From Triglochin maritima (taxonomy: Eukaryota; Streptophyta; Magnoliopsida; Alismatales; Juncaginaceae), in NCBI GenBank assembly GCA_963682175.1, contig OY821786.1, forward strand, positions 23,334,501 to 23,398,500: a stretch of 64,000 nt of DNA, given 5' to 3'. A program made the position numbers and the translations under genes. Shown here piece by piece: positions 1 through 64,000 of this stretch (its first letter is position 1; each line of letters opens with the position of its first letter). The notes beneath the pieces are model-generated. The model was not told the origin of the DNA, did not search any database, and saw only the letters and a program-made list of their open reading frames with translations.

Positions 1-993
1 ACCGCTTTGGGGAGAAGGCTTGCATTTGCAAGCCTTTGTGTGGAGGTGGACAGAACATTTCAGTACCTGAAGTTCGTTGAGATACAAATCGAAGGTGGTG
101 CATGGGAGAAGGTTGACATCGAGTATGAATAGAAGTTGTGGCATTGTGGAGTATGTTCAGAGTTTGGACATACTCAGGTTAGGTGCCCACAAAGTCAGCA
201 TAAGAAGGTGTGGGAGGCTGGAAGACCAGCTATGAAATCCATTCCAAAGGTGCAAAGTTGGGTGGAGGTTGGCTGGAAGGGAGAGACAAAGAAGAATGGC
301 ACATCTGAGGCGAGACAACATGGAGAGGAGAGTATAGAAGCTGGTGCGAGGGAGGGGCTGGTGGCATATCCTGCTTTGGTGACTTTTGAGCTTGAGGAAG
401 ACCAAGGCGTGAAGACTCCTAGGGAGGCCATACTGGGCTTGGGCATCGTAACGGAGGTAGAGATCGTAACGGAATGGGAGACCATAATGGGGGAAGATAG
501 CATAAGAATGGAAATGGTGAGGGCCAGAATAACAGAAAAGCAATCTTTGCTTTTAGAAGAGGAACTAATCAGCATGGAGGAGGGTAGTGGACATTTGAAT
601 GCACCAACCATGTAGGAGTTTCCTCATTTGGGAGGGACAAAGGTTGCTGCAAAAAGCAACGATGTGAGCAATAGGAAAGAGCAAATCAAGGGGGACCACC
701 AGCAGATTAGTGGGGGAAACAACCACAAAGGAGTTTCTTTTGCTCCAGCAGGAGGAAGCTTCGCTGGAAACAATTTATAGGGAAACCAACGTGACAAGCT
801 AATGGTAGGAGAAAATCTCATCTTTGAGGAGAAGCAAGTTAGTGGATTGAGTGGGGTTGTCGGGTGTAGCACCGACCCTAGCCACCTACACCCAAGAGGA
901 GGCATCATTATCAGGTCAAGGACTTTTAGATATAAGACAACCATTAAGGAGCTAGGTCGTTTTGATTTCCTAGTGGAGCTTGAAGGAAGATAG
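1..993 (+). pseudogene. LINE-1 ORF1 (RNA-binding protein), C-terminal part, broken
   Basis: Frame 1 from base 1 reads as the C-terminal half of a plant LINE ORF1, the nucleic-acid chaperone that coats the element RNA. A CCHC zinc knuckle with spacing CX2CX4HX4C starts near base 142 (CGVCSEFGHTQVRC). The preceding residues resemble the end of a DUF4283-type region, and a variable low-complexity tail follows. In-frame stops at about 127, 613 and 778 break the frame, which ends at 993. The ORF2 start follows at 1230. In LINE-2 that distance is only 4 nt, so this copy is altered or diverged here. It is a dead copy. Confidence 0.75.
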
Positions 994-1229
994 GACGAAG
1001 AAGGCAGTGCTGCTGAAGGAGGAGAAGAAGATCACGTTTTTGACATCTCTAGTCAGCATGAGGATGGACAAAGGAGGACTAGGTGCAAGGCTGCTTCTCC
1101 ACCACCTACGTTGGACCTTGAGTTATTATCACCATAGCCTGAAGCGTTCCGTGCAATTCGAGATAAGGGACTAGAGCAACCAAAAGCAAACCGAGGCAGT
1201 AACGGACGCAAGTCCCATATTGCGAAGCC

Positions 1230-1366
1230 ATGAATGTCCTAGTTTGGAATGTGCGCGCTACAAATTTCCCGGTCGTGCACATATTATAAGGGGATGAATA
1301 AAGGAGGCAAAAGAGGATAGCGTGTGCCTCTTGGAGCACAAAGTGAAGCTTAAAAAGTTGGATCGG
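1230..1366 (+). pseudogene. LINE-1 ORF2 N-terminus (endonuclease start), fragment
   Basis: The ATG at 1230 opens with MNVLVWNVR, the start of the apurinic-type endonuclease domain of plant LINE ORF2; LINE-2 begins with the same residues at 31859. An in-frame TGA falls where LINE-2 has Arg in the stretch after IIRG. The frame reaches about LEHKVKLKKLDRF and is then cut by E1. Bases 994-1229 between ORF1 and ORF2 hold degenerate ORF1-tail or spacer sequence with nothing else recognisable. Confidence 0.8.
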
Positions 1367-1478
1367 TTTAGCAATTGGATTCGGGTCGGAGCTCCAATAA
1401 ACGAAGTAGATGCATCTAAGACCACCAAATACACTAAGCAAAGCCCAGCACAAATTTCACATGGATCCGGACTTTTTA

Positions 1479-1517
1479 GACCGCCAATTGGCGGTCCAAG
1501 ACCGCTAATTGGCGGTC
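1479..1517. repeat. Twin 18-bp palindromes in E1 5' LTR
   Basis: GACCGCCAATTGGCGGTC (1479-1496) is a perfect palindrome. It is followed 3 bp later by GACCGCTAATTGGCGGTC (1500-1517), with one off-symmetry base. The same pair is in the 3' LTR (8647-8664 and 8668-8685). A single related copy lies in the leader (2681-2698). Confidence 0.9.
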
Positions 1518-1637
1518 ACTTTTGGGCCAAATCGTCTTAGATTTCTCTGGGTTACGTATTAGTATGTATTTAGTCCATTTCTGGTATTTGTTTAGTCCCA
1601 CATCGGGGGATTGTCCCGATTTGCCTTTTTCCATGGC

Positions 1638-1645
1638 TATAAATA
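1638..1645 (+). promoter_or_regulatory. E1 LTR TATA box
   Basis: TATAAATA within GGCTATAAATAGAAC, the likely core promoter of the LTR. The identical site is at 8816-8823 in the 3' LTR. Equivalent sites occur in E2 (21915-21922 and 27702-27709, minus) and E3 (40394-40401 and 50376-50383, minus). Confidence 0.7.
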
Positions 1646-2473
1646 GAACTCTTCACCTTCCATTGTAATCACTCCATATTTTGAGTGGCTATTCTTCCTA
1701 CTAGAAGTGAGGCCTTGAAGCACACACTAAAGTAGTAGGATGCTACTTGAAATGTGAGTCATTTTATCAATAAAGTTTTGTGTTTCTTTCATTGTTTGTT
1801 TATGCTTCTTTTATTGTTTGTGCATGTTTTAGTTTAATCGTCTTTTATTTCTAGCTTAGTTTTAATATGCTTTCTTTGCTTAGTTTAATAATTAGTGTAA
1901 TGTTTAGTGAGTAGTTCCATCCCCTTTGGGGGGTGGAGTAGATGTACATACATGCATTAGAGAATGGGATGAATGATTTATTTTTGATGTGTTGATCAAA
2001 CATGAATGTATGCTTGCTTGTTTAGGATGGAATTTATAACTTGATGAGTTTTGCCAAAATGATTAGACACCTCTCATGCTTGTTTAGGTTCTGAAATAAA
2101 CAACTTGCATATGTAAATGTTAATCAACTAAGTTGGTGAATAGATTGATAGGTTTTGCCATAACATTTAGACACTTCCTATGCTTGATAAACACCACCTT
2201 CATGTGCTTAAAGAATGTATTCTACACCCACCTCTTTGCATGTGTGCACTCACTCCACCCCTTTGGGGTTTTTTCCATTTCTGTATTCCAGCATTCTTCC
2301 TTTGCTCTTAGCTTAGTTATTATTTCATTGTTTGGTTCTTCCTTTCGCATTTCCTACTTCGTAGCGTAGTATAGAGTAGAGTAGCATAAACAACTTTCTC
2401 CCCCTATTTTTGCCACTTGATTTCGTACAAGCAATAGGCTGCTCACCTCCCTGAGGACGACCCGTACTTGCCA

Positions 2474-2487
2474 CCGCTTCATCGCGG
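2474..2487 (+). other. U5 hairpin of E1 (UUCAUC loop)
   Basis: CCGC-TTCATC-GCGG, about 35 nt before the LTR end. E2 has CCGC-TTCAAC-GCGG. E3 has GCGTC-TTCATC-GACGC in its right LTR: nearly the same loop on a different stem. The primer site starts about 40 nt downstream. Confidence 0.6.
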
Positions 2488-2528
2488 CCGTGCACTTGCG
2501 GTTTTAATTAAAACGTTCAACAAGTTTT

Positions 2529-2546
2529 TGGCGCCGTTGCCGGGGA
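2529..2546 (+). other. E1 primer binding site (tRNA-Asp)
   Basis: TGGCGCCGTTGCCGGGGA is complementary to the 3' end of plant tRNA-Asp(GTC) over 18 nt. It starts 7 nt after the LTR terminus. E2 carries the same site; E3 has one mismatch. Confidence 0.9.
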
Positions 2547-3730
2547 GGTGCCAGTCCAGACTCTTGTTTGGACGATTCGAGTGGATTTAATTTGTGTGTT
2601 GTAGTTTTTATTTGTTTCAGGAGACTGGGAATAGCAAGTGGAGGCTACAGGAGAAATTTCCAGACGACCTGAGCACTTCAGACCACCAATCAGCGGTCTG
2701 GTGAGCTCTGTTCATCTTTTAATTTCTTGCTGTTGTTGCTCTAAATGATCTAGTTATCTGGGACTCAATTTGGTATGTTTTGACTTATAGTTCGTTCCCA
2801 GATCAATAATCAAACCTCCTTTAAGCAACTTGGACCCTAAAACTCAAAGCAAAAGACTAGGCATTCATTCTTGTTTAGGTCATGCACCATGTATGTGACT
2901 TAAGCATTTAGATTGTCTTTTATCTTAGCTTTATTTTCTGTTGCTGAGAGCTGGCGTGAGGTACGCACCTTCTACTCTCATTCATGCATTTCGTATGAAC
3001 ATGCATTAGTTAGTAGGAAGTGCATTGCAACAAGTGTGAGTTGAGCGTTTGTTTGGAGAGTTGATTGCTAGATTAGGACTCCAAAACGCTACTAAGGAGG
3101 GGCTGTCCCATAAAAGATAAGGTGGGGGATTTCATCACCCTTTCCTTCGCCCCACAAACCACACTAATAAAGAGCCTAATTTTTTAAATCAAGTAGACAT
3201 TGGCCTTAAGGATTTCGGGCCCATTAGGAGAGTGATCCGGTCCCGACCGTCATGACCTGATCGGCGTTGCCCACTTTGTCGCTAGTAGGAGAGACGAGAT
3301 CCCCGGATCTTGGCTCACTTGCTGGGCTTTGTGGTCCTCGTTGTAGGGAGGTGAGGCGTGTTGAGGCTGTGTGACCTCGCAGTTAGGCGTCGTCTAGCTG
3401 TAAGGACCTATAGCGACCTTAGGATTGCTTGAGCCTTGTTTGCTTGTGTGCTTCTACCTGTACCCATCCGCCGTAGCATAAGGACTTCTTCCCTTCTCTC
3501 CTGAGTCATTCTTTCTCTCCTGTGTTCTCTAGTCTTCTCTTCTACGTACATTCTTTGTTTGAAAAAAAAGAAGAAAAAAAAGGGTTTTTGTTTGTGTGCG
3601 TGCACCTTTGTGTATGCTTTCGTGGACACGAGACGAGAGTGGTCGTTTGACGAGGAGCGTTGTCAATCCGGCTTCGGTCATCGATTTCTCGACGCCTTCC
3701 TCCTCTCGTGTCGCACGTAGTTCGGGTCCA
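2547..3730 (+). other. E1 untranslated leader
   Basis: No gene. Contains one copy of the LTR palindrome (GACCACCAATCAGCGGTC, 2681-2698). A polypurine block near 3113-3140 (about AAAGATAAGGTGGGGGAT) is also found in E2 (about 26063-26090) and E3 (about 49094-49120). There is also a short A-rich run near 3560. Several other stretches are shared with the E2 and E3 leaders, so the leader is conserved although noncoding. Confidence 0.7.
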
Positions 3731-6720
3731 ATGGCTGCTAATTTCCGTGAGGAGGAGCAGTTGCTGGACCCGCCTGCTCTACCTGTTCTTCCAGTTGTCG
3801 TTCCCATACCTCTTCGTGATCGATGCTACCCGAGCCGTACCGCTCTACCCTCATGCATCGTATTACCAGAGGCTAATGGGAACCATTTTGAGGTTAAGCC
3901 TCAATTCATTTCCATGCTCCCTCGCTTCACTGGGAAAGGTGACCCCTATATCTTTCTCAGGGAATTTGAGGAGGTCTGTGCTATGTTCAAGCTGCAACAA
4001 CTTAGCACAGACTCCATCCATCTTAGGCTCGTTCCTTTTGCACTAAAGGATGACGCCAAGAAGTGGTTGTACAGAAACTAGGCGAATGCCTTTAGGACTT
4101 GGGATGAGTTTCAATCTGCATTCCTCAAGAAGTACTTCCCAAATCATCGCACTCAAAAATTGAGGAACGAAATCAATTCGTTCTATCAACATGAGACCGA
4201 ACCATTTCATGCATACTTAGAGAGGTTCAAGGAGCTACTATCCTCATGCCCTCACCATGGCATTGAGTTATGGCGCCTTTGTCAGATTGTGTACGAGGGT
4301 CTTCACATCCCGTCAAGAACGCTCCTTGAGTCCATGTGTCAAGGAGAGTTCTTGGGAAAGGATGAAAGGGATGCATGGGCTTTCCTAGAAGACCTTGCTG
4401 AGAAAACCATGCAATGGGAGAGTGTGAGGGAACCACCTGCATCGTCTAGTATAGGAGCGAGGATCGCGAATGCAAACTCGACTAGATCGGGTGCCGCATT
4501 TGCTATCGATACCACTACGGCCACCGAGGCACGCATGGCGGCCTTAATGCGCCGTATGGATTCGATTGAGCTCCAAAACCAACAAGGTGCACCTCACATG
4601 TCCACATCTGGTCCAGTTCCCTGTCATTCATGTGGTAGGGTAGGTCATGTAGAAAGCGAGCGTGTGTCTATTCCTTCTGAGATGGAGCGTGTCAACGCCA
4701 TCTATGACAGAGCTAGGAATGACCCATACTCATCATCTTATAATCCTGGATGGAGGAACCACCCCAATTTTTCATGGAACCAAACCAATGCCCCGGGTGG
4801 TCCTTCAAACTCCTCTAGACCACATTACCAATCACACCAACCTCCCATCCATGCACATTCCTATCAGCCATCCCAAGCGCAAACCACCAATCAATCGGTT
4901 TTCCCAAATTCCAATAATATGGAAACCCGATTCAATTCGCTTGAGACCTTGACTCGTGGACTTGAAAACTCAATGAAAAATTTATGTCAACCACGAGTCA
5001 AGTTCTCACTTCAAATCAGCAGACCATCAAATCTCTAGAGCTTCAGATGGGCCAATTGGCTCAGTCTGTACATGAAAGAGAGAGAGGGTAATTTCCTAGC
5101 CAGCCTGAGGCTAACCCCCGTGTGTACCAGCAACAACACATACAAAATGAGAATGTGGTACCTCGGGGGAGGCAAGTGAACCATGTGGAAGAACCTGTTC
5201 ACCATGTCAATGCCATTGTTACCTTAAGGAATGGAAAACAGGTTGACAATCACATTTCCTTGCCACACCCACCACCATCTATGCAGCCCCTCAGTGGGAA
5301 TGGTGGTGAAGAAGAGGCTGAGGGTGAGGGTAATACACCAAAGCTTTCTTCTCAGGCACCGCAGAAAACCTACCTGCCAAAAGCTCCCTATCCAAGTAGG
5401 TTAACAAAAAAGCAGAGTGACAACATGGACAAGATATTAGAGGTGTTTAAGCAAGTAAAGGTTAACATCCCCTTGTTGGATGTCATCCAACAAATACCTC
5501 AATATGCCAAAGTGTTGAAGGATCTCTGCACAACCAAGAGGAAGACCAATGTTCCTAAGAAAGCATTCTTGGCTGCAAATATCAGCTCACTTTTGTCCAA
5601 TCCCACCTACACAAAATACAAGGACCCTGGGTGTCCTACTATTCAGTGTACGATAGGGGACACTAGAATGAGCAATGTTTTGCTTGATTTAGGATCAGCG
5701 GTCAACCTCCTCCCATTCTCTGTTTATCAACAGTTGAACTTGGGAGAATTGAAACCAACTAAGATCACCCTCCAATTGGCGGATAGATCCATTCGTATTC
5801 CCATGGGGATTATCGAGGACGTGCTTATCAAAGTTGGAGATTTTATATTTCCAGTAGATTTTGTTGTCCTCGATACCAATCCTGTTGCGAACACCCACTC
5901 TCAAATACCTTTGATTTTGGGTAGACCATTTCTGGCCACCTCCAATGCCTTGATTAATTGTAGAAATGGTCTCATGAAGCTCTCATTGGGTAACATGAGT
6001 GCCGAGTTTCATGTGTTCAACTCTGGTAGGCAACATGAACCCATGGATGAACCTTTAAATCTAAATCTCATTCGCCAATTGGAGAAAGCACCACAAAATC
6101 AACGAACACCCCTAACCCCAATGCAATCCGTTGAGAATGTTCATGGGCCCACCGAAAACTCATTGCCTGTCTTCGCAGTGCAACAGAGTGAGCGGGCCTC
6201 GAACATAAATGTCCAAAGGGAGTGTTCGTTGCATGATTCAGTTGAGAGTACTAGTTAGAGTGAGACACCTCATCATATGCCTATACCAGAAGGTGTCTCT
6301 ACCTCATGTCCCATGGCCATTGAGCCATTTGAGCTTCTTATTGACTCCAACAAGGACAAACATATGACCGAGCTTATGCTTGATGATCTAAATGATGGTG
6401 GGAGGTCCTTGTTGGATGACTTGGGGAGAAGCCCCATTCTTAGTGATGCAGGTCTGCTGCATCCATCGAATGAGCTTGAGGAACTCATTCCGATGCACCC
6501 ACCTATTGGTTGGAGGGTTTTGTTCGATGAGCAACTAAACCCTAGTGAGGCAACACAACTTCATTCTTTGTTGCCCACACCCAACCAATATCATGAGGGG
6601 TTCGAGCCTTTCAGCTTTGACCTTTCACCCCTCATTACACCTCAGAGTACCAGTGAAGTTTGCCCATCTCGGCAAGTCTCTGGTCCTCATGACTTGATGT
6701 TCTCATTTGATGTTCCTTGA
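3731..6720 (+). pseudogene. gag: E1 Gag-protease-CTD polyprotein, broken
   Basis: The ATG at 3731 (MAANFREEE) is the best start; an ATG at 3614 in the same frame is possible. The capsid region (Retrotrans_gag type) runs to about 4470. A zinc knuckle lies at 4622-4663 (CX2CX4H, but Arg replaces the last Cys). A linker and a glutamine/leucine-rich coil follow. An aspartic protease follows at about 5650-5960, with DLGS in place of D(S/T)G and ILGRPFLATS near its end. A C-terminal region contains PIGWRV near 6504. Disruptions: TAG at 4079, a frameshift near 4985, TAA near 5090 and TAG at 6256. After that last stop the same frame runs to 6720, so the ancestor was one polyprotein. No pol follows. 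Gag packages element RNA in cytoplasmic particles; the function of the CTD is unknown. Confidence 0.85.
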
Positions 6721-6996
6721 CCAAATGATTATGAGAATATCGTCGTTGCTGTACATATCATGCAAAAAAAAAGAAAAAAAGACTCCTTCAGTGAGCATTG
6801 ATTGTTGTGGGCCCCAACCCTTGTGTAATTGGGCCTAATTTCTTCACGTATTTATCTCCCTTCTTCAGCTTCTCACAGGTTTTGAGGGAAGTTGGGTTTG
6901 TGTCCATCAACATGACCCTGAACGTCCCTTTGTACTTCATGTTGGTGAGATCTTTCCTTTTTCATGCATATATCCATGTAGTATCTTGTTTACATT

Positions 6997-7034
6997 CATT
7001 GAGGACAATGCATGAAGTAGGTGTGGGGGGTGTT
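6997..7034 (+). promoter_or_regulatory. Central PPT-like block in E1
   Basis: CATTGAGGACAATGCATGAA followed by GTAGGTGTGGGGGGTGTTT, about 1.25 kb upstream of the real PPT. The block recurs in E2 (23706-23748) and E3 (42012-42052) directly after the coding region. Similar GAGGACAATG...GTGTGGGGG blocks are familiar in Athila/Tat-type gypsy elements. A role as second plus-strand primer is an inference. Confidence 0.6.
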
Positions 7035-8109
7035 TTACGTGTGTACATAGTCGAGTCTTTTTCTTTTGATTTTGTTTTCTTTTTGTGTGTATTGTTAGGG
7101 TCATGCTAGTGTGCTGCATTTAACATTGATATATCTGCTTGCCATGATCCTTGGGCGACTTGTCTTCTTTTGCTTGCCTAGTGCTTTAAAATTTTCACAT
7201 TTCTTTCAAAATCTTCATGTGTTTGCGAAAGAAAATGTTTTGTGGGTTTTGTGTGTGTTAAGCATGTGCAAAACCGTTGAGAGGCAAAGTAAAAAGAAAG
7301 CTCCCAAAATTGTCTTGAACTTGATGCATTAGGATGTCTAGTTTACTGGCTTTAGGTCTTATCGAGTCGTTAGGATGCACCCCGGTTTTCCCTCGGGGGG
7401 CGTGTAATCATAGGGTTTCAGCACTCAAACATTTAAAGAAGTCCACCCTGAACCTAGTGAGTCAAATAATTCGTGTCTGTTAGTATAAGGAAGTTTGTCG
7501 TAGTCAAGGGCCCTTAATCTCTTTTTGTGAAACTTAAGTGTAGGGGTTTTGGTTCCCATGTAGATAAATGAATAAGTGGTGTTCTCTCTTCTCGCACGGC
7601 TCCTATCACTCGGGAAAGTAGGTCTGAGGGGCCTTTGTGCCTGGTGCTTTCGAGTCATCTGACTTGGGATGCACCGACCGAACTCCCGTTTCACGGGTGG
7701 TAGGGATCGCCCTATGTGGAGATTTGGGGGAAGGTATACGTGATAGTGTAAGTCCTCATGGGCAATGATGCACGAAACCTGACCCTGGGAGAATCAAGCA
7801 CCGACCAATAAACTGCTCCAAAGAAAAAAAAGAAAAAAAGAAGAAAAAAAGGGTCAAATAAGAACCAAAATAGACTTTACACCTTGTATCACATTCAGAA
7901 GTTAAGGTTGCCCATGTCTTTCACTTAAGTCCTTAACTAATTTTCACGAATAACTCATTTGGCTAGGTGTGTGGACCGATTACATATATAGAGTCGGCCC
8001 GTAGGATTACCGCGTCCCATGATCAACAAAATAAGTCCGACGAGTCGTGTAGCTAGATTTATTAATGCATCTTGTTCGGATTTTGTGGGTATATCCGCTG
8101 AAAACCCTC

Positions 8110-8177
8110 AGGAGACAACACTCCTCCTCCTTGGCGACAAGGAGGTTTAACGGCTTGTTGCACGTGCTAAGTGCAAC
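8110..8177 (+). ncRNA. Three-hairpin RNA module A-B-C in E1
   Basis: Hairpin A is AGGAG-ACAACA-CTCCT (8110-8125). B abuts it directly: CCTCCTTG, loop GCGA, CAAGGAGG (8126-8145), a GNRA tetraloop. After 11 nt comes C: GTTGCAC-GTGCTAA-GTGCAAC (8157-8177). The module lies 100 nt upstream of the 3' LTR, so it is part of the genomic RNA. E2 and E3 carry it with identical stem, loop and spacer lengths. It is a cis RNA structure, not a separate gene. Confidence 0.7.
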
Positions 8178-8260
8178 CGTGATTCCTACGAAAGTGAGTT
8201 AGGATTTCTTGTTTTTCGTATGCTGTTCTCTTTCTTTGTTTTGCTCGGGACTAGCAAAAG

Positions 8261-8277
8261 TTAGGTGTTGGGGTATT
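8261..8277 (+). other. E1 polypurine tract
   Basis: TTAGGTGTTGGGGTATT abuts the 3' LTR (TGATTGACATC). The flanking CTAGCAAAA...TTAGGTGT...GGGGTATT is shared with E2 and E3. E1 has GTTGGGG where the others have GTGGGGG. Confidence 0.75.
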
Positions 8278-9687
8278 TGATTGACATCATTTCATGCTTA
8301 TATTTGTATCTTATATCCATTATCTTTCACCTAAACAATGCTATGTCACGAGTTTTATGTTTAGTTTTCAGGAATAAATAGGTTTGAAGAGATGAAGCAT
8401 AGAAGGACCCAAAAGCTGGGAAAAACGACTGAATTGTGAGATCTGGGGACCAAGATGCAAGGAAGAAGGACCTGAACGCAAGACAGAGGGACCTAAGAGC
8501 AAAACAGAATACTTCACACCATCATGGGGAGTATTTTAGCAATTGGATTCGGGTCGGAGCTCCAATAAACGAAGTAGATGCATCTAAGACCACCAAATAC
8601 ACTAAGCAAAGCCCAGCACAAATTTCAGATGGATCCGGACATTTTAGACCGCTAATTGGCGGTCCAAGACCGCTAATTGGCGGTCACTTTTGGGCCAAAT
8701 CGTCTTAGATTTCTCTGGGTTACGTATTAGTATGTATTTAGTCCATTTCTGGTATTTGTTTAGTCCCACATCGGGGGATTGTCCCGATTTGCCTTTTTCC
8801 ATGGCTATAAATAGAACTCTTCACCTTCCATTGTAATCACTCCATATTTTGAGTGGCTATTCTTCCTACTAGAAGTGAGGCCTTGAAGCACACACTAAAG
8901 TAGTAGGATGCTACTTGAAATGTGAGTCATTTTATCAATAAAGTTTTGTGTTTCTTTCATTGTTTGTTTATGCTTCTTTTATTGTTTGTGCATGTTTTAG
9001 TTTAATCGTCTTTTACTTCTAGCTTAGTTTTAATATGCTTTCTTTGCTTAGTTTAATAATTAGTGTAATGTTTAGTGAGTAGTTCTATCCCCTTTGGGGG
9101 GTGGAGTAGATGTACATACATGCATTAGAGAATGGGATGAATGCTTTATTTTTGATGTGGTTATCAAACATGAATGTATGCTTGCTTGTTTAGGATGGAA
9201 TTTATAACTTGATGAGTTTTGCCAAAATGATTAGACACCTCTCATGCTTGTTTAGGTTCTGAAATAAACAACTTGCATATGTAAATGTTAATCAACTAAG
9301 TTGGTGAATAGATTGATAGGTTTTGCCATAACATTTAGACACTTCCTATGCTTGATAAACACCACCTTCATGTGCTTAAAGAATGTATTCTACACCCACC
9401 TCATTGCATGTGTGCACTCACTCCACCCCTTGGGTTTTCCCATTTCTGTATTCCAGCATTCTTCCTTTGCTCTTAGCTTACTTATTATTTCATTGTTTGG
9501 TTCTTCCTTTCGCATTTCCTACTTCGTAGCGTAGTATAGAGTAGAGTAGCATAAACAACTTTCTCCCCCTATTTTTTCCACTTGATTTCATACAAGCAAG
9601 AGGCTGCTCACCTCCCTGAGGACGACCCGTACTTGCCACCGCTTCATCGCGGCCGTGCACTTGCGGTTTTAATTAAAACGTTCAACA
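8278..9687 (+). repeat. E1 3' LTR (1410 bp)
   Basis: Begins TGATTGACATC and ends TTCAACA, with TG...CA termini. It is homologous to the E2 LTRs over most of its length, so E1 and E2 are subfamilies of one LTR family. It carries twin palindromes (8647-8685), TATA (8816-8823) and the conserved U5 end. LINE-1 resumes directly at 9688. Confidence 0.9.
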
Positions 9688-12600
9688 GTAACCTTTGAAA
9701 GCACACAATTGCTATAGCTTGAAGGAAGGGAGGTGAGAAATGGGAGAAACATTGTGATTACTGCAGTCTATGCTGAGAACGGGCACGTGCAGCGGAGGTC
9801 ACTTTGGGAAGACCTTGTTCGTGCCATTCCAGCACCCTCAACGCCTTGGCTGGTTTGTGGGGACTTTAATTGTATCAGAAAAGCTAATGAGAAGAGGGGA
9901 GGAACGGGTCTAAACATGGTGGCCATGGACGAGTTTAATGCTTGTGTGTATCGGCACCAACTGGTGGAGGTCCCGTCTACCGGAGGTGAATTTACGTGGT
10001 CCAATTCCTCGCATGGGATGACAATCATTGAGACACAAATTGATAGAATATTCATGTCCCAGGCGTGGTTGGAGACATTTCCTGATTCCTATTATGATGT
10101 GGGGGATAGAGACTTGAGTGACCACTCGATGGTCACCTTGGTTGCGGAGGAGGGACAATGAAAGAAGTCAATGTTTCAGTTTGTGAATTTCTGGCCTGAG
10201 CAAGAGATGTTCAATGATGTGGTGAGGGAGTCTTGGGCCACGCGGGTGGAAGGTACCCCATGTTTTGTTTGATAGCAAAGTTATATGAGGTGAAAGAGGT
10301 GTTAAAGAGATGGAGTGTAGATACTTTCGGACATGTGGAACACAAAGTGGGTGAAGCTCAACTTCGACTTGCTGACATGAGGAGACAAAGGGAGGAAAAT
10401 CCACATGATGAGGAGCTTTCACGTTGTGAGAGTCTTTGTAAGGTGGACCTGTACCATGCCTTGGTTCGGGCTGACGCTCTTTTGAGACAGAAATCAAGGG
10501 TTCAATGGTTGTAACAGGGTGACCAAAATTCCAGATTTTTCTATGCTTCCTCTAGAGTGAGGAGAGCCACCAATAATGTGAGGAGAGTGAGTGAGGAATT
10601 GGTGTTATTGAGGATAAAGAGGCTATCCGAGAGGCCTTTCGGAGGTATTTTTCTAATTTGTTTTCTAGTGATTTTCAGGTTCAGCCCATTGATCTGACGT
10701 TATCCCTTCCTAAGGTTGGGGAGGATGAGGCGAGAGCAATTATTCAACCACTAGATATGAAGGAGTTAGAGGAAGTGGTGAAACACTCAAATGTGAGACA
10801 AGGCACTTAGCCCAGATGGCTTCAACGCAAAATTCTTCAAAGCCGCGTGGGACTGTTGAAAAGAGACCTTTTCAAAGGTATCGAATCCTTCATTAGAAGT
10901 GGGAAACTACTGAAGCAAGTGAATTACACCTCCATGACAATTATCCCGAAGAAGATGACGCCGACCGTGGTTGATGATTACCGACCCATTTCCCTTTGCA
11001 ATATGGTGTCCCGATTCATGTCAAAGATTTTGGTAAATCGATTGAAGGTACTACTTCCAAATTTGGTGGGGGAATCGCAAATCACATTCGTGAGTGGAAG
11101 GAGAATCAGAGACAACATCTTGCTTGCTCACGAGATTTGCCACAATATCCACGTGGGAGGAGAACGTGGAAGGATGTGTTTGAAGCTCAACCTTAGGAAA
11201 GCTTATAACTGTATTTATTGTCAATTCCTACAGGAAGTAGTCAAGTGGGGGGGCCTACCTGACCATTGGTGTAAACTCATGATGGCTTGCGTCCGAGCTT
11301 CCTTTGTCGTTACAGTGAATGGCGAGAACTCTAGACCATTTGCTGCCACGAATGGACGGAGACAAGGTGATCTATTGGCTCCCTATCTCTTTCTTCTTTG
11401 TATGGAGGTTTTGAGTGCCATGTTCAGTAGGGAGGTTGAGAGGGGCAATCTCAAACCAGCAAGGTGTCGGGATGTACAGATCTGCCACCTCCTTTTCATA
11501 GATGATGTGATGGTCTTTGCTACTGCTACAAGAGTAAATGCAAGGGTGATAAAGCGTATCCTTACTGAATTCTCAACCACCTCCGGGCTGCAGCTGAATG
11601 TCGCAAAGAGTCAAATCGTCATGGGAGGAGTCAACGAGTGTACATGGATATGCTCGCACTTAGGTATGGATAGAGCTGACTTTTCGGTTACATATTTGGG
11701 CCTCCCAATCTTCTCCTCAAGGCAGGGGAGACATCATTGCGTAGGTCTGATCAGCAAGGTGCAACAATGGCTCAGCACATGGAAGAGAAACTTTCTTTCG
11801 ATGGCGGGTCGTGTGGAGTTAGTCAAGAGTATGCTCTTGTCTATGAGCATTTATTGGACGTTAGCATTCATTATCCCGAGAAAAGTCTTAAAGGAGGTGG
11901 AGAGCATCATGATTCACTTCATATGGGGAGGTCCTACAAAGTGGGTGGCGGTAGCATGTAAGGACATTTGCAAACCGAAAAAGGAGGGTGGTTTGGGGCT
12001 GAGGAGATTAAAGGATTGGAATGATGCTGGGCTGATTCAGCTCCTTGGGTTGATTATTGAGGATGGTAGATCGCATTGGGTTTGGTGTATGTGGAGGAAA
12101 TACTTGCGGAATCGAAACATATGGTTAGCTAGGCCACCGTCTGGGTGCTCATAGGCGTGGCGGGTCATTCTAACTGTCCGAGAAGTGGCGAAGGATAAAA
12201 TCCAATACCACATGGGAGACGGAACAACAATTTGTTTCTTTACTGACCCTTGGTGTGGACAACCCTTACTCTCTTCGCCCAGGGGAAAGCATCTTCTGTA
12301 CGACATGGGGATGCCAAGGGATACTATGGTATCTTGTTTCATTCATGAGGGGCTTGGACTCTCCCCGAGCCGAGGTCTCTAGAGATGGTGATATTATGGC
12401 CTAAGATATTGCAAACTCCAATCCACGGGGGGCGAGATAATCCTATTAGAGTTGGAGCAAGAAATGATGCATGTTTAGCAAAGGAAGCTTGGAGTTGGGT
12501 GGTACCTCGACAAAGGAAGGTGGGCTGGACTGAGGTGGTTTGGCACAAGTATCACATACATAAGCATGCTCTTACACTTTGGAGAGCCATAAGAGGATGG

Positions 12601-13004
12601 CTGATCACAGACGCACTTATGCGAGCTTAGGGAGCAAACCATGACTGTCGTTGTGTATTATGTGAGGAAAGAGATGAAGATATGGAACAACTTTTCAGGG
12701 AATGTTGTTTCAGACGTCAAGTATAGGTACAAATGTTGAGAATACTACGGTTGGACACTAATGCAGATGTCACTCTTGTTGTGGAAGTGGAGAGGCTCCA
12801 AAGGATGCAAGGGTCAAAGCTGCAACATGGCACCACGAGACATGCTCTTGCTGCAACCACATATGAGTGTTGGCAAGAGCGAACTAGAAGGATATTCGAC
12901 AACAAGAAGTGCCAACCTGAGGATGTGGGCATGCTTATAAAGGATGTGGTGCGGATGATGGGCACGATGATTAGGGAGCTTAGAGATGATTCTGAGGCTT
13001 TAAA
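9688..13004 (+). pseudogene. LINE-1 ORF2: endonuclease-reverse transcriptase, broken
   Basis: Continuation of the ORF2 opened at 1230. The endonuclease part shows GDFNCIRK, TWSNSS, DRIFM and SDHSM (9733-10161). The reverse transcriptase spans about 10847-12154. Its YADD-type box reads LLFIDDV near 11490, but the first catalytic Asp is replaced: KLNLRKAYN where LINE-2 has KLDIRKAYD. After about 12385 comes the RVT-associated zinc-binding region (CVLCEERDEDMEQLF). Stops and frameshifts lie near 10159, 10512, 10800, 12152, 12628 and 12724. The copia element interrupts it at 13004. The last codons and the TAG at 33553-33555 lie beyond the copia, restored in frame when copia and one TSD are removed. 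Confidence 0.85.
13000..13004. repeat. Target site duplication of the copia element (TTAAA)
   Basis: TTAAA at 13000-13004 and again at 33526-33530, flanking the copia. LINE-1 ORF2 reads through once a single copy is kept. Confidence 0.85.
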
Positions 13005-13387
13005 TGTTAGCAAACAACGATTCTACAGGTTCAGGAGTACCTTTCTTGGAGAGAACCTGTGGTAGCGGAAGGAAGATCGGAGGTCACCTTACGGAATCCT
13101 TTTCACCGGTCGGTCTCCTACTCTCTTGGAGAAGGAGCGCGAGTCCACAACCCAAGAGTCCACGGAATGAGCTTGGTGGAGGTGGAGGGACGAAATGGGA
13201 GAGACAGAAGGTGGCGGCTAGGGTGGGTGGAGGCTAGGGTTTGCACACTTGTTGTTCCATCCAATGGGAGGCTCCCTTCCTTATATAGATGGCTCCACCC
13301 TAAACCCTTAAATGTGTAGTCCAATAGGGACGCGCCATGTGTCAGTGCTTTGGGCAAATATCTTATTAATCCTAGATTAATCCAATA
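13005..13387 (-). repeat. Copia 3' LTR (383 bp)
   Basis: On the minus strand it ends ...TTGCTAACA at 13005. The match with the other LTR plus the TTAAA duplication put its start at TATTGGATTAAT (13387), so the element begins TA rather than the usual TG. The other copy starts TACTGG. It carries TATATA-like sequence (about 13280). Confidence 0.85.
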
Positions 13388-14643
13388 TCTCCCACTTGCA
13401 CAACAGCACGATAACAACATGTCATCTACTTTTGTGTCCCCGACACATGCATATATCACTGATACATACAATCACACAATGGCAATATGTCACCTCTTTA
13501 TGTGTCCCCGACACATATGTATATATTCCTGATACATACAACTACTCCTCTCTCCAAGTACACATCCACAATACGCAAGTCTCTGATCATGTATCCTCGA
13601 TACATGACCATCTGTGTCCCCGACACATGTACTCTTCCGATCATACGAACAAATGGGTCGTGCGACCGGTGATGCACCTGCAATTTAGGAGTCTCAAACT
13701 AGAAACCTTACTTGAAGGCCAAAATGACAACATCCTCATAAAACAACAAATAAGCAGTCAAAAAATGCACATCACAGTTCCCCAGGTTTACTCAAAAACT
13801 CACTTAACATGAATGGTATCTCGATCCCTCGGAGAGAATACCTTCTTGTCCTCAAGGTACTTGCTACTATATCCAATACAGTTGGGCCCAGCATATACTT
13901 TTAGTGCAGTCGAGTCAAACCTTTCCCTTCGCCCCAGACCACCATTACACTCAGAGTTGACTCCTTTCCCGAAGATGCCTCTTTAGACCGAATCTCTCAT
14001 GGTCATAGATAACATCCCAAAGTAGCCACATCAACTCTTCGCTTCATGGTGTCGTTGAAGGCCACTGAGGGCAACTAATGACAATCAAGTCTTGGACTCA
14101 CATAGTGAAGGAGCAGTGATCCATCCTTTCACTTCCAAATGGTCGCTCAGCACATGTTGTATGACAAACATGTTATGGTGGATCATACTGTACACAACAG
14201 TATGTCGGTCTCTCAACACCATACAAGTCTTAGTCCAGTCGCACCCCCTATGCGCCTGACCCGAGCTTCATCATTGTCGCCTTAACACCATACAAGAGCC
14301 ACCTGGCGCCACATGTGATGCTCGCACTTGGCTTCTATTGGTCACATGAATCGTGGGAACATTCATGTCAATCCTCACCAACATAGAGGATCTCATCTTG
14401 ATTCCTAATCAAGGCGACTGTCCTATCATGAACTGCTCTGGATCTATCATACAAGATCTCCTCATGATCAGTCTCATCTCTGCTCGCTATCAAAAGCGCC
14501 AGAGGCGAATGCTCTTGTGAGTGAGCATTCTTCAGTCTATTGACAGAATAATATTTTATGCTAGAACAACTACATCAATCAAACAGATATAGTCGAAAGG
14601 AAAACACAATCACTCATAAAAGGAAGTTAGACATGTCAATGCA
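13388..14643 (-). other. Copia 3' noncoding region with hairpin repeats
   Basis: A PPT (minus strand AAGTGGGAGAT, about 13388-13400) adjoins the LTR. Next comes an array of near-identical hairpins at 13433-13627. The remaining kilobase up to the pol stop has no recognisable gene; it is long for a copia 3' UTR. Confidence 0.7.
13433..13627. repeat. Array of four hairpin repeats in the copia 3' UTR
   Basis: TGTGTC-CCC-GACACA occurs at 13433-13447, 13501-13515 and 13613-13627. A compensated variant CATGTATC-CTC-GATACATG lies at 13588-13606. Half-units (CTGATACATAC) occur near 13458 and 13529. Confidence 0.85.
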
Positions 14644-17600
14644 TCAAAGTCTGCGTAAGCCTAAGGACTTCACATGAGACACAAACGAGTCCTTAGCTAT
14701 AGCCTTGGTAAGAGGGTCAGCTACCGTAAGACTAGTAGACACATGTCTTAACACAACTTCCTTTCTCGCTATGACGTCCTTCACAAAATGATACCTAACC
14801 TGTATATGTTTGGTCTTTCCATGATATTTGGGGTCTTTCACATAACAAAGGGCAGCCATGCTGTCACAATAGACAACGACAGGCTCATTCGATGTCTCTA
14901 CTAGCCCAGTATGTTGTAAGAACCTCCTCAAGCAAACTGCCTCCTGTACTGCTACAGAGCATGCAACATACTCTGCTTCCATAGTCGACAGGGCTATACA
15001 GGTTTGGTTCTTCCTGGACCATGAGATGGCCCCATTATCCAGCAAGAAAGCATAACCAGAGGTAGAATTCCTTTCATCAATCTCGCCAGCCCAATCGGCA
15101 TCACTATAGCCCATCAGGCGGAGATCTGATGCTTGGTAACACAACATGTAGTTACTCGTTCCTCTGAGGTATCTCATGATTCTCTTGACTGCATTCCAGT
15201 GCTCCATGCTTGGGCTAGACTGGCATCGACTCACCATGCCCACAACATAACAAATGTCTGGCCTAGTACACATCATAGCGTACATAAGGCTTCCCACAAC
15301 ATTGGAGTATGGAACCTTGCTCATTTTGCCCTTCTCTTCAGGACTCTCAGGATGCTTATCAAGGCTCAAGTGCAAACCCTTCTCAACAGGAGTGTCGATT
15401 GGTTTGCATTTGTCCATATGGTATTTCTTTAAGATGTTGTTAATATAAGTCTCTTGAGACAATCCCAGAAGTCTCTTGGACCTATTTCTAACTATCTTGA
15501 CACCAAGGACGTAGCTAGCTTCACCCATGTCCTTCATATCAAACATGGAGGAGAACCACTCTTTAGTGGATTTCAGCAACTCTTTGCTATTGCCAGCCAT
15601 GAGTATGTCATCAACATACAAGGTCAGAATAACAAATTTACCATTGGATCTCTTAACGTACACACAGTGATCTTCCTCAAGCATAGAGAACGCATTCTTT
15701 GATATAGCTTGATGGAAGCGAATGTTCCACTGTCTAGACGCTTGTTTTAAGCCATACAAGGACTTATTGAGCTTGCACACTTTGCGCTCTTGTCCTTTGA
15801 CTTCAAAACCTTGAGGTTGATCCATATAGATCTCCTCCTCAAGTTCTCCATTGAGAAAAGCAGTCTTTACATCCATTTGGTAAAGCTCTAAGTCCATCTG
15901 AGCTACAATAGCTAGTAGAAGGCGAATGGAGGCAAACCTAACCACGGGTGAAAAGGTTTCCTCAAAATCCACGCCTTCTCTTTGGGTGTAGCCTTTAGCT
16001 ACCAGTCTAGCCTTGAATCTATCAATAGATCCATCCGCCTTCCTCTTCATCTTGAGGATCCACTTGGCCCCAATGGCGTTTCGGCTCGGCGGTAAGTCGA
16101 CCAAGTCCCAGACTCGATTAACTTTCATCGACTCCAACTCTTCCTTTATAGGTTCTAACCACTCTTTCGCATTTGGACCTTCCAAAGCCTCTTTCAAGGT
16201 CTCCGGTTCTTGCTCATCGATTACTGTCATCCCAGATGATTCATAATCAATTTCTTCTTGAGCTATCATGAGGGCCTCTTCCTCTAAGCGAAACCGCCTA
16301 CGAGGAATGAGCCCGTGTTTACTTCGACGCAGATGGGTATCTGATGGCTCATCCTCCGTGAGAGCTATCGGATCCTCAGCATTGCTGCTCCCACTAGGAT
16401 TGACTGGTGGAACCTCATGTTCAACTTCCAGATCCTGATCCCGTGTAGTGGCAATGTCCTCATCTTGTTGTTCAAAGAAGTCCACTGACTCTTTGATAGC
16501 TCCAGCAAGAGTTAGAAAAACATTTTCCAAGAATGTGGCATCCCTAGACTCCAGTTCCGTCCTTCTTTCATTCTCGTCTAACCAGATAAAAACATAACCT
16601 TTGGAGAGATTACTGTATTTTACGAAGATACACTTTTTCCCTCTAGGTCCTAGTTTTCCATATCGGTGACTAGTAGAATGAATGTATGCCGCGCATCCCC
16701 AAGGATGCAGCAGACTAAAATCAGGCTTTCGTCCTGTCTATAACTCATATGTAGTTGAGGGAACCGATTTTGTTGGAACTCTATTGAGGATGTAGGGAGC
16801 AGTCATTAGAGCATCTCCCCAAAACGAAATTTGCAAGCTCGCATGCGCCATCATGGATCTAACCATGTCTAGCAACGTTCTATTCCTTCTCTCGGAAACA
16901 CCATTTTGCTGAGGAGTATAAGGCATAGTGAGTCGTCTAGATATCCCCTTTTCATCACATAACTCCTTGAACATTATGGAGAGATACTCCCCACCTCTGT
17001 CCATTCTGAGAGTTTTTATCTTATTATCCAATTGATTCTCTACCAAGCTCATGAATTTCTTAAAGCATTCTAGAGCTTCTGACTTGTGAGAAATAAGATA
17101 AATATGACCATATCTAGTGTAGTCATCAATAAATGTGATGAAGTAACTTTGTCCATGTCTAGTACGCACATTCAATGGTCCAGAAATATCCGAGTGAATT
17201 AGTTTTAAAGGAGAAGTAGCCCTAATGGCTTTTCCGAACGGTTTTCTAGTTGCCTTTCCAGCTAGACAAGATTCACAGGTCGGCAATTCAAATTTGGAGC
17301 ATTCTCCTAATACCCCCTCCTTTGCCAACATGTTCATCCGGTCAACACCAATGTGACCTAGTGTAGCATGCCACATAACTGAATCATTATTCATGGAACT
17401 TTGACTCATAAAGGCACTAGTGTTATGATTGAAATCATAAATTGCGTCCAACACAATAAAACCGTCTGAAAGAAAGGCACATCCATAATAAATGCTAGCA
17501 AGGTATAAACCCATATCATTGTTCTCAAAAACAACTTTAAAACCATGTCTCATCAAAACAACAACAGAAATAATATTTCGCCGTATAGCTGGTGCATACA

Positions 17601-18714
17601 ACACGTCGTGAAGTAATAGGATCCGGCCACTTCGCAAAGCCACTTTGCATGTGCCAACTCCAAGAACTTCAATGCTAGTGTTGTTCGCTATGTTTATTCG
17701 CCTCCCACTTGGAGCACGGCGATATTCCATGAAGAAAGAACGATCCTTTGTTACGTGGTCTGTGGCACTTGAATCCACAATCCACACAGGAGAGTGATCA
17801 GTGCGCATCACAGAACTAGTCACGTTACAATTCATGGGATTACACATAGTAATTACCTTTTGCTCAGTGCACTCACGAGCAAAATGTCCAGTCTTTCGGC
17901 AGTTAAAAAAAGTCACATTAGACTTATCTTTCCCACCTCTAGATCCTCGAGGTCGTTTCTTTCCAGCTTTGTTTTCTGTTTTGTTTTTATTTGCACCCTT
18001 CTTGCCTTTAAAACCCTGAGCTCTATCTCTTTTGCGCTTAAAACCTGCACTCCTCCGAGGAGCGCCAGCTTCAGCAGCAAACACTTCAGTTAGAGGGTCT
18101 TCCGCAAGCATGCGGTCCTCCTCCAGCTCTAGGTGTTTTGCGGCCTGGTCAAATGTATTGATGTCATCAGCATGAGTCAGATGGACCTTCATATGCTCCC
18201 AACTCTTCGAAGGCAATGATCTGATGAGAGCAGACACTTGCTCCTCATCGGTCTTAGTACGACCAGCAGCGCTCAGTTCGCTTATCATGTTTAATATTGC
18301 GGTAATATGCTGCCTCATCGTGTGACCTTGGCGCATTTTACACCCATCAAACATGAGTCCAAGCTGGCGGGCCCTTGTGACGGAGGTCACTCCGTACTGA
18401 AACTTCACAGCTTCCCACAAGGCCTTTGCAGTTCGCAATGTTTCAAACCGCAGTAACAGATCATCTCGCATCGAACTCAGAATTGTAATGCGAGCAATAC
18501 GGTCTTTCTTTTTCCATGCATTATAGACATCCATATTTCTGCGATGTTGCGCAGTGTTCCCCTCCTCGGGGGGAGACATAGTTTGGGTTATATTTTTTAA
18601 CATGTCCTGATCCTCTAAGAGATACTCAATTTTACGATGCCACAGATCGTAATTTCTTTCATTGAGTTTATCTCCTCGAGTCAGATCAGCGACAATGCTT
18701 TTGGAAGCAGCCAT
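14644..18714 (-). pseudogene. gag-pol: Copia Gag-Pol polyprotein with one premature stop
   Basis: The ATG at 18714 ([14 protein letters not shown]) is preferred over codons further upstream in the same frame. One frame of about 1356 codons runs to 14644 and is broken only by TAG at 16738-16740, after STTYEL. Domains in order: Gag of UBN2 type; zinc knuckle [14 protein letters not shown] (Phe replaces the first Cys); protease DSSATDH (DSG changed to DSS); integrase HX4H...CESC, HSD, FIDDYTR, ENQLDNK; reverse transcriptase [10 protein letters not shown] and YVDD; RNase [23 protein letters not shown]. It reads nearly whole but carries at least three substitutions at key residues, so it is probably inactive. 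Confidence 0.9.
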
Positions 18715-20722
18715 AAAAATCGTTCGATCAAAAAAACCACATAGCGATACATGAGTTCTAGCATAAAATACAACGAGCCGCAATAGTCATAAAAAATAAA
18801 CTAACTTAATAACTATAGCATTCAGACCAAAGGAAAACATAAAGCGTTCGATCAAATCCTCATGCAATAGTTAATAAAGCTATTTTAAAAATTCATATAT
18901 TGCGCTCCATCATGATTTAATAACCCTAAAAAACGTATAAATCATGGCAAATCAGCAGCAAATAAATAATTATCCTCCGGTTGCAAGGTGGTTTACACAA
19001 AACACTTCTACCTTGCAACTCCCACTAGGCATGCAAGTTCCAAAAAAACGTTCCTTTCAGAACATTCCAATCAAGATCACACAGAAATTAATTGTTACAT
19101 TACTTCCATATTGAGCTAAGGATCCCCCATAGGGATTTAGAACTGTAGATGGGAACCTGCATAAGCCTTATAGCAATAATATCGCAATAATAAAAATAAA
19201 GGAGCCCATCGTCTCCCTAGGGCAATAAACAGTCCACAGTCCATAATTATTACAGTCCATAAATATTACAGCCCATTGCGATATCTATTGCAAATGGAAA
19301 TGAATGAATGAAATTACGCTCAGCTCTCAATAAGGCAGCAAAAATAAATCAGCATCCATTCACACCATTCATACCATACAAGCGCAATCTTTCCATACGT
19401 TAGCACAATCACACGCATGAATAAAGTGTACACCACTTCCAAATAAGAAGGAAGTAATATATAAGGAAACAACACATATATGGAGCATAAGAAAAACGTA
19501 TATGGAAATACCAATCAATCTCCATTATACTATCTCAAAACAGAAATTTTCTTTTCTTTCCCCAATCAACATAATCATGAGAGCGTAAAAATTATCCTAC
19601 TCGCATTAGGAAAGAAAAATCCGGAAAAAATCCTCAATGAGATCAACACATGTATGTGGATTTAATCATAAAGGAAATATTTCAAATGAAATGCATGCTA
19701 TCATTCCAAAAAATCCGAAATTCCTTAAATGAAATCAACACATATATGTGCATCAAAGGAAAGCATTCAAAAAATACTTTTAAGGCAACAAAACTCCAGC
19801 CCATAATATGCTCTAAAAAATTTCAGAATTTGCCAATCTTTCCTTAATCAATATAAGCATGCAATCAACAATAATTATGCTACTTGTATTGGAAAGAAAA
19901 AAATTGAAATTTTCAAGAGAACAACAAGCATATATGCACATTTTTCAGTAAGGAAACCAATCAATCACATGCATGTTAATGCTCCAAAAAAAGCCATATC
20001 CGAAATTCTTTGGAGCAACAAGGCAACACAATTATCATGCATATGCATATGGCAATAAACATCTACTCTAGATGCATGCTCATATTGAAAAATGCTAAAT
20101 AAACAAGCATATACACGAAATTCCAGAAAACATGAGATCTAGTCATGCATGTACACGAATCAGAGATAACAACATTTGATCCATCCATGCAATCCGACAT
20201 GCATGATGATATACAAATGACATACAAACATTATCATCTAATTCAAGCATGACAAACATATCAGAGAATTAAACTACTGATTATCACATAAAACATGCGC
20301 AAAAACAGAAGATCATCATGATAGGGTTAACACAGATTTCATGTATACATGCTCAAAGATTAGAATAAATAATATCTAACCCTAATTCGGAAAAATCAGG
20401 AAAAATAGACATCTGATTTCATGTATACATGTGCATGATTTAGAAGAATCGACATGGAAAATAACTTCTGATTTTATTTAATACATGCGCAAAGAATAGA
20501 GGTAACAACACAGAAAAAACAGAATTCTGGTCACATCTATGTATGTGCAATGATAGGAGAGCAACATATCATATTGGCTCGAAATAAAATCAGGAAAAAA
20601 TCCATCTTAAACCATGCATACATGCGCAAGAATGGAGGAGCAAAATCTAACCCTAGATGCATGCTCTAATGAACCAAAACATGCGCATCGTGTAAATAAG
20701 CAATGCTGATTTTTCTGTTATC
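18715..20722 (-). other. Copia leader, AT-rich with degenerate repeats
   Basis: No gene. The copia 5' leader continues at 32967-33128 on the far side of LINE-2. From about 19300 it consists of imperfect repeats of roughly 70-120 bp, with recurring CATG(C/T)ATAC/CATGCGCA words followed by A-rich stretches such as (G)GAAAAA(A)TC. Open frames here are short and not conserved. Confidence 0.6.
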
Positions 20723-20902
20723 TTTTTTTTGCAAAGCAAAAGGGAGGCTTAGCCTCTAAATTTGTATTAGTAAAGAAACTGTTTACATCTACAAAAATTT
20801 GTTTGTTCAGTTCGCAGGTGTATGCCACATGCATACCCGGCTTCTCCCTACCACCTATATGTACTCACGAGAAGGTCAAGTAGTATAAGGAAATAATTAT
20901 AT

Positions 20903-20907
20903 CTCAT
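20903..20907. repeat. Target site duplication of E2 (CTCAT)
   Basis: CTCAT at 20903-20907 and 28238-28242 flank E2 exactly. Confidence 0.9.
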
Positions 20908-22450
20908 TGATTGATCGTTTTATATTTAACCGCAAGTGCACGGCCGCGTTGAAGCGGTGGCAAATACGGGTCGTCCACTGGGAGGTGTGTCGACACTTGG
21001 TTTGTGCGAAGGCGAGAGGTAAAGAAAGGGAAGAAAGGTTGGTTACACTAAACTACACTAAAACGCAAATGGAAATGGAAAAGAAGCAAGAAAACTAAAC
21101 CCCAAAGGGGGTAGAGAAATAATGTGAACATAAAGAAGTGTGTGTGTGTGTTCCTTAAGCTCTTCACAACATGTAGTGCATGAAATCATAAAACTACATC
21201 CAACTTTCCCTCCACATGAATTAAGATTTCACTACATCATTAAAACATACAAGACAATAGTTGGAATGAAGCTACATGAACTCTAGTATAAAGACTAGAC
21301 CCTACTATGCCTCCACATGAATTAAGATAAGACTACATCATTAAAACATACAAGACATTAGCTAAGGTAAAGGCAACAAGAGCTCATACACTACAACTTG
21401 TGTTTCCAATATTAACTTCATCCATATCCTAACCTTATCATTCCCCATAAAATAGGTCTACTAATCAAAGCATAAGCTAAGCTTCATTCAAGAGCATTAG
21501 CATATCAAAGATAAGAGTGGAGACCCATTAGATGGTTATGGAAATCATATAAAGCTCAAGGGATAAAAATAACACACACTTAATACACTACATAATTATA
21601 TCACATATTTCTCCACCCCCCAAATGGGGATGGAACTACTCACTACTCATTACACTACTGATTAGACTAAGTAAAGAAAACATTTAACTAAGATACTAAA
21701 ATTACTAAACAAGAAATTAAACAAAGTAAAGCAACCCACACAAAACAAGCAACATAACAAGACAAGATTAAAAGAAACAAATAAACTTTTATTAACAATG
21801 ACTCACATTGAAGGTAGCATTCTTCTCCACCTTGAGTTATTGCTTCAAGGCTCACTCCTTAGTAGAGAGAATGCCACCAAACAATGGGTAATTACAATGG
21901 AAGGTGAAGAGTTCTATTTATAGGCATGGAAAAAGCTAATCCGGGACAATCACCCGATGTGGGACTAAACCAATACCAAAAATAGCCTAAACGAACATTA
22001 ATACAAGTCCAGGAGAAATTTGGGCGGATCCTGAGTGATATGGACCGCCAATTAGCGGTCCAAGACTGCCAATTGGCGGTCCAAAATCGTCGGATCGTGT
22101 TGGAATTTGTTGTGGGCTTTGCTTTCTGGTATTGTTGGTCTTTGATGCGGTTACTTGACTTGTTGGAGCTCCGACCCGAATAGAATTGGTAAAATACTCC
22201 CCATGATGGTGTGGAGTATTCTGTTTTGCTCTTAGGTCCTTCTGTCTTACATTCAGGTCCTTCTCCCTTGCATCTTGGTCCCTAGATCTCACAATTCAGT
22301 CCTTTTTCCCAGCTTTTGGGTCCTTTTATGCTTCATCTCTTCAAACCTATTTATTCCTGAAAACTAAACATAAAACTCGTCACGTAGCATTGCTTAGGTG
22401 TAAGATAATAGATATAAGGTACAAATATAAGCATGAAATGATGTCAATCA
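20908..22450 (-). repeat. E2 3' LTR (1543 bp)
   Basis: Termini in minus sense are TGATTGACATC...CGATCAATCA. It carries twin palindromes at 22043-22060 and 22064-22081, TATA at 21915-21922 (minus) and a (GT)n run near 21139. The GT run is slightly longer than in the other LTR. Confidence 0.9.
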
Positions 22451-22551
22451 AATACCCCCACACCTAAGTTTTTGCTAGTCTCGAGCAAAACAAAGAAAGA
22501 GAAAAACAAACGAGAAACAAGAAATCCTAACTCACTTTCGTTGGAATCACG

Positions 22552-22619
22552 GTTGCACTTAGCACGTGCAACAAGCCGTTAAACCTCCTTGTTGCCAAGG
22601 AGGAGGAGTGTTGTCTCCT
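22552..22619 (-). ncRNA. Three-hairpin RNA module A-B-C in E2
   Basis: In sense orientation: A AGGAG-ACAACA-CTCCT (22619-22604); B CCTCCTTG, loop GCAA, CAAGGAGG (22603-22584); an 11-nt spacer; C GTTGCAC-GTGCTAA-GTGCAAC (22572-22552). Against E1 only the tetraloop differs (GCAA for GCGA), and it stays GNRA. The LTR begins 101 nt further on. Confidence 0.7.
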
Positions 22620-23705
22620 AAGGGTTTTCAGAGGATATACCCACAAAATCCGAACAAGATGCATTATTCAATCTAGACCTCGACTCGTTGGACAAATGTT
22701 GTCGATCAATGGACGTTGTAATGCTACGGGCCGACTCTATATAAGTGATCAGTCCACACCTAACCTAATGAACAATTCGTGCAGGTTAAATAAGGAATTA
22801 AGTGAAAGACATGGACAACCTCAACATCCTCAAGTGATACAAAGTGTAAGGTCCATTAAGGTTCTTATTTGCATTACCATATTTTTTTTTCTTTTTGTTT
22901 TTTTTTTCTTTTCCCATTTTTTTTTCTTTTCATTAGTTGGAGCTTAATTCTCCCAGGGTCAGGTTTCGTGCATCATTGCCCATGAGGACTTACACTATCA
23001 CGTACACCTTTCCCCACATCTCCACATAGGGCAATCCCTACCACCCGTGTAACGGGAGTTCGGTCGGCGCATCCCAAGTCAGATGACTCGAAAGCACCAG
23101 GCACAAAGTCCCCTCAGACCTACTTCCCCGAGTGATAGGAGCTGTGCGAGAAGAGAAAACACCTACTCACTTATTTCTTATCTACACATGAACCAAAACC
23201 CCTACACTTATGTCTCACAACAAGATTTAAAGGGTCCTTGACTACAACAAACTTCCTTAAGTTAACAGACACGAATTATTGACTCACTAGGTTCAGGGAG
23301 GACTTCTTTAAATGTTTGAGCACTGAAACCCTATGATTACTCACCCCCAAAGGAAAACTGGGGTGCATCCTAACGACTCGATAAATCCTAAAGCCACAGT
23401 ACTAGATATCCTAATGCATCAAGTTCAAGACAATTTTGGGAGCTTTCTTTTTACTTTGCCTCTCAACAGTTTTGCACATGCTAAACACACGCAAAACCCA
23501 CAAAACATTATCTTTCGCAAACACGTGAAGATTTTGAAAGAAATGTGAAAAATTTGAAGCACTAGGCAAGCAAAAGAAGACAAGTCACCCAAGGATCATG
23601 GCAAGCAGATATATCGATATTAAATGCAGCACACTATCATGACCCTAACAATGCAAACAAAAGAAAACAAAATCACAGGAAAAAGACTCAACTATGTACA
23701 CACGT

Positions 23706-23748
23706 AAAACACCCCCCCACACCGACTTCATGTATTGTCCTCAATGAA
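23706..23748 (-). promoter_or_regulatory. Central PPT-like block in E2
   Basis: Sense strand reads CATTGAGGACAATACATGAA, then GTCGGTGTGGGGGGGTGTTT. It sits about 320 nt after the stop of the 497-codon frame and about 1.25 kb before the PPT. Confidence 0.6.
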
Positions 23749-24067
23749 TGCAAGCAAGATACTACATGGATTTATGCATGAAAAAGGAGAGATCTCACCA
23801 ACGTGAAGTACAAAGGGAAGTGTATGGCTATGTTGATGGACACAACCCAAATTCCCTCAAAACCTGTGAGATGCTAAAGAAAGGGTACAAATACGTGAAA
23901 GAAATGTAGCCCAAATACACAAGGGTTGGGGCTCACAACAATCGATGCTCACTGAAGGAGTCTTTTATTGTAATTTTTTTTCTTTTTTTATTATATATAA
24001 CTATGTACAAACATAAGTTCGCATCTTCATTTGTCAAAAGACATCAAATGGGAAACTCAAGAGTGGG

Positions 24068-25561
24068 TCAATGCACTTGGAAAGGGAACATGACACCACG
24101 CGGGGCCAGAATACGCATGCGTGGGCCCCCTTCACAAAGAGCACCAGATGAAATGAGAGGTTCATGAATTGGACGCAAAGGCGTCTCACTCAAAGGATCA
24201 AACTGAAAGAGCTTGAACCTCTCAAGAGTTTGGGAAATAAGGGGCAACGGAAGAAAAATATCTCCCGTTGCGGAACTGAAGTTATGATCATCAATCCAAA
24301 CTCTCCAACCAACAGGCTGGTGGGTCGGAACGAGGTCAAGCACCTCGTTATGCAAGTCCAACTCACTAGGAGAACAGGAAGTGGGTCTCATACCCAAAGT
24401 ATCCTCCAAGGAACTCCTAATACCCTCATGAGCAATGTAGTTGTTTGATGTTCCATCATTTCCAAGATGATCAGGAACAATAGTGAGAGGCAAACTCTCA
24501 TCAGGTTGTTTGAAATTGAGGGTACTAGGGAGCTCTTGCTCCACGAGAGGTGAGTCCTTAAGAGGCACAATATGAAGATCATGTGGCTGAAGGGCCACGG
24601 GACAAAAAGATAAGGCACAATCCTGTGCCGACTCATAATGAGGCTGGTCCAAGTTATTCTCAATTTGAATCGAATCCTCCACTAAGTGATCGTGAATTGA
24701 AACCCCAAGTCCCTCAGACTGACTAGGAGTTTGACTTTGAAAGATTGTGCTTTGAATTTGTGGATGTGGTGGTGGTTCGATATCAAAAGATGAATCCTCA
24801 TGTTGACAAGAAAAGTTACCCTCCTCACGTTCAAGGAATTGTTGTGTCATCTGGCTCACTTGCATTTCCATGGTTTGCAAGGAATTCAAGTTGGACTTCA
24901 ATAAATTTTGTGTGGTTTCCATGAATGTTTGGAGAGTTTGTTTCAAGGAATCAGGTATGCGGTCAACGATGGGGTCCAAGTCAGAGCTTGGGAAATTTTG
25001 GGGTTGGGTGTTGATGGGCTGAGAATGAGTCCAATGATTTGGAGTGGGGTGCTGGTAGAATTCTGGGTATTCGGGAGGAGGATACTGGGGTGAATATGAA
25101 GTATAAGAATTTGAATAAGAATTGTTTCCCCACGAATCCATCACTCTCGGGATGTACGCGGATGCGTAATGGTCATATTGAGCATTTTGGGAAAATGTAT
25201 GCTCATACTCAGGCTCTAGGGGAACATAAGGACATTCCCCGATATTATGACCACTCAACCGACAACAATCGCACGGTATGGCTACTGGAGCCACTGGTGC
25301 ACTCATGTCATCTACCGCATGCATGAAAGAGGCCAAAGTTTGTTGCCCAGAGTATGATCCAACATAACTAGATGGAGATCTAGCCGTCGGTGCCTCTCTC
25401 ATATCACCCCTATATGAAGTTTGCTCAGTCACATAATGAAGATCATCCCAACCGTACGGGGTATTCGTCTGAGCCACCCCAGGTTGCATGGGTCCGGAAT
25501 ACCAGGGAGAATCATCCTGGTCCCAACAATGATATGAATGGTCGCCCATGTAACCATCCAT
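24068..25561 (-). CDS. E2 reduced Gag: nucleocapsid-coil-CTD protein, 497 aa
   Basis: Intact frame from ATG at 25561 (MDGYMGDH) to 24068. It has no match to a capsid or protease region. Residues 1-95 are acidic/aromatic and unrecognised. A CX2CX4HX4C knuckle (CDCCRLSGHNIGEC) lies at about residues 97-110. Next is a Tyr/Pro/Ser/Asn-rich linker resembling the one after the E1 knuckle, and a probable coiled coil near 205-255 ending QTMEMQVSQMTQQFLEREEG, matching the E1 segment with SLELQMGQLAQ. A long acidic stretch and a C-terminal region with QPVGWRV (near 24300) correspond to the E1 CTD. It looks like a Gag polyprotein that lost capsid and protease but kept RNA-binding and CTD parts. Its function is unknown; it may bind element RNA and associate with a partner Gag. 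Confidence 0.8.
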   Translation of the reverse strand: MDGYMGDHSYHCWDQDDSPWYSGPMQPGVAQTNTPYGWDDLHYVTEQTSYRGDMREAPTARSPSSYVGSYSGQQTLASFMHAVDDMSAPVAPVAIPCDCCRLSGHNIGECPYVPLEPEYEHTFSQNAQYDHYASAYIPRVMDSWGNNSYSNSYTSYSPQYPPPEYPEFYQHPTPNHWTHSQPINTQPQNFPSSDLDPIVDRIPDSLKQTLQTFMETTQNLLKSNLNSLQTMEMQVSQMTQQFLEREEGNFSCQHEDSSFDIEPPPHPQIQSTIFQSQTPSQSEGLGVSIHDHLVEDSIQIENNLDQPHYESAQDCALSFCPVALQPHDLHIVPLKDSPLVEQELPSTLNFKQPDESLPLTIVPDHLGNDGTSNNYIAHEGIRSSLEDTLGMRPTSCSPSELDLHNEVLDLVPTHQPVGWRVWIDDHNFSSATGDIFLPLPLISQTLERFKLFQFDPLSETPLRPIHEPLISSGALCEGGPRMRILAPRGVMFPFQVH

Positions 25562-26672
25562 CTCAACAAACAACTCTCGAGTCGACCACTCTCTCCACCA
25601 CGAGACTAAGCTCGCAAAAAGTGCTCGACTCGACCCTAAAACGCTACCAGAGAGTGTAAAGGGGAGGAGACTATAACGTAGAAGAAGGTGAGAAGAAGAT
25701 GACTCAGAGGAGAAGGGAAGAATCCCTAGAGCTAGCGAGGGTACAGGGTGAAGGTAGAAGCCTAACTAGCAAGCATGGCTCAAACAATGTAAGGCAATGG
25801 GTCCTTAGGCTAGACGACGCCTAACTTCGAGGTCACTAGCCTCGACACGCCTCACCTCCCTACAACGAGGACCACAATGCCCAGCAAGTGATACCAAATC
25901 CGGAGATCCAGTACCTCCTACTATCGACAAGGTAGGCAACGCCGATCAGGTCATGGCGGTCTCAACTAGATTACTCTCCTAGTGCGTCCAAAATCCTAGG
26001 GCCAATGTCTACTTGCTTTTAGTTAAGGCTTTACTTGAGTGTGCTTTTGGGGGCTAAGGCAGGGGTGATGAAATCCCCCACCTTATCTTTGAAGACTATA
26101 GGTGATGCCCCTTAAAGATGTTTTGAAATCTTAGGCTAGCAAGCAACTCACCAAACAAGCACTCACCTCACTCTTGTTTCGATGCAAACCTTACTCACTA
26201 ATGAATGTCCTAATGCGTGAATGAGTGATAAGGAATGCGTACCTCGCTCCAGCAATCAACGACAAAATGTAAAGCAAAGAAAAGAAAGATGCATGCAAGG
26301 TCTACATATGATGCATGAGCTAGATGACAAAGAGTCTAATCTTTTGCTTTGAGTTTTATGGTCCAAGTTGATTAAAGGGGGAGTGATTAATGATCTGGGA
26401 GCAAACACAAAGTCTCAGCATGCAAAATTGGACTCCCAGATAACACCAATTACAGAAATAACTACCACAAAAAATTTAAAAGTAGGACACCCTTACCAGG
26501 CCGCCAATTGGCGGTCTCCAACTGCTGATTGGCGGTCCTTTTGTGGTTTCTCTTCCTCAAACTTCTTCAGTAGCCTCCCCTTGATGTGCTAGTTCCCTGA
26601 AACTAAGAAACACTGGACACAAAAAATCAAAAACTCCTCGAATCGTCCAAACCAAGGTCTGGATAGACCACC
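25562..26672 (-). other. E2 untranslated leader
   Basis: No gene. Carries palindrome copies at 26499-26516 (GGCCGCCAATTGGCGGTC) and 26520-26537, and the conserved purine block at about 26063-26090. The first 100 nt after the primer site align with the E1 leader. Confidence 0.7.
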
Positions 26673-26690
26673 TCCCCGGCAACGGCGCCA
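26673..26690 (-). other. E2 primer binding site (tRNA-Asp)
   Basis: Minus-strand TGGCGCCGTTGCCGGGGA, an 18-nt match to the tRNA-Asp 3' end, 6 nt inside the LTR edge at 26697. Confidence 0.9.
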
Positions 26691-26696
26691 AAAACT

Positions 26697-28237
26697 TGAT
26701 TGATCGTTTTATATTTAACCGCAAGTGCACGGCCGCGTTGAAGCGGTGGCAAATACGGGTCGTCCACTGGGAGGTGTGTCTACACTTGGTTTGTGCGAAG
26801 GCGAGAGGTAAAGAAAGGGAAGAAAGGTTGGTTACACTAAACTACACTAAAACGCAAATGGAAATGGAAAAGAAGCAAGAAAACTAAACCCCAAAGGGGG
26901 TAGAGAAATAATGTGAACATAAAGAAGTGTGTGTGTGTTCCTTAAGCTCTTCACAACATGTAGTGCATGAAATCATAAAACTACATCCAACTTTCCCTCC
27001 ACATGAATTAAGATTTCACTACATCATTAAAACATACAAGACAATAGTTGGAATGAAGCTACATGAACTCAAGTATAAAGACTAGACCCTACTATGCCTC
27101 CACATGAATTAAGATAAGACTACATCATTAAAACATACAAGACATTAGCTAAGGTAAAGGCAACAAGAGCTCATACACTACAACTTGTGTTTCCAATATT
27201 AACTTCATCCATATCCTAACCTTATCATTCCCCATAAAATAGGTCTACTAATCAAAGCATAAGCTAAGCTTCATTCAAGAGCATTAGCATATCAAAGATA
27301 AGAGTGGAGACCCATTAGATGGTTATGGAAATCATATAAAGCTCAAGGGATAAAAATAACACACACTTAATACACTACATAATTATATCACATATTTCTC
27401 CACCCCCCAAATGGGGATGGAACTACTCACTACTCATTACACTACTGATTAGACTAAGTAAAGAAAACATTTAACTAAGATACTAAAATTACTAAACAAG
27501 AAATTAAACAAAGTAAAGCAACCCACACAAAACAAGCAACATAACAAGACAAGATTAAAAGAAACAAATAAACTTTTATTAACAATGACTCACATTGAAG
27601 GTAGCATTCTTCTCCACCTTGAGTTATTGCTTCAAGGCTCACTCCTTAGTAGAGAGAATGCCACCAAACAATGGGTAATTACAATAGAAGGTGAAGAGTT
27701 CTATTTATAGGCATGGAAAAAGCAAATCTGGGACAATCCCCCGATGTGAGACTAAACTAATACCAAAAATAGCCTAAACGAACATTAATACAAGTCCAGG
27801 AGAAATTTGGGCGGATCCTGAGTGATATGGACCGCCAATTAGCGGTCCAAGACCGCCAATTGGTGGTCCAAAATCGTCGGATCGTGTTGGAATTTGTTGT
27901 GGGCTTTGCTTTCTGGTATTATTGGTCTTTGATGCGGTTACTTGACTTGTTGGAGCTCCGACCCGAATAGACTTGGTAAAATACTCCCCATGATGGTGTG
28001 GAGTATTCTGTTTTGCTCTTAGGTCCTTCTGTCTTACATTCAGGTCCTTCTCCCTTGCATCTTGGTCCCTAGATCTCACAATTCAGTCCTTTTTCCCAGC
28101 TTTTGGGTCCTTTTATGCTTCATCTCTTCAAACCTGTTTATTCCTGAAAACTAAACATAAAACTCGTCACGTAGCATTGCTTAGGTGTAAGATAATGGCT
28201 ATAAGGTACAAATATAAGCATGAAATGATGTCAATCA
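26697..28237 (-). repeat. E2 5' LTR (1541 bp)
   Basis: Nearly identical to 20908-22450. Twin palindromes at 27830-27847 and 27851-27868; TATA at 27702-27709 (minus); U5 hairpin CCGC-TTCAAC-GCGG at 26733-26746. Its outer end TGATTGACATC abuts CTCAT. Confidence 0.9.
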
Positions 28238-28261
28238 CTCATCAAATTTCAGAAGTTGGAA

Positions 28262-31200
28262 TTAGTTCCAAGTATCCTGAAAATGTCTCGCTTCTCCTTC
28301 ATCTTTGGCGAGTTTGGATGCTTGATAGCTCATGCTCCGGATTATATCTTTGACTGCAGCAATGGTAGCTTGCGGTTGCTGCCTCTCGCCCTCAAAAATC
28401 CTACGGTTCCTCTCATGCCAGCATTCGTATATCGTAGCACTTACCACCCACTTCCTGACCACTTTGTCAAGTCGGCTTCCACTCGCATGTGAAAGTCTCA
28501 AGACCTCACTCTCTAGGTTTCTTGCTGCATTTTGGTGGAGCTGCCTGAGGTTGAGGAGACACCTCCACACCTCCTTTGTGTATTGACAATTCCAGAAAAG
28601 ATGCTCCATGTCTTCCTCTTGGTCTTCACATAGCACACAAGTCGGGTCTAGATTTACGCCTCGCTTTATCATGCGCCGCTTTGTGAGGAGACGCCCCTTC
28701 AATGCTCGCCAAGCTGTGAGTGTGTGCTTTGGGACAGCAAATTTGTGCCATACCATCCCTGCCCAAGGGACTTTCCTACCCGGTTGCCTCACCCAACTCC
28801 ATACTTCCTTCATCCCAAGTGTTGCACCCGTCCCATGTGGTCTAACCGGTCTATCCTCTCCTCCATGAATGCGCATTTGGCTTATCCTTAAGCAAACTTC
28901 TTCCATCCTGCTGGGCCGTGGGGGGGGGGGGGGGGGAGGTACCACGACCCTTCTCTGATGAAGTACGACACCTTTACATCCCAAGGAACCCCCATCTCGT
29001 AGTGAAGCTGGTCACCCCAGCTTGTGCATTGAAATGGTTCACCACACCAAGGAAATTGGAAAAACCGAATCGCTTCCCCATTTCCCACCTCATATTGGAT
29101 GTGTCTCCTTGCAATATCTCGGACTCGCAGCAGCCCTCGCCATGCCCATGATGAGGTAGGTGGTGGTCTTGCGAGCCAAATGGAGCGGTTCCGTAGGTAT
29201 TTACGCCCGACACACTTAGCCCAAAGGGAAGTGTTGTCCGCCACAACATGCCAAAACTGCCGGAGAAGGCCCGCTTCATTCCATTCCGTTAGCCTCCTTA
29301 ATCCAAGGCCTCCTTCATCTTTTGGAGTACAAACGTCCTTCCAAGCCACCGCCACCCACTTCTTCTCCCCTCCCCAAATAAAATGGCACATTATGCTATC
29401 CAATTCATGCAAGACGCTTCTTGGTAGGAGAAATGCTGAGGTCCAGTAAATGCTGAACGAGGTGAGGACACTCCGTACTAGTTCCACTCGCCCAGCCATA
29501 GAGAGAAGCCTTTGTTGCCATGTTGAGAGGCGAGCCTTTAGCTTGTTTATGAGTGGTACACAATGGGATCTCCCCATTCTTCCAGAAAATAATGGCAGCC
29601 CAAGATACACCACCGGAAAATCCTTTCGCTCCATCCCAAGGTGTGCCTCAATCCAAGCTCCATTCGTCCCGTCTCCCCCCATGAAGACCTGACTTTTCAA
29701 GGTGTTAAATTTCAGACCCGAGCTTGCTGTAAACTCCTCAAGAATTAGTCTAATAGCTTGAGTGTTTGCTTTGGTTGCCCTTGCGAAAAGTAGGACGTCG
29801 TCGGCAAACAAAAGGTGTCACACAATGACATCTCCACAATATAACGGCTCGATTTTTTTGTCCATGACCGCCATCTTCACCATTTCACTCAGCACCTCCA
29901 TGCACATCACGAACAAGTAGGGGGCTAGGGGATCACCTTGTCGAAGTCCATTTCTGGCTCGAAACGGTTTGGAGTTTGCTCCATTTACTGTCACCACAAA
30001 CGATGCCTCCACACAAGCCAAAATCAGTCGTCTCCACTTATCCGGGAAGCCAAATCTCTTCATCACATGGTCGAGGAACTCCCAAGAGATTGAGTCATAT
30101 GCTTTCCTGATATCGAGCTTTATGCACATACGTCCTTTTCCCTTCTCGAGATGTAGCTTGTGGCAAAGCTCGTGTGCGAGAAGGATGTTATCGCTAATTC
30201 TTCGTCCTTGGACGAATGCACTCTGATTTTCCCCTATCAGACGTGGTAATATCCTCTTCAAGCGGTTTGCAAGGACCTTGGATGTGAACCTATACGTCAT
30301 ATTACATAGAGCTATGGGCCGGAAATCCTCCACCACCGTCGGTGCCTTTTTCTTCTGGATGATCGTGATGGATGTGTTGTTCCATTGTGTGAGGACCCTT
30401 TCACTATCCAAGCATGACGCGACAGCCTTTACCATGTCCCTCTGAATTATGTTCCATGCTGCCTTGAAAAACTTTGCATTGAAACCATTGGGCCCCGGCG
30501 CTTTATCAATGTTGGCATTCAACACTACATCTTGAAATTCTTTTGGGTCCAACTTCCGTGTTAAATCAGCCCCCTCCTCCGCTGTAACTTGTGGTAGAAT
30601 AATGGAATTATTAAGGGGTCGCACCTGAAAACCATGAGCAAACAAGTTAGCATAAAAAGACCGGAACGCTTCCCGGATGTCGTTCTCGTCCTCCACTAGA
30701 TTCTCCCCCTCTCCCACTCGCCTCACTTGATTGGTGGCTCTCCTCACTCTAAGATGCGCATGGAAGAACCTAGTGTTTCGGTCCCCCTCTTTCAACCACT
30801 TTACTCTAGATTTTTGTCGTATAATGGACTCCTCCCAAGCAAGGATCTGGGCAAGAGTATCCTTTGCTGCGTTTTCAACTTCAGCAAGCTCGCCACTACT
30901 CGGGTCACTAAGCCTTTGCCTCCTCACTTGCGCAAGAGAGTCCCTAGCCTCTCCCACCTTGATTGTAACATTTCCAAAGGTGCTCCAACTCCACTTAATT
31001 AGTGCTTTCCTGACTTCAGTCAGCTTCCTCACTATACGAAACATAGGTGTACCTCTCACATAAGTAGTCCAAGCTTGTTGTACGACTCCTCCAAAGTCCA
31101 CGTGATCCGCCCAATGGTTTTCAAATCTGAAAATCTTCTTTTTCCACCTTTCATTTCCTTCCGTTTTCATGACAAGCATGGTGTGATCACTCAAGTCCTT

Positions 31201-31859
31201 TTCACCAATAATGTAGAAGGAATTGGGGAAAGCCTCGAGTCATGCGTTGTTCATTAGTATCCGGTCCAGCTTTGTCTCGATGCATGCAGTTCCCTCCGAC
31301 GAGTTGGACCAAGTGAAGTCACCTCCGGTTGATGGCATCTCAAGTAGTTGAATTGTGTCAAGACACTCATTAAACTCCTGAATTGCCACCTCATTTCCAG
31401 CAGCTCCACCTCGCTTTTCAGCAGCCTTCCGGATGCAATTAAAGTCCCCACCAACCAGCCACGGTCGCTCCCCATGTGGTGCCACTTAATTCAAGTCCCT
31501 CCACAATGCTCTCCTCTCCACATAGCCATTTTCACCATAGATTGCCGTAAGAGCAAATTCAGTACCATCCTTTCTTAAGCTCCCAAGGAAATGGAGCAAT
31601 TGAGTTGATTCGAAAGTAATTCTTAAGTCTACCAGCTGGTCATTCCATAACACTAGAATGCGCCCCGAGTCGACAACCATGCTCTTAGACGTCCAAGCAT
31701 GATGCCAAATTGCTCGCTTGAATCGCTCAAGTTTTTGTACATAACCTTGTGCTCCACAAGGCAAACCACATCCGGATTTACCTCCCTTATTCGACCCCTA
31801 ATCATGAGCGCGCGGCCGGGTCCATTTGCGCCACGCACATTCCACACTAAGACATTCAT
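28262..31859 (-). pseudogene. LINE-2 ORF2: endonuclease-reverse transcriptase-zinc domain, broken
   Basis: The ATG at 31859 (MNVLVWNVRGANG) begins 4 nt after the ORF1 stop. The endonuclease shows GDFNCIRK, TWSNSS and SDHTM. The reverse transcriptase has intact KLDIRKAYD and FADDV. The C-terminal zinc-binding region is CVLCEDQEEDMEHLF, and the frame stops with TAA at 28262-28264. Disruptions: a 1-nt frameshift near 31740, stops at 31486 and about 31240, TGA at 29818-29820 (Cys in LINE-1, two residues before LLFADD), and a frameshift in a 17-G run at 28920-28936. Some could be sequencing errors in homopolymers. E2 inserted 19 bp after the stop. Confidence 0.85.
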
Positions 31860-31863
31860 GGGT

Positions 31864-32958
31864 TTAAGGTACGGGGTGACCCCCCTTCCCTTCCGTATGG
31901 GTATTCTTACTCCAACTACTTTTCCTCCCGGATCGTCTAAGCGGTGGTGGCGAGTATACCTTCTTTGAGCACGATCCCTCACACTCTTCTTGCCGCCTTT
32001 CCCCATCTCTCTCAATGTCTTGGTCTTCTGAAATTCGGAGGACCTCAAACATTCCCTCCCTTTGATGACTGAATTTCTCCTTACTATCCTTTGTGCGTGC
32101 CACTTTGGAAGGTGAAACCCAACCCGCCTCCGGATGCACCAAGGAGGCTATTCCACATAACTTCCCATGCTCTCCTTGCAAAGTGCCTTTCTCCTTCTCA
32201 AGTCTTTCACCTAAAGCCTCATGGTCTTGCTGGATTGTTTTGCATGGTAATCCTCCTTCATAAAATTTGTCCTCCTCATGCACCTCACGAATATTCCCAT
32301 GCATGGGTGTTTTACTAAATGCACCCCCCACTTCATGAGAGGATCCCTTCAAGTTATGTCCCTTGATTTGAAACATGTTTGCTTCTATTTTGTCTTCATC
32401 ATGCTGACTTGGTCCTTCCATAGCAGCCTCTTCACACATAGAGCACTCAAAGCCCATCCCATTGGCTTGTCCCAAAGTGGAAGCATCACTTTCCTGCTCC
32501 ACTCCACCTTTCCCTTCTTGGACACCAATAGAGTCCCTCCCACTTGCACCCACAGCAGAATTCGGTTTGCCCACTCTAGAGCCTTCTCCTTTGTCTCCTA
32601 ATCTACTCCCACTCATATGACAAAGCCTCCCCTCATTGGTTTCCTCCAAAGAATTAGGAGAACAAGAGAGTGGTTTAGTCAAGCAATTATCCTCTATGAG
32701 AATTATCTTAGCTTGCTCTCCACATGGCACCTCCTCAGTTGTCCCCCCATCCACCTCAGCACCTCTACTGTCCACATCAGCATCTCCTCCAGCAGCCTCT
32801 CTCACCCCTCTCTCCCCTCCCATCCGACCAGCCTCTCTCATCACCTCCGGGATGCCCATGTTGCTTGCTTCCTTCCCACGTCCAAGGGTCACTCCCTCAA
32901 CACCCTTTGACATACTCCTTCCAAGGTCATTTCCAGCACTCTTCCTAGATACCACCAA
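31864..32958 (-). pseudogene. LINE-2 ORF1, C-terminal 364 codons (5'-truncated)
   Basis: Open without a stop from the 5' junction of LINE-2 (about 32966) to TAA at 31864-31866. No genuine ATG opens it: the first codons continue into the truncation point, and the zinc-knuckle half is absent. The sequence is hydrophilic, rich in Gly/Glu/Ser, with a basic C-terminus (SPPPLRRSGRKSSWSK). This is typical of the variable tail of plant LINE ORF1. It overlaps no other gene and ends 4 nt before ORF2. Confidence 0.7.
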
Positions 32959-32966
32959 ATTAATCC

Positions 32967-33027
32967 TTTTTCTGTTATCTTTCTGTTATCTTTCTGTTAT
33001 CTTTCTGTTACCTTTTTCTGTTATCTT
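32967..33027. repeat. 11-bp tandem repeat at the LINE-2 5' junction
   Basis: TCTGTTATCTT repeats at 32971, 32982, 32993, 33004 (variant TTACC) and 33017. The left flank of LINE-2 has a single copy (20714-20724), so the target duplication was expanded on the 5' side. Confidence 0.8.
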
Positions 33028-33128
33028 TCTTTCTCCAAAAAACATAACCACCAAATTTTTATCTCAAATCAGATTATCATGAAACAAAAATTCGTCAAGC
33101 ATGGTGAGTATTCGAAGGTAACCGAGAT

Positions 33129-33141
33129 GGCTCTGGTACCA
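33129..33141 (-). other. Copia primer binding site (tRNA-iMet)
   Basis: Minus-strand TGGTACCAGAGCC, one base different from the common plant copia site TGGTATCAGAGCC. It is one base inside the LTR. Confidence 0.85.
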
Positions 33142-33142
33142 A

Positions 33143-33525
33143 TGTTAGCAAACAACGATTCTACAGGTTCAGGAGTACCTTTCTTGGAGAGAACCTGTGG
33201 CAGCGGAAGGAAGATCGGAGGTCACCTTACGGAATCCTTTTCACCGGTCGGTCTCCTACTCTCTTGGAGAAGGAGCGCGCGTCCACAACCCAAGAGTCCA
33301 CGGAATGAGATTGGTGGAGGTGGAGGGACGAAATGGGAGAGACAGAAGGTGGCGGCTAGGGTGGGTGGAGGCTAGGGTTTGCACACTTGTTGTTCCATCC
33401 AATGGGAGGCTCCCTTCCTTATATAGATGGCTCCACCCTAAACTCTTAAATGTGTAGTCCAATAGGGACGCGTCATGTGTCAGTGCTTTGGGCAAATGTC
33501 TTATTAATCCTAAATTAATCCAGTA
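33143..33525 (-). repeat. Copia 5' LTR (383 bp)
   Basis: Same length as 13005-13387. Its outer end is TACTGGATTAATTT in minus sense and abuts TTAAA (33526-33530). Confidence 0.9.
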
Positions 33526-33720
33526 TTAAAATTGTATGAGAGTAATCGGGGATAGCAGAAACACCCTTAAGGTGGAGTGTTTTTGTATGTTGTTTAACAG
33601 TAGAATCTAGTTAGGCACCGAGCATGACTCGAGGGCTGCAATAGATAAATTTTGATAGGTTGTAAATGGTTACACCCATCAATATATTAGAGGGGACGCC
33701 GCCCTTTTGGTTTGCAAAAA
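33526..33720 (+). mobile_element. LINE-1, 3' piece with ORF2 stop and poly(A)
   Basis: Begins with the TTAAA duplication. The ORF2 frame continues as KLYESNRG and stops at TAG 33553-33555. A short 3' UTR ends CCTTTTGGTTTGCAAAAA at about 33720, like the LINE-2 end (TTTTGCTTTGCAAAA). Confidence 0.8.
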
Positions 33721-36700
33721 CAAGGAGGATAGTCATGGAGAGAAGGAGAGAGGGTATTAAAGAGAAGGACAAAAGGAGAAAACGAGAGAGAAGGAGATGG
33801 AGAAGGCTAGGGGTAAAGAAGGAGAAAGAGAGAGAGGGATCAGGAGAAGGATAGAAGGATATGTAGAGGGTTAGAAGGAGTGAAGAAGCAGAGAGAGAAG
33901 CAGAAGGAGAAGGAAAAGACTAGGAGAAAAAGGAGAGAGAGGGAGTGAAGGAGAAGGAGATTGAGAGAAATGGAGGAGAGATGGATAGAGGAGGGAGAGA
34001 GGGAAGGAGGAGAAGGAGAGGTAGAGGGGAGACAAAGAAGTGAGAGAGAGGAGGAGGGAGAGAAGAAAGAGAACATGATGGAGAAGGGGAGAGAGAGCGA
34101 TAGAGAGTGTGGATGAAAGAGAAGGAAATTTGGAAACAATGGGAGTAGGAGCAAGATGAGACACCGAGATGGAGAGAGAGGGCTAGAAGGATAAGGGGAG
34201 AGGTGGACAGAGGGGGAGAGAGTGAGAAGGGAAAGGGAGAGAGGAGAGATGGAGAAAGAGAAGTAGAGAGAACCTTAGAGAATGTGAGAGAGGGAGTTGG
34301 GGAGAGATAAGGAGGGAGTGAAATGGAGAAGGACAAAGTGAATTATAACGAGACAAAGAGAGAGGAGAGAGAGGAGTCCTTGATTTAAATAAAAGGAGAG
34401 AGAGAAAGAGAAGGATAGAAGAAGAAGTAAAGAGAGGGAGGAGAGGGAGAGGGAGAAAGAGTGAGAGAAGGGGAGAGAGAGTCAATAAGTGAACTAGATG
34501 GAGAAATACAAAGAGAAGGAGAGAGAGAAGGAAGAGGAGACTGGAAGGGTAGAAGAAGGAGAGAAGGAAAGAGAGAAGGAGAAGGAGAAGGAGAAGTAGA
34601 GACCAGTGGTAAGAAGAGAGAGAAATATAGAGGAGAGAGAAGGGAGAGAGAGAGAGAGAGAGAAAGAAGGAAAGAGCGAAGGGGAAAGGAGGTGAAGGGG
34701 AAAAAGACAGAGATGGAGAGACAAAGAGTGGAGAGACAGAAGAGAATGAGAGGACTGAGAGAGAGTGAAGGTGACAGAGGGGAAAAGAAGAGGGAGGAGG
34801 AGAGAGGTGAGAGAGACGAGGAAGAGAAGGAGGGAGAAGAATGAGAGAGAAGAAGGAGAACAAGAGAAAGGACAAGGAGAGACAGAAGGAGAACGAGAGA
34901 GAGAAAAGGAGAAGGGGAGAGTGGAGAGAAGATGAGGAGAGAGGGAAGGACAAGCGGAGCAAGAGGGTAGGAGACCGAGAAGGAGTGAGAGGGAAGAGGG
35001 GAGAGATAGAGAAAGAGGAGAGAGAGAAGAAGGAGACGGAGAGCAAGAGAGTAAGAAAGAGTGAGAGAGGTGGGGAGAGAAGAAAAAGTAGAGAGAAGTA
35101 GAGGGAGATGGAAGAAGGATGGAGGGAGAGAGAGAAAGAGCAGAGATGAGATGGAGAAAGAGCGAGAGATGCAAGAGGAGAAGGAGAGAGAGAAGGAGAA
35201 GGCAAGTGAGAGAGAGATAGAGAGACAAGAAGATGAGAGACATGGAGAAGGAAAAAGGGGAAAGAGGAGAGGGATTGAAGTAGAGCAGAATGAGAGAGAG
35301 GGAAGGAGATTGAAGACGAAGAGTTATGGATAAGAAGAGAGAAAATAGAAGGGAGGAGAGAATCAGAGAGAGGAGTGTGAAGGAGAAAGAGTGAAGAACA
35401 AGGTGGAGGGATAAAGAATGAGAGAAGGAAAGAGAAGGAGAGAGGGGAGAGAAGGAATGAGAAGGAGAAAGGGGAGAGAAGGACAACAACAGAGGAAGAA
35501 GGAGAAGAGAAGAAAGATAAGGAGAGAGGGGGAGATATGAGAGAGAAGGAGAGGGAGAAGGACTGAGAAAAGGAGAAGGAGGTCAGGGAAGGAGAAAGAG
35601 ACGGAGAAGGTGGAAAGAGAGAGGAAGAGAGTGAACGAGAAGGGAGAGAGAGGAGAATGAGACAAAGAGCGAGAGAGAGATCGAAACGGATAGAGAATAG
35701 GAGAGTTGAGAGAAAGAGAAGTACAAATAGAAAGAATGGTACAAGGAGAGATAGTGAAGAAGAGAGACAAGAGAAGGAGAGAGAGAAAGAGAAGCAGGAG
35801 GAGGGGGAGGGAGAGAGAAGTAGGATAGTGAAGGAGAGAAGGAGAGAGAGTACTAAAGAGAAGGACAAAAGGAGAAAAAGAAAAGAAAAGGAAAGGAGAT
35901 GGAGAAGTCAAGGGGTAAAGAGGAGAAAGAAAGAGAGGGATAAAGAGAATGAGAGAACGAGAGATAAGGAGATGAAGAGGGCTAGAAAGAGTGAAGAAGA
36001 AGTGAGAAGGAGAAGGAGAAGGAAAAATACAAGAAGAAAAAGGAGAGAGGAGAAGTAGAGAGAGGGAGTGAAGGAGGAGCAGATGGAGAGAGGTGGAGAG
36101 AAAAGCAGGAGAGATCGACAGAGGAGGGAGAGAGGGAAGGAGGAGACAGAGAGGGAGAGGGAGAGGGGAGAGAGAAGGAGGGAGAGAAGAAAGAGAAGGT
36201 GAAGGAGAAGGACAAGGGGGAGAGAGAGATGGAGAGTGTAGGACGAAAGAGAAGGAAATTGGGAAACAACGGGAGAAGGAAAAAGACAAGAAGAAAAAGG
36301 AGAGAGCAGAAGGAGAGAGAGGGAGTGGAGGAGAAGGAGATGGAGAGAAATTGAGGAGAGATCGACAGAGGAGGGAGAGAGGGAAGGAGGAGAAGGAGAG
36401 GGAGAGGGGAGAGAGAGGTGAGGGAGAGAAGAAAGAGAAGGTGATGGAGAAGGAGAAGGGGAGAGAGACAGATGAAGAGTGTAGGACGAAAGAGAAGGAA
36501 ATTGGGAAACAATGGGAGAGGGAGCAAGATAAGAGACGAAGATGGAGAGAGAGAGCTAGAACGAGAAGGAGCGAGGGGAGAGGGGGACAGAGGGTGAGAG
36601 AGTGAGAAGGGAAAGGGAGAGAGGTGAGATGGAGAAAGAGAAGTAGAGAGAACCATAGACAATGAGAGAGGGAGATGGAGAGAGATAAGGAGGGAGTGAA

Positions 36701-39195
36701 ATAGAGAAGGAGAGTGTGAATTAGAATGAGAAGAAGAGAGAGGAGTCCTCGATTTAAAGAAAGGAGAGAGAGAAAGAGAAGGAGAGAAGAAGAAGTAAAG
36801 AAAGGGACGAGAGGGAGAGGGAGAAATAGTGAGAGAAGGGGAGAGAGAGTCGATAAGTGAACTAGATGGAGAAATACAAGGGGAAGGAGAGAGAGAAGGA
36901 AGTGGAGAATGGAAGGGTAGGAGAAGGAGAGAGAAGGGGAGAGAGAGAAAGACAGAAGGAGAAAGGAGGAGAAAGGGAAAAAGAGAGAGATGGAGAGACA
37001 AAGAGAGAGGAGAGGGATAGAGAAGAAGAACGGGAGTAGTAAGAGAGACTAAAGGTGACAAAGAGGAAAAGAGGAGGGAGGAGGAGAGAGGTGGGAGAGA
37101 GTGAAGGTGACGGAGAGGAAAAGAAGAGGGGGAGGAGGGGAGAGAGGTGAGAGAGAGAAGGAGAGAGAGGAGGAAGAGAAGGAGGAAGAGAAGGAGAGAG
37201 AATGAGAGAAAGGAGGAAGAGAATGAGGGAGAAGATGGAGAGAGAAGAAGGAGATGAGAAGGAGAACAAGAGAGACGACAAGGAGAGAGAAGGAGAATGA
37301 TAGAGAGAAAAGGAGAAGGGGTTAGTGGAGAGAAGATGAGGAGAGAGGGAAGGAAAATGGGAGCCAGAGGGTAGGAGACCGAGAAGGAGTCAGAGTGGAA
37401 GAGGGGAGAGATAGAGAATGAGGAGAGAGAAGTAAAGAGAGAGAGAGAAGAAGGAGACAGAGACCAAGAGAGTAAGAAAGAGTGAGAGAGGAGGGGAGAT
37501 TGAGAAGGAAAAGTACAGAAAAGTAGAGGGAGATGGAGGAGGGAAGGAGGGAGAGAGAGAAAGAGCAGAGATGGTATGGAGATAGAGTGAGAGATGCAAG
37601 AGGAGAAGGAGAGAGAGAAGGAGAAGGCAAGTGAGAGTGAGGGAGAGAGAAGAAGATAAGAGAGATGGAGAAGGAAAAATGGGAAAGAGGAGAGGGATTG
37701 AAGTAGACGAGAAGGAGAGAGAGGGAAGGTGATTGAAGACGAGGAGTGAAGGATAAGGAGAGAGAAGATAAAAGGGAGGAGAGAATCAGAGAGAGGAGTG
37801 TGAAGGAGAGAGGGTGAAGAACAAGGAGAAGGAGGGAGAGAGAATGAGAGAAGGAAAGAGAAGGAGAGAGGGGAGAGAAGGAATGAGAAGAAGACAGGGG
37901 AGAGAAGGAAGGATAACAACAGAGGAAGAAGTAGAGGGAGAAGAGAGAGAAAGAGAAGGAGAGAGGGGGAGATATGAGAGGGAAGGATATGGATAAGGAC
38001 TAAGAAAAGGAGAAGGAGGGACAGGGAAGGAGAAAGAGACGGAGAAGGTGGAAAGAGAGATGGAGGAGAGAGGAAGAGAGTGAATGAGATGGGAGAGAGA
38101 GGAGAATGAGACAGAGAGCGAGAGAGAGAGATCGAAATGGATAGAGAGGAGGAGAGTTGAGAGAAAGAGAAGTTGAAATAGAAAGAATGGTATAAGGAGA
38201 GATAGTGAAGAAGAGTGACAAGAGATGGAGAGAGAGAAAGAGAAGGAGGAGGAGGAGGAGGAGGAGGAGGAGGGAGAGGGAGAGGGAGAGAGAAGTGGAT
38301 TGTGAAGGAGAGAGAGTACTAAAGAGAAGGACAAAGGGATAAAAAAGAGAGAAGGAGATGGAGAAGGTGAGAGGTAGAGAAGGAGAAAGAAAGAGAGGGA
38401 TAAGGAGAAGGAGAGAATGAGAGAGAAGGAGATGAGAGGGTTAGAAAGAGTGAAGAAGCAAAGAGAGAAGGAGAAGGAAAAGGAAAAAGACAAGAGGAGA
38501 AAGGAGAGAGAGCGAGTGAAGGAGATGGAGAGAAATGGGGGGGAGATCGACAGAGGAGGGATAGAGGAAAGGAGGAGAAGGAGAGGGAGAGGGGAGAGAG
38601 AGATGGAGAGTGAGCGAAAGAGAAGGAAACTGGGAAACAAGGGGAGAGGGAGCAAGATGAGAGACGGAGACGGAGAGCGAGACGTAGAAGGAGAAGGAGA
38701 GAGGGTAGACGTGGACAGAGGGGGAGAGAGTGAGAAAGGAGAGAGAGAGAGGAGAGATAGAGAAAGAGAAGTATAGAGAACCATAGAGAATGGGAGAGAG
38801 GCATATGGAGACAGATGATGGAGTGAAATGGAGAAGGAGAGAGTGAATTAGAACGAGACGAAGAGAGAGGGGAGAGAGGAGTCCTCGATTTAAAGAAAAG
38901 GAGAGAGAGAAAGAGAAGGAGAGAAGAAGAAGTAAGGAGTGGGAGGAGAGGGAGAGGGAGAAAGAGTGAGAGAAGGGGAGAGAGTCCGTAAGTGAGATAG
39001 ATGGAGAAATACAAGGAGAAGGAAGAGGAGTCTGGAAGGGTAGGAGAAGGAGAGAAGGAAAGAGAGAGGGAGAAGGAGAAGTAGAGACCAGTGGTAAGAA
39101 GAGAGACATAGAGAGAAGGAGAGAGAAGGGGGAGAGAGAGAAATAGAGAAGGAATAAGGAAGAGGAGAATCTAGTATTAGGAAGGAGAGAGAAGC
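33721..39195. repeat. 5.5-kb polypurine satellite with ~2.13-kb higher-order repeat
   Basis: The plus strand is almost pure A/G (GAGA, GGAGAAGG words). Non-purine landmarks recur. GAAGGAAATTTGGAAACAAT-like words lie at 34121, 36251, 36493 and 38622, giving spacings of 2130, 242 and 2129. GAGTCCT(T/C)GATTTAAA lies at 34374, 36743 and 38879. About 2.5 units are present, and a local duplication of about 242 bp separates two of them. Long open frames on both strands are composition artefacts. Confidence 0.9.
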
Positions 39196-39331
39196 TCTGG
39201 GGAAGCATGGGGATTTCTTTGGTCATCCCTACCATTTTCCACCTAAAATCCTCAATTTTCTACTCATATGGAGCGTGTGAAGAGCTCAATTGAAGTTAAA
39301 ACACCGATTGGAGGGAGTGGCGCGCTAGAGC
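39196..39331. other. Unassigned spacer between satellite and LARD
   Basis: 136 bp of ordinary-composition sequence between the end of the purine tract and the LARD LTR. Nothing recognisable. Confidence 0.5.
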
Positions 39332-39921
39332 TGTAAGACCCGCTCTCTTGCTTTAATAATAATAAGTTCACTCTCCTCGGTTATGCATAATTGAGTTCTT
39401 GGATGTCAAATTATGATATGGCATGTTTGTTTGAGTAGATTTGATCAGATTTCTTGTTGGTCGATCGGGTGCGACACATCGGGCGAGCGCGCTGTTGTTT
39501 GACTCTATCGACTCAATTTGGATCATAGTGAGTGTAGGGACGTTTTTGGGCTGGGCCCAGGTGGGAGTGGCATGGAATTGGAAGGGATGCTTGGGAGTTA
39601 CACACAATTTCAAGGGTGTCTTTTGGATGTCCTTGCTGGTGCCATTTTTGGCATGCTTTGAGGTGGCTTGAATAGACCTGAAGACTATTTATGAAAGTGT
39701 TGTTTTGAACAAAAGCTCCTTAGTTCCAGCCGACCCTCACACTTCTTCATCTCTTCCACACATCTCTTCACCTCTTCCACTTCTCAGCCAAACGGCCAGG
39801 CCACTCAAGCGGTGATCCGGCGAGCTACAAATCTGGCGAGGTTATAGTGCATGTTTTGTGCGGCTAGAAGAGGAGTTGGTGGGCAGAATCTCCAGCTAAC
39901 TCTAGCATTCACCTTGCTAAT
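39332..39921 (+). repeat. LARD 5' LTR, first part
   Basis: Begins TGTAAGACCCGCTCTC. It matches 59140-59402 and the reverse complement of the right end of the solo LTR (54652-57341). It is interrupted at 39921 by E3; CTAAT at 39917-39921 is the E3 duplication. Confidence 0.85.
39917..39921. repeat. Target site duplication of E3 (CTAAT)
   Basis: CTAAT at 39917-39921 and 51017-51021. It fits if the outer LTR base pair at 39922-39923 reads TC instead of TG, a point change relative to the inner copy TGATGAG. Confidence 0.8.
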
Positions 39922-41034
39922 TCATGAGAATTTTATTTATACCGCAAGTGCACGGCGTCGATGAAAACGCGGCAAGTACGGGTCGAACACAAGGAGGGAG
40001 AGATATTGTTATTTTTGTGATTTTCGATTAAGGAAAGAAAGAGAGAGAAATAAGGTTGGTTTGAGATTGTTGGATTTTTAATTTCTAAAGCAAGAACAAC
40101 AAAAACAAATTAAGAATAAAGCAAATATGGATGAGAGTCCAGCGGGTGGAGGTTTAAATATCGGGTTTTGTTTAGAGAAATCTGAAACTTATAATAAATC
40201 ATATTACTTATAAAGCATTACATGATAAATGATTCAACATAAACTCAATTAATCAAAATATACTAACATGAAATTAAAATAATAACATCATTCTTCTTCT
40301 CATCACCCTAAATCCGTCACCCCCACCCTTTGGAGAGTGGAATAATAACATGGAATAAAAAACAAGAACTCCTTCACAACATCGTTTCGGGGCTATTTAT
40401 AGCCGATACAAGGGACCCAAGTATAAAATAGGAAAGTACACGTGTCATGACACGACTAGACTAAATCCGGGGCCACGGATCGCAAGGGGTGTGGCGTTTT
40501 CGCCGCAAGTTGTATGTGATGTGCGGCGGAATCGCCGCAATTTTAGCTCTGATTGGATCCGGATTTTTCCTGTGTGTTTATGGTATGATTTAAATATCTT
40601 TTGCGCGTCTGGATTGATTTCTTTCCTTTCTTTTGAGCTCCGAGTTTATTTATTCATATATTTGGAGATCCAAATTGATTTTTCTTTAGAACTTCTCCAA
40701 AATAATATTTTGGTACTTGTAATTTGCAGTCGGGTCCTCGGTTTTTTGCAATTAAGTCCATGGCTACTTTTGTGCTTAAGTCCTTGGCCTTTTTTTAATT
40801 AAGTCCTTGAATACTTTTATGTTTGGATGGACTTCCATTTGAATCCCGATAATCTTGAACTTGGTCTTTATAACAGAAATGAGTCTCTTGCACGCATTTA
40901 TGCTCGGGATATGGTTAATTTGCATTTAGGTCCCTGTATTATGTAAATAAGACTAAACACATACCTTAGTAGCATTTATTGATATAAAATTAATCTAAAT
41001 GAAAGACATATGATGCAATGTATGCAATGCATCA
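39922..41034 (-). repeat. E3 3' LTR (1113 bp)
   Basis: About 90 bp shorter than the other LTR because of a deletion near 40337. Palindromes at 40490-40507 and 40522-40539; TATA at 40394-40401 (minus); U5 hairpin at 39955-39970 with one mismatch. Confidence 0.9.
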
Positions 41035-41131
41035 AATACCCCCACACCTAGATTTTGCTAGTCCCTAGCAAAACAAAATATAAGAGCAAATGAAAACAGG
41101 GAAATCCTAACTCACTTTCGTAGGAATCACG

Positions 41132-41199
41132 GTTGCACTTAGCATGTGCAACAAGCCTTTAAACCCCTGAGTTACCTTAGAGGACGAGTTTTGTCTCGT
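41132..41199 (-). ncRNA. Three-hairpin RNA module A-B-C in E3, with covarying stems
   Basis: In sense: A ACGAG-ACAAAA-CTCGT (41199-41184), a G-C to C-G swap relative to E1; B CCTCTAAG, loop GTAA, CTCAGGGG (41183-41164), with two compensated pairs, one wobble and one mismatch, and still a GNRA loop; an 11-nt spacer; C GTTGCAC-ATGCTAA-GTGCAAC (41152-41132). All lengths are identical to E1 and E2. Confidence 0.7.
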
Positions 41200-42011
41200 G
41201 AGGGTTTTCAGTTGACACACCCACAAAGTCTTAATTTAATATTTCATTAATAACTCTCAATATCTCCACCTCAACCTTATATATCTCACTTAGAATTCTT
41301 GCATGCTCATTATATAAATCTAACTCATAAAAATCTGACTTGGTCTTTGTTCCTCCAACACTCACACCACTAGCCCTTCTACACATGTCATCACTTAAAT
41401 TAATTTGCACGCCTCCTCTGGTGGTGAAGTATCATTCGGATCAACCATGACATGGATCATTCTTTTAGCTTTGGGCCTTGAGTATCTTAAAGTATATTTT
41501 TTTCCGTAATTCAACACATTTGCTTTTTTTGACACTTTTACCCTTTTTGCATTCGTGTAGCGAGTTTGGTCGATAATCCCGAGCTGGCAGACTCAAGTTA
41601 CTAGGTTTCAAGATACCCCTACGGACCAGTGACTCGAAGGTTTGGGTTTTGTAATCATTTTGCAAAATGTGCTTTCCTCACTTTATTCCTTTATTATTTT
41701 TTTACTTTTATTTTCCTCAAGGCTTAATTGCTATTAGAAGTCCACACTTCCCGGTATATTTTCCTCAACCTATGCTTTTTATCAACCACTTCAAAGATTT
41801 GATTCATCCAATTTAAGTGCATACACGTCTTAAAGGGTAATGGGTTATTTCTTTGGAACTTTAGATTTATGTCATAGTTTCTACAAGCAGAACTATATAA
41901 TAAGGAACAAAAACTCAATGCAATTTGTACACGGGTTTTGGTAGTTCAATCTTAAGATATGTCATGAAACATTGATTTTTTTTAACAAACAGAATATATA
42001 GACAGATAGAT

Positions 42012-42052
42012 AAACACCCCCCCACACCTAAATCATGCATTGTCCTCAATGT
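42012..42052 (-). promoter_or_regulatory. Central PPT-like block in E3
   Basis: Sense CATTGAGGACAATGCATGAT followed by TTAGGTGTGGGGGGGTGTTT, about 1 kb before the PPT. Confidence 0.6.
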
Positions 42053-42122
42053 ATGCAAAGATAAAGCAAATGCACTTATTACCTGAGTCAACTTGCGGTA
42101 GAGGGATTGAATTTGCTCAGAG

Positions 42123-43431
42123 TCAACCATAGTCAGAACTGGATTGAATGACACCATGTTGGTGCATGTATCCAGTTGAATTGTTCCCCATGTTTCCCTG
42201 AGAGTTCTGATGTAAAGATTCCACACCCTTCACATATGTTGGTTCTCTTATTTGCTCGAGTGATGGTGGCTGGGTAGATGAATTACTACCCTTTTTCTCA
42301 CTTTCTTTTTGATTTTGTGATGATTTATTTGATTTAGAAATCTTATAAATACGAGATCTCATCACAACGTCACTTTGATTGCATACTATTTCTCACTCAC
42401 TATCAACATGAAAGATATTAAATTCAGCTTTTAAGTTTCCAAAAGATAGTTGCATGAGCCCATTTCGGCAATTTATCAAAGCTTCAGAAGTGGCTAAAAA
42501 GGGTCTGCCTAGTATTACAGGGATTTGTCTCTTAGGATTGACAACGGGTTCAGTATCTAGAACGACAAAATCCACTGGGTAAATGAAGTCACCAACCTTA
42601 ATCAAAACATCCTCTACTATACCTCTTGGTTTCTTAACAGAGCAATCAGCAAATTGAAGGGTTGTCTTAGAGGGTTTTAGTGGACCAAGGTTGAGTTGCT
42701 CATAGACAGAGAACGGGAGTAAGTTAACACTAGCACCAAGGTCTAGAAGGGCTTTGTTGATAAAAGTATCTCCTATCGCACATGAAATTGTGGGACACCC
42801 AGGGTCCTTATACTTTATAGGAGATGTGTTGGACAGAATAGAGCTTATGTTTGCAGTTAAGAATGCCTTCTTTGGTACGTTCGTTTTTCTCTTTTTAGTG
42901 CACAGATCTTTTAAGAATTTAGCATAAGCAGGTATTTGTTGAATCATATCTAGGAATGGAATGTTCACCTTAACTTACCTAAATACTTCCAAGATTTTCT
43001 CCATTTGTGCACTTAGCTCTTCTTGAGTCTATTGGGGAATGATGCTTTAGATACATAGACTCGCTCAGATTGAGCTGTAGGGTCAGGTTGACTGGGTGGG
43101 TTGGGCTTTTCAAATTGGACTTCAGGTTAAATGGTTAGGTCACATGTGGGTGCTTGACGGCTAGATTGATTAGGAGCCCTAGGATTTACCACATTGTTAT
43201 CAACTTGTTTTCCGGACCGTAATGATACAACCACATTTATTTGTTGGAACGGTCCCTCCTCATGAACCATTTGAACCGGTCTAGGGTTGTTACTTCCTAG
43301 AGGTGGTTGATAGGGCTGATATTGATTATTAGGTCTTGGATTCACCTCAGGTTGACTTGGAAACTGACCCTTTTCTCTTTTACCTACTATTTGTGCTAGT
43401 TGGCTGACTTGTGTTTCTAGTCTTTGGAAGG
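42123..43431 (-). pseudogene. gag-pro: E3 Gag linker and aspartic protease, 3' half of gag-pro, broken
   Basis: Continues the Gag frame interrupted by CACTA. It starts with a coil segment (RLETQVSQLAQ), then a Pro/Gln-rich linker, a basic segment before VNIPFLDMIQQIP, and the protease at about 42390-42968. The protease has LLDLGASVNLLP and VILGRPFLATS. DLGA at the active site is usual for this Gag-protease type. Disruptions: stop near 43127, frameshift near 43030, stop near 42970 and TGA at about 42393. Beyond that the same frame runs to 42123 with a Gln/Ser/Asn-rich tail. The GWRV-type CTD of E1/E2 is absent. Confidence 0.8.
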
Positions 43432-43434
43432 ATT
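43432..43434. repeat. CACTA target site duplication (ATT)
   Basis: ATT at 43432-43434 and 47255-47257, the 3-bp duplication expected of CACTA transposons. Confidence 0.85.
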
Positions 43435-43440
43435 CACTAC

Positions 43441-43720
43441 TACATTTTTTATCAAATGCAACGCTCTAATAGATATTAATGCAGCAATTACATTATAGGC
43501 GTTGCAAGAAGACAGGCTAATGCAACAGGATTTGGCATAGCGTTGCATTATATAGGGTTAATGCAACAATCTGAGCCATAATGTTGCATTAGATAGGGCT
43601 AATGCAACAGAAGAGGAAACAATGTTGAATTAGATAATGATAATGCAACAGATGGCCAGTAGTGTTGCATTAGTCAAGTTTAATGCAACGGTTTTCAATG
43701 AAAGGGTATTTAGGCGTATA
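43441..43720. repeat. Left subterminal repeats of the CACTA element
   Basis: About a dozen copies of (T)AATGCAAC or GTTGCATTA in both orientations, some slightly mutated (TGTTGAATTA). Such arrays are binding sites of the element-encoded DNA-binding protein in characterised CACTA elements. Confidence 0.8.
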
Positions 43721-44924
43721 AATTTTTTAGTTCCCTCTTTTTTCCTCTAAAACAAATTAAAGTTCCCTCCACATTTTTGAGATACCAGATAAAGTATTAT
43801 AAAAAAGAAAATAAAATTAAAATACAAAAGTAACATATCTGTTCATTTTTGGAGAAACAAAAAAAACCCTTGGAGAGAGAGAAAGAAGCAGCAAAACCCC
43901 AAAGCACTTCAACTACTCACTCATTTTGTGAATTCCCACTGCAAATTCTCCCTTATCGTGAGTTCCTACCATCATCTATGAAGTTTGAAAGAATTTGAGT
44001 CGTTTCCCTCAATTCCCACAGAAAATTGAGTTGAATTTTGGAGGGTGAAATTGAGTGTCCGAAATTGAGTCGAAATTTGGAGGGCCATTCGTAGAATTTG
44101 GTTTCTTTCATCAATTTTACCTTCGAAATCAAGGAATTGTTAATTTTCAGCCTTTTTTCTTGGATTCTAGAGTTAAAATCAAGCCTTGAATATTTTCTTT
44201 TGATGGGTTTATTGTGAAAATTTTGGCTTTGTGTGCATTTCATGCTATTTCTGTTTTATGATTGATTGCGTTGGAAAAAAATTATTGCATTTGGTATGGG
44301 TAGATTGTGCCTCTTTGTTCCAATCGCCATATTAGGTTTTGGAAATCATTGACAAATTTTAAGAGAATTTCATTCAATAATTTAGAATTTTTAGTAATTA
44401 TATAGCAATATTAACATTCGGGGCAGATTTTCATCCTTTGAGATTAAATAATGACACTTGGGCAGATTTTAATCTTAACATATCTCTTTGTGCTATTCAT
44501 TGTTCCACATTTTCTATTTTGGTTGGAACTGCAGGTCAACATTTGTTTTGTTTATTTATATGCATTTTCGGAATTATTGAGTATCAATTTAACTCAGTTT
44601 ATTTTTAGTTACATGCTGGTATGTTTTTTGGTCTTAGATATTGATGTTTTAATCTCACTTCATGCTACTCTTGTGTGAAGTCATTATTGATTATCAATCT
44701 GTTTTTTGGCATTTCTGTTTCAAAATTTTGTACAAGCCTTAACAACATGTGATTCAGCATTGCCAATTCAGAGATCTCCTAAACTATTGGAATTGTTCAC
44801 GAATTAAGGTACGCTCTTGGGGAATCATATGATGCTTTGACCATTTACTTATTCCTTATTCATTAACTGTTTTGTATATATATCACTATTATGCATCCCT
44901 TGCTCAATGTTCTTTGATCAATAG

Positions 44925-45830
44925 GAAGAAAGTGCGAAAAACAGGAACAATCGACAGTTGCTAGATGACATGCACACTATGGGCCCAAGATCATACGCAA
45001 TGTTGCGTCATAAGTTGGTAAGTAAATCTAAACTCATTCTTTGTTATTTCTCATCCCCTTATACACAAATACGGGAAAAGGATTTTCCCTACCATCGCTT
45101 CAAAAATCTGCCAGTACTGTTGAACAACACTCTAGTTAAGCACTCCAATCTAACACGGGAATGTTCATTTTCAGCACATTGTTTTTGTGCGCCTCTATAT
45201 AAGTGTCTTAGAAGGCTATTTTTCTACTAGTGATATAATATATGTATATGCCTTGTGAATAGCAACAAGAAGACCCAAAACATGAAGAACCCTCCCAAGA
45301 AAAGGTTTACGCGAATCAAGGAAAAGAAATCCTAAATAGACATACAAAACCAGCTTTGTTAAAACTAAAGACAATATGGTAAATTAGTAACTCAAAATAT
45401 TCTATTCTATGTAATCAATTTTTCTTAGATAGTGATGTATAATCTATGTATTGTTTTCTTGGATAGGAAAAAATGGAAGATTTAGATGCTCAAGCACATG
45501 AAGAAGGATCCAACTATAGGGATCCTTACTATAATGTAATTAAGAACTCTGGGCATGGGCGTCTCCATCTTTATGGAAAAGGTGTTACGAAGACTGATCT
45601 AATAAAAAGGGGAAAATTCTGGCTACATATTCCCACAAGAGTTCTTGAAAAGCATACAAATTGAGTTGGTAGGAAAACTCCAAGAAGCCAATCCTGGAGT
45701 AAATCTTGTGATTCCGGAATCTTTTGGTGGATTTATTTCTAGCAATATTGCAACAACTACAAAGTCCCAAGTTGGTAACTTGAATGGAGAACAAACTTGT
45801 ATCTTAATTAGTTTGAAGTTCTTGTGTTAG
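44925..45830 (+). pseudogene. CACTA TNP1-like (Transposase_24-type) gene remnant
   Basis: At least three exon-like blocks. 44925-45017 reads SAKNRNNRQLLDDMHTMGPR and so on, resembling the 'RNKANR...HTMGSKSFARI' region of plant En/Spm proteins; it is preceded by AG and followed by GTAAGT. A block from 45263 reads QQEDPKHEEPSQEK. A block from about 45470 contains DPYYNVIKNSGHGRLHLYGK. After LIKRG a frameshift near 45612 moves the frame to a segment with QEFLKSIQIELVGKLQEANP. This family binds DNA and is encoded beside the transposase. No DDE domain is visible. It is decayed. Confidence 0.55.
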
Positions 45831-45839
45831 TTGAATGTT

Positions 45840-46890
45840 ATGTTGATTGTAGTATAATGGGTAGGCAAAACCTGGCTCGATGTGATAAAAATACAAGTGT
45901 AAGTTGATATAGAAGCTTTGGTGGGATGTTTGACAGGTTTATGAATAATATAAGAGCAGGTGAATTAAAGACTTGAAAGGAACTACTTGAATCTACGTTG
46001 AAACTACGCTGAATTGTATGCTGAATTTCAATTATCTCTATTGACTCAGACCCAATTAATAGTTTTAGCTCACTTATTACCCTGAAATTAGTATAGCTTT
46101 TATTCTGTTTTGTCTGAGGACTATGGCTGCATGTTTTTTATTATTTGGACAATAGTTGTTTTGTTATTTGGTTGTATATACCTTATACAGTAAGTGGTGC
46201 AAGCGCAATATATATCCATGGCATAGTCTCTACCTCTCTAAGATGAGAGTATTACTGTAAAGACAAATGAATGAATGAAATGGTGAAAAAGGAAAGATGA
46301 ACCAAATGAAAAATGAAAGCATCAGACTTCTTGGTGTTATACTTTTCTTTGTCTTGATGGGCTTTATTTACGACACAAGCATTTCTAAGGTTCTAACCTT
46401 GGATGGTTATTGTGTGTATTATAAAATATTGAAGTGGTGACTTTTTTTTAGACTAAGAATGATCATTTGTTTGTAGGTACAAGATGAACCCAACGGATTA
46501 AACGAGGAAGGATGTATTCATGATCAAAATATGGAAGAATGACTTTTATTTGGCCATGGATCGGAGCTCGATTAGTGATGGTGATTTGGGCATGCAATGA
46601 CATTTCTTTGTCTATTTAAGTTAGTGATGATAGTCTTGAATACACCGGGAATGTTTTGTCTATTTGGCATACAATGCCATTTGTTTGTCTAGTTGGCCAT
46701 ATTGGATTATTTTTTTTGTGAATGGCTTTTTGAACTTGTCTAAGGTTGGTTTGATTTTGTAAATTGTCGTGGCCACTAGACAATGTTCACTACATTATAT
46801 TTCTAAATCTATATATTTTGATCTTTTTATTATAATTGTAGAGTGGATCTTTTTATTATTATTATTATTATTACACTACTACTAATTATA
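45840..46890. other. CACTA interior without recognisable gene
   Basis: AT-rich sequence with an (ATT)n run near 46853-46875. No conserved frame seen. Confidence 0.5.
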
Positions 46891-46894
46891 ATAA

Positions 46895-47250
46895 TATAAG
46901 CGTTGCATGAGGCATAACTCGAACTTGATATAGTCAAATGCAACGGTTCTAATTTTGCCTAAAGGTGTTGCATTAGTTTCCATGTACCATTGCATTACAT
47001 CTAATGCAACGATTCATAAATGAATTCAAACATGTTACATTAGGTGCTCAAGCACGTTGCTGTAGCTCTAATGCAACGCTTTTTCATTATGTCTTACAAT
47101 CATTGCATTAGGGTCCAAAATTGTTGCAGTTCATCTAATGCAACGGCATCAAATGCAACGGTCTATGGACGGTTGCATTATGCCTATTGCAACAGTTGTT
47201 ACACCCTAATGCAATGTTTTTAAGGTGTTGCAATAGATCTATAATGTAGT
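46895..47250. repeat. Right subterminal repeats of the CACTA element
   Basis: About fifteen copies of AATGCAAC/GTTGCATT in both orientations, followed by the TIR TGTAGTAGTG (47245-47254). Confidence 0.8.
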
Positions 47251-47257
47251 AGTGATT

Positions 47258-48367
47258 GGGTGGTTGTTTGCATAAAAGTCTTAACAAATTTTCCAAGCTT
47301 GTCAACCTAACATCATAATCTCCATTGTTACTAAACCCAGATGATGTATTATTTTGGTTATACTGGTTTGGTTGTTGTCTAGGAGGTTGACCTTGTTGGC
47401 TCCATGAAACATTGGGATGATTACGCCAACCAGGGTTATAGGTTGATGCGTATGGGTCATTTCTAGAATGGTTAAACGTGGCATTAACTTGTTCCAAGTC
47501 CACACAATCCTTCATTATATGACCAGTCTGACCACATCTAGAGCAAGGGATAGAAGAGGCTTGATTCACTAGGGGTCGGGTTTTTAGCTCTAGACTTTCC
47601 ATTCTACGCATAAGGGTAGCTAGTTTTGCATCAGCAGCTACAGTAGCATCTACAGCTAAGACACCTGGTTTGGGTTGACTTGCTATTCTAGATCCAATAC
47701 TCGGGTTATTCGGTGCTCTAGTATTGTCCCATTGCATACTATTTTCGGCTAAATCCTCAACAAAAGTCCAAGCATCATTCTCATTTTTGGATATGAAGTT
47801 CCCTTGGCTTACAGATTCTACCATAACCTTAGATGTAGGTGTCAATCCCTCATAAATAATTTGGCACAATTGCCATGTTGGAATTCCATGATGAGGGCAT
47901 TGGGTCAACAAACTTTTAAATCTTTCTAAATAGGAATAGAACGGCTGGCTCTCAGATTGAACGAATGCAACAATTTCATTCCTAATCCTAATAGTCTTAT
48001 GGTTGGGGAAATATTTCTTTAAGAACACTTGAACAAACTCGACCCAACTCGTAATGGATCTTTCGGCTAGACTATATAGCCATTTCTTAGCGTCGTCCTT
48101 CAGTGCTAGTGGCACGAATTTAAGACGCACTGCCTCCTCAGAGATATGCTGGTATTGCATAAGAGAGCAGATTTTCTCAAATTCTCTAAGGAAGAGATAT
48201 GGGTCTTCCTTAGAGGTGAACTTGGGCAACATACTCATGTATTGTGCCTTTAGTTCGAAGTGGTGTCCCGGTATGGTGGGCATAACGATGCACGATGGCT
48301 GAGCAGCCATCGTTAGGTAGCACCGATCCCTCAGAGTCATTGGCGGGTCCACTACATTCTCACCCAT
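47258..48367 (-). pseudogene. gag: E3 Gag (capsid and zinc knuckle), cut by CACTA
   Basis: The ATG at 48367 (MGENVVDPPMTLRDRCYL) opens 370 uninterrupted codons ending at the CACTA duplication. The capsid (Retrotrans_gag type) shows KWLYSL and FLKKYFPN. An intact CX2CX4HX4C knuckle (CSRCGQTGHIMKDC) lies near residue 285. It is followed by DPYASTYNPGWRNHPNVSW, as in E1. Similarity to E1 Gag is clear along the whole length. Coding sequence upstream of the ATG could have been lost, since the frame is open to a TGA just upstream. It reads well apart from the insertion. Confidence 0.85.
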
Positions 48368-49789
48368 TGGATCCGGGTGAGGTGGTGCAACAGGTGGATT
48401 GGGGCTAAGCTCTAGACTGGAATCTAGATGAACTCGTCAGAGTCGATTGCTCAAGTCCCGAACCCAAATCTGAGTGCACCGGTTCGAATCAATTTTTGAA
48501 TTCAAATTTGAAATTTAAATTCCAAATTCAATTTCAAGAATCAATTACTTTTTCACTTTTTTTTTAATTTTTTTTTTCGAAAATGGAAACAAACAATAGA
48601 AGGGGGAAAGATGAGAAAGGAATCCTAATCTAGAGAATTGAGATGAGAAAAGAAAGAAGACTCAGATGAGAAGGGAAACTAAACTCTAACAGATAGATGA
48701 GAGGGTTGGTCAGAAATCTCCTAAACAAGCACGGTTCAAACAATCCTAGACCTAATGTCGCTTAAATCTAGACGACTCCTAACTGGTTGAGTCGAATTGG
48801 TTCGCTTGATTCACCTCCCTCACTAATCAAACCAAATTGGCCAGGCAGTGTATAGCTAGTTGGGGCGCTTCCGACAGAGTCGGTGCCAATTAGACAACCA
48901 CTTCGCTTGGAAGACTTACGTCAACACAAAAACACTTTCTAGACACAAAATTAAATTCGATCAGCTTCAAGTCATAGCAAGTCAAACCAATCTTCTCCTT
49001 AATTGAGTCTGAATCCTTAGGGGCCAATGTCTAATTGATTTTAATTTTAAGGCTTGGGTGACAGTTTAGGATTGTGATTTGTGGGCCACGGAAGGGTGAT
49101 GAAATCCCCACCGTATCTTTTCCTGCGGAGTTGCCCTTAAGATAGTTTAACTTAAATCTATCAACGATAGTCAAATATTGGTCTTTAGTTGGGGGACAAT
49201 TGCAAGGTTGTATGCGAACTAAATTATATGCTTAAATGCAATCGATAAAAACCGCGCACGTACCTTGCCTGTAGCACTCTACAACAAAAAATAATTTGCA
49301 AGAATTTAGCAAGAATATTGCAAACAAAACACTATATGATGCATGCACTAAGTCTTTCTAATTTTGCCAATTTTTAGGTCAGAGTTGAATTATTGCCTAT
49401 TATGGAATTTAAGCCTAACACGTGCAGTTCTACAAAAAGGAAATTTTCCGAAACTAGAAATTACGAGAAAAAAGGCAACAAAGGTAACCTACGCATGCTC
49501 AGTCGGGTTCGCCGCCCGCTCTCGAAAATTTCCAGTTGCTCTACGTGTCCACCCAGAGATGGAGACAACCCCAGAAAATTTTGAAGCCCAGATGCTTCAG
49601 ACGTGCGGCGATTTCGCCGCAAGCTGTTCTTTGGATGCGGTGATTTCGCTGCCCTTCTTGCTCCAACTGTGCCTTGATTTCGCCGCGCACTCTGTTGTCT
49701 CCTGAATCGCAAACCAAAATCGTTAGATCGCGCACACGATAAACAGAATAGAATCGAAATCACCAAAAATAAATAAAATCTTGGTCGCC
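48368..49789 (-). other. E3 untranslated leader
   Basis: No gene. Holds palindrome copies at 49604-49621 (TGCGGCGATTTCGCCGCA) and 49636-49652, and a third degenerate one near 49671-49687. The conserved purine block is at about 49094-49120. Confidence 0.7.
49604..49687. repeat. Palindrome cluster in the E3 leader
   Basis: TGCGGCGA-TT-TCGCCGCA (49604-49621) plus two degenerate copies. The same kind of palindrome is in the E3 LTRs (40490-40539 and 50472-50521), unlike the GACCGCC...GGCGGTC palindrome of E1/E2. Confidence 0.85.
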
Positions 49790-49807
49790 TCCCCGGCAAT
49801 GGCGCCA
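49790..49807 (-). other. E3 primer binding site (tRNA-Asp)
   Basis: Minus-strand TGGCGCCATTGCCGGGGA, 17 of 18 matches to the tRNA-Asp 3' end. Confidence 0.85.
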
Positions 49808-49813
49808 AAAACT

Positions 49814-51016
49814 TGATGAGAATTTTATTTATACCGCAAGTGCACGGCGTCGATGAAGACGCGGCAAGTACGGGTCGAACACAAGGAGGGAGTGATATTG
49901 TTATTTTTGTGATTTTCGATTAAGGAAAGAAAGAGAGAGAAATAAGGTTGGTTTGAGATTTTTGGATTTTTAATTTCTAAAGCAAGAACAACAAAAACAA
50001 ATTAAGAATAAAGCAAATATGGATGAGAGTCCAGCGGGTGGAGGTTTAAATATCGGGTTTTGTTTAGAGAAATCTGAAACTTATAATAAATCATATTAGT
50101 TATAAAGCATTACATGATAAATGATTCAACATAAACTCAAGTGATCAAAATATACTAACACGAAATTAAAATAATAACATCATTCTTCTTCTCATCACCC
50201 TAAATCCGTCACCCCTACCCTTTGGAGAGAGTTAGAAACTCATGGATAGAGGGAAGGAGAAGTTGTCCTAGAGAAACTACAAAAGAAAACGAAAAACACA
50301 AAATAAACCAACAGAATTTTATTACTAAAGCATGGAATAAAAAACAAGAATTTCTTCACAACATCGTTTCGGGGCTATTTATAGCCGATACAAGGGACCC
50401 AAGTATAAAATAGGAAAGTACACGCGTCATGACACGAATGGACAAAATCCGGGGCCACGGATCGCAAGGGGTGTGGCGTTTTCGCCGCAAGTTGTATGTG
50501 ATGTGCGGCGGAATTGCCGCAATTTTAGCTCTGATTGGATCCGGATTTTTCCTGTGTGTTTATGGTATGATTTAAATATCTTTTGCGCGTTTGGATTGAT
50601 TTCTTTCCTTTCTTTTGAGCTCCGAGTTTATTTCTTCATATATTTGGAGATCCAAATTGATTTTTCTTTAGAACTTCTCCAAAATAATATTTTGGTACTT
50701 GTAATTTGCAGTCGGGTCCTCGACTTTTTGCAATTAAGTCCCTGGCTACTTTTGTGCTTAAGTCCTTGGCCTTTTTGTAATTAAGTCCTTGAATGCTTTT
50801 ATGCTTGGATGTACTTCCATTTGAATCCCGATAATCTTGAACTTGGTCTTTATGACAGAAATGAGTCTCTTGCACGCATTTATGCTCGGGATATGGGTAA
50901 TTTGCATTCAGGTCCCTGTATTTTGTAAATAAGACTAAACACATACCTTAGTAGCATTTATTGATATAAAATTAATCTAAATGAAAGACATATGATGCAA
51001 TGTATGCAATGCATCA
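49814..51016 (-). repeat. E3 5' LTR (1203 bp)
   Basis: Minus sense TGATGCATTGC...AATTCTCATCA. Palindromes at 50472-50489 and 50504-50521; TATA at 50376-50383 (minus); perfect U5 hairpin GCGTC-TTCATC-GACGC (49847-49862). Confidence 0.9.
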
Positions 51017-51021
51017 CTAAT

Positions 51022-53355
51022 CAAGTATGCTCCTAACCTGTGATGAGTGTTTTGGTAGGGGGTGTTGGCTGGAGGGGCCGGCCAGCACCATGTGGTCGTT
51101 GGTGAAGCGGTTGCACCACCAACTAGTTTCTCTTTAGCGCACGTATGGAGCTTGAGCTAGATGAGGTTGGTTGTGGAGTAGCCAGGTGCACCAGAGCTCT
51201 GGCAAGCTCTGGTGAGGTCCGACCAGAAGTGAAAACTTCCTCCCTGGGTCAAGTCTGATGGGGGTCCGGATCTATGGGGGTGTGGCTGGTGAACACCTGA
51301 TCCGAGCGGGTAAGGTTGTCCTCAACTCTTTTGTCGCCTAACTTGGGCTGGCTGGCTAGTACAACAACTGCAGTCAGTTTCTAGGGTCAAGAAGGGGTGG
51401 ATATAAACTCTAGGGAGGTTAGGGTTGAGTGGGATATGGTCTGGCTTGCTTAGTCTGAGCCAAGGATGCAAAGGTGGGCTGACCTTGTAGTTGGTTCACT
51501 CGTGTGACTCTCGCTCAGTTGATAGACCGAATGGCTGGACTGACCTCTTCTGACTTTCGCCCACCTCAGACTGACTTGGAAGGGTTTCTCTGAGCATGTG
51601 GTGGGGATGGATCAGGGTAGCATATGCATGGTTGTGATTTTGTATTTTTCTATAATCTAATTGATGTAATCGCTGGTGTGTGACATGGGTTGTTATCCTG
51701 ATTTGTTGGCCGAATCGATTCTGATCCAGCAGTAGATTTGATATATCATGAGTGTATTTCATGTATATGCTCTGATATTCATGTCAAGTTCCCATTTAGA
51801 AATGCTATCATACCTATTCATATTATATGCTGCCCATTATAAGCCTATTTGCCATGTGTAACCCTTTGCATGCATGTATACTATCTATGGATGTATACAT
51901 GCAAATATAGCTTCCTGATATCACATGCATCTTTTTCCATGTCATTCCACTGATATATTTATAACTCAAACCCATATCAACTCTGATCATGTTCTGAGAT
52001 TTTAACTACTATCGCATATACGCCCTGAAATTGACGATGCATATTGTCGACTATTGTGGAGTTCGATTATGACGTACCTTGTTGTAATTCATCATCATAT
52101 TGTTTCTTACATGTCTATGTGTTATTGATGTGAAGTGTTATAATGTGGTTATGTATGTTGCTTAGGACATCAGACCTTATAACGTCCTTATCATGACCCG
52201 TAGATGACTCGATTAGTTGTTATCTTGGTTTGCCGATCCGGTTATGATTGCTTGCTATTGTGAGTTTCGTTTGTTTCTTGATTGGGATGTTCTGATTATG
52301 ATTTGTTTTGGGCTATAGGAGGGTATCCGGATACTCTTCCTTGAGCTCGTTCCGTATCCTTTAGCTACATTAGATTTTAGATGCTTACGTAGCTTGCATT
52401 GCATTAATATGATTAATAATTCTGGGCATGTTCTGTTTTCTAGGCCTACGGACCACGAGTGGGTCCTTTAGCTTCAGAGGTCATTCGTATAAGAATTTCA
52501 TGTTGGGAGGCCAGGCGTAAGATAATTCCTGGGCAGGCGCGCTGCCATTCTATCTCAGGGTAGGTGTTCCCAAGTTCGTGATGGCACCATGTAGGTCACT
52601 TGCCGTGAATTGGAACACTTATCCGGCGCACCACTTTATGCCGAGTGGTGGGTCACTGTCGAGTGAACGCCTTTGACCAGCGAGGCTGGTGTTCTAGTTC
52701 CTCTCCAGGAATGTGTTCGGGTGCGCCCGACTGGTACGGTTTGTGGAGTCGTAGCCTTCTGTTGCATTTCATGCTTTTCTGTTTTGTTTCTGACTAGCAT
52801 GGCTGGTATTCTTATTCCCTTGGAGGTATTTTGCGGGTGTTACCCGATTGGCACGAGTGATGGAGTTGTAGCCTTCTGATGCGTTATGTGCTTTTCTATT
52901 TATGTTTCTGATGCTTTTGTCTTAGATAGATTGCATGCATTCTTCTATAAAACTCTGATTGGGCCAAGGGCATACTGGGTTTTCTTTATAGAAAACTCAC
53001 GCATATGTCAATGCGGTGCTTGGAGGTAGTTAGACTCCTACAGGGCAGACTTGACGAGTAGTCGAAGTTCTGTACACGAGGGACACGTCGACCAGAGTCT
53101 TGAGTTTATCTTACTTCCATTTTATGCTATTGTATTTCCTTTGAGGCTCGGACATTGTTGTTGAACCTTTTCATATATGGATAATTTATTACTTAAATTA
53201 TTTATATAAATTGTCTATCCATGTATGTCGCTTATGTCTGTCAAGTCCTCTTGTTTGGTCTGTCTTTTGAAACTCCTTCAGTTGTTGTGGAGGTCTCTAA
53301 TCACAACACTTGTAGTTTTCCCAGTGTGCGTACCCGCGAGATCGGGGGCGTTACA
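51022..53355 (+). repeat. LARD 5' LTR, second part
   Basis: Continues 39921 after E3 and ends GATCGGGGGCGTTACA. Its reverse complement matches the left end of the solo LTR at 54652. Contains no gene; the short frames here are not conserved coding sequence. Confidence 0.85.
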
Positions 53356-53358
53356 ACA

Positions 53359-53371
53359 TGGTATCAGAGCA
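53359..53371 (+). other. LARD primer binding site (tRNA-Met)
   Basis: TGGTATCAGAGCA, 3 nt after the LTR end; the usual chromovirus and copia initiator-Met site. Confidence 0.85.
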
Positions 53372-54651
53372 GGTCGATCCCTAAAGTGTACAGAATCTGA
53401 AGACTCTCCAGTGGGACATCTTGCCCAAACCCTGTAGGTAATTTTCCTATCTTTTAGAATTGCATTCTGATAGTGATAGATCATATTTGAATTGGTGAAA
53501 TTGTTTTCTTGTGGATTGCCTTCTGTGTTTGGAGACCAAAACAACCAAACCCCATCAGTCCTTCTCAGTTCCCTCTCCTCCTCCCATGTTTTGGTGTCGA
53601 GATCTCCAACAAGTCCATCTTGTCAAGCAAGCAAGAAGTGCAAGAGGCGACTAGCTAGCAAGCATGGGAGGCGGTTGCAACGGGATTCCAGTAAAATCTA
53701 GGGTTCTTCTCCACCAATTTCAGGTATGCTCCTAGCCCCTTAGCAGAAGAGGATGTAGAGTGGGTGTTGGACAAAGTTTAGTCCAGCACCATTGGGTTAG
53801 GCGATCTGAGGTTCGAAGTGCACAAGTGCAGATCCACCCGATAGTGTGGACTGTGTTGCATCATCAAAATTTCAGAGGTTGGCTGGGCTATTCTCCCACT
53901 AGCATGACCCTGGCTTCATGCTTTCCTTGGTGGTTTGACGAAGAAACTAGAAGGGATGAGGCTTGGCTGTGGGGAGCAAGTCGGGGTTGTGTTTGCATGC
54001 ATGGTGTGCGTGATTTTCTACCACCTCTTCTTGTTTGAAATTATGATTTCCTGGTTGATCTGTTAATTTATTTAACATGTTGTAACATGTGATTTTTCTA
54101 GGGTGTGTTACTGATTTTAGAACTCATGCTCCTTCATTATTTCATGATTTTGTTCAGGGATATTTGCATGAATCATTAATGATCACAGATCCTATGTCCA
54201 TGCGTGACTTAGTAATTCTGTCCAGATTTCCTTGCATGAGGTGCTTGTTGAGTTAGGTCTTATATTCATATATGGATTTATAATTTTGTTCAGACATTAG
54301 TTACATGAATTATTACTATTTTAGGTCACCTAATCTTGCATGATTTCATAACTTGTTAATTCAGTCGTTTATAAGTCATCACGGATTTCAGATCTTATAT
54401 CTATGCGTGATCTAGCTAATAGGTCTAAATAATACCGCATGACTCATTCTGATTTTAGTCCAGTAACGATCAATACAAGTATACGCTTTGATTTGACAAT
54501 TTTCTAAGCTATATTCATGACATCTCATCTGAGAATAACTTGCATATTTTCAATTGTGATGTTGATGCAATCAGTAGGGTTGTTATGTGTCGATTGCTAT
54601 GATTGCTATTCTAATTTGATTTCATTCCAGCAGTAGCCATATCACATATAT
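53372..54651 (+). other. LARD interior, left part (noncoding)
   Basis: No retroelement protein recognised in any frame. Short frames (for example 53492-53701) show no known motif. TATAT at 54647-54651 is the solo-LTR duplication. Confidence 0.65.
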
Positions 54652-57341
54652 TGTAACGCCCCCGATCTCGCGGGTACGCACACTGGGAAAGACTACAAGT
54701 GTCGCGATCAGAGACCTCCGCGACGACCGAAGGAGTTACAAAAGACAGACCAACAACGACTCGACAATACGTAGAGAGATCATACATGGATAGACTAACA
54801 TAAAACATGACTGAAAAGTGAGAGATTATCCATATATGGTAACAAGGTCAAATACATTACATCGAGTTCAAAAGGGAAATACATCATAAATAATGCGGAA
54901 GCAAAAGACAAACTGGAGAATCTGGTCGACGTGTCCCTCGTGTACAGAATCTTCGACTAGTCCTCCAGTCTACCCTGTAGGAATCTAAGTACCTGCAAGC
55001 ACCGCATAAACATATGCGTGAGTTTTCTATAAAGAAAACCCAGTATGCTCCTAGCCAACACAACAAGTTACAAAATTATGCATGGGGTCCAATTAAGACA
55101 AGCATCCAAAACAGACACAGAAAAGCACATAATGCAACCGAAGGCTACGACCCCATAGGTCATGCCGGTCGGGCACACCCGAAATATTCCTCAATAGGAA
55201 CCAGAACACCAGCCTCGCTGGTCAAAGGTGGTCACTCGACAGTGACCCACCGCTCGGCACAAAGCGGTGCGCTGGATAAGTGTCCCAATTCGCGGCAAGT
55301 GACCTACATGGTGCCATCGCGAACTTGGGAATACTTACCCTGAGACAGAATGGCAGCGCGCCTGCCCAGGACTTATCTTACGCCTGGCCTCCCAGCGTGA
55401 AGGTCTTATGCAAATGGCCTCTCTAGCTAGAGGACCCACTCGTGGCCCGTCGGCCCAAAAACAGAATGTGCCCAGAATTATTAATCAGATTAAATGCGAT
55501 GCAAGCTACTTAAGCATCTAAAATCTAATGCATCTATAGTGGATGGAGTGAGCTCAAGGAAAGGTATCCGGATACCCTCCTAACAGCCCAAAACAAAACA
55601 AAATCAGAACATCCCAACAATAACCAAACACAAATCAGCAAGCAAACAACCCCAATGGCAATTCAATGTAAACAACACATTGAGTTATCTACGGGTCATG
55701 ATAAAGATGTCATAAGGTCTGATATCCTAAGGGTCAACTAAAATCACCACACAACACCTCATATCAGTCATATATTGGTACTTACATGGTCAGAGAATAG
55801 GTGGATGGGAATTAATTCATACATGTATCAGTAGTCCTATATATATAAAACATGCCTCTGAAATCAGGAGTCTACGTTCCTTCATAGTCGAAACATATAT
55901 ATATTGACATGCATGTTGGTTGATTTGCACAATACTAGATGTCATAGTATGAATAGCATAGATCAATGATGAGTCCTGGTTTAGTCTCGTGTGAGAGCAT
56001 AACGAGATATGTCAGATAAATCATACACAAATCTGATTGTACACCTGAGCTAGACATGGTTCGAATAAAATCAGATTCGATTAACTCAACGCATGTTCAA
56101 GTCGAGACGGGCAACTATACTTGTTACATTACAATCTTGATGAAAGGATTCGATTTATTCACTGATGGAATGTCATGAATATATCATAAGGGATCAACAT
56201 ATCAGAGTGTGTATGGGTGTTAATGATTTCTGGACTAAAATCAGAGCGATTCATGCCATATTATTTATACTTACTAGTTAGATCATGCATGGACGTAAGA
56301 GCAGAATTCAGTAACGAGTCCTACATATGCTGTCTGACCCTACTCATGAAATAACACATAAATATGTGACTCTAATATCTGAAAATATCTCATGCAAACA
56401 CATCTGGACATGATCACAATATCACACACAAGTATAAAATTCGAAGCTCACAAAACAACATCACAAGATGAATAGCAAGAAGCACAACATGCACGCAAAA
56501 CCCCTCCCCTCTAGATCTCCACGGCCCAGCCTCACCACCTCTGGTTTTTCCAACAAACCACCAAGGAATCATGAGTCACAAGTCGTGGTAGAGAGAGAGG
56601 TGCTCAGCCAACCTCTGAAAATTTGGAGAGTGCACTACAGTCCACCCTACCGGGTAGATCTCCATTTGTGCAACTCCAAACCTCAGACCGACCACTCTAT
56701 TTGTGCTGGACTAATCTCCATCCAACACTCCATGCTTCCTATTACACTAAGGGTCCAGGAGCATACCTGATCGGCAAGAAAGATTGCCCAAGCTTTTCCG
56801 GAGATTCTGCCCACAATCTCTTCTTCTAGCCGCACCAGGCTGCACTTGACGTAGCTCCCAACTCTACGGAGATCAGCCCACCAATCAGCTGGAGAAGAGG
56901 AATGAGTGGTCTGAAGTGGTGCGTGAGAAGATGGAAAGGGAGGAAGAGGACGGATGGGAGAGCCTTATATTTGTGCACACAACCCTCCAACTTCCTAGCT
57001 ATCAAGCCACTTCAAGACTTGCCAAGAATGGTGCCAGCATGGACACCCAAAAGTCTCCCTTGAAAATTTCGTGTAACTCCCAAGCTCTCTTCCCATTCCA
57101 CGCCACTCCTAACCAAGCTCATCCCAAAGCGGGCTCTACACTCACCAGGGCCCAAAATGAGGTGATCGAGTCAACCCACCGCACACTAGCTCGATGTGTC
57201 GCACCCGATCGACCAATGAGACAACCGATCGAATCAGCTCAACTAACATGCCATAACACAATTTAATATTCTAAGAGCTAAATTATGCATAACCGAGGAG
57301 AGTGGACTTATTACTATTATAGCAGGAGAGCGGTTCTTACA
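54652..57341 (-). repeat. Inverted solo LTR of the LARD family (2690 bp)
   Basis: Plus strand begins TGTAACGCCCCCGATCTCG and ends GCGGTTCTTACA: a full LTR in reverse orientation. It is flanked by TATAT at 54647-54651 and 57342-57346, so it arose by its own insertion followed by LTR-LTR recombination. Confidence 0.9.
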
Positions 57342-57346
57342 TATAT

Positions 57347-59139
57347 AATCTGATTTTCATATACCTCCTCTGATATGTCTTGTTATGCTCTCACATGAAA
57401 ACGAAATCAGAACTCATCCATGTTTTATGCAACTCATTCTATAACTTATAAGTAGTAAGCAAATCTAAATGCATGCATATCAAATTATAAATTGGTTTGG
57501 ACTATTAACATCACAAGCATGTTTCATTACCTTATGCTATTGTTATATACTTGTGCATGTTCATATCATCTCTTATCATGTTGGGTGTTGCTAGAACTAA
57601 CGTGCATGTGGTCTGAAATTTAATGTTCTTGCTATATAATGCTTGTAGTATCTCTTTCGTGATACCTCTTTTTGTTATGGATGTGTTTGTCATACTGAAT
57701 ACATACTATTGTTTGAGTATCATTTTCTGTTAATTAGGTACATCGCATACATGTATAATTATCCTTTGAGATCTGGTTTTTATTTTTTTATTTTTATCCC
57801 ATAATTTAATTCTTGTGAAGGTTCTACATGTTGATGTATCTTTAGTTTCTAAATACTTGTGATTCTTTCCTAAATAAGTTGTTGTTAAGATGCTGTATGC
57901 CTATGTATTATTTAGCTACTAGATTTATGGGACTATTCATGTTTAGGTTATTGTTACGATGTTATACTTGTACGCATGACATAGTTGCTGGAAACAGGAA
58001 ATTGCACTACATGAAAAGGCTAACCGAACATTTTAATTTGACTATGTGCAAGATGCTATGCTCTAAAATGTTGGTATCAGAAGTGATTTGCCATCCATTC
58101 AGGCATGCATGCCTATCACTTATATTATAATGATTGCATCGTGGGATCTTATATTATGCATATGGTCTCATATATCTCCTAAATATATTTAGATTCATGC
58201 ATCAATGAATTCTAAACCCACGAATGCGTTATACTAGAGTATAGTGTTGTGTAATAATCTCATTCTGACCCATAGCTTCCACAGGTTGCACGTTTGATTC
58301 CCATGATCTACGATTATTATGGCAGGTGCTTTACCTAATTTATTATAAATGATGTTGCTTCTGTTATGTGTATGATGACGTGAGTGTATGTCGTGCATGC
58401 AAGTAAGTTCATGTTGTGATATTATGACTATGATTCCTTGACTTATTGGTTGTCTACATACATCATGCCCATATATATTTAGCCGTAAAGATCTTATTAT
58501 GATTACATGTCTTAATTGTTGTCCTCATACATCATGTGCATGTAGATATATAAATGCATGGAGATCTTGTTATCAGCACATGATTTAATTGCTGCCTAGA
58601 TATATCTTGTGCATGAGTATTGTCTATCGAGATCTTGTCATTAATTCCATGTTTTATTTATTGTTCTCATACAACTTGTGCATATAGATATAAATATATT
58701 ATATTTTCTTGTATGTTTAGGGATTGTATTTTGTGTGACCTTCCTAATTAGTTTGTTGTCAATAGACATTATGATCATGTATTATTAGCTTGCTGTTGTT
58801 AGGTCATACGTTTATAAGTTAGTTGTGGGATTCATGTGATTTGTTTCTGATTAGTTCTCAGAATCTATGGCTATCATGACACTTATATTTCATTGTCTTA
58901 TGGTTGTTGTTGCATCTGTTTGAGTGTGATGATGTAGATGAAGGTTTATAGGTCAATAATTCGATACTATAGTTATTGTTTCATGGTCATTGTTGGCAAT
59001 GTTTTTACGGTGCCCCTTGTTTTTGTTGTTACTGCAAACTGTGTCTGGAGGATGATGTAAAGGAGTTTGTATCCAAAGCTCTTGTAAAGAGTTAGGGATA
59101 GCAAATTTCGAGGACGAAATTTATTTAAGGGGGGTAGGT
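57347..59139 (+). other. LARD interior, right part (noncoding) and PPT
   Basis: AT-rich. Degenerate tandem units of about 70 bp lie around 58430-58700 (AGATCTT at 58489, 58562 and 58630). It ends with the Tekay/Del-type block TTTCGAGGACGAAATTTATT and PPT AAGGGGGGTAGGT at about 59127-59139. No coding sequence seen. Confidence 0.7.
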
Positions 59140-59402
59140 TGTAAGACCCGCTCTCCTGCTTTAATAATACTAAGTCCACTCTCCTGGGTTATGCATAATT
59201 GAGTTCTTGGATGTCAAATTGTGTTATGGCATGTTTGTTTGAGTAGATTTGATCAGATTTCTTGTTGGTCAATCGGGTGTGACACATAGGGCGAGCGTGC
59301 GGTTGTTTTACTCGATCGACTCAATTTGGGTCCAAGTGAGTGTAGGGACGGTTTTGGGCTGGGCCCAGGTGGGAGTGGCATGGAATTGGAATGGATGTTT
59401 GG
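59140..59402 (+). repeat. LARD 3' LTR, truncated
   Basis: TGTAAGACCCGCTCTC to about GGATGTTTGGGA, matching 39332-39598. It is then joined directly to SIRE-like gag sequence. More than 2.5 kb of LTR is missing. Confidence 0.85.
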
Positions 59403-59408
59403 GAATAT

Positions 59409-60747
59409 TGGAAGAAAAGAATGAGAATATATTTGCAATCAAATGATTTAAAATATTGGACATTCATATAAAACTCATACACACCTCCTAATGATGATGA
59501 AATTGTATCCTTAACAAAAACCAAAATTAAGGAAGCGGAGATGAATTCCCGCATTATGAATATCTTGTATTGTGGGTTAAATGAAGGGGAATACAATAGG
59601 GTAAGAGGTTGTGAAAGTGGTTATGATATTTGGCATACATTAGTAATGCATCATGAGGGTTCAACTAGATTGAAAGAAACTAGGATTAATTTTCTCATGC
59701 ATAAATATGAATTATTTCGTTTGCAATCCGGTGAAAACATAAGCGAGATACACACTCGCTTCACCAAGGTCATTAAATCTCTTAAAGCACTTGGCAAGGA
59801 TTTTAGCAATGGAGAAATGACTCGAAATATTCTCCGGTCACTCATCGACGATTGGGAGGAGAAGACGACCGCCATAGAAGAAGCACAAGATCTCACCAAA
59901 TTATCGGTCGAGGAGCTAATGGGTAGTCTCATGACATATGAGATACAAATGAAAGACCGCAAGGAGAAGGGAGTCAATAAGTCTGTGGGGCTACATGTCG
60001 TCGCCAATTCGATCAAAGGAGATAGTGACATCGAGGAAAGGAGAAAAGAGAAGAAGAAAAGCAAGAGAAAAGAGAAGAAGAAGAAAGCTCTCAAAGCTAC
60101 TTAGGACACTTCATCATCTTCATCAATTGAAGGCGAATTTGCCTCGATGTACTTCATGGCAATAGAAGATGACGAAAGTGAGGTTTCTTCTTGCTCTAGT
60201 CGCGATTCAATTGATTCAAATAATTCAAATGCATATAATGAACTTCAATGTGAATTGAATGAATTCCTTGAAAATTTTGAGAAAATTTGTCAAAAGAATA
60301 AACTAGCAAGAAAGTAAATTAATGAGCTACAAGCTCAAATTGAATCTATCATGAATGAGAAGAATGAATTGCTTGCTAGTCATGATAAAATTGCATTAGA
60401 GAACACTCAATTGATTGATGAAATTGCAACTCTAAATGCAAAACCTTCATGTAGTGTTGATATTCATGATCTAATTGCTAAGAATGTTCAATTACAAAAG
60501 GATCTTGAAAAATTCACAAGTGGAAAGAAAATGCTTGATATGCTCATAGGGAGTCAAAAACAATCTTTAGATAAGCATGGTGTAGGTATTATATTAACAA
60601 CTACAAAAACCATGTTATTCACACTACTATGAATGGAAGGCATTTCTTTGTGAATAAGTGTTCCTCAACTGTTTGGGCACCTAAGACCAAAATGGTTTGG
60701 GTACCAAAGATTAATGTCAAAGGACCCAAGGTTGTTTGGGTACCATA
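59409..60747 (+). pseudogene. gag: SIRE-like Gag (UBN2), broken and 5'-truncated
   Basis: Opens as WKKRMRIYLQS, a typical early segment of copia Gag of the UBN2 family. It continues through YDIWHTLVMHHEGS and a Lys-rich segment, then a coiled-coil region with FTSGKKMLDMLIGSQKQSLDK, characteristic of SIRE-type Gag. TAA near 59467, TAG at about 60102 and TAA near 60315 interrupt one frame. A frameshift near 60590 is followed by a tail with VWAPKTKMVWVPK and GPKVVWVP. The zinc-knuckle region expected between these parts was not seen. Confidence 0.75.
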
Positions 60748-61306
60748 ATCTTCACTTGTAGGTACTTAGAAGAAGGAGAATCGATAGCGATCGGCTCAAG
60801 CAACAAAAGATCGATTCCAAGCTTCAAGGAAATCATTTGGATCGAATTCATAAAGTCCTCGTCGCTATCGAAAAGAGATTGGAACCAATACAAAATCGAG
60901 GATCAAAAGTTGGACATTATTTTCAGTCCTCTTAATATTGACTATTTTAACAATTGGTTCTAAATCTAGGATTGTAACATGCTTAATTGATATTATACAT
61001 CATTGCTTTTTGGCCTTAGTGATAGGGAGAGCATATAATGTTATATCATCTAATTAAGGGGGAGAATTATGTAATCTTATACCTTTACATCGTATGCTTA
61101 TATTGTTTGCATTTGATTGATGTGAAAGGGGGAGAATGATAAGCATTGAGCTTCAATTTACTCATACTATGCATATTGCTAGGGGAGCATCTTAAACATG
61201 CATAGTTTACATATATGAAAGGGGAGCAAACATGTAGAATAAGGGAGAACTTAAATTGAAACTCAAGCATTAAGATATAGTTTTGCCATCATCAACAAGG
61301 GGAGAT
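60748..61306 (+). other. SIRE-A 3' noncoding region
   Basis: No gene identified. Purine blocks AAGGGGGAGAA (about 61054 and 61127) precede the PPT at the LTR edge. Confidence 0.55.
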
Positions 61307-62835
61307 TGTTGGTTTTTTGGCCTTAATCTATATTAATTTTGATGATTAATTAAACTAATCTTAATCAATCAACCTAATCAATCAAAGTGAGCAAACACGA
61401 TTACATGCATTGCATATATTTTTGTATACTTGCAATCATCTTAATAGGTTGATCAAGACAATCAAGGAAATGAGCATTGGGACAAAGACATCAAGACTCA
61501 AGACTTGTAATCAAAGCTTTGGATCAAGACATGTGACTTTATATTTATTGAGTCCATAAGGTTTTATGTAAACTTGAGCACTAGGATTCTATCCCGTCAT
61601 TCCTCGGTAAACCGAATGTACTTCGGTGAACCGAATCATACCCAGTTCGGTCCACCGAACACCTGTCGGATAGCCGAATTCTTCCCACCAGTAAAACTTA
61701 GGTGTTCTCTGGAATTGACCCTACGGAACACCGAACTACCTTCGGACGACCGAATAGCCCTGGACCGGTTTTGGACTTTACTCCAACGGTCGCATTCAAA
61801 TAGAGTCCCTAGAGCCCAATTAACTTGACCCGCTACGGACGACCGCACACACTTCGGTCTACCGAATCCTTATTGGCTTTAAGAGCCCAATGGTTATTTT
61901 CACGTGGCACTTGACCCTTAACGATAAACCAACTTCCCACTCAATGTCAGCGCAATACACGTGCTACTTCAGTCTACCGAAGTATACACGGTCAACCGAA
62001 CTTGACATGATCAGAGCCCAATCAATTCTACTATCCACCTTGGAATGGTGAACCGAATGTACTTCGGTGAATCGAATTTAATTAGGACTAAATAGATAAA
62101 AGCTACTGGAGGTTGGTGAACGGTGATCCGATACATAATCGCTCAACCGAGTTCTTAGATCAGACCAATTCTTCGGACAACCATTTGGATAACGGTCGAC
62201 CAAATATTCCACGATTTCTGTCCGAGCTTAAGTCACATCTTGCATTTCTATTGGTCAATTTCCCCCACCAACTCCCAAATGACTAGTTGAGCTTGAAGGC
62301 TTATAAATAGGACCTCATTTGGTTGTTTTGGACATCCTTAACACTTCCTATCTATCCAATACTCAAAGGCAAATCCTCTCCATCTTCAAGCTCTCAATCC
62401 ACAACACTCAAGCCTAAACTTCACCACTTGCATATCCAATTCCATATCAATAACCAAGTGTGCTCAAGTGTAGAGTTTTAGTTAGATTGTGATTCCAATT
62501 CCTTATTCATTAATCACCAAGTTGTAAAGCTTCGAGGAAGCTCCCTCTCGGGTTGTGAAAGGAGACACGAGCGAGGCGAGGTTGTTCGCGCGGCTCGGTG
62601 TTGTAAACGACGTTGGTGTCGGCCTGAAACGGAGATCGGATAGTGGAACCGTAAGCGAGGCTCGTGGGATCGAGCGAGGCTTGTGAGGAGGACTAGGACC
62701 CGGGTGTGGGTGCCGAACCTCTCTAAACTCCGGTGTTGACGAATTTGTGGTTTGCAATTGTCTCTTCCTTAATTCTTCGATTATCATTTTTAATTCTGCA
62801 TTTATCCATCGATTAGAGGGTCATAGATCCTAACA
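61307..62835 (+). repeat. SIRE-A 3' LTR (1529 bp)
   Basis: TGTTGG...CTAACA termini directly after the PPT. It holds a dense cluster of TTCGGTNNACCGAA-type palindromes (61604-62203) and a TATAAATA-like site near 62302. Confidence 0.8.
61604..62203. repeat. Cluster of CGGTNNACCG palindromes in the SIRE-A LTR
   Basis: Clear copies: TCGGT-AA-ACCGA (61604-61615), TTCGGT-GA-ACCGAA (61622-61635), GTTCGGT-CC-ACCGAAC (61645-61660), TTCGG-ACGA-CCGAA (61741-61754) and TTCGGT-CT-ACCGAA (61853-61866). About ten weaker copies run to 62203. Confidence 0.85.
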
Positions 62836-64000
62836 AACTATGCATATAAATGCTCCCCCTATGAATGTGCATAGTTTTGGTTCAATTATAATCAAATTTC
62901 AAGTTACCCCCTTAATTATCTCTCTCCCTTTGACATTCATAAAAAATTATAAGATTTAAGCATTGAATTTTGGATCTCTTGTAATGAAGTTGCTCCCCCT
63001 AAATTTTCCACTTCATTACACTAAGAAAATGATATTCATTAAGCTCCCCCTATCAATATGAATATGATTTTTCGATTAAGTTCAATTTTAATTCTCCCCT
63101 ATAAACATCAAGTAAATATTACAATATAGCATGTGATGTATTCATCCCCGTTTTGACATCCATTTAGAAAATTTGACAACAAAGCATTGGATGTGATTCA
63201 AATTTTATGATATGAAATGAATGCTTATTTGATTTCTCAATTAGGCATATAAAATTTATACTAGAACCAATTGATTGAAATTTTTTGAGGATAAGAAATT
63301 ATACCCACTTTCAAACTTGAATTGGTTCTAATCTCCATTCGGTGATTCAACCGATGTTGAATTTGACTCTCAAGCTTGCCCGGTCACCACCGATTTCCTC
63401 CTCAAGCACCTTAAAGTGTAGATTTAGGTACCCAAATAACTTTGGGTCCTTGAATGTTCGCTTTGGGAATCCAAACCATTTTGGTTTTAGGAGCCACACC
63501 CTTGAAGAGCTATGCTTTACAATAAGTGCTTTCCATTTAAAGTTGTATGAGTTATATGGTTTTTAACACATGAATCTTTATATCCTAAACCATGTTATTG
63601 CAAAGATTGTTTTTGACTTCCTAATAGCATATTAACCATCTTAGTTCCATTAGTGAATCTTTCTAAATCTTTTCTTAATTGCACATTGCAAGCTTGAAGA
63701 TCTAGTTGTTCACTATCACTAGGTGCTGCTTTTAGACTATCAATAGTTGATGCATTGATTTCAAGCCTAGCAAGCACCTCATTCTTCTAATTCATGCATG
63801 TTTCAATTTGACTTTGGAGATTATTGGTTGGCTTTCTACCATTTTTTTTCTTTTGACAAATAATCTCATATTGTTTGACTAAGTCATGAAATGCATTTTG
63901 AAGTTCATTATGTGAATACGTTTCTTCTTTAGAACATGAACTATCACTAGCATATGACTTACTCCTGTCTTTTTCTCTCCATCTTTCCCTTCTCTCATTT
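62836..64000 (-). mobile_element. SIRE-B: inverted SIRE-like copia remnant
   Basis: Minus-strand relative of SIRE-A running off the window. It has the same order (gag, GTACC-rich gag tail, then GGGGGAGCA-type purine blocks) and again no pol. Its 3' end abuts the SIRE-A LTR, so the two lie tail to tail. Confidence 0.7.
63400..64000 (-). pseudogene. gag: SIRE-B Gag C-terminal part, broken
   Basis: Minus strand reads ELQNAFHDLVKQYEIICQKK, a coiled region, then RFTNGTKMVNMLLGSQKQSL, parallel to SIRE-A. A stop lies near 63788 and another at about 63595. The tail near 63425-63490 matches the WVPK/GPK segment of SIRE-A at the DNA level. The N-terminus lies outside the window. Confidence 0.7.

Follow-up and report, generated by a model that had tools for sequence, protein, structure and literature searches.

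A conserved 3' RNA domain in pol-less LTR retrotransposons of Triglochin maritima and its possible role as an RNA identity signal

Pol-less LTR elements in the window

The stretch of DNA considered here, referred to as the window, spans 64,000 nt of Triglochin maritima (OY821786.1:23,334,501-23,398,500, forward strand, assembly GCA_963682175.1) and harbors three LTR retrotransposon insertions called E1, E2 and E3. Their LTRs have TG...CA ends (one LTR of E3 has a GA end), and the LTR pairs are 97-99% identical in a self-comparison of the window. Target duplications of 5 bp surround E2 (ATGAG) and E3 (ATTAG); the 5' LTR of E1 is truncated, i.e., its first part is absent, and a search for a target duplication around this element found none. 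The ORFs and the sites found at the 5' end and in the center of E1, together with the ORF of E2, are the following:

2474..2487, + strand: U5 hairpin at the end of the E1 5' LTR, CCGC/GCGG with loop TTCATC (pattern, alignment)
2529..2546, + strand: primer-binding site (PBS) of E1, of a type common to E2 and E3 (sequence)
3596..6720, + strand: ORF pieces of E1 (ORF list and Pfam scan)
4160-5038, + strand: gag piece of E1 (Pfam)
5122-6258, + strand: protease (PR) piece of E1 (Pfam)
6277-6720, + strand: further ORF of E1, 147 aa (ORF list)
6989..7049, + strand: PPT-like block in the center of E1, including a hairpin, CATTG AGGA CAATG, at 6997-7010 (blastn)
24068-25573, - strand: ORF of E2, 501 aa, with a knuckle-like stretch (ORF list)

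A Pfam scan of the ORFs identified gag (PF03732) and protease (PF13650) in both E1 and E3; neither the E1 segment at 3596-4081 nor the 501-aa ORF of E2 had a Pfam match. The E2 ORF is weakly similar to two proteins, i.e., the Gag of E3, in the zinc-knuckle region, and the product of the last ORF of E1 (30% over 148 positions); the latter suggests that E1 and E2 have a common C-terminal part. Among the six E1-E3 ORFs that were scanned, a set that leaves aside the 4.2-kb gap between gag and PR of E3, there was no match to RT, RNase H or integrase. Between PR and the 3' LTR, E1 has 2.0 kb, which include a single ORF of 147 aa, and E3 has 1.4 kb; the E2 ORF is flanked by 1.1 and 1.6 kb. There is little space for pol, and E1, E2 and E3 are non-autonomous, pol-less LTR elements. 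The sole RT match among eight window ORFs scanned sits in a Ty1/copia element at 13003-33526, which has RVT_2, a copia-type gag and LTRs at 13.0 and 33.1 kb with matching stretches that are 97.9% identical; E2 lies between these LTRs.

E1-E3 are probably of the Athila/Tat type (Ty3/gypsy), and their PBS is presumably complementary to tRNA-Asp. Such a PBS is usual in Athila-type elements, and the PBS type of Athila4/Calypso elements is that of E1-E3. The window contains no tRNA gene.

The three-hairpin module and its surrounding domain

The preliminary description had drawn attention to three hairpins, A, B and C, of fixed dimensions upstream of the 3' LTR in each element. The claimed hairpin lengths, the abutting of A and B and the 11-nt spacing that precedes C were reproduced in the 68-nt modules of E1 (8110-8177, +), E2 (22619-22552, -) and E3 (41199-41132, -), and the distance to the 3' LTR, given as 97-101 nt, is 100, 101 and 97 nt, respectively. 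The loop of hairpin B is GNRA in all three elements, as had been noted (GCGA in E1, GCAA in E2 and GTAA in E3). The stems are fully kept in E1 and E2, but hairpin B of E3 has one A.C mismatch, which leaves 19 of 20 pairs. The module and the segments around it are:

8078..8277, + strand: conserved 3' RNA domain of E1, from stem S1 to the PPT, reaching the 3' LTR (blastn)
8078..8096, + strand: possible stem S1, GGAT/ATCC; the E3 type lacks the outer pair (alignment, tree; suggestive)
8110..8125, + strand: hairpin A of E1, 5 bp, 6-nt loop (geometry, covariation, tree)
8126..8145, + strand: hairpin B of E1, 8 bp, GNRA tetraloop (geometry, permutation test, tree)
8146..8156, + strand: linker, 11 nt, with 91% identity of E1-type to E3-type copies (alignment)
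8157..8177, + strand: hairpin C of E1, 7 bp, 7-nt loop, nearly invariant in sequence (alignment, genome pattern)
8178..8208, + strand: nearly invariant 31-nt tail with a possible stem D, 8184-8188 with 8200-8204 (alignment)
8239..8259, + strand: hairpin E, PPT-proximal, 7 bp, 7-nt loop (alignment, tree)
8260..8277, + strand: 3' PPT region of E1, the G run of which is unlike that of most copies (alignment)
22451..22651, - strand: conserved 3' domain of E2, module at 22552-22619 (blastn)
41035..41231, - strand: conserved 3' domain of E3, module at 41132-41199 (blastn)

On both strands of the window, the 20-pair geometry with at most one mismatch occurs at just three places, i.e., the modules of E1, E2 and E3. 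Relative to 200 dinucleotide shuffles, the fold z-scores of these modules are -3.62, -3.78 and -2.27, respectively, and larger stretches fold moderately better than shuffles (z -1.94 for 8082-8219 and -1.13 for 41104-41227). The module in the three elements exceeds chance, and the original observation is confirmed. In agreement with the claim that it is non-coding, the module lies outside the long + strand frames, and + strand coding of the E1 block was rejected because stops are found in all three + frames. A search with Rfam gave no match at the gathering score in the window, on which ground a catalytic RNA, or a member of any Rfam family, was rejected; the sole match at 7900-8400 was BsrC, at chance level (E 4.3) and on the opposite strand.

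An RNA module kept in divergent pol-less elements is thus what remains of the preliminary description, but the module is not self-contained and belongs to a longer domain. In the self-comparison of the window, about 200 nt up to the 3' LTR are 84% identical between E1 and E3 (blastn, E 1e-8); the other E1/E3 alignments comprise the LTR end with the PBS, the gag and protease pieces and a 48-nt central PPT-like block. Outside the coding regions, E1/E2 and E3 have in common by blastn only the U5/PBS junction, the central PPT-like block and the approximately 200 nt before the 3' LTR. Sensitive blastn against 14 of 90 loci, picked to cover the types, placed the conserved unit of E1 at about 8055-8281, i.e., beyond the limits of the module. 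The E1 block is 80-89% identical to the 14 loci and aligns over the whole of 8055/8060-8281 in 13 of them; the remaining one, L086, matches from 8112 onward only. The U5 end aligned in 13/14 loci and the central block in 10/14 (with a longer central match of 187-333 nt in 5 of these 10), and neither the immediate flanks nor the LTR U3 aligned to E1 in the 14 loci. Recent common descent alone, the objection raised in the preliminary description, was rejected as an explanation on account of a block that is 80-89% identical beside unalignable flanks and U3, and of compensatory changes that exceed those of controls (see below).

The degree of conservation differs along the domain, as seen from a comparison of 10 E1-type with 14 E3-type rows (12 mixed rows were omitted). 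Sequence to the left of the block is 33% identical. From there on, the values are 58% (S1 part), 80% (hairpin A), 60% (hairpin B), 91% (linker), 94% (hairpin C), 99% (31-nt tail), 48% (spacer), 93% (hairpin E), 83% (PPT) and 52% (start of the LTR). Hairpin B is the most changed part of the module, with its pairing largely kept.

Hairpin E, with the stem TTTTGCT/AGCAAAA, is found 4-5 nt upstream of the GGTGTGGGGG run; one row is compensated and the outermost pair is broken in 8/36. The outer pair of S1 is broken in 13/35 rows, and a GGGT within S1 could pair with ACCC at 8104-8107. In stem D, three pairs are invariant and two are only broken in some rows. RNAalifold pairs the loop of hairpin E with sequence after the tail, which would form a pseudoknot, and pairs ACCCTC upstream of hairpin A with the PPT. 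For the pseudoknot, a single U-A to G-C exchange is seen between clades, without a same-branch compensatory event in the tree; the ACCC x PPT helix is nearly constant. Both predicted contacts are no more than suggestive.

The U5 hairpin was readable at the 3' LTR end of 67/90 loci, where it is fully paired in 55, has one mismatch in 11 and two in 1; most E3-like copies have the stem CGTC/GACG instead of CCGC/GCGG. Its loop is mostly TTCATN, followed by a conserved GTGCACTTGCGG stretch. At the central PPT, a PPT-like G run and a preceding hairpin are kept between families (6997-7029 in E1, 42012-42059 in E3), and a search with a pattern that required GGACAA yielded 61 matches to this hairpin in the 90 loci, in 22 variants. 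Within the window, the combination of hairpin C and the tail, as well as the 20-pair geometry, is absent from the central PPTs and occurs only before 3' LTRs.

The domain is abundant. A pattern for hairpin C and the tail (33 places, at most 3 mismatches) has 22,138 matches in the 1.063-Gb host genome (11,079 forward, 11,059 reverse), the same pattern read backward has none, and a pattern for hairpin B and the linker (35 places, exact) has 12,823 genome matches and 0 in the control. The similarity searches, in which 40/110 candidates for E1 and 40/1,294 for E3 were scored, give no family sizes. A carrier with pol was not found by inspection of ORFs in the 1.5 kb upstream of the loci, for which the three longest ORFs per cluster were considered (the two large clusters, with 54 and 30 loci, have 66 and 23 ORFs that reach 90 aa). 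At L091, an 8.9-kb stretch has no ORF of at least 140 aa on the element strand and no PBS match. No relatives were detected in viral-contig, genome-contig and plasmid collections; the data cover one plant genome. Three loci (L061, L079 and L090) are mosaic, i.e., parts of their 3' block or central region match different families, which points to recombination among families.

Tests of pairing in the hairpins

The preliminary description had called for a check of covariation, which was made using our own counts and an RNAalifold run. The module withstood this check: hairpins A and B display compensation; hairpin C is nearly invariant. The alignment used (A1) contains 36 distinct rows, i.e., E1, E2 and 34 loci, with one row per distinct module among the 90 loci. 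In A1, 96.6% of the 716 cells in the A, B and C stems are paired, compared to 32.5-50.2% for slid structures, and four pairs are changed on both sides. The cells changed on both sides number 48 versus 24.4 +- 3.3 in shuffles, a value that 0/500 shuffles reach; neither the number of pairs changed on both sides (481/500 shuffles at least as high) nor the pair-type count (298/500) is above that of shuffles.

Because two clades dominate A1, three further controls were made. The arms of hairpin B were permuted among the first 100 listed copies, which comprise 21 haplotypes and 16 arm combinations: 118/128 pairs form, compared to a permutation mean of 106.2, and 48 of 100,000 permutations reached the observed value. 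Among these 100 copies, 54 B stems are perfect, 45 have one mismatch and 1 has two, and mismatches are present in three of the six commonest haplotypes, i.e., an exact stem is not essential since 46/100 are mismatched. The loop is GNRA in 99/100, where the G and the final A were fixed by the search pattern. The second control concerned confounding by clade. Among the variable columns, 633 pairs were considered; standard pairs make up at least 70% in 99 of these and at least 90% in 29 (the four most variable A/B pairs have 97, 89, 74 and 100%). A single covarying pair therefore means little, and because many unrelated variable columns pair as well, the loop-E pseudoknot, S1 and the ACCC x PPT helix were downgraded.

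Changes were also placed on a FastTree tree of 35 rows, calculated without the helix columns and with L086 omitted. All four same-branch double changes in A/B/C are compensatory (1 in A, 3 at one B pair), compared to 5/77 at 1032 control column pairs (Fisher 7.6e-5). With S1 and hairpin E added, 7/8 double changes are compensatory (Fisher 1.2e-6). At B pairs 3, 5 and 6, the tree has 7, 12 and 8 one-side changes, respectively, and no same-branch double change; the haplotypes at these pairs pass via G.U, C.A or U.U. Hairpin C varies at one pair alone (2 wobbles and 2 broken among 36 rows), and because it hardly varies, covariation does not test its pairing. As families recombine, some of the common changes are not independent. 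A three-sequence simulation of E1 versus E3, made with two pools, gave P values of 0.0009 and 0.004 for at least 19 pairs together with at least 3 compensations; when the positions of the changes were kept constant, the outcome was not unusual (0.26 for at least 19 pairs, 0.36 for at least 3 compensations).

For hairpins A and B, compensation exceeds both the phylogenetic and the permutation controls, and the module is a structurally constrained RNA. Judged from its sequence, it appears to be a structurally selected, cis-acting RNA that forms part of the longer domain. A feature at the level of DNA, such as a regulatory palindrome, or an incidental, functionless patch spread by recombination between families would agree with the mosaic nature of the families (L061, L090) and with hairpin C, which is a perfect inverted repeat kept in sequence as well as in pairing. 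However, the sequences of A and B change with pairing and GNRA loops largely kept, and the borders of the block hardly differ among 13/14 loci, where the LTR U3 is unaligned, which makes such an origin improbable.

Candidate functions and known systems

To our knowledge, hardly anything is known about how RNAs of plant LTR retrotransposons are selected for particles and how pol-less elements borrow from a partner. A compact, genome-wide domain with separable parts, i.e., hairpins A and B putatively read as a shape, hairpin C and the tail putatively read as sequence, and a hairpin at the PPT, makes both questions testable. The preliminary description had envisaged a signal for packaging, export, dimerization or templating, to be recognized by Gag or by the machinery of a partner. 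We propose that the genomic RNA of these pol-less elements of the Ty3/gypsy type contains a cis-acting domain with the module as its core, and that machinery common to these families would recognize this 3' domain in trans. Hairpins A and B would act as a shape, free in sequence except for the retained GNRA loop, and hairpin C with the 31-nt tail would be recognized by sequence. Recognition would most likely be by Gag (or Gag-Pol) from an autonomous partner, in which case A-B-C and the tail would constitute a putative 3' packaging signal for the partner's particle; hairpin E near the PPT and the similar hairpin near the central PPT may help to define plus-strand primers. Reading of a cis-acting domain in trans by shared machinery, with packaging by the partner Gag as its putative purpose, is the best explanation found, and we assign to it a probability of roughly 0.4.

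The argument for recognition in trans is based on the different fates of protein and RNA. Gag is 51% identical over 206 residues between E1 and E3 and 32% over 76 residues between E2 and E3 (the protease is less diverged, 75%), and beside these diverged Gags the block is kept at 84% together with the U5 end, the PBS and the PPTs, i.e., with sites that a shared partner would have to recognize on foreign RNAs. It speaks against packaging that a signal read by the element's own Gag would be expected to diverge with that Gag. The central PPTs of the window are without A-B-C and the tail, which are therefore presumably not needed for use of a PPT as such, and packaging is preferred for this reason. 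The wider reading, according to which the domain is a 3' RNA identity signal, the first in plant Ty3/gypsy elements, where a shape-plus-sequence module beside the PPT would mark the RNAs of many pol-less families for one shared partner, is more tentative than the packaging proposal itself. If true, an identity signal would explain copy numbers in the tens of thousands despite diverged Gags and LTRs.

A host factor that binds the domain and exports unspliced RNA from the nucleus would also explain why one conserved block is found beside diverged Gags, and the location of the domain, downstream of the last gene and ahead of the 3' LTR, is consistent with such a role. In that case the domain would act in the manner of the constitutive transport elements of some animal retroviruses, which are structured RNAs found upstream of the 3' LTR. 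They resemble the 3' domain in these two respects, and a comparison made via Rfam only gave no match. Against export stands that the open-access literature, searched without naming export, yielded no plant example, and we consider this function unlikely. Far less probable is a contact between the module and the U5/PBS leader that would aid circularization or strand transfer. The U5 end has its own covarying hairpin, and the predicted duplexes are better than those with mononucleotide-shuffled leaders for E1 (0/60 as low) and E2 (1/60), but not for E3, where 16/60 shuffled leaders pair as well; on the basis of this difference, pairing between the module and the leader was rejected.

Among known systems, TR-GAG and other non-autonomous LTR elements bear gag, as do E1 and E3. 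TR-GAG-like elements are presumably moved by a partner. A structured 3' RNA domain in common is not mentioned in the portions of the TR-GAG literature available to us. The preliminary description knew of no equivalent to the module, and none was found in Rfam or in the open PMC literature, a search that left subscription papers aside.

A further parallel concerns the PPT. Sireviruses (Ty1/copia) have an inverted repeat at the PPT/3' LTR junction and extra PPTs, as described in the available part of PMC2829016, and, like E1-E3, they are plant LTR retrotransposons that conserve a non-coding structure at the PPT. Candidate inverted repeats that link the left PPT edge with the LTR about 60 nt farther on are also present in two of the elements, i.e., 8252-8267 with 8328-8343 in E1 (16 nt, 75% complementary) and 22460-22468 with 22393-22401 in E2 (9 nt, perfect); none of that kind is found in E3. 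In the Sirevirus repeat, according to the same portion of PMC2829016, one arm is located upstream of the PPT and the other within the LTR, whereas the stems A-E are all upstream and come with a conserved tail; moreover, Sireviruses are Ty1/copia elements and E1-E3 are of the Ty3/gypsy type, with E3 devoid of the PPT/LTR repeat.

As proposed for the Sirevirus PPT, the whole domain could shape the RNA around the PPT for a correctly placed cut by the partner's RNase H, i.e., serve plus-strand priming. The conserved block reaches the PPT/LTR junction, hairpin E is separated from the GGTGTGGGGG run that follows it by 4-5 nt, the central PPT likewise has a hairpin in front of it, RNAalifold permits pairing of the sequence before hairpin A with the PPT, and the inverted repeats of E1 and E2 resemble the Sirevirus arrangement as far as it is given in the available text of PMC2829016. 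However, some 55-155 nt separate A, B, C and the tail from the PPT, the window's central PPTs are without them, the ACCC x PPT helix is too constant to give covariation, and E3 lacks the PPT/LTR inverted repeat. Priming as the role of the entire domain has, in our view, a rather small chance of being correct.

An extra PPT is also found in the Athila4/Calypso lineage (Wright and Voytas 2002, as cited in the available part of PMC2829016), i.e., like E1-E3 these are plant Ty3/gypsy elements with a second PPT; in the portions of the literature at hand there is no account of this RNA domain in that lineage, and E1-E3 are without pol. Diaspora, a soybean Ty3/gypsy element of the Athila/Calypso group, has 128 bp from the pol stop to the PPT (available part of PMC1142308); it carries gag-pol, whereas E1-E3 are pol-less, and the words hairpin and stem-loop are absent from that text. 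Retrozymes are plant LTR elements that are likewise non-autonomous and have a conserved, structured RNA; according to the accessible part of PMC4918200, they carry hammerhead ribozymes. Rfam found none in the window, which sets E1-E3 apart from retrozymes.

The window also contains, at 33759-39100, a long GA-rich array in which imperfect repeats are numerous. It has long open frames, of which the longest is on the - strand. At one locus (L068), a K/R/E-rich open frame of 228 residues, possibly similar to this array, is found upstream of the module.
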